A stretch of 64,000 nt of DNA from Desulfobacteraceae bacterium Eth-SRB1 (GTDB lineage Bacteria; Desulfobacterota; Desulfobacteria; Desulfobacterales; ETH-SRB1). Under the pieces are notes generated by a model. The model worked only from the letters and a program-made list of their open reading frames with translations, did not search any database and was not told where the DNA came from. Of this stretch, positions 1 to 64,000 are shown piece after piece. How positions within the stretch are numbered: position 1 is the stretch's first letter; every line of letters starts with the position of its first letter. The DNA is taken from positions 62,001 to 126,000 of the forward strand of contig RPGP01000001.1 of NCBI GenBank assembly GCA_004193555.1. The letters run 5' to 3'. A program made the position numbers and the translations under genes.

Positions 1-88
1 CTATGGCGGGACTTTTGATGTAAAGAGCAAAGAAGGTGTCGGCACAACCTTTGAGTTGAGATTTCCTGTTTATACGTCGGAGAATTGA
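1..88 (+). CDS. C-terminal end of a histidine kinase (partial, begins before window)
   Basis: Frame 2 reads YGGTFDVKSKEGVGTTFELRFPVYTSEN-stop, typical HATPase_c G2-box tail; stop TGA 86-88 then ATG at 90. Confidence 0.7.
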   Translation, partial: YGGTFDVKSKEGVGTTFELRFPVYTSEN

Positions 89-89
89 T

Positions 90-1673
90 ATGTCAAAACT
101 TTTACCGCCAAAACTTTTATTAATCGATGATGAAGAGGGTATTAGAAAACTTCTTAGCATATCTCTTAAAAGCGATGGATATGATGTGGTAACCGCTGAG
201 AATGGAGAACAGGGCCTTAATCTATTTCAAAAAGAATTATTTTCAATAGTGCTGACCGATATAAAGATGCCGGGGATGGACGGCATACAGGTATTAAAGG
301 AGATAAAAAAAATTAATCCGGATACAGAGGTGATTGTCATTACCGGTCACGGCGATATGGAATCAGCCGTTCAATCGCTTCATCTCGGAGCATCTGATTT
401 CATTAACAAGCCGGTGAGTGATCATATCCTTTCAGTTGCCCTGGAAAGGGCCGAGGAACGGCTGAAAACAAAAAAGATATTGAATAAGTATGCCAATGAA
501 CTGTGGAACATGGTAAAGGAGAAAACCGAAGAGATAAAGAGAAGGTATGAATTTGAGGACAAGCTTATACGACGATCGATTGACGGAATTATTGCTACTG
601 ACAGGGAAGGCAATATTATAGTATTTAACCGGGCTGCGGAAAGGCTTTTTGGATATACCGAGGATGAGGTCAAAAGCGGAAAGAAGGCTGATGACCTTTA
701 TCCTGAAGCGATAATGCACAAAATTTCCGATATTTTTTCGGGCAAGACACATGAAGCGGATGTTATCTTTGCTGGACAGGATACGTTTTTACAGGCAAAA
801 AACGGTAAGTCAGTACCGGTTAGATTTTCAGGCGCAATACTCTATGAAGGTGACAGGGCAATAGGCAGTGTCGGTTTTTTTCAGGATCTTAGAGAAATTA
901 AACGATTGCAAAAGGAATTAATCCAGTCAGAAAGATTGGCGGCCGTTGGGCAGACAGTGGCCGGTCTTGCACATGGCATAAAAAATATTTTAAATGGCTT
1001 AAAGGGGGGAGTCTATATAGTTAACAACGCTCTCAAAAAGTCGTCTGATAGTCTTGCCGGTGCGAGCGTAGAAAAGGGGGAGCCGGAAAGCAAACTAAGA
1101 ACAGGTTGGGACATGGTGGAAAGAAATATTCACAGAGTCTCAGATCTGGTTTTGGATCTTCTCAGTTATTCAAAGGAACGTGAGCCGGAATATGAAAAAT
1201 ATGATCCGAATATTATTGTGGATGAAGTCTGCGCTCTTATGGAGTCAAAGGCCAAGAAAAATGATGTTACACTGATAAAAAGTTTAGATAAGGAAACAGG
1301 CGAGGTTTACCTTGATCCAAAAGGGATACATAACTGTCTTCTCAATCTGGTTTCAAATGCGATTGACGCCTGCATTTTTGATCCTGATTCAGGGAAAGAC
1401 TGGCAGGTAAAGGTTGAGGTGCATGCTGACAGGGAGGGCGGTGTGATTTATGAGGTTATTGATAATGGTTGCGGCATGGATCATGAGGTTAAAGACAGGA
1501 TTTTTACCGAATTTTTCAGCACAAAGGGAAATCGTGGCACAGGCCTTGGGCTGCTTGTCTCTCAAAAGGTCATTCATGAGCATAAAGGAACCATGGATGT
1601 GGAATCGGAACCAGGCAAAGGCACAAGGTTTTCAATCAGGCTTCCGAAACAGGAATTCACAGAGAAAAAATAA
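90..1673 (+). CDS. Hybrid receiver-PAS-histidine kinase
   Basis: N-terminal receiver (LLIDDEEGIR..LTDIKMPGMDG), PAS domain, HATPase motifs (NLVSNAIDA, DNGCGM, GTGLGL). Confidence 0.93.
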   Translation: MSKLLPPKLLLIDDEEGIRKLLSISLKSDGYDVVTAENGEQGLNLFQKELFSIVLTDIKMPGMDGIQVLKEIKKINPDTEVIVITGHGDMESAVQSLHLGASDFINKPVSDHILSVALERAEERLKTKKILNKYANELWNMVKEKTEEIKRRYEFEDKLIRRSIDGIIATDREGNIIVFNRAAERLFGYTEDEVKSGKKADDLYPEAIMHKISDIFSGKTHEADVIFAGQDTFLQAKNGKSVPVRFSGAILYEGDRAIGSVGFFQDLREIKRLQKELIQSERLAAVGQTVAGLAHGIKNILNGLKGGVYIVNNALKKSSDSLAGASVEKGEPESKLRTGWDMVERNIHRVSDLVLDLLSYSKEREPEYEKYDPNIIVDEVCALMESKAKKNDVTLIKSLDKETGEVYLDPKGIHNCLLNLVSNAIDACIFDPDSGKDWQVKVEVHADREGGVIYEVIDNGCGMDHEVKDRIFTEFFSTKGNRGTGLGLLVSQKVIHEHKGTMDVESEPGKGTRFSIRLPKQEFTEKK

Positions 1674-1785
1674 TTTTACTTGTAATTTATATGTAATTTA
1701 CTATATGATAGTTTTTTAAAAAAATCAAACAGGTTGACAACTTTTATCTTGTTGGTTTCAAAAGGTTCAATAAAGGAGGAGTATT

Positions 1786-2175
1786 ATGGGTAAAAAGGTT
1801 CTGATTGTTGATGATGATGCTGATATAAGAACATTTGCATCAAGCGTTATAGAAAACAGCGGCTATACGCCAATAATCGCATCAAATGGCGAAGAAGGTA
1901 TTGACAAAATTAGAGAAGAAAAACCGGACGCAATTATATTAGATATCTTAATGCCTAAAGAAAGCGGTATTAAGATGTATAGGGAAGTCAAAACAACCCC
2001 CGAGTTTAGCGCTATTCCGGTGATAATACTTTCCGGGATAGCTCAAAGAACCTTTATCCGTTCTCAAAAGGCGCTTGCAGAGGATGGTGAAGCCGTACCG
2101 GAACCGGAAGTCTATCTTGAAAAACCGGTTGAGCCGGAAGAACTGGCGGCAACTTTAAAGAAGTTTTTGTCCTGA
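1786..2175 (+). CDS. Single-domain response regulator (CheY-like)
   Basis: VLIVDDDADIR, AIILDILMP, VYLEKPV; RBS AAAGGAGGAG. Confidence 0.93.
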   Translation: MGKKVLIVDDDADIRTFASSVIENSGYTPIIASNGEEGIDKIREEKPDAIILDILMPKESGIKMYREVKTTPEFSAIPVIILSGIAQRTFIRSQKALAEDGEAVPEPEVYLEKPVEPEELAATLKKFLS

Positions 2176-2190
2176 TTTGTTGGTCGAGTG

Positions 2191-2229
2191 GTCAATTGGT
2201 CGAGTGGATTAACAACTCGACCAATTGAC
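2191..2229. terminator. Perfect 15-bp stem, 9-nt loop hairpin between convergent genes
   Basis: GTCAATTGGTCGAGT-GGATTAACA-ACTCGACCAATTGAC. Confidence 0.6.
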
Positions 2230-2251
2230 TATTCAACAACTCGACTAAATT

Positions 2252-3148
2252 TCAGGGCACCAGCAGTGTTGGAAATTCAGATGTTTCTGTTATTTCCTGA
2301 GATATGCCGCCAAGCCATCGTGCCCGCCAGGCCCCTTTTCCCGTTGCACCCATGACAATCATAGTGGCATTATGTTCACGTGCGGCAGTTTCAATCTGTG
2401 AGACCACGTCACCCATATAAAGATGAAAATCCGCTTCAAGCCCTTCATCTTCAAAAGTTATACAGATATCTTCCAGCCTTTTTTTGTTTTCCTTTTGAAT
2501 TTTCATAAGGTCATTTTTTGATTTACCCTTTACAACATCCTCACCTACAACATGTACCACCACTACTTTTTTCACAGCCTTTTTTAAATCTATTATCTGT
2601 TCCAATGCCCTTTCGCATGGAGATGACCAGTCTGTTACAAAAAGAGGTGTATCAAAGGGCTTATTGTTAACCTTGCCTGACGGCAGCATGTATTTATGTA
2701 CCAGCACAGGAGTTTTTGACCGCCGGAGAAGTTCCATTGTTGTTGAACTTGCAAACAGTTTTTCTAATTTTGTTCTTTTACAGGCTTCTGTTACAATGAG
2801 ATCTACCCCTTCTGTTTCAGCCGTTGAAAGAATTTTTGGGAGAGGGTCTCCAACAACCACATAGGCGCCGCATTCCATCCCTTTTTCGTAGATATTTTCA
2901 GCCCAATCAATAAAACGCACATCCGCCATCTGTTTTAATCTGACATCTTCCTCTTTAAGGTAGCCCGCTCCGCGATGCATGGCAACTGCTTCTCTGTTTA
3001 TTACATGAAGAAAAACCACATGATCAAGACCGGCCTTTCTTAGCTCCATCAATGATTCCAGAGCATCAAACCACAGTTCATCAAAGTTGGTTACAAACAG
3101 CATCTTTTTAAATTTCATAAAACTTCCTCCTAAACTTATCAATCCCAT
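2252..3148 (-). CDS. Tandem-domain universal stress protein
   Basis: Two Usp domains; MGATGKGAWRARWLGG ATP-binding-type motif; real start may be internal MKFKKMLFVTNF. Confidence 0.9.
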   Translation of the reverse strand: MGLISLGGSFMKFKKMLFVTNFDELWFDALESLMELRKAGLDHVVFLHVINREAVAMHRGAGYLKEEDVRLKQMADVRFIDWAENIYEKGMECGAYVVVGDPLPKILSTAETEGVDLIVTEACKRTKLEKLFASSTTMELLRRSKTPVLVHKYMLPSGKVNNKPFDTPLFVTDWSSPCERALEQIIDLKKAVKKVVVVHVVGEDVVKGKSKNDLMKIQKENKKRLEDICITFEDEGLEADFHLYMGDVVSQIETAAREHNATMIVMGATGKGAWRARWLGGISQEITETSEFPTLLVP

Positions 3149-3624
3149 CCTATAAATTTAGTAAAGATAATCAGAAAGTGTTTAGATTGTCAAGAATTTA
3201 TTGTGTATCTGAGTATATGTATTGTACGGTCAAATAAATAGTATGAGGACGATAATAGAAACAGAAAAAGACCGGATAAAATTTTACTGTACGGCATTAC
3301 GGCAAGAAGTGTTCATTGTTTGTACACAAAATTATGTAAAGATATAAATATGTTCCTAAAATATAGCTATTATCTGTCCAGTTATTGAACATATTATGTT
3401 CGGGGTTATTGCTTGCTCATTATTTACGATTTAATAAATATCTGAAAAAACAGGTAGATAGGCATGATAACAGAAAAGGCATAAATATTGCAGTAAAGTA
3501 ATCCTAATTTTTGTAGTTAATGATCGATAAGGTCGGTATAGATTCTTGAAGCAGGCATTAAATGTATTTATGAATTTTCGTTGTTGACCTTTATGGCTAT
3601 GATATAAGGGGAGACCTTTGAAAT

Positions 3625-4398
3625 ATGGACGTAAAAAAAATTCTTTATGCTACAAATTTAAGTAAGCCCACCTTTCGTGTGTTTGATGGGTTGTCAGGTC
3701 TAAAAAGTCTTGGCTTGCAAGAGATCATTCTCCTTTCAAACAATGCGACTCTTGACCTGTTTGAGACATGGAAAAAAAGATTGGGTGATTTAGGGATAAA
3801 TGCAAGCATCAAAATTGATCCCGGCAACCTCTCCACAAGTGTTTTAAACACAATCCGGGGAAACAATATATCGCTTGTCATATTGCATTTAAATAAAAAA
3901 GAGGACCGGACCATCTTTGGTGGTTCAGCCCTGGGAAATATTATTAAAACAACCAATATTCCTGTCCTTGTTGTTGATAAGGACGAAAAAGGATTAAATT
4001 TTAGTTCTAAAGGAATGTTTGAACGTGTTTTGTTGCCGGCAGATTGGTCGCCGGAATATGAAAAGGCATTGCAATATATACTCGATCTTAAGGAATTAAT
4101 AAGCGAACTTGAACTTGTAAATGTAATATTTGAAAAATTAAGCCTGCGTGATGTGAAACAGATAACGGAAGATATGATTAATGCTCGTAAAATGTGCCTG
4201 AAACTTGGTGTTTCAACAGAATATCACATGTATGCGGGAGAGGTTAGTGAGGAGATCCTGCGAGCGGCGCATGAATATGAATCTACTATGATAATTATCG
4301 GCTCAATGCGCAGGCAAAAGTTTAAGGATATTTTTTCAGGCAGGCCTGCGTATAGAGTGATAGAAAAATCTCCGATACCTGTGTTGCTGGTTCCCTAA
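3625..4398 (+). CDS. Tandem-domain universal stress protein
   Basis: Usp fold motifs (KKILYATNLS, SPIPVLLVP); nucleotide-binding motif degenerate (IGSMRRQKFKDIFSG). Confidence 0.85.
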   Translation: MDVKKILYATNLSKPTFRVFDGLSGLKSLGLQEIILLSNNATLDLFETWKKRLGDLGINASIKIDPGNLSTSVLNTIRGNNISLVILHLNKKEDRTIFGGSALGNIIKTTNIPVLVVDKDEKGLNFSSKGMFERVLLPADWSPEYEKALQYILDLKELISELELVNVIFEKLSLRDVKQITEDMINARKMCLKLGVSTEYHMYAGEVSEEILRAAHEYESTMIIIGSMRRQKFKDIFSGRPAYRVIEKSPIPVLLVP

Positions 4399-4401
4399 CT
4401 G

Positions 4402-4544
4402 GTGTCCATCCACAAATGGCATCTTTAGGCCCCTGGCGGCGTTCTCGCTTTTTTGCAACCCTCGGAATAGGCGCATTAGGCCTGCGGTTGCAAAAACGCT
4501 CGAGCCTTGCCAGGAACCAAAATCTACCACTTGTGGATGGACAC
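4402..4544. repeat. 143-bp foldback/MITE-like element
   Basis: Perfect 14-bp terminal inverted repeat GTGTCCATCCACAA/TTGTGGATGGACAC; 59-nt arms and 25-nt loop; flanking TAACT direct repeats. Confidence 0.75.
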
Positions 4545-4628
4545 TAACTAACGAAAATTTGTGAAATCTGCGTAATCCTCCAGAGGCGGACAGGTCTGTG
4601 GATTAAAAAAGATAGAAAGAGGAACGAG

Positions 4629-5342
4629 ATGGAAGTAACAATACTGGTTCAGGCCACATATAAGTCCTTTCAGATGTTAGACGAGGCAAGAGATAAGGCT
4701 ACGCAGATATTGGATACTGCTGCGAGGCTGACATCTGAAACCCAGGCCCTGCATCGAAAAAGGATAGAGGCGATATTTACAGGTGCCAAACAAACAAAAG
4801 TTCAACTCAGCAGGTTTATTGCAACATTTATCATTTTGTTTGGTTTCTGGTTGTTCATGTCAGGACACTATGATGTATTTCATATCAGTATCGGAGTTCT
4901 TTGTTGCGCCGTAGTGTCGCATGTATCGCATAATCTCCTTTTTGCCAATCCAAGAGCCGGGGATATGCGTGTAATAGTTAAAAGATTTATTACATACATT
5001 CCATGGCTTTTATACCAGATTGTCCTGTCTAATTTCCACGTTGCCTATCTGGCTCTGGGCCCAAAAAGGTTGTTAGATCCAAAAATAATTAAGTTTAAAT
5101 CAAAACTGGAAAGTGACATCTCGATGGTTACGCTTGCTAATTCTATAACCCTAACCCCGGGGACTATTACAGTAGATGTTAAAGACGGAATATATTACGT
5201 GCACGCTGTGAGCAAAAAGGTTGCGGAAGATCTTATGACCGGTGAAATGGAAGACAGAATTGCCCATATTTTCATGGAAGCCGACCATGTGTATGTTCAG
5301 GATGTTTTCGATATGGCGCCTATCTTTGTAGAATTAAAGTAA
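4629..5342 (+). CDS. mnhE: Na+/H+ antiporter subunit E (MnhE/MrpE) with N-terminal extension
   Basis: MrpE core (IPWLLYQIVLSNFHVAYLAL, NSITLTPGTITVDV). Confidence 0.88.
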   Translation: MEVTILVQATYKSFQMLDEARDKATQILDTAARLTSETQALHRKRIEAIFTGAKQTKVQLSRFIATFIILFGFWLFMSGHYDVFHISIGVLCCAVVSHVSHNLLFANPRAGDMRVIVKRFITYIPWLLYQIVLSNFHVAYLALGPKRLLDPKIIKFKSKLESDISMVTLANSITLTPGTITVDVKDGIYYVHAVSKKVAEDLMTGEMEDRIAHIFMEADHVYVQDVFDMAPIFVELK

Positions 5343-5388
5343 AGGACCAATTTAGGGATTAAGGATTTAAGAATCGAGGCTAAAAAAT

Positions 5389-5880
5389 ATGACAATCAAG
5401 CGCACAGTAAACATGACCAAACAATCGGATGATGTTATTGTTAAGACACTTTCCCGGCTGTTAATACCATTTATGCAGATTTATGCCCTGTATGTCATTG
5501 CGCACGGGCATTACAGCCCTGGAGGAGGGTTCCAGGGAGGAGTAATTTTAGGGGCAAGTTTAATTCTATTGGCAATAACTTATGGGCTGGATAATGCTTT
5601 GCGCATGATGTCAGAGAGATTAAACACCATTCTATGCAGCCTCGGAGTTTTTATATATGCCGGCATAGGGTTGTTGTGCATCATGTTAGGCGGTAATTAT
5701 CTGGATTATGGGGCGCTTGACAAAATCTTGCATGTTGACATAGCGCATGCAAGATCGCTCGGTATTCTTGGTATTGAGACCGGTGTAGGAATCGCTGTCA
5801 TGGCAGTTATGGCCTCGATTTTTTTAGATATATCTACCGGAGGGCTTCCTTCGACAAAAGAGCGGGATCAATCTGATTAA
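5389..5880 (+). CDS. mnhB: Na+/H+ antiporter subunit B (MnhB/MrpB)
   Basis: YVIAHGHYSPGGGFQGGVILG motif. Confidence 0.92.
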   Translation: MTIKRTVNMTKQSDDVIVKTLSRLLIPFMQIYALYVIAHGHYSPGGGFQGGVILGASLILLAITYGLDNALRMMSERLNTILCSLGVFIYAGIGLLCIMLGGNYLDYGALDKILHVDIAHARSLGILGIETGVGIAVMAVMASIFLDISTGGLPSTKERDQSD

Positions 5881-5896
5881 CATTTAAGGATTAAAC

Positions 5897-6835
5897 TTGA
5901 GAATACAGGACATTAATAAACGATCTGCAAAAATGAAGCAGGTCTATAATATGATATTGAATCTTGCTCCCACTGATGCCACGGTTTTGATTCGTGGTGA
6001 AGAAGGAACAGAAAAAGCATTGGTGGCACGATCTATTCATTTAAACAGCGCAAGAAAAAATCGCTTTTTTGATGTGTATAACTGTTCGGTTTATCCGCAG
6101 TTTATTGTTGAAAGCGGTCTTTTGGGTCATGAAACAGGCGCCTATGAAGGGGCGGTATCTCAGAAGAAAGGATGCCTGGAACTAAATAATGGCGGGACAG
6201 TATTTTTGAGTGAGATTGACAAAATATCTCCGTTGACCCAGATCAAACTTCAGAATTTTTTACAGGACGGGTCTATAAAAAGACTTGGAGGAAAAAAAAG
6301 TATTAAGATAGACGTCAGGATCATTGCCGCTGTTAATACTGATCTTGGGAAAGAGGTCGAAAGAGGAACTTTTAATGAAGAGTTTTCTTATATGCTGAAT
6401 GTAATTAATATACATTTACCTTCTTTAAGGGAGAGGAAAGATGATATCCCCCCTCTAATAGAATACTTTCTGGAAATGCTGAATGTAGAAACAGGGAAAA
6501 ATGTTAGAGGTGTTACATCCGATACGATGGAGATATTAATGGGCTATTCCTGGCCGGGCAATGTCAAGGAGTTGGAAAACTCGATACAACATGCCTTCCT
6601 TCTCGCAGAGGGTGCAGTAATTGAGCGTGAACTTCTGCCTTCCCGCATCTTACATGAAGTGTTAACAGAAAAAGACGAAGGGATAACCTCTTTTGAGGAA
6701 AATGAAAAAAGATTTCTTATGAAAATTCTGCAGGAGTGTAACTGGAATAAATTACAGGTTGCAAAACAGCTCAATGTGAGCCGGAGCACATTATATTCAA
6801 AACTTAAAAAATATAACTTAACGTCAAAACAATAA
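5897..6835 (+). CDS. Degenerate sigma-54 activator-like AAA+ regulator with Fis-type HTH
   Basis: TTG start; bEBP fold preserved (GHETGAYEGA, WPGNVKELEN, C-terminal VAKQLNVSRSTLYSKLKKY) but catalytic motifs substituted. Confidence 0.88.
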   Translation: MRIQDINKRSAKMKQVYNMILNLAPTDATVLIRGEEGTEKALVARSIHLNSARKNRFFDVYNCSVYPQFIVESGLLGHETGAYEGAVSQKKGCLELNNGGTVFLSEIDKISPLTQIKLQNFLQDGSIKRLGGKKSIKIDVRIIAAVNTDLGKEVERGTFNEEFSYMLNVINIHLPSLRERKDDIPPLIEYFLEMLNVETGKNVRGVTSDTMEILMGYSWPGNVKELENSIQHAFLLAEGAVIERELLPSRILHEVLTEKDEGITSFEENEKRFLMKILQECNWNKLQVAKQLNVSRSTLYSKLKKYNLTSKQ

Positions 6836-6922
6836 GTTGGCTGATAAGTATGTCGCGGAATTTCTACAAAGTAGTATGGTGAAAAGAAATTAAAATTGGC
6901 AGCGCCAAAGGCGCTTTCCTTA

Positions 6923-6970
6923 ACTTTAGGCACTTTAATATACTTTAGCTCACTTTAGGCACTTATATTC
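6923..6970 (+). promoter_or_regulatory. Phased array of ACTTTA units, candidate regulator-binding site
   Basis: ACTTTAGGC/ACTTTAATAT/ACTTTAGCTC/ACTTTAGGC/ACTTATATTC beginning at 6923, 6932, 6942, 6952, 6961. Confidence 0.45.
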
Positions 6971-7003
6971 GCACCGAAGGTGCGCTAATCTGGGAGCAGC
7001 GAT

Positions 7004-7270
7004 ATGGAAAATTTTTATCTTGGTGTGAGCATTCTCCTTTGCTTGCTTGTTTTAATTTGTCTTTATCGGGTGGTATTCGGGCCGACTATTATTGACCGGA
7101 TTGTAAGTGTTGGAGCAATCGGCACAAAAACATTAATAGTCCTGGCGCTCATGGGTTTTATTTACGATAGGATAGAAATGTTCATTGATATCATCATGGT
7201 TTACGCTCTTCTGAACTTTATCGGGACCCTGGCGGCAGCAAAGTACTTTGAAGGGAGAGGTGAAATTTGA
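7004..7270 (+). CDS. mnhF: Na+/H+ antiporter subunit F (MnhF/MrpF)
   Basis: RVVFGPTIIDRIVSVGAIGTK motif, size. Confidence 0.9.
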   Translation: MENFYLGVSILLCLLVLICLYRVVFGPTIIDRIVSVGAIGTKTLIVLALMGFIYDRIEMFIDIIMVYALLNFIGTLAAAKYFEGRGEI

Positions 7271-7593
7271 TGGAAGTTATTAAAATATTATCCATTGTGC
7301 TGATTTTGATAGGATGTTTCTTTTTCACTACCGGCACAATCGGCCTGATACGTTTCCCGGACTTTTATGCCAGGATGCATGCCACCGGAAAAGGAGACAC
7401 CCTTGCAGTGCTTATATGTCTTATCGGTCTTGCATTATACCATACCTTTCATCACGGAGCTGTTTTAGATGGGATTAAGTTAGTCTTTATCGCTGTCTTT
7501 ATGTTTATGGCCAATCCTACGGCGACCCATGCAATTTCCAGGGCCGCTTTCCGGTGTGGCGTTAAACCATGGACCAGGGAGGAAAACAAATGA
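7267..7593 (+). CDS. mnhG: Na+/H+ antiporter subunit G (MnhG/MrpG)
   Basis: GTIGLIRFPDFYARMHATGKGDTLA. Confidence 0.93.
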   Translation: MMEVIKILSIVLILIGCFFFTTGTIGLIRFPDFYARMHATGKGDTLAVLICLIGLALYHTFHHGAVLDGIKLVFIAVFMFMANPTATHAISRAAFRCGVKPWTREENK

Positions 7594-7835
7594 TCTGGCA
7601 ACTCGATCTTATTTTATGTATTTTTATTGTTATCTGTGCAGTTGCAGCTATTACTATTAAGGATCTTCTGGCCGCTGTTATTATTTTAGGCGCTTACAGC
7701 TTCTTTATGTGTATTCTCTATACTGGGATGGGAGCGGTGGATGTCGCCTTTACCGAGGCCTCCGTAAGCGCTGGAGTTGGAACAGTATTGTTTGTCGCGG
7801 CTGTCAGTAAAACAAAAAGGAGGTCAAAGGATTGA
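7569..7835 (+). CDS. MbhD/DUF4040-type subunit (split MrpA C-terminal piece)
   Basis: AVIILGAYSFFMCILYTGMGAVDVAFTEASVSAGVGTVLFVAA. Confidence 0.85.
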   Translation: MDQGGKQMIWQLDLILCIFIVICAVAAITIKDLLAAVIILGAYSFFMCILYTGMGAVDVAFTEASVSAGVGTVLFVAAVSKTKRRSKD

Positions 7836-8116
7836 AGGTTATTGCAATAGCTATAATACTTTTGACAGGGGGATTGCTTATATACGGTGTTGAGGATATG
7901 CCGGGTTGGGGTGATCCTGATTCTCCGGCCAGCAGCCATGTTTCACCGAAGTATATAAAGGAAGCTTTGGGAAAAACAGCCACACCGAATATGGTTACCG
8001 CCGTTCTGGGGGATTACAGGGGATACGATACCATGGGTGAGACAGCGGTTATTTTTACTGCAGGGATCGGCTGTATCCTGATGTTAAGAAAAAAACGCAA
8101 GGGAGAAGGAGACTGA
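7832..8116 (+). CDS. MbhE-type subunit (split MrpA C-terminal piece)
   Basis: GDPDSPASSHVSPKYI..NMVTAVLGDYRGYDTMGETAVIFTAGI. Confidence 0.85.
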   Translation: MKVIAIAIILLTGGLLIYGVEDMPGWGDPDSPASSHVSPKYIKEALGKTATPNMVTAVLGDYRGYDTMGETAVIFTAGIGCILMLRKKRKGEGD

Positions 8117-8117
8117 T

Positions 8118-8525
8118 ATGCTTGAGTACATTATCAGTAAATACAACTTCTGGGTGTATGTCATTTTGCTGCTGATCGGGCTTTATGCAATGGTGGGCAA
8201 GAAAAATCTGGTTAAGAAGCTGATCGGGATGAATATATTTCAGTCTGCTGTGATTCTTTTTTACGTTTCCATCGGGGTAAAGAAGGGCGGGGCAACAGTG
8301 CCGATATTCTTAGGGAATGCTCATGCGGCGCACGGGCATGGACACGCTATTATCGATGTTGCAAGTTATATTAATCCTCTTCCTCATGTGCTGATGCTTA
8401 CGGCAATAGTTGTTTCAATTGCCACAACAGGTGTTGCCCTTGCGGTGCTTATCCTGATTTTCAGGAGATATAAGACCTTGGAGCTTGACGAAATTATGAA
8501 AATAAGAAAAGAAACGGGAGTCTAA
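8118..8525 (+). CDS. mnhC: NuoK/MrpC-like antiporter subunit C
   Basis: NuoK-like fold; NPLPHVLMLTAIVVSIATTGVALAVLI. Confidence 0.9.
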   Translation: MLEYIISKYNFWVYVILLLIGLYAMVGKKNLVKKLIGMNIFQSAVILFYVSIGVKKGGATVPIFLGNAHAAHGHGHAIIDVASYINPLPHVLMLTAIVVSIATTGVALAVLILIFRRYKTLELDEIMKIRKETGV

Positions 8526-8527
8526 AT

Positions 8528-10021
8528 ATGGCAACACATTTTGCTGCTCTTATAATAGTCATTCCTTTAATAGCCGCTCTCTTTGTGCCGGTTATTGGAT
8601 GGTGGAAAAAAGGATTGTGCTACCCATGGGTTGTTGCCGTTCTCCTTGTTCCACTTATATCATCTATTGGCGTTTTAAATAGAGTAATAGAGAGCGGGCC
8701 ATTTTCATATTATCTCGGAGGGTGGGCTCCTCCGTGGGGTATCGAGTATGCGATAGATTATCTCAATGCATTTGTTCTGGTAATAATATCGGTTATAAGT
8801 CTGATTGTTTCCATATATTCCAAAAAGAGCGTTGAAAAGGAAATACCTGAAAAGGTTGTTCCGTTCTACACACTTTTTCTGCTTCTTGTTACAGGCCTTT
8901 TAGGGATAGTTGTAACAGGAGATCTTTTCAATGTGTTTGTATTTTTAGAAATCGCTTCTCTTTCATGTTACGCCCTCATAGCTATAGGCAGGGATGGAGC
9001 TCCCTTAGCCACGTTTCGATATATCATAATGGGCACAATCGGAGCCTCGTTTTATCTTCTTGGCGTAGGTTACCTGTATATTATTACCGGCTCGCTGAAT
9101 ATGCTGGACGTGGCCCGGCTATTGCCCGAATTATATCATTCCAGGGTTGTGTTGACGGCAGGCATCTTTATGATAGTTGGCATCGGCCTGAAGATGGCGC
9201 TTTATCCACTGCATGCATGGGCTCCAAATGCTTATGCAGATGCGCCATCAACTGTCAGCGGTCTTATCGCGCCCTTAATGACCAAGGTGGCGGCATACAT
9301 GATGATACGTGTTATGTTTACTGTCTTTAAGCCCGTTTTCTTTATAGAGGTGATTCCTGTGACAAGCATACTCACCTGGATGGCGGCTGTTGCCATAATC
9401 ATCGGTTCAATATATGCCATTGCCCAGACTGACCTAAAGAAGATGCTGTCTTACTCAGTTGTGGCGCAGATCGGATATATTGCTTTAGGAATAGGGCTGG
9501 CAAACAAATCCGGTCTTACCGGCGCTGTACTCCACATTCTAAATGAAGCTTTTACAAAAGGCTGTGTGTTTCTGGTCGCAGGGGCTATCGTCTATAAAAT
9601 GGGCGCCTGCAATATCAATGAATTTAAAGATTTATATAGAAAGATGCCGTTTACTATGTCAGCCTTTCTAATCGGCGCATTTTCCATGGTCGGCATACCT
9701 CCTACATGCGGTTTTTTCAGCAAGATATATCTGATCATGGGTGCAATTAGCGCCGACAAATGGATTTTTGTAGCTGTTCTGTTATTTAGCAGCGTTCTCA
9801 ATGTAGTCTATTTCTTTAGAGTAATACAGATTGCGACATTTGAAACACCGATGCCGGACTATGGCCGTGATAAGGCTTATGAGGCGGTTTACATGGATGA
9901 AGTTCCTTTAAGTATGCTGATCCCCATACAGATTATGGCTGCAGGGATACTGTTATCCGGTATTTTCAGCTCAAAGATTATATCAACGGTAATTCAATTT
10001 GTGATACCTGTAGGTTTTTAG
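8528..10021 (+). CDS. mnhD: MrpD-like proton-translocating antiporter subunit
   Basis: Proton_antipo_M family motifs (GIGLKMALYPLHAWAPNAYADAPSTVSGL, KKMLSYSVVAQIGY). Confidence 0.92.
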   Translation: MATHFAALIIVIPLIAALFVPVIGWWKKGLCYPWVVAVLLVPLISSIGVLNRVIESGPFSYYLGGWAPPWGIEYAIDYLNAFVLVIISVISLIVSIYSKKSVEKEIPEKVVPFYTLFLLLVTGLLGIVVTGDLFNVFVFLEIASLSCYALIAIGRDGAPLATFRYIIMGTIGASFYLLGVGYLYIITGSLNMLDVARLLPELYHSRVVLTAGIFMIVGIGLKMALYPLHAWAPNAYADAPSTVSGLIAPLMTKVAAYMMIRVMFTVFKPVFFIEVIPVTSILTWMAAVAIIIGSIYAIAQTDLKKMLSYSVVAQIGYIALGIGLANKSGLTGAVLHILNEAFTKGCVFLVAGAIVYKMGACNINEFKDLYRKMPFTMSAFLIGAFSMVGIPPTCGFFSKIYLIMGAISADKWIFVAVLLFSSVLNVVYFFRVIQIATFETPMPDYGRDKAYEAVYMDEVPLSMLIPIQIMAAGILLSGIFSSKIISTVIQFVIPVGF

Positions 10022-10036
10022 TTAGGAGGTTTTTAC

Positions 10037-12067
10037 ATGGATACGTTGACAATAGCATGGTTATGTGTGCTTTTCCCCTTTCTTGGTGTGATTTTCACCT
10101 TTTTGATGGCCAGGGTTCATCCCAGGCTCAGAAATGCTGCGGCTGTATTTTTTCCGTTTCTGTCCGCCCTGTGCAGCCTGAAGCTTTTAACCCGACTGTT
10201 TCATCCGGAAACGTTGCCTCTCGAAAGTTCTGTGAAGTGGATTGAGATACCTTTTGTAGTGGAATTCGGGGTGTTGGTAGATCCGCTCAGCATTATCCTG
10301 GCAGTTGTGGTTGCCGTCATAAGCTTTATTATTACCGTGTACTGCCTTGGCTATATGAAGGGAGATCCGGGGATAACCAGGTTTTTAATGATGGTAAACC
10401 TTTTTGTCGGCAGCATGCTCCTGCTGGTGCTTACTAATAATCTGGTTGTGCTTTTTGTTGGATGGAAACTGGTTGGTTTGTGCAGTTATGCTTTGATCGG
10501 TTATTATTACAGGGATGAAGAAAAATACTGGATAGGTGGGCCTGCGCCAACCAAGCTGGTTTCTCCAAGCCATTGCGGGTTAAAAGCATTGGTTGTAACA
10601 GGCGTGGGCGATCTTATTATGTTGGGCGGCATATTAATTATATTTTACTATGCCAAGACCTTTAATATCATGGAGCTTTACACAACGGCTTCTGTCTGGA
10701 TGCCGGAGATGGCTAAGACGCCGGGTATAATCATATTGACTACCGTGCTTCTTCTTGCAGGCCCTATTGGTAAATCAGCGCAGTTTCCCTTTCATGAATG
10801 GCTTCCGGAGGCCATGGCAGGCCCGGGCCCTGTTTCGGCTTTGATTCATGCGGCGACTATGGTTAAAAGCGGGGTTTATCTGGTCGCCAGGTTTATTCCC
10901 ATGTTTTATTACGGCTACTGGGTGGCCGGCATCAGTGAAGCTTCCGCATTTTTTACCATTGTAGCATGGGTAGGAGTTATTACGGCATTTGTCGCGGCAA
11001 CTCAGGGCCTGGTCGCCTTAGAGCTTAAAAAGGCTCTTGCGTTTTCCACTGTAAGCCAGATTGGCTACATGTGGATTGGTCTCGGTATGGCCGGCTTGAG
11101 CGGATCGGTATTGATAGGCGGAACCACATCAGGTATATTTCACCTTGTAAGCCATGCTGTGTTCAAGGCATGTCTCTTCCTGTGCGCCGGTTCTGTGATA
11201 CATTCCGCTCATTCAATTTACATGAACGATATGGGTTCAATGAGAAAGTATATGCCGCTGACCTGGATTTTTATGCTTATCGCTTCCGTATGTTTGATGG
11301 GGATTCCGCCCATGCCTGGTTTCTTCAGCAAGGATGCTATCTTACTTTCCGCTCTGGAGGCCCATCATCTGCCGATATTTATTCTTGCTGTAATTACCGT
11401 GGTTTTAACGGCATTTTACACAACCCGTATGGTCGGCATGGTGTTTTACGGCAAGGAGAGTGAGCAGATAAAACATATAAAGCGGGAAGGAGGACATATT
11501 CATGAGGCCTCCCCAACCATGTGGGGCGCATGCGGTATCCTGGCTGTAATTATTGTATTTCTTGGCCTGGTAGGGCCGCATGTAGAGCATCTTTTAAAAG
11601 AAGGGTTTAAGACCAACCTGGTCGGAACCCTTGCTTTGCCGGTTGCGCATGGCGGGGAACATCCGTTTAATTACCATCTGGTGGTTTCGGTGCTGTCGAT
11701 AGCCGCTATACTTTTGGGAGCAGTGCCCGCATATTTTATGTATATAGCGCAAAAATGGGATCCCAGGGCTATCCTGGACAGGTCATCAACTCTCCAGGTT
11801 TTTCATAAATTTTTCTGGAACAGATGGTTTATTGATGCTTTTTATTTAAAAGTTTTTGTGGACGGAATATTGAAGTTAGCCGACTTTGTGGCTTATACTG
11901 TTGAAGATGGGTTTGACAATTTCGTCCACAGGAAAATTCCGACTTTTATTACGCAGAGATGCCCTGCGGTGATGTTTAAACTGCGGACCGAGTCGGATGA
12001 TCTTTTGTATAATATATCCTATATTATTGTTATCTTTGTTTGCCTGCTGTTTGTGGTATTAAAATAA
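10037..12067 (+). CDS. NuoL/MrpA-like antiporter subunit
   Basis: GKSAQFPFHEWLPEAMAGPGPVSALIHAATMVKSGVYL; KKALAFSTVSQIGYM. Confidence 0.92.
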   Translation: MDTLTIAWLCVLFPFLGVIFTFLMARVHPRLRNAAAVFFPFLSALCSLKLLTRLFHPETLPLESSVKWIEIPFVVEFGVLVDPLSIILAVVVAVISFIITVYCLGYMKGDPGITRFLMMVNLFVGSMLLLVLTNNLVVLFVGWKLVGLCSYALIGYYYRDEEKYWIGGPAPTKLVSPSHCGLKALVVTGVGDLIMLGGILIIFYYAKTFNIMELYTTASVWMPEMAKTPGIIILTTVLLLAGPIGKSAQFPFHEWLPEAMAGPGPVSALIHAATMVKSGVYLVARFIPMFYYGYWVAGISEASAFFTIVAWVGVITAFVAATQGLVALELKKALAFSTVSQIGYMWIGLGMAGLSGSVLIGGTTSGIFHLVSHAVFKACLFLCAGSVIHSAHSIYMNDMGSMRKYMPLTWIFMLIASVCLMGIPPMPGFFSKDAILLSALEAHHLPIFILAVITVVLTAFYTTRMVGMVFYGKESEQIKHIKREGGHIHEASPTMWGACGILAVIIVFLGLVGPHVEHLLKEGFKTNLVGTLALPVAHGGEHPFNYHLVVSVLSIAAILLGAVPAYFMYIAQKWDPRAILDRSSTLQVFHKFFWNRWFIDAFYLKVFVDGILKLADFVAYTVEDGFDNFVHRKIPTFITQRCPAVMFKLRTESDDLLYNISYIIVIFVCLLFVVLK

Positions 12068-12096
12068 TTTCTTATGACATTACGGGGATAAAAGAA

Positions 12097-13602
12097 ATGT
12101 CTCATATTCTTTTGCAAATAATAATTGTTCCGCCGATTGCTTCTTTATTTATACTCTTGACCAGGCACCTGATAGGAAGAAAGGCCGGATGGATAGCAGG
12201 TTTCAGCCTTTTATATTCAACAGCGCTTCTAATTATGGCATGTGTAAGAGTCTATCATGGTGAAATAATTGTTGAAGAATATCCTTTTATTGATTCGGCA
12301 ATCACCTTTGGACTTCTTGGCGACGGGTTGAGCCTGCCGGTCGCGTTGATAATCAACGGCCTTTGCACTGCCCTTGCATTTTATGCAATACATTATATAG
12401 ATCACAGAATAGAGGCTATATACGGTGATGTGGATGAGCGCACATATTTAAACCACTACACACGATTTTATTCCATGTTCCTTGGTTTTCCTATGGGTTT
12501 TATGGGCGTATGCCTTGTAAAGAACTTGATAGCGATGTATTTTTTCCTGGAAGTGCTGCCCATTCCTCTATATTTTATTATGGCTACTTTTGGGTATGTT
12601 GACAGAGTAAGAGTGGCTATGATCTGTTTGATGTGGGCAGTTATCGGAGCAGCGTTTTTTCTTGCCGGATTTTTGATGGCTTATAGTCAGATCGGAAGTT
12701 TTAATATCGCCGATATGAATGCTCTTGCAGGAAATCCGATGACTTTCTGGATTATATTTGTGCTTCTTATTGCAATACTGATAAAAATGGCGGCTGTGCC
12801 TTTTCATGTTTGGATGCCATGGGTCCACGCGGAGCATCCCACATGTATCGCGGGTCTTCTCGCTGTTTATGCGAATATTGCGGCCTATGTATTGGTGCGA
12901 GTAATAGTTTTCCCGCTGCCCGCTGATTTTAAAGCATTTTCCATACCTCTAATGGTACTGGCTTTAATAACAATGGTATATGGTTCATTTTTGACGATGG
13001 GACAAACAGATGTAAAACGCTTTGCTGCCTGTTCAACAATAAGCCAGCTTGCATATTCGCTTCTTGGCATATCAGCTCTTACTATAGCGAGCATTGAGGG
13101 AGGAATGTTTTTCTTTTTGGGACACATTATGGGGAAAACTATTCTGTTTTCAACAGCAGGCATACTGGTTTATACAACAGGGACAAGGGATATGAGGGAG
13201 ATGGGCGGACTCGCACAGAAAATGCCGATAACAACAGCGCTCTGGATTATGGGTGCAATGATGCTTTCCGGTTTTCCGCCAATGTCCAGCTTTCCCGCAG
13301 AATGGGTTATGTTTACGGGCATATTTAAAACCGGAGTTCAGACCATGCCCATTGGGCTTATGGTGGCTATTTTCGGAGCCGGCGCAATTATACTGACGGT
13401 TGCCTATACATTCCGGTCAGTAAAGATTATATTTTTCGGACCATTGAATCCGGATTTGGCGAACGATAAAATCAAGGATCCACCTTTAACGATGAGTATT
13501 CCGCTTCTTATGATAGCAGCCGTATCAATCATACTGGGGGTGTGCCCTAAACTGGCTCTTAATCTTTTCAATTACGTGATTGCGGGGATACCGATTCCAT
13601 AG
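12097..13602 (+). CDS. NuoM/MrpD-like antiporter subunit (third large subunit)
   Basis: KMAAVPFHVWMPWVHAEHPTCIAGLLA; ORF opens at 12040 but ATG 12097 is the likelier start. Confidence 0.88.
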   Translation: MSHILLQIIIVPPIASLFILLTRHLIGRKAGWIAGFSLLYSTALLIMACVRVYHGEIIVEEYPFIDSAITFGLLGDGLSLPVALIINGLCTALAFYAIHYIDHRIEAIYGDVDERTYLNHYTRFYSMFLGFPMGFMGVCLVKNLIAMYFFLEVLPIPLYFIMATFGYVDRVRVAMICLMWAVIGAAFFLAGFLMAYSQIGSFNIADMNALAGNPMTFWIIFVLLIAILIKMAAVPFHVWMPWVHAEHPTCIAGLLAVYANIAAYVLVRVIVFPLPADFKAFSIPLMVLALITMVYGSFLTMGQTDVKRFAACSTISQLAYSLLGISALTIASIEGGMFFFLGHIMGKTILFSTAGILVYTTGTRDMREMGGLAQKMPITTALWIMGAMMLSGFPPMSSFPAEWVMFTGIFKTGVQTMPIGLMVAIFGAGAIILTVAYTFRSVKIIFFGPLNPDLANDKIKDPPLTMSIPLLMIAAVSIILGVCPKLALNLFNYVIAGIPIP

Positions 13603-13730
13603 ATATGCAACTATTCAGCCGCAGATTTACACAGATGAACGCAGACAGGTTTAAATACAAAGAAATCACAGAACCATTAAAATTATATTCTAATCCCTGC
13701 CGGCAGGCAGGTTGGTGACTTGGTGTATGA

Positions 13731-14165
13731 TTATTTTAAAATTTTGATGATTTTGGGTTTATATTCATCCTTTTCAGACATTTTGCTTCCTTTTGCTTTA
13801 ACAAATAAAAATGAAGCAAATAAAAATGAAAAACCAGCAATTATTGAAAATATTGATTGGTCATAATTGAATATCCGCGCAATTTCGTCGCCGATAACCA
13901 CCCCCAGAATCAGAAACAAAACCGGCACCATATAAACGAGAAAAGATACTTTTAATAATGAAGATGTTTTAAAGCTGATAGTAACCCTGTCATTGTTTTT
14001 TGCCCCAACAGCGTTTATTGCTTCCACCTCCACATCATCATCAGACCCTCCCACAGTATCGCAGAAATCTTTTGCCTTGCATGACTCACACGCGGCGGAT
14101 CTCGTGCATTTAACCCATGCCGTGGAAAAATCAACCTTTGTTACAATACCTTCTGCAGTTGCCAA
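13731..14165 (-). CDS. RseC/MucC family protein
   Basis: Cys-rich N-terminus (CTRSAACESCKAKDFC) plus two TM segments; adjacent to rnf genes. Confidence 0.8.
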   Translation of the reverse strand: MATAEGIVTKVDFSTAWVKCTRSAACESCKAKDFCDTVGGSDDDVEVEAINAVGAKNNDRVTISFKTSSLLKVSFLVYMVPVLFLILGVVIGDEIARIFNYDQSIFSIIAGFSFLFASFLFVKAKGSKMSEKDEYKPKIIKILK

Positions 14166-14458
14166 AATATAAACCTTTTTCTATAAATTAAAAAAACAAT
14201 CACGAAAGCACGAAATAAGGAAAGCACGAAATAAATATTTTCGACCTGTGCGGTTAATTCTTTTAAAAGTTCCTTCTAACAAGAGGAGTGGACGGAAAGC
14301 GGACGTGGTGTGCAAAAAAGACACGTAAAAGCAGATGTTTGATTTTTTAATGAGTTTTCAAGTTTAATGCTTTTGTACTGTTAACTCGTAAACTCGTTTT
14401 ATCCCTGCCTGTGCGTGCCCGCACGCAGACAGGTCTCCCCAATTTCCAATTTCAAGTT

Positions 14459-15034
14459 TTAAGCCATTCCTTTGAATGCAAAAAACGCAAGGGCGAGCAT
14501 TCCGGCGGTTACAAGCCCGATAGCGGTATCTTCGAGCGGTTTTGGGACCCTGGCCAGAAGTATGCGTTCACGCACTCCCGCAAAAAGAACAAGGGCAAGA
14601 CCAAAACCGGCCGCATAACTAAATGACGTAACAAGGCTCTGAATAAATGTATACTCTTCATTGATATTTATCAGGCAAACCCCCATTACAGCGCAGTTAG
14701 TTGTAATCAGCGGCAAAAAGATTCCAAGCCCTTTATACAGAGCTGGAATGCTTTTTCTTAAGAACATCTCAACAAACTGCACAAGAGAGGCTATTACAAG
14801 GATAAAAGCAATAGTTCTAAGATATTCAAGACCGAAAGGCTTTAAAACATATGCCTCGATAAGCCAGGTTATTGCGCCGGCCATAACAAGAACAAAGATT
14901 ACAGCCATACCCATTCCAACTGCTGTCTCCATTTTCTTTGATGTCCCCATAAAAGGACAGCAACCCAGATACTGGGCAAGCAGAATGTTGTTAACAAAGA
15001 TACAGCTTATCGCAAGGAGTACATAATCGCCCAT
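14459..15034 (-). CDS. rnfA: Rnf complex subunit A
   Basis: FVNNILLAQYLGCCPFMGTSKKMETAVGMGMAV. Confidence 0.95.
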   Translation of the reverse strand: MGDYVLLAISCIFVNNILLAQYLGCCPFMGTSKKMETAVGMGMAVIFVLVMAGAITWLIEAYVLKPFGLEYLRTIAFILVIASLVQFVEMFLRKSIPALYKGLGIFLPLITTNCAVMGVCLININEEYTFIQSLVTSFSYAAGFGLALVLFAGVRERILLARVPKPLEDTAIGLVTAGMLALAFFAFKGMA

Positions 15035-15045
15035 TAGATTTTCTC

Positions 15046-15639
15046 CTATTCATTTCCTGCAAGGTTCATCAAAGAGAGCATGAGCCCGAGACACACAAAA
15101 GCGCCGGGCGCTTCGATCATGAATGTAAAAGGCTGAAAGGATGGTCCAAATACAGGTATTCCAAAAAATGTGCCGCTGCCAAACACCTCCCGTAAAGCGC
15201 CGATAGCAACCAGGGAGATTGTAAACCCGGCGCCTATTCCAAACCCATCCACTATTGAACGGACAATACCGTTTTTGTATGCAAACGCCTCTGCGCGTCC
15301 AAGCACAACACAGTTAACGACAATAAGAGGTATGAATATACCAAGCTTTAAAAAAAGCGGATATGTATATGCCTGCATAAGAAGTTCAACAACGATAACA
15401 AATGTGGCGATAATAACGATAAAACAGGCTATTCTTACTTTTGGAGGAATTATATTCCGCAACAACGAAACCAGCATATTTGAACATACCAGAACAAAGA
15501 TTACAGCCACTCCCATTCCCAGTCCGTTTTCTACACTTTTAGTAACAGCAAGCGTAGGACATAGGCCGAGAACAAGCCTGAATGGTGGTATCTCATCCCA
15601 CAAACCTTTAGTGAATTCCTGAGTGATAGACTTAGCCAT
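15046..15639 (-). CDS. rnfE: Rnf complex subunit E
   Basis: LVLGLCPTLAVTKSVENGLGMG..VNCVVLGRAEAFA. Confidence 0.95.
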   Translation of the reverse strand: MAKSITQEFTKGLWDEIPPFRLVLGLCPTLAVTKSVENGLGMGVAVIFVLVCSNMLVSLLRNIIPPKVRIACFIVIIATFVIVVELLMQAYTYPLFLKLGIFIPLIVVNCVVLGRAEAFAYKNGIVRSIVDGFGIGAGFTISLVAIGALREVFGSGTFFGIPVFGPSFQPFTFMIEAPGAFVCLGLMLSLMNLAGNE

Positions 15640-15649
15640 CTTTTACTCC

Positions 15650-16258
15650 CTACTTAAATTCCTTTAGTTTTTCAGCAATCTGAGGTTTTAAACGTTTGTA
15701 AATATTTGCAGCGTTTGTTACGCCGACGCAAACACCTCGTGATGTAACAGTAGCCCCGGATATGGCGTCGATTCCTCCTCCATCCGGTTTGACCTTGCAG
15801 GGTTCAATTGCGGCTAATCCCTTGAATTGATCTGAAAATTTAGGATCTGTTTTCGCTTTGGAACCTATGCCGGGTGTTTCGCTGTGGGTGGTTACACCCA
15901 TGCCGACAATCTGGTCGTTATCTATGTTTACACCAACCATAAGGCCGATATCACCGCCAAAACCCTTTCCAGTGCCTTCAAATGCAAATCTATTAGCTTT
16001 CCCGTCAAATACACCTACAAAGAAGCTTCTTTCAATATCGCCATCCTTGATTTTAAAGCGGTCAGCAATAGGATCGTTGGAACATCCCTCAAGAATCTTG
16101 TTTATTGCAGGCCCTTTAACAAACTTTAACTGCTGGTCTTCAATTTTAACCTTTGTTTCTCCGCGGATTGCTGCAAGAAGACCTCCTGAGAAAGCACTAA
16201 GCACAGTCAGAACCACGACCATTTTTATTATTTCACGCATTTTAAGCTGCCTTTCCAA
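15650..16258 (-). CDS. rnfG: Rnf complex subunit G (FMN-binding)
   Basis: FMN-attachment motif DAISGATVTSRGV; TM anchor. Confidence 0.93.
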   Translation of the reverse strand: MERQLKMREIIKMVVVLTVLSAFSGGLLAAIRGETKVKIEDQQLKFVKGPAINKILEGCSNDPIADRFKIKDGDIERSFFVGVFDGKANRFAFEGTGKGFGGDIGLMVGVNIDNDQIVGMGVTTHSETPGIGSKAKTDPKFSDQFKGLAAIEPCKVKPDGGGIDAISGATVTSRGVCVGVTNAANIYKRLKPQIAEKLKEFK

Positions 16259-17231
16259 TCGCTTTTGGACAAATCTTATCTAAAAGCGGATTTACAAGGT
16301 TCATAATCAGGATCGCAAAGATTACGCCATCAACATAAACGCCGATATTTCTGATGAGCACGGTCAAAAAACCTGCGCCTGCGCCGTAAATAAGCATGGG
16401 AATAAAATTGACCGGTGAAGAGGAGTCTTCGGTTGCAAGGAAAAAGGCCCCGATCAAGGTATAACCGGCAAAAAGATGGACAACCGGGCCTGCATAATGT
16501 GCGGAATTGGTCAAATTAAATATCAGAGCGGTTATGAAGATGCCGGCTAAAAAGGAAAGCGATATTTCCCACCTGATGATTCCTCTGATAATAAGATAAA
16601 TTCCGCCGGCAATAAGGCCAAGTCCAAATGTCGAACCTATTCCTCCGGACTGTTTGCCCATTAAAAGATCTCCGGCGCTGAATGAATCAACAGCAGATAC
16701 GCCGAAATGTTTCAGGGCGGCAAGGGGATAAATCATGGCGAAATCGAAATCGTAATTCATAAGCGCTTCGTTAAAATCGAAGATATCTTTCCATGATATC
16801 ATGACAATGGCAATTGCAACAACCACAGGATTAAAAGCATTGCCTCCGATTCCGCCGTAGATCTGTTTCCCGATAATAATGGCAACAAATGTTCCAAGTA
16901 TTACAAGCCACCACGGCGCTGTTGCAGGCAAAAGCATGCCGAATATCATTCCGATAATAGCTGCATTGCCATCTCCAATGGTATTTGAACGTTTTGTTAT
17001 ACGACAAAACACGAATTCCCAGATAATTGCAGAAGAGATGGAAAGTGATATAACACCGACAGCCGGCATGCCATAGTAAATGATGCCAAACAGTATTGCA
17101 GGGAGAGCCGCAAGCGCTATATTATAATTTCGCAGCGATATTCTGCTTCCATCATGCCAGAAAGTGGCATGTGAAACTATGAATTTGTTAGTATCAACAA
17201 TGTTGTTATCAGCTACGTTATTATCAACCAT
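16242..17231 (-). CDS. rnfD: Rnf complex subunit D
   Basis: NQR2/RnfD family; start reassigned to MVDNNVADNN (17231), 8-nt overlap with rnfC instead of the track's 17405. Confidence 0.9.
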   Translation of the reverse strand: MVDNNVADNNIVDTNKFIVSHATFWHDGSRISLRNYNIALAALPAILFGIIYYGMPAVGVISLSISSAIIWEFVFCRITKRSNTIGDGNAAIIGMIFGMLLPATAPWWLVILGTFVAIIIGKQIYGGIGGNAFNPVVVAIAIVMISWKDIFDFNEALMNYDFDFAMIYPLAALKHFGVSAVDSFSAGDLLMGKQSGGIGSTFGLGLIAGGIYLIIRGIIRWEISLSFLAGIFITALIFNLTNSAHYAGPVVHLFAGYTLIGAFFLATEDSSSPVNFIPMLIYGAGAGFLTVLIRNIGVYVDGVIFAILIMNLVNPLLDKICPKAIGKAA

Positions 17232-18510
17232 TAGTTGCCTCCGCTGTATTTGCCCTGTCAAGCTCGTATTTTGCCAACCTGATATACTGGAATATCGGCA
17301 TGTTAGATACACAAACATAAGTGCAAAGACCGCATTCAATACATGAATACAGATCATACTGATCCGCGGCTTCTTGATACTGGCCTGCTTCAAGAAACCG
17401 GACAAGCAGATTAATCTGGATATTTGCAGGACATACCCTTATGCAGTCGCCGCAGTTTATACACGGATAGTCTGAAATAACGGGAATATCCTCTTTATCC
17501 TGTACGATAATAGCATCGGTGCCGGGCTGAACCGGATGATCCTCTGAATAGACAGAGGAGCCTGTCATGGGGCCGCCGAAAATTATCCTGTCATTTTCGT
17601 TTAAAGTAATATTAAAAGCCTTGAATATATCGCTTGCCGGTGTTCCGATTCTGGCCGATACAAGTGATTTAGAGCCGTCTTTCTTAACAAACGTAAAGAT
17701 TTTTGTTACAGGGATCTGGCCGCTGTTAAAAGCATTTCCAATAGATGCAACCGCTTCAGCGCTGATAAAACATACCCCGATATCTTCAGGGTTTTTCCCG
17801 GCAGGCACTACCTTGCCCAGCATATCTTTCATAATAAGATGCGGGAGCGCTGATGGATATGTATCATTAACCTGATTTACTTTTTCACCGGTCGCGGAAA
17901 CTTCATGCATCTGGCTCTGTGAAGCGACCATTATAATATCATTAATTCCGGTTATTGTTTTCAGAATACTTATTCCATTTTTTATTGCGTCAATATCGGA
18001 TTTAACAATATACTGATTGGTTGTTATTAAAAGATCGCTGTCAGCGCAACAAACAACGATTTTATTTATAGATTTGTCTTTGTCGGACAATACCTTAACC
18101 GGAGGGTTGCCCGGAACAAATGCAAGATAGTTTTTGACGGTTTCAAGAAAGGCGTCCTTTGGTCCGCCTGCGGCGGACTTGAACTCATCATCTATTTCTT
18201 CTTCATCAGCCACCTCAATTGCGATGGCAGTATAAGATCGGCCAAAGTCACCTGTGTAAGAGGATATTGATGATACTTTTCCTGTAACACTCGAAACAAT
18301 ATATTCATCGCTTTCCTTATACAGCAAAAGCTTCTGGCCAGTCTTAACAGTCGCCTTTTTCTTAAGTAACAGCTTTTTTTTGTCAAATGGACAGTTTGAT
18401 AAAATGGTAATTTCTTTTGAGGTTGGGATTTGCTTAAGGGAAGGCGTGTCTTCAATAGATCCATATTCAAGTCGTGGTTTTAACAAACCGATAAAAGATC
18501 TTTTTATCAT
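17224..18510 (-). CDS. rnfC: Rnf complex subunit C
   Basis: Two 4Fe-4S motifs CINCGDCIRVCPANI and CIECGLCTYVC; FGGPMTG. Confidence 0.94.
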   Translation of the reverse strand: MIKRSFIGLLKPRLEYGSIEDTPSLKQIPTSKEITILSNCPFDKKKLLLKKKATVKTGQKLLLYKESDEYIVSSVTGKVSSISSYTGDFGRSYTAIAIEVADEEEIDDEFKSAAGGPKDAFLETVKNYLAFVPGNPPVKVLSDKDKSINKIVVCCADSDLLITTNQYIVKSDIDAIKNGISILKTITGINDIIMVASQSQMHEVSATGEKVNQVNDTYPSALPHLIMKDMLGKVVPAGKNPEDIGVCFISAEAVASIGNAFNSGQIPVTKIFTFVKKDGSKSLVSARIGTPASDIFKAFNITLNENDRIIFGGPMTGSSVYSEDHPVQPGTDAIIVQDKEDIPVISDYPCINCGDCIRVCPANIQINLLVRFLEAGQYQEAADQYDLYSCIECGLCTYVCVSNMPIFQYIRLAKYELDRANTAEATNG

Positions 18511-18681
18511 AGTTCAACCTTTCTTAGCTCTCAACACGCTCGCTTCGCCTGAATGCTATCAATGGCGGTCAGGCCTGTCTGTCATGCAATACAGGCGAAG
18601 CGGACGGGTTTTTTTATTCAATTCGACAATGTTCACAGTTAAAGGACACAAAAAAAGCAGTTAGCAAAAAAAGCTACCTGC

Positions 18682-19062
18682 TTACATTACATGGCATAAT
18701 TCACATTTTTCAGGGCCTGCTTCAGCTTCCTTATGACAGTCGATACATTGCGTATGGAATGCATCAGCCCTGCCTGGCACATCTTCGTCCTGGCTTTCAG
18801 GTTCGTGACATTCTCCGCAAGCCTGCGGGTTTGTCTCACCTTCTTCAAGGTTATGATGACAGTCACTGCATGAGATGCCGTAGCCTGATTCTACGGTATG
18901 TGTGTTGTGATCAAAAAAAATCTTTCCCGCAACACATTTAAACATTAGCCTGACCGGTTGTTCCGGGGACTTGGCAGAAAAAGCGGCATAACTTAGAACA
19001 CCCACAACCAACAAAATAATAGCCAGGCCGTAAGCTATCTGAAGTTCTTTGTTAGAATTCAT
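18682..19062 (-). CDS. Membrane-anchored tetraheme c-type cytochrome
   Basis: N-terminal TM helix and four CXXCH motifs (CSDCH, CGECH, CIDCH, CELCH). Confidence 0.92.
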   Translation of the reverse strand: MNSNKELQIAYGLAIILLVVGVLSYAAFSAKSPEQPVRLMFKCVAGKIFFDHNTHTVESGYGISCSDCHHNLEEGETNPQACGECHEPESQDEDVPGRADAFHTQCIDCHKEAEAGPEKCELCHVM

Positions 19063-19156
19063 ATATATTCTATCCTTTCAAAGCGTTATCTTTTAAAAGT
19101 GGGTGTAAAACTAAAGATGCTTACCATAAGGTAAAAATACTTTCAAGTAAAAAAAG

Positions 19157-20044
19157 TTATGGTACCAAAAGAACAGGAAGCTCAGATGTTTCCGCAACAC
19201 GGTGAGAAACGCTTCCCAGCCAAAAATCTCTGATCCTGTCCTTGCCTGTAGTTCCCATAATTATCATTGTAGCCTTATGTTCCCGCGCAACCCTGATAAT
19301 TTCTGCTGATGACCGGCCGGAAAACAGATGCGGTTCCGCTTTTACTCCGGCTTTTTTCAATTTGTCACAATAGCCGCCAAGCCGCTCTTTGCTTTCTCTT
19401 TCTATCCGCCTTAATTCCGACTTGTCAAGATTCTTGGCAATCTTGACCCCAATGATATGAGTTACCATAACCTTATCGGTCAGCCCTTTAAATGAAGAAA
19501 CTAATTTCAAAGCCTTTTCAGATGGTTTCGACCAGTCAGTGGCAAATAACGGTTTTCTAAAGATATGCTCATTTAATTTGGTAACTAATTCTCCCTCCAT
19601 TTCAAACAGCACCATATATTTGCTTATCAGGACAGGAACGCTGCTACGGCGGACGAGATCCAGGGTGTGAGAGCCAATATGAACCTTGTCCAGAGTTGTT
19701 CTCTTTTTTCTTCCAGCCACGATCAGATCTACTTTTTCCTCCTCTGCAATAGAGATAATTTTTGGAATGGGATTTCCCACCTGAATCCTGATCGTGCTGT
19801 CGATTCCGCGTCTTGATATAGATTGCTGCCAATCTTCAAAACGGATTCTGGCCTGTTCTCTTAAACGTTCTTCCTCATCTTTCATATATCCGCCGAACGG
19901 AACAAACGCGACTTCATCTCTCGGAATAACATAGGTCAGCACAACTTCTTTGAGGCCGATTTCCTTAAGTTCCAGGAGGGATTCAAGAGAATTGAATGCC
20001 AGTTCTCTAAATTTTGTTGGGAACAAAACCTTTTTAATTTTCAT
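19157..20044 (-). CDS. Tandem-domain universal stress protein
   Basis: Two Usp domains; MGTTGKDRIRDFWLGSVSHRVAE. Confidence 0.92.
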   Translation of the reverse strand: MKIKKVLFPTKFRELAFNSLESLLELKEIGLKEVVLTYVIPRDEVAFVPFGGYMKDEEERLREQARIRFEDWQQSISRRGIDSTIRIQVGNPIPKIISIAEEEKVDLIVAGRKKRTTLDKVHIGSHTLDLVRRSSVPVLISKYMVLFEMEGELVTKLNEHIFRKPLFATDWSKPSEKALKLVSSFKGLTDKVMVTHIIGVKIAKNLDKSELRRIERESKERLGGYCDKLKKAGVKAEPHLFSGRSSAEIIRVAREHKATMIIMGTTGKDRIRDFWLGSVSHRVAETSELPVLLVP

Positions 20045-20060
20045 AATTATACTCCTGTTG

Positions 20061-21605
20061 TTAAAAGAAAATTAAAGTTACGATCACAAAGGTTGGAGCC
20101 AGATAAATCAAGGAAAACTTTATTATATAACCAAAGAAGCTCGGCATGGGTGTGCCGGCCTCCTCTGCAATCGACCGCACCATAAAGTTAGGCGCATTCC
20201 CGATATAACTGAATGAACCAAAGAAGACAGCTCCCGCAGAAATCGCCTTCAAAAAGATCGAGCTTTCCGTCATAAGAAGAGGCACAGCCTGAGCCTCCGA
20301 CATGCCGGGATAAAAGGCTCCAAGCGCTGTATTGAAAAATGTGAGATAGGTAGGCGCATTATCAAGAAAACCGGAAAGAGCGCCTGTGACCCAGAAATAA
20401 TGCATCGGTTCCTTTACCGCGGCAATCAAAAATGCGAGTTCCCCCTTCAAGCCTGCCTTGAGTATAAGCAGACATGGAACCATGGTAATGAATATTCCGA
20501 TAAAAAGATAACCAACTTCGATGATCGGAAACCATGTAAAATCATTGTCTTCATGTATCTTTTTCGAAGTAGTTATCAGGGAAAGAATGCCCATTACAAT
20601 AAGGAGGCCGTCCCGCACCCAGTCCTGAACCGCCCGGTGAATGCCCAGTGTATTTACATCACCCCAGTCCACTATTCCGCTCATGAGCACCGACCCGACA
20701 ATACCGCCTAAAAAGAGAAAATTGTGTATTCCCACTAATTTTAATGGTTCTTTTTCCCCTTCTTCCACAGGAGCGGAAGACAAACCTTCTTTTTTATAAT
20801 GATATGAATCAAGGAAAAAATAAACTACCAGGAGAATCCCGGCTGTTACAAGCATATGCGGCAGAATCTTCATTGTCCAGAAAAAGGAAACACCGTGTAG
20901 AAAGCCTAAAAAAAGCGGCGGATCGCCTAATGGGGTCAATGAACCCCCAATATTGGCAACGAGAAAGATAAAGAAGACCACCATGAATGTCCTGTTTTTC
21001 CGGTACTCATTCGCCTTTAAAAAGGGACGGATCATCAGCATGGCAGCTCCTGTAGTACCCATCCACGAAGCAAGCAGAGTGCCGATAAGTATCATAACAG
21101 TGTTTACAACCGGTGTCCCGCGTAATGTGCCTTTAAGCATGATGCCGCCTGAAACGGTAAAAAGCGCCCATAGAAGGATAATAAAGGGGACGTAGTCGGC
21201 AAGGATAATATGAAGAATCTCATGCACGGCAATCCATTTAAAGGCAATCAAAAAGGGAATGGCTAATGTTGCGGCCCAAAAAGCGGAAATCTTGCCAAAG
21301 TGGTGATGCCAGATCTTTGGTGCAAGAAGAGGAAAAAGGGCTATGGAAAAAAGCATGCATGCAAAAGGGATGCAACTCCAGAGTGGAAGCATCTCTCCCA
21401 GATTGATATGTCCTCCGTGACCACCATTACCTGCTTCTTCGTGCCCGTGAGATTCAGCCCCGATATTGGCGGCTTCATGTCCTGCAACAGCGCTATGCCC
21501 GGTATCATGAGTTGCCGCAACCTCATGATCTGAGGCCATAGCCGGAATTGAAAATAAAAATATACTAAATATAAAAAGCGCTGCTATCCATTTTCCGAAT
21601 TTCAT
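20061..21605 (-). CDS. nhaD: NhaD-family Na+/H+ antiporter with His-rich N-terminal segment
   Basis: NIGGSLTPLGDPPLFLGFLHGVSFFW, GFLDNAPTYLTFFN, IGNAPNFMVRSIAE. Confidence 0.9.
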   Translation of the reverse strand: MKFGKWIAALFIFSIFLFSIPAMASDHEVAATHDTGHSAVAGHEAANIGAESHGHEEAGNGGHGGHINLGEMLPLWSCIPFACMLFSIALFPLLAPKIWHHHFGKISAFWAATLAIPFLIAFKWIAVHEILHIILADYVPFIILLWALFTVSGGIMLKGTLRGTPVVNTVMILIGTLLASWMGTTGAAMLMIRPFLKANEYRKNRTFMVVFFIFLVANIGGSLTPLGDPPLFLGFLHGVSFFWTMKILPHMLVTAGILLVVYFFLDSYHYKKEGLSSAPVEEGEKEPLKLVGIHNFLFLGGIVGSVLMSGIVDWGDVNTLGIHRAVQDWVRDGLLIVMGILSLITTSKKIHEDNDFTWFPIIEVGYLFIGIFITMVPCLLILKAGLKGELAFLIAAVKEPMHYFWVTGALSGFLDNAPTYLTFFNTALGAFYPGMSEAQAVPLLMTESSIFLKAISAGAVFFGSFSYIGNAPNFMVRSIAEEAGTPMPSFFGYIIKFSLIYLAPTFVIVTLIFF

Positions 21606-21651
21606 GTATCAGGTACCTCCTGCCAAATAAAAGATCATCGCTAAAGCTTAT

Positions 21652-22113
21652 TTATACAATCCATAGGGTACGATTTTTTATAGTCTGCACAATTTTGTTG
21701 GACACACTTCCAAATACAAAGGCGGCGGTAGCTGACAGGCCTCTTCGCCCAACCACCAGAGTATCATAGTTTTCTTTTCTAACTTCCGCTATAATATCCC
21801 TGGCGATTCCAACCTCCTTGTCCTGAATCTTCAATTCAATCTTATCATCAGGAAATCCCGCATCCAACAAGATGGTTCGACACTTTTCCATTATTTCTTT
21901 TGCCAGCTTTTTCTTTTCGCCCACCATCCATTTCAGCTCAACCAATTTTTCCGAAAAATGAGGAAGGCCAAATTCCTTTTCCAGACTGGGAGATATGGTC
22001 GGCAATACAGCAAACAGGGTTATATTAAAAAATGCGGGACTCGCGGCGGAAGCCACATAATTGACAACTTTTGTTGCATACTCTGAATCATCTATGGCTA
22101 TGAGCATCTTCAT
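21652..22113 (-). CDS. Universal stress protein (single domain)
   Basis: MKMLIAIDDSE, VGRRGLSATAAFVFGSVSNKIV; start reassigned from 22140 to MKMLIAIDD. Confidence 0.9.
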   Translation of the reverse strand: MKMLIAIDDSEYATKVVNYVASAASPAFFNITLFAVLPTISPSLEKEFGLPHFSEKLVELKWMVGEKKKLAKEIMEKCRTILLDAGFPDDKIELKIQDKEVGIARDIIAEVRKENYDTLVVGRRGLSATAAFVFGSVSNKIVQTIKNRTLWIV

Positions 22114-22127
22114 AGTTTTCTCTCCTT

Positions 22128-22269
22128 GAGACCTTTGCAAAACGCCCCCTTTTGCCCAATTTCGGCGTCAGACTCAAATTTTAATCCTCGAAATATTAAA
22201 TATATTCCTCCGGTTAAAATTTTCGCCTTCCTTGAACTTGAACAAAATTGAACATTTTTCAAAGGTCTC
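22128..22269. mobile_element. MITE-like element copy A (142 bp)
   Basis: GAGACCTTTGCAAAA..TTTTTCAAAGGTCTC ends; flanked by TCCTT direct repeats; ~90% identical by eye to copy B. Confidence 0.85.
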
Positions 22270-22310
22270 TCCTTAATTATAGATAGAGAAACCGCCTGAT
22301 TTCAGGCTTC

Positions 22311-23123
22311 TTAAGCGGCTACCAGGCTCTGAATAATTCCGGTTGGGCAATCTTCAAAACACTTGCCGCACCCCGTGCACTTCTCACCGTCAACTATTGC
22401 CAGGAATTTATCAACTATTATAGCCTCTTCCGGGCATGCTTTTTTACATTTTCCACAGCCCTGACAGCCAACATCGCATATTGCCTTGACAACTTTCCCG
22501 CCGTCATGGGAACTGCAGAGAGTTGCGACTTTTTGGGATTCTTTTATCAATGTGGGGATATGGCGGGGACAGATAGCTACACATGTGCCGCAACCTGTGC
22601 ATAGTTCTTTGTTTACTACAGGCAGTCCATCCCCTCCCATTGTTAAGGCGCCGAACGGACAATTTTCAACACAGGTGCCAAGACCAAGGCAGCCATACAT
22701 GCAACTTTTGTCTCCCCCGGCAAGCAGAACAGCCGCCCGGCAGTCTGATACGCCTTTGTAATTGTATCTTCGTTTTGCAGCGGTATGGCTGCCCCTGCAA
22801 AATATGCTTATTACATCTCTTTCGGTCGCTTCAGCGGATACTCCAAGAACAGCGGCAATCGCCTCTGCAATATCATCGCCGCCGGCCTTACAGGCATTTG
22901 GCGGGGCTTCGCCTGCCACTATAGCGACAGCGCAATCGCTGCAGCCTGCATAGCCGCATCCTCCACAGTTTGCGCCTGGCAGACACTCATCTACCGCAAC
23001 AACTTTTGGATCAACATAGACATAAAAAACTTTTGACGCAACTCCCAGCACAATACTCAGCGCCAGGCCAAGACCGCCCATTGCCACCATAGCATTTAAT
23101 ATAGGACCCATGAAATATGTCAC
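22311..23123 (-). CDS. rnfB: Rnf complex subunit B
   Basis: DECLPGANCGGCGYAGCSDCA plus multiple 4Fe-4S ferredoxin motifs. Confidence 0.93.
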   Translation of the reverse strand: MTYFMGPILNAMVAMGGLGLALSIVLGVASKVFYVYVDPKVVAVDECLPGANCGGCGYAGCSDCAVAIVAGEAPPNACKAGGDDIAEAIAAVLGVSAEATERDVISIFCRGSHTAAKRRYNYKGVSDCRAAVLLAGGDKSCMYGCLGLGTCVENCPFGALTMGGDGLPVVNKELCTGCGTCVAICPRHIPTLIKESQKVATLCSSHDGGKVVKAICDVGCQGCGKCKKACPEEAIIVDKFLAIVDGEKCTGCGKCFEDCPTGIIQSLVAA

Positions 23124-23640
23124 CTCCAGCTTAGCTATAACCGATTACTTAATTAATTCGCCGTTGAAATAATTGTAATAAATTTAATAATACATTCTCC
23201 TGTTCTCGCAAATAAGCCCGCTTTTTGTTTTTATAAGCAAGTGGCTTGTAATATATTGATTTATTGGGATAATAACCTTCAGGGAGAGGGAAGGCGATTT
23301 AAAAGGCATGTATGCGCCTGCAACCGCCACAGGCAAATAAAGACCGTTGAGGAAGATAGCTGATTTCATAAACTTGCTTTCTTTCAAATAGATTTATCTA
23401 ATCTATCTGTTTGAATATGGAATTGAAATGTAAAAAATATTAGCTTGTAATTTGGCACAACTATAATGAACTCTCTAATTTGTCAAGTGAAAAACGATTT
23501 GAAATCAGGTTATATATAAAGGCCTGATCCCGCGGCAGGAAGCAAAACGGGATGCTTCTCAACTGTTTTAAGGGCTAATTATCAGATGGTTATGGGAATA
23601 TACCGGTGTGTCTTAAGGGGCAAACAGATTAAAGCTTTGC

Positions 23641-23730
23641 TGGTGCCTGGGACGAGAATTGAACTCGTACAGGGACTAAGCCCCGAGGGATTTTAAGTCC
23701 CTTGCGTCTACCAGATTCCGCCACCCAGGC
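23641..23730 (-). tRNA. tRNA-Leu (anticodon TAA), CCA encoded
   Basis: Minus strand GCCTGGGTGGCGGAATC..GGGACTTAAAATCCC..GTTCAATTCTCGTCCCAGGCACCA; acceptor pairing, variable arm, T arm. Confidence 0.95.
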
Positions 23731-23809
23731 ATTATTGAGGTTTTCAAGGCTGTTTTCTATACATTATGAAAAAAGATGTCAAGAACAACTGCTATTATTC
23801 GATCAAGTA

Positions 23810-24466
23810 TTATTTTGTTTTTACCCTGGTTTTTCGCTCCTGTGTAAGCTGTGAAGGCGATGCAGGCAGGCTTTTTACCTTTGGCAGGGAAATTTTGTAT
23901 TTCATCGCGACAATGCGGAGACAGATTGTCGCCGCAATTGCGCAAAACAATTGTATGTTCTCGCTGCATCCAAGAACCCCTGCCGTAACAAAACAAACGC
24001 CGCCGAATAAAGCGGCTGTTGCATAGAAGTCTGTTTTGAGGACGGCCGGTATCTCGCAAACCAGCATGTCTCTGATAATCCCGCCACCTGTGGCTGTTAT
24101 TGCAGCCATCATTATGATTCCTATAGTGCCCAGACCACAGATAGATGCTTTGGCAGCGCCGATTGCCGCAAATACACTCAGGCCGAGCGCATCTGAAGCC
24201 ATTACAGAATCCCACCGGGTCGCAATTCTTGTGGACCCGATAAACACGAGGAGTCCGCCTGCAAAACATACCAGCAGATACGTTTCATTCTGAAATGCTG
24301 CCGGTGGAGTAAAGCCAAGTATCAGATCTCTGACAACTCCTCCACCGACGCCTGTGGCTACCGATAGAACCAGTACGCCAAAAAGGTCGAGTTCATACTT
24401 GACTGCGCGAAATGCGCCGGATATGGCGAACACAAATGTGCCGAATATATCAAGAAAATTTATCAT
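23810..24466 (-). CDS. UPF0126/TRIC-like membrane protein
   Basis: Repeated GVGGGVVRDLI/ATGGGIIRDML motifs; start reassigned to MINFLDIFG. Confidence 0.85.
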   Translation of the reverse strand: MINFLDIFGTFVFAISGAFRAVKYELDLFGVLVLSVATGVGGGVVRDLILGFTPPAAFQNETYLLVCFAGGLLVFIGSTRIATRWDSVMASDALGLSVFAAIGAAKASICGLGTIGIIMMAAITATGGGIIRDMLVCEIPAVLKTDFYATAALFGGVCFVTAGVLGCSENIQLFCAIAATICLRIVAMKYKISLPKVKSLPASPSQLTQERKTRVKTK

Positions 24467-25286
24467 TGTTGATAATCCCTGTTTCTTGAAGAATTGATTT
24501 AATGTCTTCCCGGAATATATCCCAATCCGGCGGGCAGTCATTATGACCACAATTATATGTCAGTATCCTGCCGCGCTTTGCAGCGTTAGAAAGGGCAACG
24601 CCATGTTTGTAAGGAATCAGTTCGTCGTTTTTTCCGTGGATAACGAGAACCGTTCCAGGATATGACCTTACTGTTGATATATTGTCAAAGGGGTCCAGCG
24701 CAAAAAAACCGGGAACAAGATATTTTGATGCCATCGATCTTGTGCTGATAAATGATGACATCAGGATGAGCATTGCGGAAGGCCGCTCCGCTGCAAGAGC
24801 GCAAATGGCGCCGCCGCCGATTGAACGTCCTAACAGAATAATTCTGGAAGGATCGACATCCTCTCTTGCGATTAGAACATCATAAGCTGCAACAAAGGCT
24901 TCTGTGATGCTTTTTTGAGATGGAGATCCTTTTGACCTTCCATAACCAGGATACTCGACAAGCAATACACCAATTCCCATTTCTGTAAACTTTTTCAGTG
25001 GTTCAGGCCATTGGTCGATTATTTCCGCATTTCCATGAGCAAAGATAACAGCAGGCCGGGGGCCTTGATCATGTTTCGATAAAGGCGGGATAAACCATGT
25101 TTCGATTTTTTCGCAACCTGCATTTATCCAGTTTTTTTCAAGGTCCGGCATGTCGTTACTAATGTTTGAAGGCTCTGAAATTTTAATGCGGGGAAACATT
25201 ATATAACGCTGCATAAGGAAAAGGATGCCGCAATAAGCAAAGTAGAGACAGATGAAGAACGATATTATTTTAATTAGAATGTTCAA
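24450..25286 (-). CDS. Alpha/beta hydrolase
   Basis: FAHGNAE, GYGRSKGSPS, LLGRSIGGGAIC nucleophile elbow, HGKNDELIPY. Confidence 0.88.
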   Translation of the reverse strand: MNILIKIISFFICLYFAYCGILFLMQRYIMFPRIKISEPSNISNDMPDLEKNWINAGCEKIETWFIPPLSKHDQGPRPAVIFAHGNAEIIDQWPEPLKKFTEMGIGVLLVEYPGYGRSKGSPSQKSITEAFVAAYDVLIAREDVDPSRIILLGRSIGGGAICALAAERPSAMLILMSSFISTRSMASKYLVPGFFALDPFDNISTVRSYPGTVLVIHGKNDELIPYKHGVALSNAAKRGRILTYNCGHNDCPPDWDIFREDIKSILQETGIINNDKFS

Positions 25287-25493
25287 AAGTTACCTCAGGC
25301 AAAGTGATCATTAAAAAATTATATCATGTATGCTTGCATTAATACATAATGGTATGGTAATATTCAACTTAAGTTTTGCATCCTTAATTTCTATTATCGT
25401 CTAACGCTTTTGAGGAATAGCAGGGTACGAAACTTGAGTATTCAATATTAAAAGGTATGAACTGTTACACTGTTTCATCAATCTTAAAAGCAT

Positions 25494-26489
25494 ATGAAAA
25501 AGACCGTTTCCTTTTCAAAACATTCCGTAAATGTTTTTTTCCATATCCTCACAAACTGTAATCTTAAGTGCCGGCACTGCTATATTAACAAAAAACAGCA
25601 CGGGGATAATCAACTTTCAATAGAAACTATTGAGACATGGCTTGGCGCGTTTGCAGAGAAAAGCGACAGGGCAAATGTTATTTTCCTGGGAGGAGAACCC
25701 ACTCTTCACCCTGATCTGGCATCGGCTATTAAAAAGGCAAAAACTATTGGCTATAAATCCATAACAGTCGATACAAATGGATATCTCTTTCATAATATAC
25801 TTTCCAGGGTAGATCATGATATTGTTGACTATTTCAGCTTCAGCCTGGACGGCGCTACAAGACAGACAAATGATATGCTCAGGGGAAAGGGATCGTATGA
25901 TAAATGTATTGCCGGCATTAAAGAAGCAGTTTCAAAAAATTTTACAACAAGCCTTATATATACGGTGAGCAGCGCCAACATTCATGAACTTCACATGATG
26001 GAGCCATTGCTGAAGGATTTGGGAATTGACAGGTTTTTCATACAGGTAATCGGAATCAGGGGAAAATCGGCCGGAAACAGCTCTCCAGGATCGCAGGTTT
26101 CCAGGTCCCAATGGTTGACCGTAATTCCACAGGTTGTAGAAAAAGTAGCCGGGCGCGGCATTATTGTTACCTACCCGAAAGTTTTTTTAAGCCCTGAAGA
26201 AAAATTTGAATGCGCGGGGCTGGTTGCAGAAAACTATTTTATATTTCCCAACGGCAGGGTATATCGATGCCCGTTATGTGAGGATTTTCCTTTGCACAGC
26301 ATGGAATTTAAAAATAATAATCTAATTGACACTGACAGGATAAACGAGAACGATCTGTTTGAGCTTAACATTCCTGAAGGATGCGTGATGAACAGAATCA
26401 TACAGCCTGCCAATCTAAGCTATAACAGCAACGGCGCTCCGGACTATAAAATTGCCTGCTGCCTGCTGAAAGAGGAAATCAGTATGTAA
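25494..26489 (+). CDS. Radical SAM protein
   Basis: CNLKCRHC, FLGGEPTLHP; C-terminal Cys residues (CPLC, CC). Confidence 0.9.
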   Translation: MKKTVSFSKHSVNVFFHILTNCNLKCRHCYINKKQHGDNQLSIETIETWLGAFAEKSDRANVIFLGGEPTLHPDLASAIKKAKTIGYKSITVDTNGYLFHNILSRVDHDIVDYFSFSLDGATRQTNDMLRGKGSYDKCIAGIKEAVSKNFTTSLIYTVSSANIHELHMMEPLLKDLGIDRFFIQVIGIRGKSAGNSSPGSQVSRSQWLTVIPQVVEKVAGRGIIVTYPKVFLSPEEKFECAGLVAENYFIFPNGRVYRCPLCEDFPLHSMEFKNNNLIDTDRINENDLFELNIPEGCVMNRIIQPANLSYNSNGAPDYKIACCLLKEEISM

Positions 26490-26539
26490 ACAGATAATGA
26501 GCCGTTTTGTAAAATTATTGAGATCAAAAGGAGTTTACA

Positions 26540-26773
26540 ATGCCCATATTCGAATATGTATGTAAAAACTGTGATTGCCGTTTTGAACAACTGGTTCTTT
26601 CCCCCAAAGATCCTCCCCCTGAATGTCCCAAATGCTGTGGCAACAACGTGAAAAAGCTTATATCTGCCGGAAATGTCAGGCCCCATGGCATTCCCACAGG
26701 TTCGGGCGGATTCAAGGCGCCGGCGTGCATGTCTTGCGGCTCATCCGCAAATCCCGCAAAGATGAACCCTTAG
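26540..26773 (+). CDS. FmdB-family zinc ribbon protein
   Basis: MPIFEYVCKNCDCRFEQLV..CPKC. Confidence 0.92.
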   Translation: MPIFEYVCKNCDCRFEQLVLSPKDPPPECPKCCGNNVKKLISAGNVRPHGIPTGSGGFKAPACMSCGSSANPAKMNP

Positions 26774-26914
26774 CTTTTTGCTAACCGATTTTGAATAATG
26801 ATGTGTTATGTTTTATAATATTATCAATGCCTTGAGCCGACAACTGCTGTAATGCAGCATGTAATTATCTCGGTCAGAAGGAAAAGACTAACAGGCGGGA
26901 AGGACTATTAAGGG

Positions 26915-27271
26915 TCAGGCAAGAAGATCCTTAATACTTTTAAGCTCCAGGCGGATATCGTCTAAAACGTCTGAGGAACTCTTTTCTTTTTTTTCGTTGG
27001 TTAGGGATTTAAAGTGCTGCTTTGCTCCCTGGATTGTAAATTTTTTTTCATAGAGAAGATGTTTGATTTGAAGTATCAGTTCAACATCATTTTTGCTGTA
27101 CAGTCTCTGGCCTGACGATGTCCGCTTTGGGTTGATTTTTTTAAATTCGGATTCCCAGAACCTTAACACATATGTCGGAAGCCCTGCAATTTCACCAACT
27201 TCTCCGATCTTGAAATACAGCTTGTCAGGCAGTTCTTTTTTATATGGCTGGCTGTTTTGCAAAGGTCTCAT
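26915..27271 (-). CDS. MerR family transcriptional regulator
   Basis: FKIGEVGEIAGLPTYVLRFWESEFKKINPKRTSSGQRLY. Confidence 0.92.
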   Translation of the reverse strand: MRPLQNSQPYKKELPDKLYFKIGEVGEIAGLPTYVLRFWESEFKKINPKRTSSGQRLYSKNDVELILQIKHLLYEKKFTIQGAKQHFKSLTNEKKEKSSSDVLDDIRLELKSIKDLLA

Positions 27272-27273
27272 TA

Positions 27274-29712
27274 TCAGGCAGGAAGCGACGCATTAAATTT
27301 CTTTATAAGCCTGCCGGTAATCTCCCTGTGAATTGAATTTACCGTTTCATCCTCAAGTGTTTGTGCGGCTGATCTGTATGTAATTCTGAATGATATGCTT
27401 TTTTTGCCTGCCGGAACAGGGGTTCCTTCATATACATCAAACAGATGCAGATTTTCCACAATCTCTTCATCAAGGCCTTCAACCAGTTGCAATATATTCA
27501 TTGCCTCAATATCTTTGTCAACAATAAGTGTAATATCCCTTGATGTGGCAGGAAACTTTGGTATGGGCTGAGCTGATTTAATATCAGGCACAATCCCTGT
27601 GAGTTTGTCGAAATCCAGCTCAAAAACACAGGCTTTCTGCTTTAAATCGTAATTCCGCAGAACATGAGGATGAACCTCTCCGATAAGGCCGATTACATTG
27701 TCGTCAACGATAATTCTTGCTGAATATCCCGGTTTTGTATAACAGCAGGCATCAGGCTCCATACCGGTAAAGGTTGTATTTATTATTCCAAGATTCCTTA
27801 AAAGCTCTTCAACAGCCCCTTTTAAGTCATAAAAATCACAGCTTATTTCCTTTGAACCCCAGTAAGCATCAACCCTTGCGCCTGTCCAGAGACCCGATAA
27901 TATTTCAACCTCATCAGGCAGGCTGTCTTTTTGTCCGGTATTGAAAAAAACATTGCCGATTTCAAACAGCTTGAGGTTCCTGTTCTGTACGGAGATGTTG
28001 TATTGCATGGTTTCAAGCAGGCCCGGTATCAGGGATATGCGCATTGTGGATTGATCTTCCGCTATCGGATTTAAAACATCCATCATCCGTCTTTTGGGAT
28101 CATCAGCTTTAAGTTCGAGACGATCACATGATAATTTATTGATAAAACTGTAATTGATCGCTTCAGTAAAGCCAAGACAGGTCATGAGCTGTTTAAGGCG
28201 GTTTCTTAACTCGATTTTTTTTGACGGCGGCCTGGCTTCCGCGGGTATTAGCGGAAAAGTCGTTGCAATATTATTATAACCATAAAGCCGCGCAATCTCT
28301 TCGGTCAGGTCTTCAAATCTGTTTATATCGACCCTGAAAGACGGCGGAATAACCCGGAGGTTATCGTCATCGATTTTTTCAACAGCAAACTCAATGGACT
28401 TTAAGTATTGCTTAATTTCATCCTGAGACAGGCTTGTGCCAAGACGACGATTTGAAGCATCGACGCTCAGGGTGATCACCCTTTCAGGCGCAGGTTTTGG
28501 GTATTCATCAATTATGCCGTGAATTATTTTGCCGCCGCAGATTTTGGAGATAAGCTGCATTGCCCGGTTTAATGCTTTTACAGTGCCCCCTGAGTCTGTT
28601 CCCCGTTCAAAACGGTGGGATGCATCTGTGGCAAGCCCTGTTTTTTTAGAAGTTTTCCGTATGCAGACAGGATCGAAATATGCGCTTTCAAGAAGAATTC
28701 TTGTGGTGGACTCTTCAATTTCCGAATTCATTCCTCCCATGACTCCCGCAAGGGCAACCGGTTTTTCACCGTCACAGATCAGGAGCATTCCCGTGGAAAG
28801 TATCCGTTCTTTCTGATCAAGGGTTGTAAATTTTTCCCCTTGTTCAGCCGTCCTGACAACGATCCTGTTTTCTGCAAGGCGGTCAAAGTCAAATGCGTGC
28901 AGCGGCTGGCCGGTTTCCATCATTACAAAATTGGTGATATCGACGATATTGTTGATCGGTTTTAAACCCACGGAAACAAGACGCTCCTGAAGCCAGAAAG
29001 GGGAAGGCTCAATCTTAATATCAAAAACAAGCCTTGCGGAATATCTCGGGCAAAGATCGGTGTCCATTATGGTAACAGAGCTAAAATGTAAAATGTCTTT
29101 GGCAGTATCCGGTGATTCAGCCGGTGGTTCAAAAAGATTAATTTCAGGATAGGATAGCTTTGTTTTCTGAAATGCCGCTATTTCGCGCGCTGTGCCGATA
29201 ATGCTGAGACAGTCCGGCCTGTTCGGAGTAAGATCGATTTCAAAAACCGTGTCTGACAGTCCAAGAGCATGATGGAGTTTAGTCCCAACAGCATGATTCC
29301 GGTCGAGTTCCATGATGCCGTCGCCTGATATGCCAAGGCCTAATTCAATTGGACTGCACAGCATTCCTTTTGAGATCTCTCCCCTAATATTACTTTTTTC
29401 CAGTATTATTCCATTCGGGAAACAGGTGCCGGGAAGAGCGCATGGCACAAGCATATCTTTTTTTGTGTTTGGAGCGCCGCATACAACAGGTATTGTCCGG
29501 TCGCCTGTATCCACTTTGCAGAGCTTGAGTTTATCAGCATTAGGATGCGGGTTAACTTCAACAATACGGCCCACCACAACGGTATCTAAGTAGTTGTAAC
29601 GGTCTGAAGCAGCTTCAACTTCAAGCCCGGCCATAGTAAGCGCCTCAGCCAGATCCTCTGCATCCATTTTGATCGGGATATAATCTTTTAACCAGCTTAA
29701 ACTAACTTTCAT
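27274..29712 (-). CDS. pheT: Phenylalanyl-tRNA synthetase beta subunit
   Basis: MKVSLSWLKDYIP start, tRNA-binding and B3/B4/B5 domain motifs, anticodon-binding C-terminus. Confidence 0.97.
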   Translation of the reverse strand: MKVSLSWLKDYIPIKMDAEDLAEALTMAGLEVEAASDRYNYLDTVVVGRIVEVNPHPNADKLKLCKVDTGDRTIPVVCGAPNTKKDMLVPCALPGTCFPNGIILEKSNIRGEISKGMLCSPIELGLGISGDGIMELDRNHAVGTKLHHALGLSDTVFEIDLTPNRPDCLSIIGTAREIAAFQKTKLSYPEINLFEPPAESPDTAKDILHFSSVTIMDTDLCPRYSARLVFDIKIEPSPFWLQERLVSVGLKPINNIVDITNFVMMETGQPLHAFDFDRLAENRIVVRTAEQGEKFTTLDQKERILSTGMLLICDGEKPVALAGVMGGMNSEIEESTTRILLESAYFDPVCIRKTSKKTGLATDASHRFERGTDSGGTVKALNRAMQLISKICGGKIIHGIIDEYPKPAPERVITLSVDASNRRLGTSLSQDEIKQYLKSIEFAVEKIDDDNLRVIPPSFRVDINRFEDLTEEIARLYGYNNIATTFPLIPAEARPPSKKIELRNRLKQLMTCLGFTEAINYSFINKLSCDRLELKADDPKRRMMDVLNPIAEDQSTMRISLIPGLLETMQYNISVQNRNLKLFEIGNVFFNTGQKDSLPDEVEILSGLWTGARVDAYWGSKEISCDFYDLKGAVEELLRNLGIINTTFTGMEPDACCYTKPGYSARIIVDDNVIGLIGEVHPHVLRNYDLKQKACVFELDFDKLTGIVPDIKSAQPIPKFPATSRDITLIVDKDIEAMNILQLVEGLDEEIVENLHLFDVYEGTPVPAGKKSISFRITYRSAAQTLEDETVNSIHREITGRLIKKFNASLPA

Positions 29713-29713
29713 A

Positions 29714-30721
29714 TCAAAACTGTTTTAAAAACCTTAAATCATTCTCATAAAATTTACGGATGTCATCAATTCCGTATTTCAGCATGGCAATCCGTTCTAT
29801 GCCCATTCCAAAGGCAAAGCCGGTATAAAGCCTGGTATCGTATCCGACATTTTCGAACAAAGCCGGATGAACCATGCCTGCGCCGATAATTTCAAGCCAT
29901 CCAGTTTGTGAACAGACCCTGCATCCTTTTCCCCTGCACATTACGCAACCAATATCAATCTCGGCGCTTGGTTCGGTAAAAGGGAAAAAACTGGGGCGGA
30001 ATCTTAGTTTTGTCTGATCGTCAAATATCTTGTGAATAAAAGTTGCAAGTATCCCTTTTAGATCTCCGAAAGATGATTCTTTATCAACCAGAAACCCTTC
30101 CACCTGCTGAAACATGGGAGTATGTGTCAGGTCGGAATCGCACCTGTAAACCTTGCCCGGAGCAATAACTCTCAAAGGCGGTTTCCGTTTTTCCATTATC
30201 CTGGGTTGAGTGGGAGAGGTATGTGTTCGAAGAACTATATTTTTCGAAATATAAAATGTATCCTGCATATCCCTGGCCGGATGATTTTTCGGAATATTCA
30301 GGGCTTCAAAATTATAATAATCGGTTTCAACTTCCGGCCCTTCGGCTATATCAAACCCCAGCCTGGAAAAAATATCGCATATCTCCTGGGTAATTTGTGT
30401 AATTGGATGCAGCGAACCCCGTTTTACAACTCTGCCGGGAAGGGAAACGTCAATCCTGTCGTCTGATTCCGCGGGTGTTGCTTCAAGCGCTTTTAAGGCT
30501 TTTTTGAAGGCTGTATCAAGGAGCTTTTTTACCTCATTTGCCTTTTTCCCGGCATCAGCTCTTTTTTCCTGTGGAAGACTTGAGATACTTCTTAAGAATT
30601 GAGTAACCAGCCCTTTTCGTCCCAGGTAACGGACTGAAAGGGTTTTGATACTTTCCGGGTCTGAAGCGGCTTTAAGCTCTTTAAGCGCCTCTTTTTTAAT
30701 CTGTTCAATGTTTTTATCCAC
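29714..30721 (-). CDS. pheS: Phenylalanyl-tRNA synthetase alpha subunit
   Basis: HPITQITQEICDIF, FAFGMGIERIAMLKYGIDDIR. Confidence 0.97.
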   Translation of the reverse strand: MDKNIEQIKKEALKELKAASDPESIKTLSVRYLGRKGLVTQFLRSISSLPQEKRADAGKKANEVKKLLDTAFKKALKALEATPAESDDRIDVSLPGRVVKRGSLHPITQITQEICDIFSRLGFDIAEGPEVETDYYNFEALNIPKNHPARDMQDTFYISKNIVLRTHTSPTQPRIMEKRKPPLRVIAPGKVYRCDSDLTHTPMFQQVEGFLVDKESSFGDLKGILATFIHKIFDDQTKLRFRPSFFPFTEPSAEIDIGCVMCRGKGCRVCSQTGWLEIIGAGMVHPALFENVGYDTRLYTGFAFGMGIERIAMLKYGIDDIRKFYENDLRFLKQF

Positions 30722-30734
30722 TTTATTTTAAAGC

Positions 30735-31085
30735 CTATAACTGCTGCGCCGCCAGTCCGGCTATCCGGCCAAATCCTGAAGGATCAGATATTGCCAGCTC
30801 TGCAAGGACTTTACGATCAAGCTCAATATTGGCAAGTTTGAGCCCGCGAATGAATTTGCTGTATGATATATTATTCATGCGGACAGCCGCATTAATTCTT
30901 GCAATCCAGAGTTTTCTGAAATCACGTTTACGCGCTCTCCGATCCCTGTAAGCATACATGAGAGCTTTATCTACAGCATCTGCGGCAGTGCGGAAAAGTT
31001 TGCTGCGGCCGCCGCGAAACCCCTTGGCCAATTTCAAAACCTTTTTTCTACGTTGTCTTGCTTTAGAACCTCTTTTTATCCGCAT
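30735..31085 (-). CDS. rplT: 50S ribosomal protein L20
   Basis: Family sequence [27 protein letters not shown]. Confidence 0.97.
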
Positions 31086-31131
31086 AATTTTATTCTCCTC
31101 AATATCCTCACACTAACTATAAAACCGCCAT

Positions 31132-31329
31132 TTAGCCATTCGGCAGGAGCAGTCTTAATTCTTTAGTGTTAGATTTATCAATAATATGGCTTTGCCTTAA
31201 AGACCTTTTACGTTTTGTGGTCTTTTTTGTTAATATATGGCTTGCATGTGATTTTGAAAAAACGAATTTACCTGTGCCTGTTTTTTTGAAACGCTTTGCT
31301 GCGGCTCGATTTGTTTTTATTTTAGGCAT
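31132..31329 (-). CDS. rpmI: 50S ribosomal protein L35
   Basis: [21 protein letters not shown]. Confidence 0.97.
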
Positions 31330-31353
31330 TTTTTATATTCTCCTTCATTATGT

Positions 31354-31453
31354 CAGACCTCAATAAAATATATTTTTATATAGACTTCAAGCACTTTATT
31401 CACAAATGAATTTGGATGAAAATTGGGCACTTTGTCGATCTGGGTTTTAAGGT
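31354..31453. repeat. Dispersed repeat family 2, copy 1
   Basis: Shares CAGACYTCnnTAAAATATATTTT and TTTGTCGRTCTGGGTTTTAAGGTT ends with 58637..58701. Confidence 0.55.
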
Positions 31454-31622
31454 TAATCGCGTTGCGATTGTTTCTATGCCATTGATTTCAATAGGCAAGA
31501 ATCATGAGTCTGTCAACCTCTGAACCTTGAACCATGTTATTTTTTAAACATAGATGGCGTGAACCGTTGCAAATATCAGCCCACGCCATCTTTAAGAGCT
31601 CAATAGTAACCGTGAACGGTTA

Positions 31623-32165
31623 CTATGATTTTGGCGCCAGGATCATCATCATGGTACGTCCTTCAAATTTAGGATATTGCTCAACCAGTGCAATGTCATC
31701 GAGTTCTTCGGCAATTTTCCCCAGTAGATCCCTGCCGCGCTGGGAAAGCATAATTTCTCGCCCCCTGAAAATGACGGTTACCTTTACCTTATCCTTTTTA
31801 CCAAGAAACTTTTTTATATGGCCGGTTTTGGTTTGTAAATCATGATCGCAGGTTTTGGGACGAATCTTTATCTCTTTTACCTGAAAGGTGCTTTGTTTCT
31901 TTTTTGCTTCCTGTTGCTTTTTAGTCTGTTCATATTTAAAACGGCCATAATCCATTATTTTGCAAACAGGAGGATTTGCGTTGGGAGAAATTTCCACCAG
32001 GTCAAGACCAAAATCACCAGCGGTTGCAAGGGCTTTGAACGTCGGAAGAACGCCGATCTGATTGCCGTCAGGGTCTATAACCCTTATCTCTTTGGCCCTT
32101 ATTCTGTTATTAATATTTATTCTGTTTGATCTGGACGGCCTGTTTGATTTTCTGTGTATAGCTAT
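31623..32165 (-). CDS. infC: Translation initiation factor IF-3, ATA start codon
   Basis: In-frame extension of the 31997 ORF by 56 codons restores IF3-N (NNRIRAKEIRVIDPDGNQIGVLPTFKALATAGDFGLDLVEISPNANPPVCKIMDYG); AGGAGGTGAG SD directly upstream of ATA. Confidence 0.93.
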   Translation of the reverse strand: MAIHRKSNRPSRSNRININNRIRAKEIRVIDPDGNQIGVLPTFKALATAGDFGLDLVEISPNANPPVCKIMDYGRFKYEQTKKQQEAKKKQSTFQVKEIKIRPKTCDHDLQTKTGHIKKFLGKKDKVKVTVIFRGREIMLSQRGRDLLGKIAEELDDIALVEQYPKFEGRTMMMILAPKS

Positions 32166-32186
32166 GCTCTCACCTCCTGGAAGTAT

Positions 32187-32328
32187 AAGACCTTTGCAAA
32201 ACGCCCCCTTTTGCCCAATCTCAGTGTCAGGCTCAAATTTTAATCCCCGAAATATTCAATATATTCCTCTGGTTAAAATTTTAGCCTTCCTTGAGCTTGA
32301 ACAAAATGGAACATTTTTCAAAGGTCTC
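32187..32328. mobile_element. MITE-like element copy B (~142 bp)
   Basis: Same family as 22128..22269; flanked by GTATA direct repeats. Confidence 0.85.
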
Positions 32329-32554
32329 AGTATAACTTAATGAATTTAATTTTCCTTTTTACTACGCTATCGATATTATAAACTCTTTGCATATATAACA
32401 ACATAAAGAAATGCAAGAAAAAAACGCTTAGCTTTACACATATGTAGCAGATGAACAAAAACCATGAATTTTGCTGTCCCAATTCAGGCTTGGAATTATT
32501 AACATGTTAATATTATTTCTTTTTTTAAATCAGAGATCCGCAATCCAAAATCCA

Positions 32555-32593
32555 ACATAGTGCTTGAACAAACTTTTCGTTCAGGCACTATGT
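32555..32593. terminator. 15-bp hairpin downstream of the deaminase gene
   Basis: ACATAGTGCTTGAAC-N9-GTTCAGGCACTATGT (one G-T). Confidence 0.55.
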
Positions 32594-32608
32594 GTCTGGT
32601 TGCGCAAT

Positions 32609-33169
32609 TTATTGAATGAGAGTATAGTCGGCTAAAAAGCTTCCCATCCAGTATGTATTATCAGGATTTGCAAAATAATTTTTAAAAAGTTTCAGGCTCC
32701 TGTCGCGTAAAATATTTGGTATAACCGGAATCCGGTTATTTCTAAACAAAGGAGCGGATTTTGTCAAATCACACCCTGTGCATCCGCTCATTACATCTTC
32801 ATAAGCGTAAACTATCTCGCCAATTCCGCATAAAACAAGGGCGCTGTAACACATAAGGCACGGTTCCAATGTGCAGAACAGGGTTATTTCTTTGGAGTTA
32901 ATATTTTTTTTAAGACCCGCGAGTTTCCTTAATGCGATAATTTCCGCGTGATCAATTTCATTGATGGATTTTCCTGTGGTGCCGGTTCTTGATCCGGTCA
33001 CAAGAATTTTATCCTGATATACCATAATGCATCCTACAGGAAATTCACCGGCAGAAAGCGCTTTTTTGGCCAGATCCAGCGCCTTTTCCATAAAGTAATT
33101 ATAGTTCATTGAGATAGGAATTTCCTTTTCTGACAGGATAACAGGCTTGACTTGATTTAAAAAAACCAT
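32609..33169 (-). CDS. Nucleoside/tRNA-adenosine deaminase family protein
   Basis: HAEIIAL and TLEPCLMCYSALVLCGI zinc-deaminase motifs; probable start internal MNYNYFMEKAL. Confidence 0.88.
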   Translation of the reverse strand: MVFLNQVKPVILSEKEIPISMNYNYFMEKALDLAKKALSAGEFPVGCIMVYQDKILVTGSRTGTTGKSINEIDHAEIIALRKLAGLKKNINSKEITLFCTLEPCLMCYSALVLCGIGEIVYAYEDVMSGCTGCDLTKSAPLFRNNRIPVIPNILRDRSLKLFKNYFANPDNTYWMGSFLADYTLIQ

Positions 33170-33340
33170 TGTGCCGATATCCTGTTTACCAGCTAATTAT
33201 ATCCTGTTAACGCTTCAAATGTACAGCATGCAATATAGATTGAAACTTTTACGGCTTTCTTTTAAATTTTCTTTTCAGGAACCAGGCATAGCAAAATCTA
33301 ATAATATTTTCGTTCGCATGGCGTTATGTTCTAAGTCGCG

Positions 33341-33871
33341 TCATATTTGACAGCTTCCATCAACCTCAAGAGCATAAATAATTCTGGATTCCATTGTGAC
33401 CTGCTTTGCAGAAATCTTCTTAAAATCTTTATCATCTGTATTTTTGATGATTTCAGGTTTTGAAGGTATTGAATCAAGGCCGTTTGAAATAACATTACCG
33501 GTTGATCCATCAATAACCTCCGCATCTTCGCCGTTTGTTACAACAACAAAAGGCACCTGATAATCTGCTGCGAGCCTTGATGCCGCCAGCACAGTACGGC
33601 GCCTGGTTACCAGAGAGCCCGGGGCATATTTAATTATCATGCAGACCCTGCCGGACAAGGTAACCATAAGATCAATATTTACAACAGCCGTTTTATCTCC
33701 CGCGTTTACAAGAAGTTGATGACCGGCTTTGATTTCATTTTTTTGATAACCCTTATCATTGACAAGCAAACGAGCCAATTTTTGCCTGTACCGTTCGTCA
33801 TGTGTATCTTTTATAGTTTCGCCGGTGATATAATCTGTAAGTTCACCAAGCACCAGATAACCTTTGCCCAC
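33341..33871 (-). CDS. Stand-alone type I restriction HsdR_N-like domain protein
   Basis: Nuclease-like core (RYRQKLARLLVNDKGYQKNEIKAG..NIDLMV..MIIKYAPGSL); similarity by recall only. Confidence 0.6.
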   Translation of the reverse strand: MGKGYLVLGELTDYITGETIKDTHDERYRQKLARLLVNDKGYQKNEIKAGHQLLVNAGDKTAVVNIDLMVTLSGRVCMIIKYAPGSLVTRRRTVLAASRLAADYQVPFVVVTNGEDAEVIDGSTGNVISNGLDSIPSKPEIIKNTDDKDFKKISAKQVTMESRIIYALEVDGSCQI

Positions 33872-34099
33872 TTAATTTCTTAACTCCTTTTTGATAATAT
33901 TTGATAACACACCGTATTCTTCGCAGGAGACTTGTCGATTCCCTTCTTTTTGAACTGTCAAGTATTCTTTGACAGTTGCCTCAGGTGATAATTCACTTTC
34001 ATTATAAATGTCCCCGCCTCCTGGACTACCAGATGCGAAACTTCCCAATGCCCGACTTTGGCCGGACTTATGCGTTCAAGAATTGCCCTTATTCACCCC

Positions 34100-34310
34100 T
34101 TAAAACCCAGATTTTTTACCAGCAATACTTTCAATTTCTATTTTGATTACAGTAATTCCATTAATTGCCTTCTCTGAAAACTGAGATGGTCTGTCAGGGC
34201 ACAACATATGGGATGTTATCATCAGACATACCAATGATGCAAATGATTGATTTATGAATAACAGCTTCAATTTCAGACTTTTCAGTAATCTCTTTTTCTT
34301 TTCTTCTCAT
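34100..34310 (-). pseudogene. Pyridoxamine 5'-phosphate oxidase-like (NimA-type) pseudogene
   Basis: MRRKEKEITEKSEIEAVIHKSIICIIGMSDDNIPYVVP-stop followed in another frame by NGITVIKIEIESIAGKKSGF-stop. Confidence 0.75.
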
Positions 34311-34687
34311 GATTGTGTTTCACTTCTTTCAGATAAAGCTGAGTAGCTTGGCAACGATAACCGAAAAACTATGCTAAGGGTAAAAACTATCGGCCCAATA
34401 CCGCCTTTCGAAAAGCGGCACGGCTTTGCCCAGTCCATCTCCAGCGCCTGGTTCAAGTAAGCCGCTACGCGGCAGCTTGTTTTCAGATAGCGTTCATGGT
34501 ATCTCATGTACCGGCGTTTGCAGGTCGGTATCTCTACCCGACAAGGTTTTAAGAGAAAAGGAGATACCATGAACGCAAAACTGTAGATCGATTCATATCA
34601 GACTTGGAACTAAAAGGCTATGCAAAAAGGAGCATAAATTCATATGTTAAATCTGTAAGGAAGCTGCAGCGGTTTTGCAACAAGCCT

Positions 34688-35194
34688 TTAAGCAATCTGC
34701 GCAATGGAGATCGAACACTTCCCGCTGAAAAAGCCATAGTGTCTGATTTTCATAAAGCCCTTTGGCAAGACATGCTGCATATAACGCCGAATAAAATCCA
34801 AGACAGCAAGCCTGCATGTTCTAACTCTTCGTGAACCGACTTTATAATATTTGAAGGTAACATGATTACCATCGTAACCAACGATCCTGGCATTGGAGAT
34901 CGCTACACGGAAGACATATGCACCGAGATATGTGAGAACGCGTCGGCCATTTCCAACTGATTTGCAATGAACAACCCAGTCTTTCTGCCACATAGATGGC
35001 ATTGAGCGCCTTGCGCTCATGACTCGACCCCCGGTATTTTGCAAAGTATTCGGCGGCATGATCGTGAAAGATTTATAGTGGATCGGCACGTTGGCTTCGA
35101 GCAGATGCGTATGAATGACGAAACACATGAGGATGAACATGCTTCTTAATTGCCAACTTCCTGGCTGTGTTCCGCAATGCGCCCTGCACTCCAC
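34688..35194 (-). pseudogene. IS91-family (Y2) transposase C-terminal fragment
   Basis: VAISNARIVGYDGNHVTFKYYK..FIRRYMQHVLPKGFMKIRHYGF. Confidence 0.8.
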
Positions 35195-35596
35195 TGGAAC
35201 TGACCGTTTTGTCGGTTGTGCCGGCCTCTTTGCCTTGATTATGACCTAAAGCAGAAAATATCCCCTGAATATTTTCCACTTGCGAACCAGCGTTATGGAA
35301 AAAAACAGCTTAATGCCGCTATAGCTGATTCATAATGTGGCTGAACTCCAGCCGTATTCTGTTTTGCAGGCCAGCCAGTAGGCTTTCAAATCAGCCTGTG
35401 TAATTTTGCTTAAAGGCTTGTTGCAAAACCGCTGCAATTGCCTTACAGATTTAACATATGAATTTATGCTTCTTTTTGCATAGCCTTTTAGTTCCAAGTC
35501 TGATATAAATCGATCATACAGTTTTGTGTTCATGGTATCTCCTTTTCTCTTAAAACCTTGTCGGGTAGAGATACCGACCTGCAAACGCCGGTACAT
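35073..35596 (-). pseudogene. Tyrosine recombinase (XerC/D-like) fragments
   Basis: N-terminal SAM-like FISDLELKGYAKRSINSYVKSVRQLQRF and separate C-terminal HVHPHVFRHSYA. Confidence 0.75.
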
Positions 35597-35675
35597 GGGA
35601 TACCATGAACGCTATCTGAAAACAAGCTGCCGCGTAGCAGCTTACTTTAACATGGATTTAAAAGGGGACTTATTA

Positions 35676-35774
35676 CAGCAATTCTAATTTTGAAGAATAA
35701 TATTCTCCGCCCCCCTTCAAAGGGGGATGTAAGGCACAATTGTCAAAGAAAAAACGTCATAATTAGAATTACTG
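35676..35774. repeat. 99-bp terminal-inverted-repeat element
   Basis: CAGCAATTCTAATT at left, AATTAGAATTACTG at right (13/14 complementary). Confidence 0.6.
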
Positions 35775-35813
35775 GATTTATCACGAGTTCATCAATATTT
35801 TCAGGGTTAAGAT

Positions 35814-36554
35814 ATGGGTTATGTCTTTGATTTTCATGATGCTGTAGCTTACGAACAATGGTTTCAAAAGCCGCATAACAGATTTATTTCAGACCTTGAA
35901 ACCCGCCTTATGATCGATATGCTCGATCCTGCGCCTGGCGACTCAATAATCGATATAGGCTGCGGAACAGGGGCAAGCCTTTTGCCTTTTATTGAAAAAG
36001 GGCTCCGGGTTACAGGCCTTGATCCATCTCCATATATGCTTGATATTGCGGCTAAAAATTTAGGCAATCGGGCGGAACTCCATCGCGGGCTTGCCGAAGA
36101 TCTTCCTTTTGATGACAATTCATTTAACTATGCCTGCCTTGCTACAACCCTGGAATTTGTGGAAGATCCCAGGAAAGCAATTGAGGAGGTGTGCAGGGTT
36201 ACAAAAGACAGGATATTTCTCGGTGTATTAAACAGGTATGCGATAAAAGGGGTCGAGCGGCGGATCAAAGGGATTTTTATTAAGTCTATTTATAATCGTG
36301 CAACCTTTTTCAGCATCTGGGAATTGAAGCAGATTGTCAGGGATGTTTTAGGGGATGTTCCCATATCGTGGAGGACGGTATCACACTTTCCCTTGATATT
36401 TGGGAATATCAGTTGCAGGATAGAACGATCCAGCCTTATTCAAAGATGCCCGTTTGGGGCGTTTACGGGCATGGTGGTTACACCTGTTCCCCGTTTTAGA
36501 GCCAGACCCCTTCCGATTAGTTTGCGCGCCAAGCGTTCGATTGTGGTCGAGTAG
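35814..36554 (+). CDS. Class I SAM-dependent methyltransferase
   Basis: IIDIGCGTGASL, LAEDLPFDDNSFNYA; C-terminus runs into a repeat region. Confidence 0.9.
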   Translation: MGYVFDFHDAVAYEQWFQKPHNRFISDLETRLMIDMLDPAPGDSIIDIGCGTGASLLPFIEKGLRVTGLDPSPYMLDIAAKNLGNRAELHRGLAEDLPFDDNSFNYACLATTLEFVEDPRKAIEEVCRVTKDRIFLGVLNRYAIKGVERRIKGIFIKSIYNRATFFSIWELKQIVRDVLGDVPISWRTVSHFPLIFGNISCRIERSSLIQRCPFGAFTGMVVTPVPRFRARPLPISLRAKRSIVVE

Positions 36555-36693
36555 TCGAGTAGTCGAGTGGGGAATTGGTCGAGTGGTCGAGTGGTCGAGT
36601 GGGAGCGGCTTTCAGCCGCTAAAAACCGGAGTCGAAGCCCGGAGAAGTTTTTTACAATCATCAATCATAAATCCAAAAACGAGGTCTGTAATT

Positions 36694-37710
36694 ATGGAAG
36701 CCTGTCTTTATGAATCGTTAAAGGAGAATAAAGTAAAATGCAATCTTTGCAACCATCGTTGTGTCATTAAAGATGGCAAACGCGGGAAATGCGGCGTGCG
36801 GGAGAACCGGGCAGGTGTGCTCGAAACCCTTGTATATGGAAGGGTTATTGCCAGGCATATCGATCCCATTGAAAAAAAACCGCTGTTTCATTTCATGCCG
36901 GGCACTCCCTCTTACTCTCTCGCTACGGTTGGCTGTAACTTTAAATGCAAGTTTTGCCAGAATGCGGATATTGCCCAGATGCCTTCCGATCATAAAGGGA
37001 TGATAATGGGTGACTTCTGCAAACCGGAAGAAATCGTGCAGGCGGCAGAAGAGGGAAATTGCAAAAGCATAGCCTATACATACACCGAACCAACTGTTTA
37101 TTTTGAGTTTGCTTTTGATATTGCGAAGCTTGCTCATGAAAAGGGAATTAAAAACGTGTTTGTAACAAACGGTTATATGACTTCCGAAGCTCTGCGCATG
37201 ATCAGCCCGTTTCTTGATGCGGCAAATGTTGATTTAAAGGCATTTACGAACAGTTTTTATAAGGAATATTGCGACGGCAGAATCGAGCCTGTAAAAGAGA
37301 CATTAAAGCTTATGAAATCGCTTGGAATTTTTTTAGAGGTTACCACCCTGATTATTCCCGGGTTGAACGATGCCGGCAACGAACTTAAAGATCTGGCATT
37401 ATTTATTGCGAATTCTCTCGGTACCGACACCCCATGGCATATAAGCCGGTTCCATCCGACATACAAGCTTGCAGACCGGCCTTCCACACCGGTTGAGACC
37501 CTTGTAAAAGCACGTGAGACAGGAATAAAGGCCGGTTTGAAATATGTTTATACGGGGAATGTGCCTGGTGACAGCGGAGAAAAGACCTATTGTTATAATT
37601 GCGGCAGAATCCTGATTGACAGGTGGGGTTTTTCGACAAACGAAAACTTTCTGCAACAAGGACGATGCCCGGAATGCGGCGCTGTTATTGATGGGGTGTG
37701 GATTGATTGA
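36694..37710 (+). CDS. amrS: AmmeMemoRadiSam-type radical SAM protein
   Basis: CNLCNHRCVIKDGKRGKCGVREN, CNFKCKFCQN; start reassigned to ATG 36694. Confidence 0.9.
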   Translation: MEACLYESLKENKVKCNLCNHRCVIKDGKRGKCGVRENRAGVLETLVYGRVIARHIDPIEKKPLFHFMPGTPSYSLATVGCNFKCKFCQNADIAQMPSDHKGMIMGDFCKPEEIVQAAEEGNCKSIAYTYTEPTVYFEFAFDIAKLAHEKGIKNVFVTNGYMTSEALRMISPFLDAANVDLKAFTNSFYKEYCDGRIEPVKETLKLMKSLGIFLEVTTLIIPGLNDAGNELKDLALFIANSLGTDTPWHISRFHPTYKLADRPSTPVETLVKARETGIKAGLKYVYTGNVPGDSGEKTYCYNCGRILIDRWGFSTNENFLQQGRCPECGAVIDGVWID

Positions 37711-38569
37711 CAGGGTTTTTACATATGGCAGGATGATTAAATTCAGCCACAGCATATTTGCTCTTCCTTTTGCCCTTTCAGCGGTAATACTTGCCATGCG
37801 ATATCATCAGGTGAATATAACGGATATCTTATGGATTCTTATAGCCGTGATCGGTGCGCGTTCATCTGCCATGGGTTTTAACAGAATTGCCGATGCAGGG
37901 CTCGACGCAATGAACAACCGCACATCAAAACGGGCAATCCCTTCCGGAAAGCTTTCATTAACTTCTGCAAAGATATTTGTAATTATTTCTTCCTGTATTT
38001 TTATATTTGCCGCAGCAATGCTTGGCAGTTTATGCTTTTATCTTTCCTTTCCCGTTCTTGTCATGCTTTTTTTTTATTCCTATACAAAGAGGTTTACATG
38101 TTTTTCACATATTTACCTTGGATTTGTAATATCTCTTGCGCCCCTTGGAACATGGATAGCGCTGACCAACAGCTTTTTCTGGCCGGTCTTGCTTCTTTCC
38201 TTTGGCCTCATGACCTATATAGCCGGATTTGATATCCTTTATGCATGCCAAGATATCGATTTTGATAAAAAAGAAGGGCTTTTTTCCATACCCGCGCGGC
38301 TTGGCGTTAAAAGGGCGCTTTTAATCTCTTCAATTTTGCATGTTTTATCTTTCATGTTTTTCTTTTCCATCTATATCGCCTTTGATATGAACTCGATATA
38401 TCTATACGCAGTGGTAATAATTGGAATTTTATTCATTGTTGAGCACAGGCTGGTCAACCCTTTTGATTTAAGCAGGGTAAATGTTGCCTTTTTTCATGTT
38501 AACAGTATTATTTCCATAACTTTATTTGCCGGTATTCTGGCAGATGAGCTTGTCAGGCGGTGGATGTGA
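37691..38569 (+). CDS. ubiA: UbiA-family prenyltransferase
   Basis: GARSSAMGFNRIADAGLDAMNNRTSKRAIPSG, YACQDIDFDKKEGLFSIPARLG. Confidence 0.88.
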   Translation: MGCGLIDRVFTYGRMIKFSHSIFALPFALSAVILAMRYHQVNITDILWILIAVIGARSSAMGFNRIADAGLDAMNNRTSKRAIPSGKLSLTSAKIFVIISSCIFIFAAAMLGSLCFYLSFPVLVMLFFYSYTKRFTCFSHIYLGFVISLAPLGTWIALTNSFFWPVLLLSFGLMTYIAGFDILYACQDIDFDKKEGLFSIPARLGVKRALLISSILHVLSFMFFFSIYIAFDMNSIYLYAVVIIGILFIVEHRLVNPFDLSRVNVAFFHVNSIISITLFAGILADELVRRWM

Positions 38570-39159
38570 GCAAAAAAATTGTAGTAGCTATATGCGGCGC
38601 TTCAGGATCTATATACGGAATCAGGCTTTTAAAGGCGCTTTTAAGCAGGCCTCTAAAAATATATCTTATTATTTCAAAGGCAGGCATGAAGGTGCTTGAA
38701 CGTGAAACCGGTTACAGAAATGAACCGTTTTCATCATTTTTAAAGGACCAGGGAATTATTTTTCACGAAAATTCCGGTTTAAATATATATGATCAGGATG
38801 ATTTTTTTGCTCCCCCTGCAAGCGGATCATTCAGACATGATGGAATGGTTATCGCCCCGTGCTCAATGAAGACCCTTGGAGCAATCGCGTCCGGGATAGC
38901 GGACAACCTCATCCACAGAGCCGCGGATGTCAGCCTGAAAGAAAGGCGTCCGCTGATTTTGCTTCCCAGGGAAACCCCATTAAACATTATACATTTAAAG
39001 AATATGCACAGGGCGGCAATGGCAGGAGCTGTCATAATGCCACCTTCCCCTTCATTCTATTTTAATCCAAAAACAATTTCCGACCTTGTCGATACAGTAA
39101 CGGCAAGGATTCTTAATCATCTAAATATAGAGCACGATCTTTCTAAAGAGTGGGGGTAA
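38560..39159 (+). CDS. ubiX: UbiX/Pad1 flavin prenyltransferase
   Basis: AICGASGSIYGIRLLKAL, APCSMKTLGAIASGIADNLI, REKP-like LLPRETPLN. Confidence 0.93.
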   Translation: MDVSKKIVVAICGASGSIYGIRLLKALLSRPLKIYLIISKAGMKVLERETGYRNEPFSSFLKDQGIIFHENSGLNIYDQDDFFAPPASGSFRHDGMVIAPCSMKTLGAIASGIADNLIHRAADVSLKERRPLILLPRETPLNIIHLKNMHRAAMAGAVIMPPSPSFYFNPKTISDLVDTVTARILNHLNIEHDLSKEWG

Positions 39160-39319
39160 TTTACTCAGCGTGGGCATAACATGAGATTTCAATATTCAAC
39201 GCAAAACACAAATATCGCAGGGTTTATCTAATTTACAAATCCATCAAACATTTTCCTTGCAATTGAGGATTGTTGCCATATATTATCTGCACAAAACATA
39301 ATAAAAGGAAAAACATTCT

Positions 39320-39739
39320 ATGGGCAAAATATTTCGGCCGGGCACCCGCGAAGCGACTATTTTATCAAAAATCGAGTCTTCAAAGGAATATGCGCGTAGA
39401 AAGGCAATAGCCGGCATAAAAGACTGCATCGAACCGCTATCCAATGCCATTGCCACAAAGCTTATCGAACACAACCTCGTGGAAACCACCAGCAAAAATG
39501 CCTTGGAAGAACAGATAATGCGGTGTCTTGACGGGCTGACACGTGCTGAAGAATTTGATGTTGACTTCCAGATTGCGCCGGTTAGGCACATTACGACCCA
39601 TCCGCATATTGTGAGCCTTTACACCACCTCTTTTGTTGTCGAAAAACTTCTTAATCACAAAGATATTGTCGATATTTTTGGTTCTGATGAAGATATATAT
39701 CTCTGTATTAACCGTCAGGTTGTTAAGTTCCTTCCTTGA
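39320..39739 (+). CDS. Conserved-looking hypothetical protein
   Basis: Intact 139-codon ORF, no motif recognised. Confidence 0.6.
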   Translation: MGKIFRPGTREATILSKIESSKEYARRKAIAGIKDCIEPLSNAIATKLIEHNLVETTSKNALEEQIMRCLDGLTRAEEFDVDFQIAPVRHITTHPHIVSLYTTSFVVEKLLNHKDIVDIFGSDEDIYLCINRQVVKFLP

Positions 39740-39742
39740 ATA

Positions 39743-40789
39743 ATGCGCCCCTCATTTCACCCACGGCTAATCAACGGTCCTTTTAATGATCCCGGGCTGT
39801 TCATCCCCTTTCTGTTTGAAAATCGTGCGGTAATCTTCGACATGGGCGATATTTATTCACTTTCTTCAAGGGATGTTCTTAAAATAAGCCATGCCTTTAT
39901 TACCCACACCCACATGGACCATTTTATAGGTTTTGACAATCTGCTGCGCCTGTTTCTCGGCCGTGAAAAAAATCTCTATATATACGGCCCTGAGGGCTTT
40001 TTGAAAAATGTTGAGGGAAAACTTGCAGGATATACATGGAACCTTGTAGACAACTTCAACAACCGGTTTATCCTGCATGTTACTGAAGTTCGTTCTGAAA
40101 GCCTTATTACGAGGCAGTATATGTGCGAAAATAGATTTATCCCTGCAACGGAGACGGTTGAACAACCTTTTAACGGTATTTTATTGAAAGAGCCCTCCCT
40201 ATCCTTTTCTTCACTTATTCTGGATCACAGCATCCCGTGCTTGGGATTTTCTCTTAAGGAAAGATTCCATGTAAATATTATAAAAGACAGAATTGTTGAG
40301 CTTGGACTGGAAATAGGCCCCTGGCTTAGAGAGTTTAAACAGGCTTTGTTTAACCATAATAATCCTGATTCGAAATTTGAGGTAAAATTCGGAAGGGAAC
40401 GTATCAAAACAAAGAGCTTTATCCTGGGCGATCTTGCCAGGCAGATTGCCATTATAACTCCAGGACAGAAGATTACTTATATAACAGACGTAGGATATAG
40501 CGAATCAAATGCGAAAAAAATTGTGAGCTTTGCAAAGGATTCAGACCAGCTTTTTATTGAAGCCGCTTTTCTTGAAAAAGACTCAGATATTGCAAGAAAC
40601 AAATATCATCTCACGGCCCGGCAGGCGGGAAGTATTGCAGGCATGGCCGGCGTAAAACAATTTACACTTTTCCATTTCTCACCAAGGTATGCCGGCCAGG
40701 AAGAGTTTTTATATAAAGAGGCAATAGCTGCTTATAAAGAAGGTAACAGTTCCCGGTTTACAGTTCCCGGTTTACAGTTTTTTTTATGA
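39743..40789 (+). CDS. MBL-fold hydrolase, RNase Z-like
   Basis: FITHTHMDHFIGFD metal motif, DVGYSESNAKK. Confidence 0.88.
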   Translation: MRPSFHPRLINGPFNDPGLFIPFLFENRAVIFDMGDIYSLSSRDVLKISHAFITHTHMDHFIGFDNLLRLFLGREKNLYIYGPEGFLKNVEGKLAGYTWNLVDNFNNRFILHVTEVRSESLITRQYMCENRFIPATETVEQPFNGILLKEPSLSFSSLILDHSIPCLGFSLKERFHVNIIKDRIVELGLEIGPWLREFKQALFNHNNPDSKFEVKFGRERIKTKSFILGDLARQIAIITPGQKITYITDVGYSESNAKKIVSFAKDSDQLFIEAAFLEKDSDIARNKYHLTARQAGSIAGMAGVKQFTLFHFSPRYAGQEEFLYKEAIAAYKEGNSSRFTVPGLQFFL

Positions 40790-40848
40790 GTATTGTCGAT
40801 TGTCGATTATTTTTTTTTGCAATCAACAATCTTTTGAACCTCTTGCTT

Positions 40849-40871
40849 CTTGTCAGCCTCTGGCTGACAAG
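40849..40871. terminator. 10-bp stem, 3-nt loop hairpin between convergent genes
   Basis: CTTGTCAGCC-TCT-GGCTGACAAG. Confidence 0.6.
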
Positions 40872-40939
40872 TTTTGACCAACCGTTAACTGTAAACCGAT
40901 ACTAAAGAGGTAAGGATTATATGGATAAACTTTTAATCC

Positions 40940-41437
40940 TTAATCCTCTATTTTTGTTGTAGAAACATTCTCCACTTTCTTTTGTTCAGGCTTATCTTCT
41001 TTTTTAGCAACTGCCGCTTTATCTTCCGCGGCCTTTTTCTTTGCTGCAGGGGCCTTCTTTACTTTCTTCTTTTTACTCTTTTCAATGGTTATAAGCTCAA
41101 TTATTGAAATCGGAGCAGCATCTCCGGGACGCCTTCCTATCTTGATAATCCTTGTATAGCCTCCTGAAACAGAACCAAACCACTCGGCAGCCTTATCAAA
41201 CAGTTTGTACACGACATTCTTTTCTCTGATTATTGAAAGCGCCTGTCGCCTGGCATGTAAATCGCCCCGTTTGGCCAGAGCAATCAAATGATCAGCCCAA
41301 CGCCTCAACCCTTTTGCTTTAGTGTCTGTAGTGCGGATACGCTCGTGTTTAAAAAGCGAGGTGACCATGTTTCTGAACATAGCATCTCTGTGACTGCTGG
41401 TTCTATTCAATTTTAAACCGGATTTTCGATGTCTCAT
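40940..41437 (-). CDS. rplQ: 50S ribosomal protein L17 with Lys/Ala-rich C-terminal extension
   Basis: [29 protein letters not shown]. Confidence 0.96.
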
Positions 41438-41445
41438 GGAATCGT

Positions 41446-42465
41446 TTATTCTCCTTCTTCTACATCCTCCTCAAGAGGCTCAAATCCTTCAAGCTTCATT
41501 CCAAGAGAAAGACCCATCTCATTTAAAACTTCCTTTATTTCATTTAAAGACTTTCTTCCAAAATTTTTTGTTTTCAGCATCTCTGCTTCTGTCTTGTTTA
41601 CCAATTGGTAAATTTTGTTTATATTTGCATTCTTAAGGCAATTTGCACTCCGGACAGAAAACTCAAGTTCTTCAACACTTCTGTAAAGATTCTCGTTAAA
41701 CTGTCTCTTCTGCTGTTCTTCAGCCTCTTTGTCCGGCTCCGGCTCAAGCTCTTCATCAAAACTTATAAAAGCATTCATCTGCTCTTTTAATATTTTGGCA
41801 GAATATGCGACAGCATCTTCCGGAAGAATAGTTCCATCGGTCCAGACTTCCAAAGTAAGTTTGTCATAATCGGTCTTCTGGCCGACACGAGCATTTCCGA
41901 CCACATAAATTGCACGTTTGATCGGTGAAAAGACTGCATCTACAGGTATTGTTCCCAGAGGAGCATCTTTATCCTTATTTGACTCGGACAGTGAATACCC
42001 TCTTCCTATTTTGACAGTCATGATCATTTTCAGAACAGCATCATCCGACAGCGTAGCAATAAGCAAGTCCGGATTTAGAACTTCACATTTCCCGTCATCG
42101 CTGATTATATCACCGGCAGTGATTTTGCCTGGCCCTTTCGCATCAATACGCACTGTCCTCGACTGAGTATCGAACAGCTTAAAATGCGCCTCTTTCAGAT
42201 TAAGGATAATTTCAGAAACATCTTCAAGCACACCATCTATAACGCTGAATTCGTGCATAACGGCATCAAACTTAACTGACACTATCGCCGCCCCGTACAG
42301 AGAAGAAAGTATAACTCGTCTTAATGAATTGCCGATTGTTACCCCGAATCCTCTCTCAAGAGGTTCACAGACGAACTTGCCATAGAAGTTCGTGCTTGTT
42401 ACCTGAACCTTTTCCGGCTTTATCATTTCCCGCCAGTTAATATACATAAGTTCATTTGATGACAT
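41446..42465 (-). CDS. rpoA: RNA polymerase alpha subunit
   Basis: [17 protein letters not shown]-like and alpha-[16 protein letters not shown]. Confidence 0.97.
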
Positions 42466-42564
42466 TTTTTATCTCCAGATTTTATCGGGTAAAAGTCTGA
42501 GTAGAATAATGACTATTGAAATTTTGCCTGCCTGCCGGCAGACAGAAAACAACAATGATAACTT

Positions 42565-43194
42565 TTACTTGGAATAAAGTTCAACTATAAGCTGTTCCTG
42601 GATAGGCATCGTAAGGTCTTCTCGAACCGGAAAGCTTTTTACTATTCCTTTGAATTTCTCTTTTTCCAGATCAAGCCATTGCGGAACCCCTCTTCTCACA
42701 ACAGCGCCCAATGAATCATCTATGACCTGCATTTTACGGCTTTTCTCCCTGGCTTCAACAACATCGCCAATTTTTAACATATATGACGGAATATTAACCT
42801 TCTTCCCATTTACAAGGAAATGATTGTGTTTTACAAGCTGACGTCCCTGTGAACGTGAATTAACAAAACCAAGACGATAAACAACATTGTCGAGCCGGCG
42901 TTCAAGCAATACAAGAAGATTTGTTCCTGTTATCCCTTTCTGATGTTCCGCCCTTTCAAAAAACAGGTAAAATTGTTTTTCAGAAAGACCATACATACGT
43001 TTAACCTTTTGTTTCTCACGAAGCTGAATGCCGTAATCTGAACTTTTTCTTCCACGACGCTGACCGTGCTGACCAGGCGGATAACCGCGTCGATCAAAAG
43101 CACACTTATCAGAATAACAACGGTCTCCCTTAAGAAACAGTTTTAAGTTTTCACGCCGGCATAACCGACAAACAGAACCTGTGTATCGTGACAA
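42565..43194 (-). CDS. rpsD: 30S ribosomal protein S4 (Cys-containing form), likely TTG start
   Basis: [25 protein letters not shown]; track start 43242 overlaps rpsK, TTG at 43194 preceded by GGAGG. Confidence 0.93.
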
Positions 43195-43207
43195 TTTTCC
43201 TCCTTTT

Positions 43208-43594
43208 CTATACCCTGCGTCTTTTTGGCGGGCGGCATCCATTATGCGGAATTGGAGTTACATCCTTAATCGCCATAATATTAAAACCTGCGGCCTGCAA
43301 AGAGCGAAGCGCCGACTCTCTGCCGGCCCCGGGCCCCTTAACATACACTTCGACATTTTTCATGCCGTGTGTCATTGCCTTTTTTGCGGCATCTTCTGCT
43401 GCAATCTGAGCAGCAAAGGGAGTACTCTTCCTGGAACCCTTAAATCCCTGAACACCGGAACTTGACCACGCAATAACATTGCCTGCCTGATCGGTTATAG
43501 TAATTATTGTATTGTTAAAAGTAGATTGAATGTGCACTACTCCGTTTGGTATATTCTTCTTTTCTCTCTTTTTGGTGCGGGTTTTCTTTGCCAT
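43208..43594 (-). CDS. rpsK: 30S ribosomal protein S11
   Basis: [29 protein letters not shown]. Confidence 0.97.
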
Positions 43595-43657
43595 GAATAA
43601 AATCCCTATCTCCTGTGATATTGCAATAAATACTGGCGACTGAGGTATAGTTAATAA

Positions 43658-44041
43658 TTATTTCTTTGGAACTCCACCTCTCTTCTTAACCGCTGATCTT
43701 CTCGGTCCTTTTCGTGTGCGTGCATTTGTGCTTGTCCTCTGTCCTCGCACCGGAAGCGATTTTCGATGACGAAGGCCCCGATATGCTCCAAGATCCATCA
43801 ACCTTTTAATGTTCATCGAAACTACCGTACGAAGTTCGCCTTCAACTTTGAGTTCGCTGTCGATAATTTTGCGTATGTTGTTTATCTCAGACTCTGTCAG
43901 CACATCTGTTTTGGTGCCGGGATCAATGTTGAGCTTTGAGAGTATCCGGTTTGACGTAGTTCTGCCAATACCATAAATATATGTCAACCCGATCTCAACC
44001 CGCTTATTTTTAGGCAAATCTACGCCTGCAATTCGTGCCAA
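43658..44041 (-). CDS. rpsM: 30S ribosomal protein S13
   Basis: [26 protein letters not shown]. Confidence 0.97.
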
Positions 44042-44054
44042 AGCAAATCCTCCT

Positions 44055-44168
44055 CTATCCTTGCCTCTGTTTATGCCGCTTGTTTTCGCAAATAACTCTT
44101 ACGACCCGTTTTCTACGTATTATTTTACACTTATTGCACATTTTTTTTACAGATGCCCTGACTTTCAT
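44055..44168 (-). CDS. rpmJ: 50S ribosomal protein L36 (not in ORF track)
   Basis: Minus-strand translation [37 protein letters not shown]. Confidence 0.95.
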
Positions 44169-44220
44169 AAAAGACTCCCTTATCAATCAACAATTATCAA
44201 TTAACATTGATCATTGCTTT

Positions 44221-44439
44221 CTATTTTGATCTGTACGTAATCCTGCCGCGCGAGAGATCATAGGGTGACAGTTCAACTGTAACCGTGTCTCCCGGCAGGA
44301 TTTTAATAAAATGCATGCGCATCTTACCGGAAATATGCGCAAGCACCTGGTGCTTATTTTCCAATTCGACTTTAAACATCGCATTGGGCAGAGTCTCAAG
44401 CACCTTACCCTCTACTTTTATCGCCTCTTCCTTTGGCAT
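44221..44439 (-). CDS. infA: Translation initiation factor IF-1
   Basis: [37 protein letters not shown]. Confidence 0.97.
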
Positions 44440-44442
44440 ATT

Positions 44443-45198
44443 TTAATCCCTGTCAGTTTTACTCAATATAACCGGACCATTTTCAGTTATTGCAATTGTA
44501 TGCTCAAAATGAGCGGACAAACAACCATCCTTTGTTACAGTTGTCCACCCATCATCAAGTACTTTTACATCATATCCTTTTTCATTCACCATAGGTTCTA
44601 TCGCAAAAGTCATACCCGGTTTTAAGCGAACCCCGTTACCGGGCTCTCCAAAATTAGGTATTTGAGGCTCTTCGTGTAATTTACTGCCGATACCATGGCC
44701 AACAAATTTACGCACAACCGAAAAACCGGCTATCTCCACATGTGATTGAATTGCATGTGAAATGTCTGAAAGCCGGCCATTGGGAACCGCCTTTTCAATC
44801 CCTTTGAACAAAGCCTCTTTTGTTACTCTGGACAGCCGCTCGGCAGCCTCTGATATTTTCCCGACAGCCACTGTAATAGCTGCGTCACCGTAATATCCTT
44901 CCTTAAGAATTCCAAAATCCAAGCTTAATATGTCCCCTTCAACAAGTGGCTTTTTAGAAGGAAATCCATGCACAACCACATTGTTCGGCGAAGCGCATAA
45001 CGCATATGGAAAACCACAGTATCCTTTAAAGGCCGGGATTACTCCCTTTTCTCTGGCTAATCTTTCCGAAAGATCGTTTAAATAAAGAGTATTTATTCCG
45101 GGCTTAACCTCTGATTTAAGTATAGCAAGTGTTTCAGCAACAATTTGATTGCTTTTTCGAATCTTTTCGATCTCCTGTGATGATTTTAAAATCACCAT
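44443..45198 (-). CDS. map: Methionine aminopeptidase type I
   Basis: VVHGFPSKKPLVEGDILSLDFG, GHGIGSKLHEEP. Confidence 0.97.
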   Translation of the reverse strand: MVILKSSQEIEKIRKSNQIVAETLAILKSEVKPGINTLYLNDLSERLAREKGVIPAFKGYCGFPYALCASPNNVVVHGFPSKKPLVEGDILSLDFGILKEGYYGDAAITVAVGKISEAAERLSRVTKEALFKGIEKAVPNGRLSDISHAIQSHVEIAGFSVVRKFVGHGIGSKLHEEPQIPNFGEPGNGVRLKPGMTFAIEPMVNEKGYDVKVLDDGWTTVTKDGCLSAHFEHTIAITENGPVILSKTDRD

Positions 45199-45199
45199 A

Positions 45200-46516
45200 T
45201 TAAAATCGCCCCTTCACTTTTGCCCCGCCTTTTTTCAAAAAGCCTTCGTAATGGCGGGTCAGCATATGAGATTCCATTTGTGAAATAGTATCAATAGCAA
45301 CTCCAACAACTATAAGAAGAGCTGTGCCTCCAAAATAAAAAGGCACATTGAACTTTGATATCAAAATAGATGGAAGTACACACACGGCAGAAACATATAT
45401 CGCTCCGCCAAGAGTAATACGTGTCAAAACCTTATCAATATAATCTGCTGTTCGTTTGCCTGGACGGATACCCGGAATATAACCCCCGTTTTTCTTCATA
45501 TTGTCCGCCACATCAACGGGATTAAATGTAACAGCGGTATAAAAATAACAGAAAAAGAAGATAAAACCCACAAACAGGATTTCATACACAAAATTACCCG
45601 GTCTCATTGAAGAGGCAATGCTCTGCATCCATGGAACCGTAATAAAACTGGCTATTGTTGCAGGGAACATAATAATTGATGAAGCAAAAATAGGAGGAAT
45701 AACGCCGGAAGTATTGATTTTTAGAGGAAGATGTGTACTCTGCCCCCCGTACATCTTCCGGCCGACCACCCTTTTTGCATATTGTACAGGTATCCGACGC
45801 TGTCCCTGCTCAACAAATATAATGAATCCAACAACAGCTATCATAAGAACGGCAAGTATTAATATGGCAAATATTCCCATTTCTCCTGTAGTAAGAAGAC
45901 GAAATGAATTGCCTATTGCGCTCGGTATGTTGGCTACAATGCCGGCAAAAATTATAAGAGAAATACCATTGCCGATACCACGCTCTGTAATCTGCTCTCC
46001 AAGCCACATAATAAAGGCCGTACCCGCGGTTAGAGTGATTACCGTTATAAGCCTGAATTCCCATCCGGGATGTATTACTACCGGAGCGCCACCCGGCGAA
46101 CTCATGCTTTCAAGGCCGATACTTATACCGAATCCCTGAATGACACTTAATACTACAGTGCCGTATCGGGTATATTGTGTAATTTTTTTATGTCCCTGCT
46201 CACCTTCCTTTTTCAAACGTTCAAGATGCGGTATTGCTACGGTCAAGAGTTGCAGTATGATGGATGCGCTGATATACGGCATTATTCCAAGAGCAAAAAC
46301 AGACAGTCTCTCCAGAGCGCCTCCTGAAAACATATTGAAAATTCCCAATATAGTGCCTTCCATTCTTGCAAAAAATGAAGCAAGCGCAATGCCGTCTATA
46401 CCCGGCGTTGGTATGTGCACACCAACACGATACACAATAAGAAGAGCTAATGTGTATATAATCCTTCTCTTTAGTTCGGGTATTTTAAAGACATTCTGGA
46501 ACCCACCGCCAACCAT
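45200..46516 (-). CDS. secY: Preprotein translocase SecY
   Basis: IPTPGID, GALERLSVFALGIMPYISASIILQLL. Confidence 0.97.
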   Translation of the reverse strand: MVGGGFQNVFKIPELKRRIIYTLALLIVYRVGVHIPTPGIDGIALASFFARMEGTILGIFNMFSGGALERLSVFALGIMPYISASIILQLLTVAIPHLERLKKEGEQGHKKITQYTRYGTVVLSVIQGFGISIGLESMSSPGGAPVVIHPGWEFRLITVITLTAGTAFIMWLGEQITERGIGNGISLIIFAGIVANIPSAIGNSFRLLTTGEMGIFAILILAVLMIAVVGFIIFVEQGQRRIPVQYAKRVVGRKMYGGQSTHLPLKINTSGVIPPIFASSIIMFPATIASFITVPWMQSIASSMRPGNFVYEILFVGFIFFFCYFYTAVTFNPVDVADNMKKNGGYIPGIRPGKRTADYIDKVLTRITLGGAIYVSAVCVLPSILISKFNVPFYFGGTALLIVVGVAIDTISQMESHMLTRHYEGFLKKGGAKVKGRF

Positions 46517-46518
46517 TA

Positions 46519-46959
46519 TTATAAGACCTCTACATTTCCACCAGCGGCTTCTATCTTTTCCCTGGCGCTTTTACTTATTCTATCGATCTTAATCGTAAGC
46601 GGATATTTGATATCACCATGACCAAGAAGTTTTATACAATCATTTGTACCATTGATAAGTCCATTACGAATAAGCGCTGCCTCATCCACCAGGCTGCCTG
46701 TTTCAAATTTTGACAAATCACGTATGTTTACTGTCGCCATATTTTTTCTAAAAATATTTGTAAAACCGCGTTTGGGCAAACGGCGATGAATAGGCATTTG
46801 ACCACCTTCAAAGCCCGGCCTGACACCACCACCTGAACGACTATTATGCCCTTTTGTTCCTCTTCCGGCTGTCTTGCCCCTTCCCGAACCAGGGCCACGC
46901 CCTAAACGTCTCCGGGGCTTTCGTGAACCCTTTGGCGGTGACAATTCATTAAGCAGCAT
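46519..46959 (-). CDS. rplO: 50S ribosomal protein L15
   Basis: [39 protein letters not shown]. Confidence 0.97.
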
Positions 46960-47143
46960 CGATCTTCTCCTCAGCCTTCACCAGATATGATACTTTGTCA
47001 ATCATTCCCCGAATAGAAGGTGTATCTTTAAGTTCAACTGTTTTATTTGTCTTTGTAAGCCCCATACCGCATAATACTCTGCGGTGTTTTTCCGGTCTTC
47101 CGATCATGCTTTTAATTAGAGTTATTTTCAGCAATCCTGCCAT
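46949..47143 (-). CDS. rpmD: 50S ribosomal protein L30
   Basis: [27 protein letters not shown]. Confidence 0.95.
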
Positions 47144-47301
47144 TTATCATCCCTTTTCATATTTATATAGTAACTGAACGAAAAGCCTGAATTATGTTAT
47201 CCCAATTCAGGTCTGAAAGGAGGCCTTCGAGTAAGACGTACATGTTAGTACGTCGTTGAGAAGTCCGACCGATAACGCAGTAAAATTATTTATCTGAAAG
47301 T

Positions 47302-47796
47302 CTATAGTTCTTCAACCTGAATACCACGTCTGGTTGCCACCTGTTCACGGCTCTGAAGTTGTTGAAGCCCGGCAATAGTAGCTTTAACCAAATTATGGGG
47401 ATTATGCGATCCTAAACACTTTGTAAGGATATTCTGAACTCCGACGGCCTCAAGCACAGCTCTTACAGCGCCGCCAGCAATAACACCGGTGCCTTTGCTT
47501 GCAGGCTTTAACAAAACCCGTCCTGCGCCGAATTTTCCTATAACTTCATATGGTATTGTCCTGTCAACCAATGAGATTTTAACCATATTCTTTTTAGCTT
47601 TTTCAACACCTTTGCTGATAGCCCCGGGTACTTCTCCTGCTTTTCCTAATCCAAAACCCACGCTGCCTTCTCCATCACCAACTACAACTATAGCGCTAAA
47701 GCTGAACCTGCGGCCACCCTTGACAACTTTTGCCACCCGATTAATATGAACCACCTTATCTATTAACTGGTTTTCGCCCGCTTCCTGTTTATACAA
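47302..47796 (-). CDS. rpsE: 30S ribosomal protein S5
   Basis: [26 protein letters not shown]. Confidence 0.97.
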
Positions 47797-47828
47797 AAAA
47801 CTGCCTCCTTCTTATAAATAATGATTGG

Positions 47829-48224
47829 CTAAAAAACCAAACCTGCTTTACGCGCTCCATCAGAAACAGCTTTGACACGACCGTGATATAAAAAACCGTT
47901 TCTATCAAATACTACCTGCTTTACACCCTTTTCGGCAACACGTTCAGCTACAAGTTTCCCAACATAGACTGCCGCTAAAATCTTCCCTTTATTAAAATCT
48001 GAAGAATTGTTTAAAGCCTGTGCAAATTTTTCTTTTACAGCCTTTTCTACGGTTGATGCCGCAGCAATTGTGTGCCCGCATGTATCATCGACCACCTGTG
48101 CATAAATATGCTTTGCGCTTCTAAAAACACTCAGCCTTGGCCTCTGCTTTGTGCCGACCAAAGCCTTTCTGATCCTTTTTTTCCTTTTTATACGCGCCTG
48201 AGGCTTAAAAGCTAATGAACCCAT
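47829..48224 (-). CDS. rplR: 50S ribosomal protein L18
   Basis: [20 protein letters not shown]. Confidence 0.96.
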
Positions 48225-48300
48225 ATTTTATTTCCTTGAAAAAACCGGCTTATTAAACAGCCAAGCTTCATTATTATATTGTGTCTTTTCCCTTATTGAT

Positions 48301-48840
48301 CTATTTTGTTCCGGTCTTTCCGGCTTTCCTCTGGATATGCTCTTCCGCATATTTTATTCCTTTGCCTTTATAAGGCTCCGGAGGTCTTAGCCGCCTGATT
48401 GCCGCAGATACCAGCCCAAGCTTTTCTTTATCAATTCCGGAAAGTTTTATAATATTATTTTTGTCAATAGTCGCTGAAATACCATCCGGAAGATCAAAAT
48501 TAACAGGATGCGAATATCCGAGGTTGAATACTATCGTATTCCCGTTAAGAACAGCACGATAGCCGATACCGTTTATTTGCAAAATCCGCTCAAATCCACT
48601 TGTCACACCGGCGACCATATTGGCAACAAGACTGCGTGTTAGACCTTGCAAAGGACTGCCGGCTCTTTCGTCATTAACAATATTCACAACAATAAATCCA
48701 TCTTCCAGCTTCAGATCAATGGAAGAATGTATAGACCTGACAAGTGTACCCTTTTCACCCTGTACAGTAATCACCCTGTCTTTATATGATATTTTAGTCT
48801 TGTCAGGTATCGGAATCAGCTTTTTACCCACTCGGGACAT
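48301..48840 (-). CDS. rplF: 50S ribosomal protein L6
   Basis: MSRVGKKLIPIPDKTKI..PEPYKGKGIKYAEE. Confidence 0.97.
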   Translation of the reverse strand: MSRVGKKLIPIPDKTKISYKDRVITVQGEKGTLVRSIHSSIDLKLEDGFIVVNIVNDERAGSPLQGLTRSLVANMVAGVTSGFERILQINGIGYRAVLNGNTIVFNLGYSHPVNFDLPDGISATIDKNNIIKLSGIDKEKLGLVSAAIRRLRPPEPYKGKGIKYAEEHIQRKAGKTGTK

Positions 48841-48920
48841 TAAAGTACTCCCTCTCTTTCGACCTACAAACTGCGTTTAAAAGGATATAATCTGTAACTT
48901 GTATCCGGCAATTTATATAA

Positions 48921-49319
48921 CTACCATACATTGCAGATTACTTCTCCTCCAATATTCTTATCTCTGGCTGTCTTGTCTGTCACCATCCCTTTTGATGTGG
49001 ACAAAATCGAAACGCCCATTCCGTTTAAAACAGGCTTAATATCCTTACTCTTAACATAAACCCGCCTACTCGGTTTGCTGACACGTTCAATACCCAGAAT
49101 GACGCTTGAATATCCAGAACCATATTTTAGATAAACACGTAAAACACCCTGCTTGGAATCCTTAATAAACTTATAATTCTTGATAAACCCCTCATCCTTC
49201 AATACTTTTGCCAGCTCAATTTTCAGCTTTGCGCCTGGTATATCAACGCTATTTAATTGGGCCTTTTGGGCATTTCTGATTCTGGTCAACATATCTGCAA
49301 TTGGGTCACTCATTGCCAT
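48921..49319 (-). CDS. rpsH: 30S ribosomal protein S8
   Basis: MSDPIADMLTRIRNA..GVSILSTSKGMVTDKTAR. Confidence 0.97.
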   Translation of the reverse strand: MAMSDPIADMLTRIRNAQKAQLNSVDIPGAKLKIELAKVLKDEGFIKNYKFIKDSKQGVLRVYLKYGSGYSSVILGIERVSKPSRRVYVKSKDIKPVLNGMGVSILSTSKGMVTDKTARDKNIGGEVICNVW

Positions 49320-49351
49320 TACATTTCTCCGTTATAATACATCTATAATAC

Positions 49352-49532
49352 GAGACCTTTGAAAAACATGCTCTTTCTGTCATTTCCACTAAGGTAGGAA
49401 TCCATAACGAGTTAAAAATGCTTGTCCTCGACCTTGCTCGGGGACTGGATTCCAGTTTGCACTTGCCTGTGCAGGCACGGCAGACAGGCTGAAATGACCA
49501 TTTAAACTATTTATGACAAAATTCAAAGTCTC
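49352..49532. mobile_element. MITE-like element copy D (181 bp, different interior)
   Basis: GAGACCTTTGAAAAA at left, AAAATTCAAAGTCTC at right, flanked by AATAC direct repeats. Confidence 0.75.
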
Positions 49533-49605
49533 AATACATCAATTATTAATAAACTCATAACAAGGCAGATTTATTAGGAATTAAATATTAATAGTCTCGT
49601 GCTGC

Positions 49606-49791
49606 CTACCAGCTGGATTTGATAACTCCCGGAAGCTTGCCTTGGGAAGCTAAATTCCGAAAACAGATGCGACACATACCAAATTTCCTTAAAAACCCCC
49701 TTGGCCTGCCACAAATCGGACACCTGTTATATGCCCTTACTTTGAAGTTGGGTGTTTTTATTACCTTCATTCTAAGAGCCTTTTTCGCCAA
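49606..49791 (-). CDS. rpsN: 30S ribosomal protein S14, type Z (zinc form)
   Basis: [22 protein letters not shown]. Confidence 0.97.
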
Positions 49792-50060
49792 ATTACCCTC
49801 CTTGAAAAGTCATCAACGATACAGGGACAGCACAACTTATTTGTAAACCTGTATCTAAAATAAATAATGCAATTAAAATTAGAAATTAAAAATTAGGCCT
49901 TCATGCTTTTGTATTTTTAATAAACACATTTTTGCAAGCATGATCTGGTCTCTTCAAATAAACCTCTTGAATATAGTTTGTAAACATCCAACTCCTAACC
50001 TCGCTTCATCTCTCACAAATTTCCAATTTCAAGTTTCAAGCCGTGAACAGCCACCAAAAA

Positions 50061-50600
50061 TCAATCACTAAAAGGCATTCCCAAAAGTTTAAGGAGTTCC
50101 TTTCCTTCATTATCGGTCTGTGCAGTAGTAACAACAGATATGTTAAGACCTTTAATCTTATCTATTTTATCATAATTGATCTCAGGAAAAATAATTTGCT
50201 CCTTTATTCCGAGCGAATAATTTCCATGACCATCAAGACCTTTTCCTGAAAGACCTCTAAAATCGCGGACACGAGGAAGAGCCACATTCACCAGTTTATA
50301 ATAAAAATCATACATCCGTTTTCGTCGAAGCGTAACCATGCAGCCAATCGGCATTCCAGCTCTAAGTTTAAAAGCTGCAATAGATTTTCTGGCACGGGTA
50401 ACAACAGGCTTCTGTCCCGCAATAATTTTAAGTTCTTCGACAGCTGCATCAAGCAGTTTGATGTTATGAATCGCTTCACCCATACCGATATTTAACACAA
50501 TTTTATTGAGTTTCGGAACCTGCATCATACTTTTATACTTAAAGCTTTCCATCAACTTGAGAATAATCTCTTTTTCATAATAACGTTTTAGTTTCGACAT
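50061..50600 (-). CDS. rplE: 50S ribosomal protein L5
   Basis: [31 protein letters not shown]. Confidence 0.97.
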
Positions 50601-50620
50601 TACAATCCTCCGACACGACC

Positions 50621-50947
50621 CTATGCATCCATAACTTCGCTACATTTTATGCAAACACGCATTTTTTTCCCATCCTCGAGAATCTTCATTCTAATACGCG
50701 TAGGAGTCATACATTTATTGCACATTAACATAACGCTGGACCAACTGATGGGAGCTTCGCTCTCAATAATTCCGCCCTGCCTGTTCTGAGCGCTGGGTTT
50801 TGCATGCCGTTTAACAATGTTGATATTCTCTATAACAAGACGCTTATCTTTTCTGATTATTTTAAGCACCTTTCCGATCTTGCCATTATCTTTGCCGGAA
50901 ATGACCTTTACCTTGTCATTTTTTCTTATAAAACATTTATTTTTCAT
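50621..50947 (-). CDS. rplX: 50S ribosomal protein L24
   Basis: [22 protein letters not shown]. Confidence 0.96.
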
Positions 50948-51000
50948 TATATATCACTTCTCATATATAAATTATATATCACTTCTTATATATAATTAAC

Positions 51001-51369
51001 CTATAATACCTCTGGCGCCAGGGAAATGATTTTCATAAACCTTTTGGCTCTCAGCTCCCTTGCTACAGGACCAAAAATACGGGTTCCAACAGGTTCCAGA
51101 TTCGGATTGATTAATACCGCTGAATTATCGTCAAACCTTATGTATGATCCATCAGGCCTTCTAATCTCCTTTTTTGTACGAACCACAACAGCCTTCAAGA
51201 TGTCTCCTTTTTTGACCTTGGCATTAGGTATTGCTTCTTTGACGCTTACAACGATTATGTCTCCGATACTCGCATACCGTCTTCTGGAGCCTCCAAGAAC
51301 CTTTATACAATACAATATTTTAGCTCCTGAATTATCCGCCGCTGTCAATCTTGTTTCTGCCTGAATCAT
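51001..51369 (-). CDS. rplN: 50S ribosomal protein L14
   Basis: [17 protein letters not shown]. Confidence 0.97.
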
Positions 51370-51391
51370 CTTCTTGACTTTCCTTCTATAA

Positions 51392-51649
51392 TCAAACGGC
51401 TTTTTTGATTATCTCTCTTATCCGCCATTTTTTTGTTTTGCTAAGAGGTCTGGACTCGACGATCAACACGTTGTCTCCAACACTGCATGCATTGTTTTCA
51501 TCATGAGTTGAAAATTTGGAACATTTTCTAATATGCTTATGATAAAATTGGTGTTTAACCATCCTCTCAACCTGAACAACAACTGTCTTATCCATCTTGT
51601 CACTGACAACTGTCCCCGCTACTACTCTTTTATTTCCTCGTTTTTTCAT
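51392..51649 (-). CDS. rpsQ: 30S ribosomal protein S17
   Basis: [18 protein letters not shown]. Confidence 0.96.
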
Positions 51650-51657
51650 ATCAACAA

Positions 51658-51867
51658 CTATTTTTTATCCGTCTTATTGTTTACAGCTGACTCTCTTATG
51701 ATAGTTTTTACCCTTGCGATATCACGTCTGGTCTGCTTCATTGTTTGGGGATTCTCTAACTGACCAATTTCGTGCTGAAAGCACAGATTGAACAGCCCCT
51801 CTCTAAGGTCATTTTCTTTGCGCTGCCTCTCTTCAGAACTCAACTCTCTAATCTCACCTGCTTTCAT
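51658..51867 (-). CDS. rpmC: 50S ribosomal protein L29
   Basis: [23 protein letters not shown]. Confidence 0.95.
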   Translation of the reverse strand: MKAGEIRELSSEERQRKENDLREGLFNLCFQHEIGQLENPQTMKQTRRDIARVKTIIRESAVNNKTDKK

Positions 51868-52280
51868 TACAAATCGCTCCTCTCAACAAACTTTGTTCTT
51901 ACCGAAAGCTTGTGCGCAGCAAGCCGGAGCGCCTCCCTGGCCAATTCTATGGAGATACCTTCCATTTCATAAAGAATCCTTCCGGGTCGAACTACTGCAA
52001 CCCATCCTTCAGGCGCCCCTTTTCCTTTGCCCATTCTGACCTCTGCAGGCTTCTTGGTAAACGGCTTGTCGGGGAATATCCTTATCCACAACTTCCCACC
52101 TCTTTTTACATGCCTGGTCATAGCAATACGGGCGGCCTCAATCTGTTTTGCATTTATTGCGCCGCATTCCGTTGCCTGCAATCCAAATTCACCAAAATTC
52201 AAATTGCATCCCCGCTGGGCAAGGCCTTTCATTCTACCTTTTTGCTGCTTTCGAAATTTTACCTTTTTTGGACTCAGCAT
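51867..52280 (-). CDS. rplP: 50S ribosomal protein L16
   Basis: [19 protein letters not shown]. Confidence 0.97.
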
Positions 52281-52472
52281 GTCCTTTATCTCCGTCTATT
52301 TTATAATTATCAATTGTAAAAATTCAGCTACTAAGTCACAAAAAAAACTTTAATTTTAAAGCTTTATCAAAAAAAAAAAGAAAAAAGTTGTAGATACGGC
52401 ATACCGTACATTAAGAATTATATTATAATCCTGCTGTCTTAGTGCCTTTGTGGCTGAACTATTACCATCAAT

Positions 52473-53147
52473 TTAAATATTGGCAACATCTCTCTCGTTT
52501 TGATTCTTTTTTAAAATCTCACCTTTAAAAATAAATACCTTAACACCAATTAATCCATATGTTGTATTGGCCTCTATAAAACCATAATCTATATCAGCTC
52601 TTAAAGTATGCAATGGCACACGTCCCTCTCTATACCATTCTCTTCTGGCCATTTCAGCTCCGCCCAGACGTCCTGAACAAATAATTTTCACGCCCATGGC
52701 CCCAAATCTCATTGCTGAAGATACACCGCGCTTCATGGCACGCCTGAATGCAACTCTTCGCTCTATCTGTAAAGCGACATTCTCAGCAACAAGCTGGGCG
52801 TTAATCTCAGGTTTTCTGACCTCCTGGATATCTATAAGAACTTCATACGATTTTTTATTAATACCGAGCAATTTCTCAAGATCTTTCTTTAGAATGGATA
52901 TTTCAGCGCCCTTTTTCCCAATAATAATCCCAGGCCTGGACGTAAAAATTCGGAGCTTGACGCGCTTGGACGACCTTTCGATTTCAATTCTGGCAATGCC
53001 TGCATGATAGAGTCTCTTTTTTATAAATCGTCTGATTTTATAATCTTCCAAAATATATTCAGAATAATTCTTTCCAGCATACCATCGTGATTCCCAGGTC
53101 TTAACAATTCCTAACCTCAATCCAATCGGATTTACTTTCTGGCCCAA
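52473..53147 (-). CDS. rpsC: 30S ribosomal protein S3
   Basis: [25 protein letters not shown]. Confidence 0.97.
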
Positions 53148-53182
53148 GCTTTTACCTCCTTATGCTCCACATATAAAAAGTG

Positions 53183-53524
53183 TCATCCCTTTGCTAAAAT
53201 AACCGTGATATGACTGGTTCTTTTTAATATTCGGGTGCCCCTGCCTCGTGCCCTTGCCTTAAAACGCTTCAATGTGGGTCCCTGGTCTGCTGTTATATTA
53301 CGTATAACCAGCGAATCTATATCAATATCAGAATGCTGATCAGCATTCGCCACAGCACTCCGGATAACTTTTTCAACAACATTAGCCGCTTTTTGCGGCA
53401 TATATTTAAGGATGTCGAGACCGGTCTGAACCGGCTTTCCTTTGACAGCGCCAATCAATCTCCGGACTTTCTGAGAAGAAATACGCACATATTTTAATAC
53501 AGCTTTTACTTCTATTGCAGACAT
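53183..53524 (-). CDS. rplV: 50S ribosomal protein L22
   Basis: KYVRISSQKVRRLIGAVKGK; start reassigned to MSAIEVKAVLKY. Confidence 0.96.
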   Translation of the reverse strand: MSAIEVKAVLKYVRISSQKVRRLIGAVKGKPVQTGLDILKYMPQKAANVVEKVIRSAVANADQHSDIDIDSLVIRNITADQGPTLKRFKARARGRGTRILKRTSHITVILAKG

Positions 53525-53539
53525 TCGCTTTTCTCCACA

Positions 53540-53576
53540 AAACCTTTGCAAAATTGAGCATTTTTCAAAGGTCTCT
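53540..53576. mobile_element. MITE-like element copy C (minimal, ~36 bp)
   Basis: AACCTTTGCAAAATTGAGCATTTTTCAAAGGTCTC flanked by TCCACAA direct repeats. Confidence 0.65.
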
Positions 53577-53670
53577 CCACAATTCTTTTCGATTATCTAT
53601 AAGTCGGGCGATTTTAGTAGCCCGGTATAAATAAGTTATACGGATTGCGCGGTAAGGCGTACATAATGAG

Positions 53671-53952
53671 TTATTTTTTTAATTTAGACTTTCTGTCTCC
53701 TGCATGCCCATAAAAAGTCCGCGTTGGTGAGAATTCACCCAGCTTGTGGCCTACCATATTCTCTGTAATAAAAACCGGAATAAATTTTCTCCCATTATGA
53801 ACAGCCAGCGTAACACCTACCATCTCAGGAATAATTGTCGATCGTCTTGACCATGTTTTAATTACCCTGCTATTGCGGGTTTCCTGGGCATATTCCATTT
53901 TCTTTAATAATTTCGGCTCAACATATGGACCTTTTTTTAACGACCGTGGCAT
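53671..53952 (-). CDS. rpsS: 30S ribosomal protein S19
   Basis: [18 protein letters not shown]. Confidence 0.97.
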
Positions 53953-53976
53953 AACTTCTCCTGATATGGTATCTCT

Positions 53977-54804
53977 TTATCTCTTTGACCGTTTCTTAAC
54001 TATATACCAGTTACTTTTCCTTGTTTTACGAGTCTTATAGCCTTTTGCAGGGATGCCCCAGGGGCTGCATGGATGCCGTCCTCCTGAAGATCTTCCCTCG
54101 CCGCCTCCCATTGGATGGTCAACCGGATTCATCGCAACACCTCTCACCCTTGGACGCCTGCCAAGCCAGCGTTTGCGGCCGGCTTTACCCAAAACAATAT
54201 TCTCATGAGCCACATTGCCTAATCGTCCTATGGTGGCTTTGCATTTTAACAGAACCATTCTTACTTCGCCGGAGGGAAGTTTAATCTGTGCATACCTATC
54301 CTCTTTTGCCATTAACTGGGCAAAATTACCGGCGCTCCTGACAATCTGACCGCCCTTTCCTAAACGCAGCTCAATGTTATGAATATGTGTGCCAAGCGGT
54401 ATATTGCTTAAAGGAAGCGTGTTGCCAGGCTTAATATCCGCTTCAGGACCCGACATAATGGTGTCGCCAACTACAAGTTCAAGCGGCGCCAGAACATACC
54501 GTTTTTCCCCGTCAGAATAATTTAGAAGGGCTATCCTGGCGCTACGGTTTGGATCATACTCAATCGATGCTACCTTTGCAGGAATTCCGATTTTGTCACG
54601 TTTAAAATCAATAATCCTGTAATGCCGTTTGTGACCTCCGCCACGATGTCTGCAGGTAATACGGCCGTTTGCATTACGTCCGCCTTTCTTTTTGATAACC
54701 TTAAGCAGACTTTTTTCAGGCTCTATCCTGGTAATCTCCTCAAATGTGGAATATATTTGAGCTCGCCGGCCAGGAGATGTTGGTTTCACTTTTCTGACAG
54801 CCAT
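53977..54804 (-). CDS. rplB: 50S ribosomal protein L2
   Basis: [39 protein letters not shown]. Confidence 0.97.
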
Positions 54805-55092
54805 TTATACTCCTTCAAAAAATTCAATGCGTTCACCAGGCATCAATTTCACAATAGCCTTCTTCCAATCCTTGCGTTTTCCCGTAATCCGGCCTCGTTG
54901 TTTTGTTTTACCCTTGACCTGCATTGTTCGAACGCTATCCACCCTGACATTAAAAATGTTCTCTATAGCTTTTTTAATCTCAATTCTGTTTGCCCTGCGG
55001 CCCACCTCGAATGATACCTTGCCCATAGTCTCTTTTTGAATATTAGTTTTCTCGGTATCCAGAGGACGTTTAATAATTTTATGCTGAATCAT
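54805..55092 (-). CDS. rplW: 50S ribosomal protein L23
   Basis: [21 protein letters not shown]-like. Confidence 0.96.
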
Positions 55093-55712
55093 GCCAGCAG
55101 CCTCCTTTCAATACCCTTTATTGAAGACTCAAGCAGGATCAAATTCTTATATTTCAGAATATCATATACGTTCAACCCCTCAACCTTCTGCACTTTGATA
55201 CACGGAACATTCCTTGATGAAAGTTCCAGGTTCTCGTTTTTCTGATCAGATATAATCAGCGCATTTTTCACATTTAAGGCATTAATAACTTCAATGAATT
55301 GTTTGGTCTTAATCGTCTCAAGTTCAAACCGATCAAGCACAATAATGGTATTTTTCTGGAGTTTGCTGCTTAATGCCATTTTAAGGGCCAGCTTTCTTAC
55401 CTTTTTCGGGACCTTATAAGAATATGATCTGTTTGCCGGTCCAAAAACAACTCCACCGCCTCTAAGCAAAGGCGATTTTATATCGCCACGACGTGCCCGG
55501 CCGGTCCCTTTCTGACGAAAAAGCTTTCTTCGACTGCCCCTGATATCACTGCGATTTTTTACAGATGCGGAACCTGAACGCCTGCCCGCCAGTTGCATGG
55601 TTGCAACTTCATGCAAAACACTCACTTTCGGGGACACATTAAATATGACATCCGAAAGATCGATCTGTGAAACTTTTTCTCCCTTAATGTTTTGAACATC
55701 AACAACAGCCAT
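55089..55712 (-). CDS. rplD: 50S ribosomal protein L4
   Basis: [31 protein letters not shown]. Confidence 0.97.
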
Positions 55713-55757
55713 TATTTTCCCCGTTTATGATACGAAATCTTTATAAAAAATATTCTT

Positions 55758-55806
55758 ACCACAGAATTCACAAAGATTTTCTATAAATCTGTGTGAATTC
55801 TGTGGT
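55758..55806. repeat. 15-bp perfect hairpin between rplC and rplD
   Basis: ACCACAGAATTCACA-N19-TGTGAATTCTGTGGT. Confidence 0.7.
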
Positions 55807-55813
55807 GAAAATA

Positions 55814-56443
55814 TTACAAGTTTTTTTGTTTTTTTACTTCGATCAATCCTGACCTGAAACCCGGCACAGCCCCCTTTAACATAATAAGATCTTCTTCAGA
55901 CCTTATGTCAACGATCTCCAGATTTTTAACTGTCTTTTGTTCATTCCCGTAGTGACCCGGCATTTTCTTCCCCTTAATAACCTTTGCAGGCCATGCGCTG
56001 CAACCGATTGAGCCTGGAATTCTGTGGCTGTGACTGCCATGAGTTTTCTTGCCGCCATGAAATCCATGCCTCTTAATTACACCTGCGAAACCCCGTCCTT
56101 TGGTTATGCCGGTAACATTAACCCGTTCACCGACCTTAAACATTTCCAGATTTACCGTCTGACCAAGATCGTATTCGCCGGGATTATCCACTGGAATTTC
56201 CCTCAGCAATGCAAAACAGGCCCCTCCGCTCTTTTTTAGATGGCCTTGAACCGGCTTGTTTATACGAGATTTTCTTCTCTCACCAAAACCCATCTGAAGT
56301 GCATTGTATCCATCACTGGAAACCGTCTTTATCTGAGTGATAACACCCGGACCAACCTTCACTATTGTCACCGGTATGTATTTGCCTTCAGGAGAAAAAA
56401 TGCTTATCATCCCCAATTTTGTCCCTATCAATCCTCTACACAT
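55814..56443 (-). CDS. rplC: 50S ribosomal protein L3
   Basis: GLIGTKLGMISIF, KGRGFAGVIKRHGFHGG. Confidence 0.97.
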   Translation of the reverse strand: MCRGLIGTKLGMISIFSPEGKYIPVTIVKVGPGVITQIKTVSSDGYNALQMGFGERRKSRINKPVQGHLKKSGGACFALLREIPVDNPGEYDLGQTVNLEMFKVGERVNVTGITKGRGFAGVIKRHGFHGGKKTHGSHSHRIPGSIGCSAWPAKVIKGKKMPGHYGNEQKTVKNLEIVDIRSEEDLIMLKGAVPGFRSGLIEVKKQKNL

Positions 56444-56483
56444 AACTTTTGCACTTCCCTGTGGGCATCCTAAGTGTTAGTCG

Positions 56484-56523
56484 AATTGGTCGAGTTGTTA
56501 GGTTGTTAACCACTCGACCAATT
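56484..56523. repeat. 12-bp perfect hairpin, same sequence as the 2191 hairpin core
   Basis: AATTGGTCGAGT-N16-ACTCGACCAATT. Confidence 0.75.
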
Positions 56524-56834
56524 TAAAGTTTTATCTCCACATCAACTCCTGGAGAAAGATCCAGTTTCATCAAAGCATCAACCGTTTGCTGGGTTGGCTC
56601 CAGAATGTCTACAAGCCGTTTGTGTGTTCTAATTTCAAACTGTTCCCTTGACTTCTTATCAACATGAGGAGATCGAAGAACACAATATTTATTTATCCTT
56701 GTTGGAAGCGGTATGGGCCCAATCACCTTTGCTCCTGTCTTGTTGACCGTATCAACAATATCTAACGCCGACTGATCCAGAAGCTTATGATCATATGCCT
56801 TTAGCCTAATCCTGATTTTTGTGTTCATTATCAT
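56523..56834 (-). CDS. rpsJ: 30S ribosomal protein S10
   Basis: [23 protein letters not shown]. Confidence 0.97.
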
Positions 56835-56852
56835 TGTTTTAATCTTTCCAAC

Positions 56853-58046
56853 CTACTCAATTATTTCACTTACCACGCCGGCGCCGACTGTCCGACCGCC
56901 TTCCCTTATCGCAAACCTTAATTCCTTCTCCATCGCTATCGGAGTTATTAACTCCGCATCAATGGTTACATTGTCTCCGGGCATTATCATCTCAATACCC
57001 TCAGGCAACGTCAATACACCCGTAACATCTGTCGTCCTGAAATAAAACTGAGGACGGTAACCGTTGAAAAACGGCGTGTGCCGGCCTCCCTCTTCCTTGC
57101 TTAATATATATACCTCGGCCTTGAACTTCGTATATGGCTTAATAGAACCGGGAACCGCTACTACCTGACCACGCTCAACTTCCTCGCGCTTCGTGCCTCG
57201 CAATAAAACCCCTATGTTGTCTCCGGCTCGACCTTCATCAAGCAGCTTCCTGAACATCTCAACTCCTGTGCATACCGTCTTCGCCGTCGGGCGTATCCCT
57301 ATCAGCTCTACTTCATCACCTACATGCACTACTCCACGATCAACACGTCCGGTTACTACTGTGCCGCGACCCGATATGCTGAATACATCCTCTATCGGCA
57401 TTAAAAACGGCTTGTCTATATCTCGCTTCGGCTCAGGTATAAATGAGTCTATCGCGTCCATTAATTCAAATATGCACTTTGCTTCTTCACTGTCAGGATC
57501 ATCGCTCTCAAGCGCCTTTAAAGCGCTGCCACGAATTATCGGTGTGTCATCCCCGGGAAATTCATATTTGTCTAAAAGCTCCCGAAGTTCTAACTCGACC
57601 AGCTCTATTAATTCCTCATCATCTACCATGTCTGTCTTGTTTAAAAATACCACTATCTGGGGAACTCCTACCTGGCGAGCTAATAATATATGCTCCCGCG
57701 TCTGGGGCATAGGTCCGTCATCTGCGCCTACTACCAATATGGCTCCATCCATCTGCGCCGCGCCGGTAATCATGTTCTTTATATAATCCGCATGGCCGGG
57801 ACAGTCAACATGCGCATAATGACGATTAGCCGTCTCATACTCAACATGCGCCGTCGCTATCGTTATCCCTCGCTCTTTCTCTTCGGGCGCCTTGTCTATC
57901 TCATCAAACGGAACAAAATCCGCCATCCCCTTTAAACCCATATGCTTCGTTATTGCCGCTGTTAACGTGGTCTTACCATGATCTATATGCCCAATCGTCC
58001 CTACATTTACATGCGGCTTGGTCCGCTCAAATTTCTCCTTTGCCAT
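56853..58046 (-). CDS. tuf: Elongation factor Tu
   Basis: [18 protein letters not shown], complete GTPase motifs. Confidence 0.98.
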
Positions 58047-58138
58047 GTTGCTGCCCTCCCAAATTTAGAACAACCCTCAAAAATATATTTACGATTAAAC
58101 TCTGCATAATGCATGCATGATATACTATAAATTCAATA

Positions 58139-58609
58139 TTACCATCGGTAATGAGCAAATGCTTTATTTGCATCAGCCATTTTATGCGTATCTTCCCTTT
58201 TCTTAACAGAAGCGCCTCTTCTGTTGGCCGCGTCTAAAAACTCGCTGGCCAGCTTGCTGGCCATACTCTTTTCCGGTCTTTTACGCGCATAGCCTATAAT
58301 CCATCTTATCCCTAAAGCTGTTCGACGGGATGGACGAACTTCGGTTGGAACCTGATAGGTTGAACCGCCAACACGCCGGGATTTCACTTCGATAAGAGGC
58401 TTAACATTATCAACAGCCTTTTCAAAAATCTTGAGCGGATCTTCATTTGTCTTTTTTTCAATAATATCAAATGAATCGTAAAGTATCGACTCCGCCAGAC
58501 TCTTTTTGCCGTCACGCATTATAGATTTTATAAATCTTGACACCAGCACACTGTTATACTGTGAATCAGGTATAATTACGCGCTTAGGAACTTCTTTTCT
58601 TCTTGGCAT
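58139..58609 (-). CDS. rpsG: 30S ribosomal protein S7
   Basis: [20 protein letters not shown]. Confidence 0.97.
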
Positions 58610-58636
58610 TTGTTACACCATAAATCGTTATATATT

Positions 58637-58701
58637 CAGACTTCGTTAAAATATATTTTCGTAAATGAATCGGACATTTTGTCGGTCTGGGTTTTAAGGT
58701 T
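58637..58701. repeat. Dispersed repeat family 2, copy 2
   Basis: Shares both ends with 31354..31453. Confidence 0.55.
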
Positions 58702-58717
58702 CACAGTTATAAGATCT

Positions 58718-59089
58718 CTATTTGGGTTTCTTTGCACCATATTTAGATCTTCCCTGTTTTCGATCCTCAACACCAAGTGTATCAAGTATACCCCTGACAA
58801 CATGGTACCTGACGCCCGGCAGATCCTTAACACGTCCTCCACGAACCAGAACTACCGAATGTTCCTGAAGATTATGACCTATACCGGGGATATACGCCGT
58901 AACCTCTATACCTGTGGTCAACCTGACTCTTGCTACCTTCCGTAAAGCAGAATTGGGTTTTTTGGGAGTTGAAGTGTAGACACGTACACACACACCCCGT
59001 TTTTGCGGTCCCCCTTTTAGGGCTGGCGTATTTGTCTTTTTCTTTATCCGTTTTCTGCCCTTTCTTATTAACTGATTAATTGTAGGCAT
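58718..59089 (-). CDS. rpsL: 30S ribosomal protein S12
   Basis: [31 protein letters not shown]. Confidence 0.98.
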
Positions 59090-59254
59090 ACTCTCCTCAT
59101 AATACAGAGCCTTTTAAAAAGCCGGTTTATCAGAGACACTAATTTATACTATAATAATAAAAATGAAAAATTCGATGGATTTGACAAAAGATAATTATCT
59201 ATCTATAAAACCTTTCCTTGTCAAGCTATTTATAAAAAATATCGATCTAAATTT

Positions 59255-62200
59255 TTATCCCTGATCAACCGCTATATCATTATATAAAGGAAGGCCTGTT
59301 CCGGCAGGAATTATTCTACCCATTATAACGTTTTCCTTTAAGCCGTGCAAATAATCTTCAGCTCCGGAGATGCTCGCATCTGTAAGAACTTTTGTTGTCT
59401 CCTGAAATGAAGCTGCGGAAATAAAACTGTCTGTACTCAGCGATGCCTTTGTAATGCCTAATATAAGCGGCTCGGCTACAGCCGGCTGTCCACCTTTGTC
59501 GATCACTGCCTTGTTAGCATCTGCAAATCTGATTCTATCAACCTGCTCTTCAGCAATAAAATCGGTATCTCCAACATCAATAACCTTAACACGCCTCATC
59601 ATCTGTCGAACAATTACCTCAATATGCTTGTCGTTTATACGCACGCCCTGCAAACGATAAACTTCCTGCACCTCATCAACAAGATACCTCGCTAATGCGA
59701 TTTCGCCCTTGATATTTAAAATGTCCTGGGGAACAGCAGCGCCGCCTATTAAAGGTTCACCTGCCCTGATATAATCACCCTCATAAACATTTATATGCTT
59801 TCCACGTTGAATCAAATATTCCTTCTTATCTCCAACATCCACCGGAGTAATCGTAACCTTCTGTTTTTCCCTTTTCGAACTTTTTGATATTGAAACGTAA
59901 CCATCGATTTCACTCAACACAGCGATCTCTTTAGGTTTACGCACTTCAAAAAGCTCGGCTACCCTTGGAAGACCGCCTGTAATATCCTTGGTTTTAGTTG
60001 TCGCTCGCGGAAGTTTCGCAAGGACAGTGCCGGCCTTGACCTCATCTCCTTCTTCAACCAGAAGGATTGCATTCACAGGCAGCAAATAACGGGCAACCCC
60101 TTTTGATGTGGAAAGTCCTGCCGTTTTTCCGCTTTTATCTTTAATAGAAACCCTTGGTATTTCCTCAACGATTTTTGACTCTATAATCGTACGGCTTGAT
60201 TTTCCTGTAACAGGATCCACTTTTTCCTGCATTGTCTTACCTAGTATAATGTCGCCAAATTTAACAGTTCCGGTGACCTCTGTAATAATAGGCGTCGCAA
60301 ATGGATCCCACTTTGCAAGTAAATCACCTGCTTTTACATCCTGCCCGTCTTCCACAACGAGATGCGTCCCAAAAATAACAGGAAACCGCTCCCGTTCTCG
60401 CCCGGTCTTGCTGATAATTGCGAATTCTCCACCGCGGCGGTTCATCACTATAAATTCATTTTCATCATTCTTCTCAACATTAAGGTCAATCAGTTTAATC
60501 TTACCGCCTATACGTGCCCTGATATCGGCCTGCTCAACTCTACGGCTGGCCGTTCCGCCAATGTGGAACGTACGCATTGTCAACTGGGTCCCTGGTTCGC
60601 CGATCGATTGTGCAGACAGTATTCCGACCGCCTGACCGATTTCAATCATTTTTCCATGCGCAAGATCACGGCCATAACACTTGGCACACACACCATGTTT
60701 GGTTTTACATGTCAGGACTGATCGAATTTTCACGCTTGCCAGACTCGCATCTTCAATCTTTTTTGCCAATTCTTCATCAAACTCTTCTCCTGCCTTTATA
60801 AGAACTTCACCTGTAAATGGATCATAAACATCTTCCACTGCGATACGGCCTAAGATACGTTCACCAAGACGCTGGATGATCTCTCCCCCCTCAACCAACG
60901 ACTCAACTTCAACTCCCATCATCGTGCCACAATCATCTTCCATAACAATACAGTCCTGGGCAACATCTGCAAGCCGCCTTGTAAGATATCCTGAATTTGC
61001 AGTCTTTAAAGCGGTATCAGCAAGCCCTTTCCTGGCGCCATGGGTTGAAATAAAGTATTGAAGCACGGAAAGCCCCTCCCTGAAATTTGCAGTAATGGGG
61101 GTTTCGATTATTTCGCCTGATGGTTTTGCCATAAGTCCGCGCATACCTGCCAATTGTCGCATCTGGTCCTTGCTGCCCCTGGCGCCTGAATCCGCCATCA
61201 TGTAAATGGGATTAAAGCTTTCAGTTACGACAGGTTTTTCCTTCTTATCCGGAACAGACGTGCCTTTAATGCTTGTAACGCCGGCCAATTTCATGGAGTT
61301 CATCATCTCGTTTGCCACATCATCCGTTGCTTTTGCCCATATATCCACAACTTTATTATATTTTTCGCCCTGAGTGATTAATCCTTCAATATATTGTCTG
61401 CCGATTTCCGAAACCTGATTTTCCGCCCCTTTAATGATATCCCCTTTTGCAGAAGGAATTATCATATCGCCAATCGAAATGGAAAGCCCGCTTACAGTTG
61501 AATATCTATAACCAAGATCTTTTAACCTGTCGGAAAGAATGACGGTAGCCTTTGCCCCTCTATTCCTGAAAACATAATCCACCAGGTCGCGAAGGGTCTT
61601 CTTGTCCATGACTTTATTTACTGTTTGAAAGGGTATCTCAGGCCGCCTGTTAATTACTTCAAAAATATGATAGTTGTTTTCAGCAAAAACTGTTTCGCTG
61701 ACCTCCCCGTCTTCAAGAGAAAAAACCGCGTCTACATCAGCTTCTTTTGCGTTAAGTATTCTTTTAAACTCTTCTTTTGTAAGAAAGCCGAGAAGTCCGT
61801 CATTTTTTTTGTCATGGCTCTGTGAGTGTTTTTGTACCATATCAACAAAAGAGGCTCCATCCTTTATTTTATCAAGAACCTCCTTAATCTCTTCTTCAGA
61901 CAAAACCATTATATGACGCATTGAGATTACGTTATTCAGTGGCATGATTTCCCACAGGAGAATTCGTCCCACGGTAGTATCCATCAATTTCCCATTAATA
62001 CGAACAGTAATCCTGGCATGGATATCAATAGCTTTTGAATCATACGCAGATCTCACGTCATCAGGGCTGGCAAACATTTTACCTTCCCCTCTGGAACCAT
62101 AAACCTCTCTTGTCATATAATATATGCCAAGAACAATATCCTGGCTGGGAACAATAATAGGGGCCCCGTTAGCTGGGGAAAGAATGTTATTGCTGGAAAG

Positions 62201-63655
62201 CATCAATACTCGCGCCTCTATCTGGGCTTCTGCAGAAAGCGGAACATGAACGGCCATCTGATCGCCGTCAAAGTCAGCATTAAATGCTGTACAGACAAGC
62301 GGATGAAGCTGCAGAGCTTTTCCTTCAATCAGAATAGGCTCAAATGCCTGGATGCCTAACCTGTGAAGCGTTGGAGCACGGTTAAGCATAACCGGATATT
62401 CCTTTACCACTTCATCCAGTGTATCCCAGACTTCAGGAGTCTCCCGCTCTACCATCTTCTTTGCGCTTTTAACAGTGGAAACAAGTCCTTTATGCTCAAG
62501 ACGGTAATAAACAAAAGGCTTGAAAAGTTCGAGCGCCATTTTTTTCGGCAAACCACACTGGTGAAGCCTGAGATTTGGTCCAACTGTAATAACGGTTCTA
62601 CCTGAATAATCAACTCTCTTGCCAAGCAGATTCTGGCGAAAACGGCCCTGCTTCCCTTTTAATGTGTCACTTAAAGACTTTAATGGTCTTTTGTTAGTTC
62701 CGGTGATAACTCTGCCATGGCGTCCGTTATCAAAAAGAACATCTACAGACTCCTGAAGCATCCTCTTTTCGTTACGAATTATAATGCCCGGGGCCTTCAG
62801 GTCTATAAGACGTTTTAACCGATTATTACGATTTATCACTCTGCGATAAAGGTCGTTGAGGTCAGATGTGGCGAATCTTCCACCTTCAAGAGGAACCAGG
62901 GGACGTAAATCAGGAGGCAGAACAGGAATAACATCCATAATCATCCAGACCGGATTTAAGCCGGACCGCCTGAATGCATCGACCACCTTGAGCCGTTTGG
63001 CAAATTTTTGACGTTTTGCCACCGAACCCGTATTTTTAATATCTTCCCTCAGTTGTTTGTATTCTTTGTCAAGATCAATTTTACTTAAAAGCTCCTTTAT
63101 AGCCTCGGCGCCTATTCCAACTTCAAATTTCGTCCTGCCATAGGTCTCAAGCGCTTCATGATAGTTATCCTCTGATAAAAGCTGTCCTCGGCTTAAACTT
63201 GTATCCTTTGGATCAATTACAATATAGTTATCAAAATAGAGTACCTTCTCAACTTTTTTAAGTGTGAGATCAAGGAGGTTGCCTATTTTGCTCGGAAGAC
63301 TTTTTAAGAACCATATATGCGCACAGGGTGAAGCCAGTTTTATATGCGCCATACGCTCTCTTCGGACCTTGGATTGAATGACCTCCACACCGCATTTTTC
63401 ACATATAACTCCCCTGTGCTTCATGCGTTTGTATTTGCCGCAATTACATTCATAATCCTTAGTAGGGCCGAAAATCTTGGCACAAAAAAGACCGTCACGT
63501 TCCGGTTTAAATGTCCTATAATTTACTGTTTCCGGTTTTTTTATCTCACCGTGTGACCACTTTAAAATCTGCTCCGGCGATGCCAGCGCAATCCGAATAC
63601 CGAAATAATTTTTTGGATCAACAGGCTTTGCAAAAAAATCATAAAGACTTTCCAA
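59255..63655 (-). CDS. rpoC: RNA polymerase beta' subunit with inserted PpiC/parvulin-like domain
   Basis: [16 protein letters not shown]; complete 1466-aa reading frame; insertion residues ~575-672. Confidence 0.98.
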
Positions 63656-63668
63656 TGGCTTCTCCTTG

Positions 63669-64000
<332 letters not shown>

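Follow-up and report, generated by a model that had tools for sequence, protein, structure and literature searches.

The Mrp sodium/proton antiporter operon of the window (the whole stretch of DNA analyzed, 64,000 nucleotides) hosts a gene for a protein built like a sigma54 activator (bEBP), in which the motor motifs are lost and the DNA-binding end is kept. bEBPs work as hexameric motors, and where dominant-negative subunits occur, they are usually a result of engineering. As judged from sequence comparisons, the reading that we lean toward is that this protein, here the pseudo-bEBP, is a dedicated pseudo-activator, acting as a feedback brake on an operon driven by its intact paralogue.

The pseudo-bEBP and its operon

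The genes considered, all but the last of which lie in the window, are the following.

90-1673 (+), receiver-PAS-histidine kinase hybrid of the conserved locus
1786-2175 (+), lone receiver of the same conserved locus
2252-3148 (-), usp1, divergent universal stress protein, adjoining the common regulatory region
3625-4398 (+), usp2, universal stress protein, heading the predicted sigma54 operon
4629-5342 (+), mnhE (Pfam)
5389-5880 (+), mnhB (Pfam)
5897-6835 (+), pseudo-bEBP, AAA+ plus lid plus Fis-type HTH, 312 aa, TTG start
7004-7270 (+), mrpF (Pfam)
7267-13602 (+), remaining Mrp/Mbh cluster: mrpG, mbhD, mbhE, mrpC, mrpD, mrpA/ND5-like, mrpD2
C1:57613-59508 (window about -4388 to -2493, outside it), intact paralogous activator, receiver-AAA+-HTH, 631 aa

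The initial annotation had described a TTG-started ORF between mnhB and mrpF without a sensory domain, and this was borne out. The start is preceded by an AAGGA Shine-Dalgarno sequence, and Pfam placed Sigma54_activat (PF00158) at residues 8 to 173 (7e-50), AAA_lid_14 (PF25601; 2.7e-25) and HTH_8 (PF02954) at residues 266 to 306 (9e-13), with no sensory or receiver domain, so that the protein begins at the AAA+ domain. All NCBIfam matches were well under their cut-offs. By sequence comparison, the closest solved structure was that of ZraR (1ojl), an AAA+-HTH fragment (E value, 4.5e-70). An AlphaFold model built from a 13-row alignment gave a pLDDT of 54 and was left out of the argument.

All the motif substitutions quoted in the initial annotation are real. 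Walker A, GESGSGKE in the intact paralogues, reads GEEGTEKA, with a Gly replaced by Glu and the Lys (K40) retained, and Walker B has changed from LFLDEI to VFLSEI, retaining the Glu (E106) and losing the Asp. The sigma54-contact loop GAFTGA has become GAYEGA, and the arginine-finger stretch FREDLYYRLNV reads FNEEFSYMLNV, the equivalents of finger residues R162 and R168 being N160 and M166. In sensor II, WPGNVREL is WPGNVKEL, the R now being K224, while the glutamate-switch Asn is retained. In PspF, the catalytic residues are R162, R168, D107, E108, and N64, and arginine fingers, Walker B, and the Asn switch are among the residues that hydrolysis needs (PMC12054792). Thus, the pseudo-bEBP has the AAA+ core, lid, and Fis-type HTH of a bEBP and departs from one in the GAFTGA loop, the Walker A and B catalytic residues, and the two trans-acting arginine fingers. 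That it could not alone be a classical sigma54 activator is supported at the level of these motifs. The genome has 17 bEBP matches, including the pseudo-bEBP, which is the sole degenerate one.

The stop codon of mnhB and the start of the pseudo-bEBP gene overlap (TTGA) in G006 and G004, which amounts to translational coupling. The gap between usp2 and mnhE is 231 bp here and 45 to 250 bp in relatives, and it contains a weak terminator-like match. We infer that usp2 and the genes up to and including mrp would be read as a single transcript.

Of the interpretation given in the initial annotation, the part that holds is that the protein is not a classical activator and that its pattern fits a repressor or a dominant-negative partner. 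The proposed action at 6840-7000 is not supported, because the gap there is filled by a high-copy repeat and shrinks to 20 to 124 bp in relatives; an operator in the 6836-7003 gap was ruled out on the same grounds. The repeat at 6944-6964, TTTAGCTCACTTTAGGCACTT, has 118 copies in the genome (at most two mismatches; control, 0). Its copies are often arranged in inverted pairs with a distance of about 84 bp, making up a MITE/REP-like family, one copy of which was inserted between the pseudo-bEBP gene and mrpF.

Intact paralogue, descent, and selection

The nearest homologue of the pseudo-bEBP in its own genome is the 631-aa activator, encoded about 9 kb upstream with all motifs intact. In the tree, the dead clade plus its deep branch (100/99) and the intact clade (100/99) were sisters, joined at 99/98; long-branch warnings touched other bEBPs. 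In seven genomes the locus has the same layout, with the intact activator, (cytochrome c), a histidine kinase, the receiver/PAS/kinase hybrid, the receiver, and divergent usp1 followed by usp2, mnhE, mnhB, the pseudo-bEBP gene, mrpF, mrpG, mbhD, mbhE, mrpC, and mrpD. The intact paralogue was present in 12 of the 13 genomes with a pseudo-bEBP. In G012 the dead gene was found alone (on a 10-kb contig) and in G005 the intact one alone (the contig ends at mnhE), absences that may be assembly gaps, since the genomes are mostly MAGs. Both activators are missing from five members of the window's family, four of which have MnhB in a differently ordered Mrp operon. In such family genomes without either activator (L091, L092, L093, and L094), the Mrp operon is of a second type, mnhE-F-G-mbhD-E-mnhB-C, in which MnhB is 51 to 57% identical and no usp2, enhancer, or EBP was seen.

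Two genes follow directly on the intact activator (L005:7506-10086). One encodes a cytochrome c554/c7-like protein, and the other encodes a PAS histidine kinase whose sensor region has a haem-type CxxCH motif. The presence of a cytochrome and a haem-type kinase at this position suggests that redox sensing may be involved.

Close orthologues of the pseudo-bEBP (78 to 88% identity) occur in 11 other genomes, so that the close clade numbers 12, and G011 has a deep orthologue (55 to 57% identity). These 13 genomes fall into two families of the order, f64 and that of the window, the latter with three genera. Among 390 sampled genomes of the class no other protein was close, E values separating the dead clade (at most 2e-160) from the intact paralogues (about 1e-118 to 1e-130) and all the rest (at least 1e-115). 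A contig scan also gave L014, L016, and L017; these are intact EBPs of full length and lie outside mrp loci.

The same type of losses was found in all 12 close orthologues, and the replacement residues GTEK and FNEE are themselves conserved. The Walker B Asp is Ser, Thr, or Cys in the dead clade and Asn in G011; the loop reads [GAD][AS][FY][ED]GA in the close orthologues, so that the GAFTGA Thr has become E or D, and G011 is without the whole loop. Starts are TTG or GTG. No frameshifts or stops were found in the 13 genomes across the two families, and pairwise dN/dS (nine genomes) was about 0.06 to 0.18, like that of the intact paralogue and mnhB. Intact orthologues in close relatives, which the initial annotation had named as the sign of a recent pseudogene, were searched for and not found, the losses being fixed in all 13 genomes; together with the dN/dS values, this rules out a recent pseudogene. 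By these comparisons, the pseudo-bEBP is evidently ancient and under selection.

Divergence was unevenly distributed along the protein. With 15 intact relatives from other families as the reference, mean identity in the AAA+ domain was 52% for the pseudo-bEBP, against 70% for the active paralogue, and was lower in 15 of 15 cases, whereas the HTH values were 55% and 54%, respectively. By this relative-rate test, the AAA+ domain is accelerated and the HTH is not; the Fis-type HTH, noted as intact in the initial annotation, is preserved. Only the motor has therefore degenerated. Within one genome, the dead and intact proteins are 52 to 57% identical in the AAA+ domain and 70 to 77% in the HTH (four pairs), while the HTH identity to other bEBPs of the window's genome is at most 38%. 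In its recognition helix, SRSTLYxKLKKY, the HTH follows the consensus of the subfamily. This pattern would be expected if the retained function were DNA recognition.

Promoter and enhancers upstream of usp2

Beyond what the initial annotation had covered, namely the pseudo-bEBP gene itself, the locus holds the intact paralogue and, upstream of usp2, a sigma54-type promoter with an enhancer pair. The predicted elements are the following.

3288-3304, third, degenerate enhancer-like site with counterparts in relatives, TGTACGGCATTACGGCA
3310-3326, predicted enhancer (UAS) 1, perfect TGTNCA-N5-TGNACA, TGTTCATTGTTTGTACA
3375-3391, predicted enhancer (UAS) 2, perfect match, 65 bp from UAS 1, TGTCCAGTTATTGAACA
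3477-3492 (+), predicted sigma54 -24/-12 promoter upstream of usp2, AGGCATAAATATTGCA

The usp2 loci of 12 genomes were compared, 11 of them with upstream sequence. Conservation is poor between usp1 and usp2 apart from a few blocks, which are the -24/-12-like AGGCAYgaATgTTGCa (with AGG, not TGG, as its -24 element), the TGTNCA-N5-TGNACA palindromes, and an AT-rich stretch between the two main palindromes. The sigma54-type site is near-constant in position in the 11 genomes, and the enhancers, with a pair spacing of 64 to 67 bp, lie about 100 and 165 to 170 bp upstream of it in most. The third site keeps 8 or 9 of the 10 consensus bases in G006, G013, G011, G004, and G003. Against shuffles, the sigma54-type site gave P values of about 0.03 or less except in G011, where it is weak (8.9/20; P, 0.09), and it was modest in G079 and G005 (11.9; P, 0.03); these scores use assumed weights, and the genomes compared are not independent. 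The enhancer pair gave P values of 0.016 or less except in G079 (0.08).

Perfect enhancer palindromes are rare, with only six in the 3.34-Mb genome, two of them in the usp1-usp2 region; with one mismatch allowed, the palindrome is near background (92 versus 70 in the control). One other perfect palindrome, C1:1138262-1138278 (L095), is intergenic, flanked by a Band-7/SPFH gene and one of NT5C type, with no sigma54-like site near it. The genome has rpoN. The enhancer-plus-promoter arrangement was absent from the four Mrp operons without EBPs, and sigma54-like matches at other places in the locus, such as within mrpD, were set aside as coding and unconserved. On the other strand, a TTGACA-18-TATCTT sequence upstream of usp1 (3164-3193, -) may be a sigma70 promoter facing the sigma54-type one; its -35 region is apparently conserved in four of seven aligned loci.

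An independent check used 16 loci of intact relatives from other families, most of which have the HTH SRSTLYxKLKKY. Palindromes of at least 9/10 occurred at 7 of 11,904 positions in the 700 bp that follow the activator gene and at 6 of 251,209 positions elsewhere (Fisher P, 5e-7), although L118 entered with a non-subfamily EBP beside the site, which slightly weakens the test. Behind these palindromes there is usually a strong sigma54-type site. The comparison supports TGTNCA-N5-TGNACA as the type of site that this HTH subfamily would bind.

Many Desulfobacterales-type families have a subfamily of EBPs, roughly 740 aa long, with paired TGT-N11-ACA enhancers downstream of their own gene. In L107, L109, L112, and L114, enhancer pairs 64 to 67 bp apart occur together with a strong sigma54-type site, and a multihaem-cytochrome-like gene, which has several CxxCH motifs (L090:3493-4338), is preceded by an enhancer and sigma54-type site of this kind beside the activator of G105.

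Feedback model and alternatives

Two elements that the proposed brake calls for were found together, namely an intact paralogue of near-identical HTH in the same locus and, at the sequence level, a sigma54-type promoter with enhancers of the paralogue's type. The intact activator would fire the promoter at 3477-3492 via the enhancers at 3310-3391 and turn on usp2-mnhE-mnhB, the pseudo-bEBP gene, and mrp. The pseudo-bEBP would derive from the AAA+-HTH part of the intact activator, or from a common ancestor, and would have lost ATP hydrolysis, the arginine fingers, and sigma54 contact during descent while keeping DNA recognition. As a product of the activated operon, it would occupy the same enhancers, enter the rings of the active protein, or both; lacking arginine fingers and the GAFTGA loop, it would poison activation there and so cap antiporter expression. 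It is likely that the dead and intact proteins share DNA sites and, given shared sites, fairly likely that the effect is negative; the sign is less sure because bEBP paralogues can coactivate (PMC9542535). More tentatively, as a proposition on which we are close to evenly divided, the pseudo-bEBP may be a natural, vertically conserved ATPase-dead EBP exerting dominant-negative feedback on a sigma54 promoter through mixed rings or enhancer occupancy. The initial annotation had also named a sigma70-type regulator; with an in-locus paralogue, a sigma54-type promoter, and enhancers within 3310-3492, the feedback role is the more specific proposal.

The closest published arrangement is that of Desulfovibrio vulgaris DVU2956 and DVU2960, in which an intact EBP, described as sensor-less, lies by a sigma54 operon that it controls and that encodes a second EBP with an altered GAFTGA (PMC4641369). 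There, however, DVU2956 is divergent and adjacent, and its target is not described as an Mrp operon, while DVU2960 is reported with a T-to-P change only (GAFPGA) (PMC4641369). DVU2960 did not bind the upstream region of its operon in EMSA (PMC4641369), which calls for caution about the brake model. Several D. vulgaris EBP motifs have TGT/ACA half-sites 9, 11, or 12 bp apart (PMC4641369), the distance here being 11. HrpR/HrpS and VnfA1/VnfA3 are likewise paralogous bEBPs with near-identical recognition helices (PMC9542535), but here one partner is catalytically dead by motif. ZraR and PspF have the same AAA+/lid/HTH_8 chain with working motifs, PspF also being without a sensory domain. A literature search largely confined to openly accessible papers gave no description of a pseudo-bEBP in Mrp operons; no paper linked Mrp with sigma54 and universal stress protein, and on naturally occurring bEBPs that are ATPase-deficient and dominant-negative only the VnfA paper was relevant.

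Two alternatives would keep the pseudo-bEBP functional without making it a brake. It might have a structural part in rings formed jointly with the intact paralogue, like HrpR/HrpS or VnfA1/VnfA3, raising enhancer occupancy or specificity and thus boosting activation in positive feedback. The AAA+ domain is under purifying selection rather than merely eroding, which makes an oligomeric role plausible, and in Azotobacter VnfA1 and VnfA3 bind the same promoters, probably hetero-oligomerize, and a paralogue can enhance activation (PMC9542535). We nevertheless consider this unlikely, given the loss of both arginine fingers, the Walker B Asp, and the GAFTGA Thr, which would deprive each mixed interface of a trans-acting finger, and given that the intact paralogue has its own HTH and all catalytic motifs. 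Somewhat more doubtful is a regulator that no longer works with sigma54 but at a sigma70 promoter, such as that of usp1 (3193-3164, -). GAFTGA-less bEBPs at sigma70 promoters are known, namely NtrC of Rhodobacter capsulatus and Caulobacter and VpsR of Vibrio cholerae, which have lost the contact loop and kept DNA binding (PMC10274813), and the TTGACA-type site of usp1 would suit such a role. Those proteins, however, keep a receiver with a conserved aspartate, unlike the pseudo-bEBP, which has also lost the arginine fingers and Walker B and whose predicted sites belong to a sigma54-type promoter. Moreover, the conserved sites hold enhancer position relative to the sigma54-type site, related intact activators pair the same type of site with sigma54-type sites, and a promoter scan of the usp1-usp2 region gave no more sites than shuffles.

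The two remaining readings are very improbable. A classical sigma54 activator with unusual yet working motifs would be consistent with the retained Walker A Lys, Walker B Glu, and glutamate-switch Asn, and some D. vulgaris EBPs with altered GAFTGA are predicted to be still functional (PMC4641369), but the fingers, the Walker B Asp, and the GAFTGA Thr (or the whole loop) have been lost together. A decaying, functionless duplicate, retained through its position inside an essential operon, would fit the loss of several canonical motifs and the TTG or GTG start; it is largely refuted by conservation, that is, by the low dN/dS, the frame kept intact in both families, the conserved motif replacements, and the unaccelerated HTH.

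If the feedback brake is true, this locus would provide a natural pseudo-subunit with a defined partner, promoter, and enhancers, in which the number of dead subunits tolerated per ring is directly testable, as is whether bacteria cap sigma54 output by pseudo-enzymes. Other EBPs that have altered motifs and are encoded inside operons, DVU2960 among them, would merit re-examination. The brake would also account for the control of the Mrp antiporter and universal-stress genes in a group of marine-type sulfate reducers.
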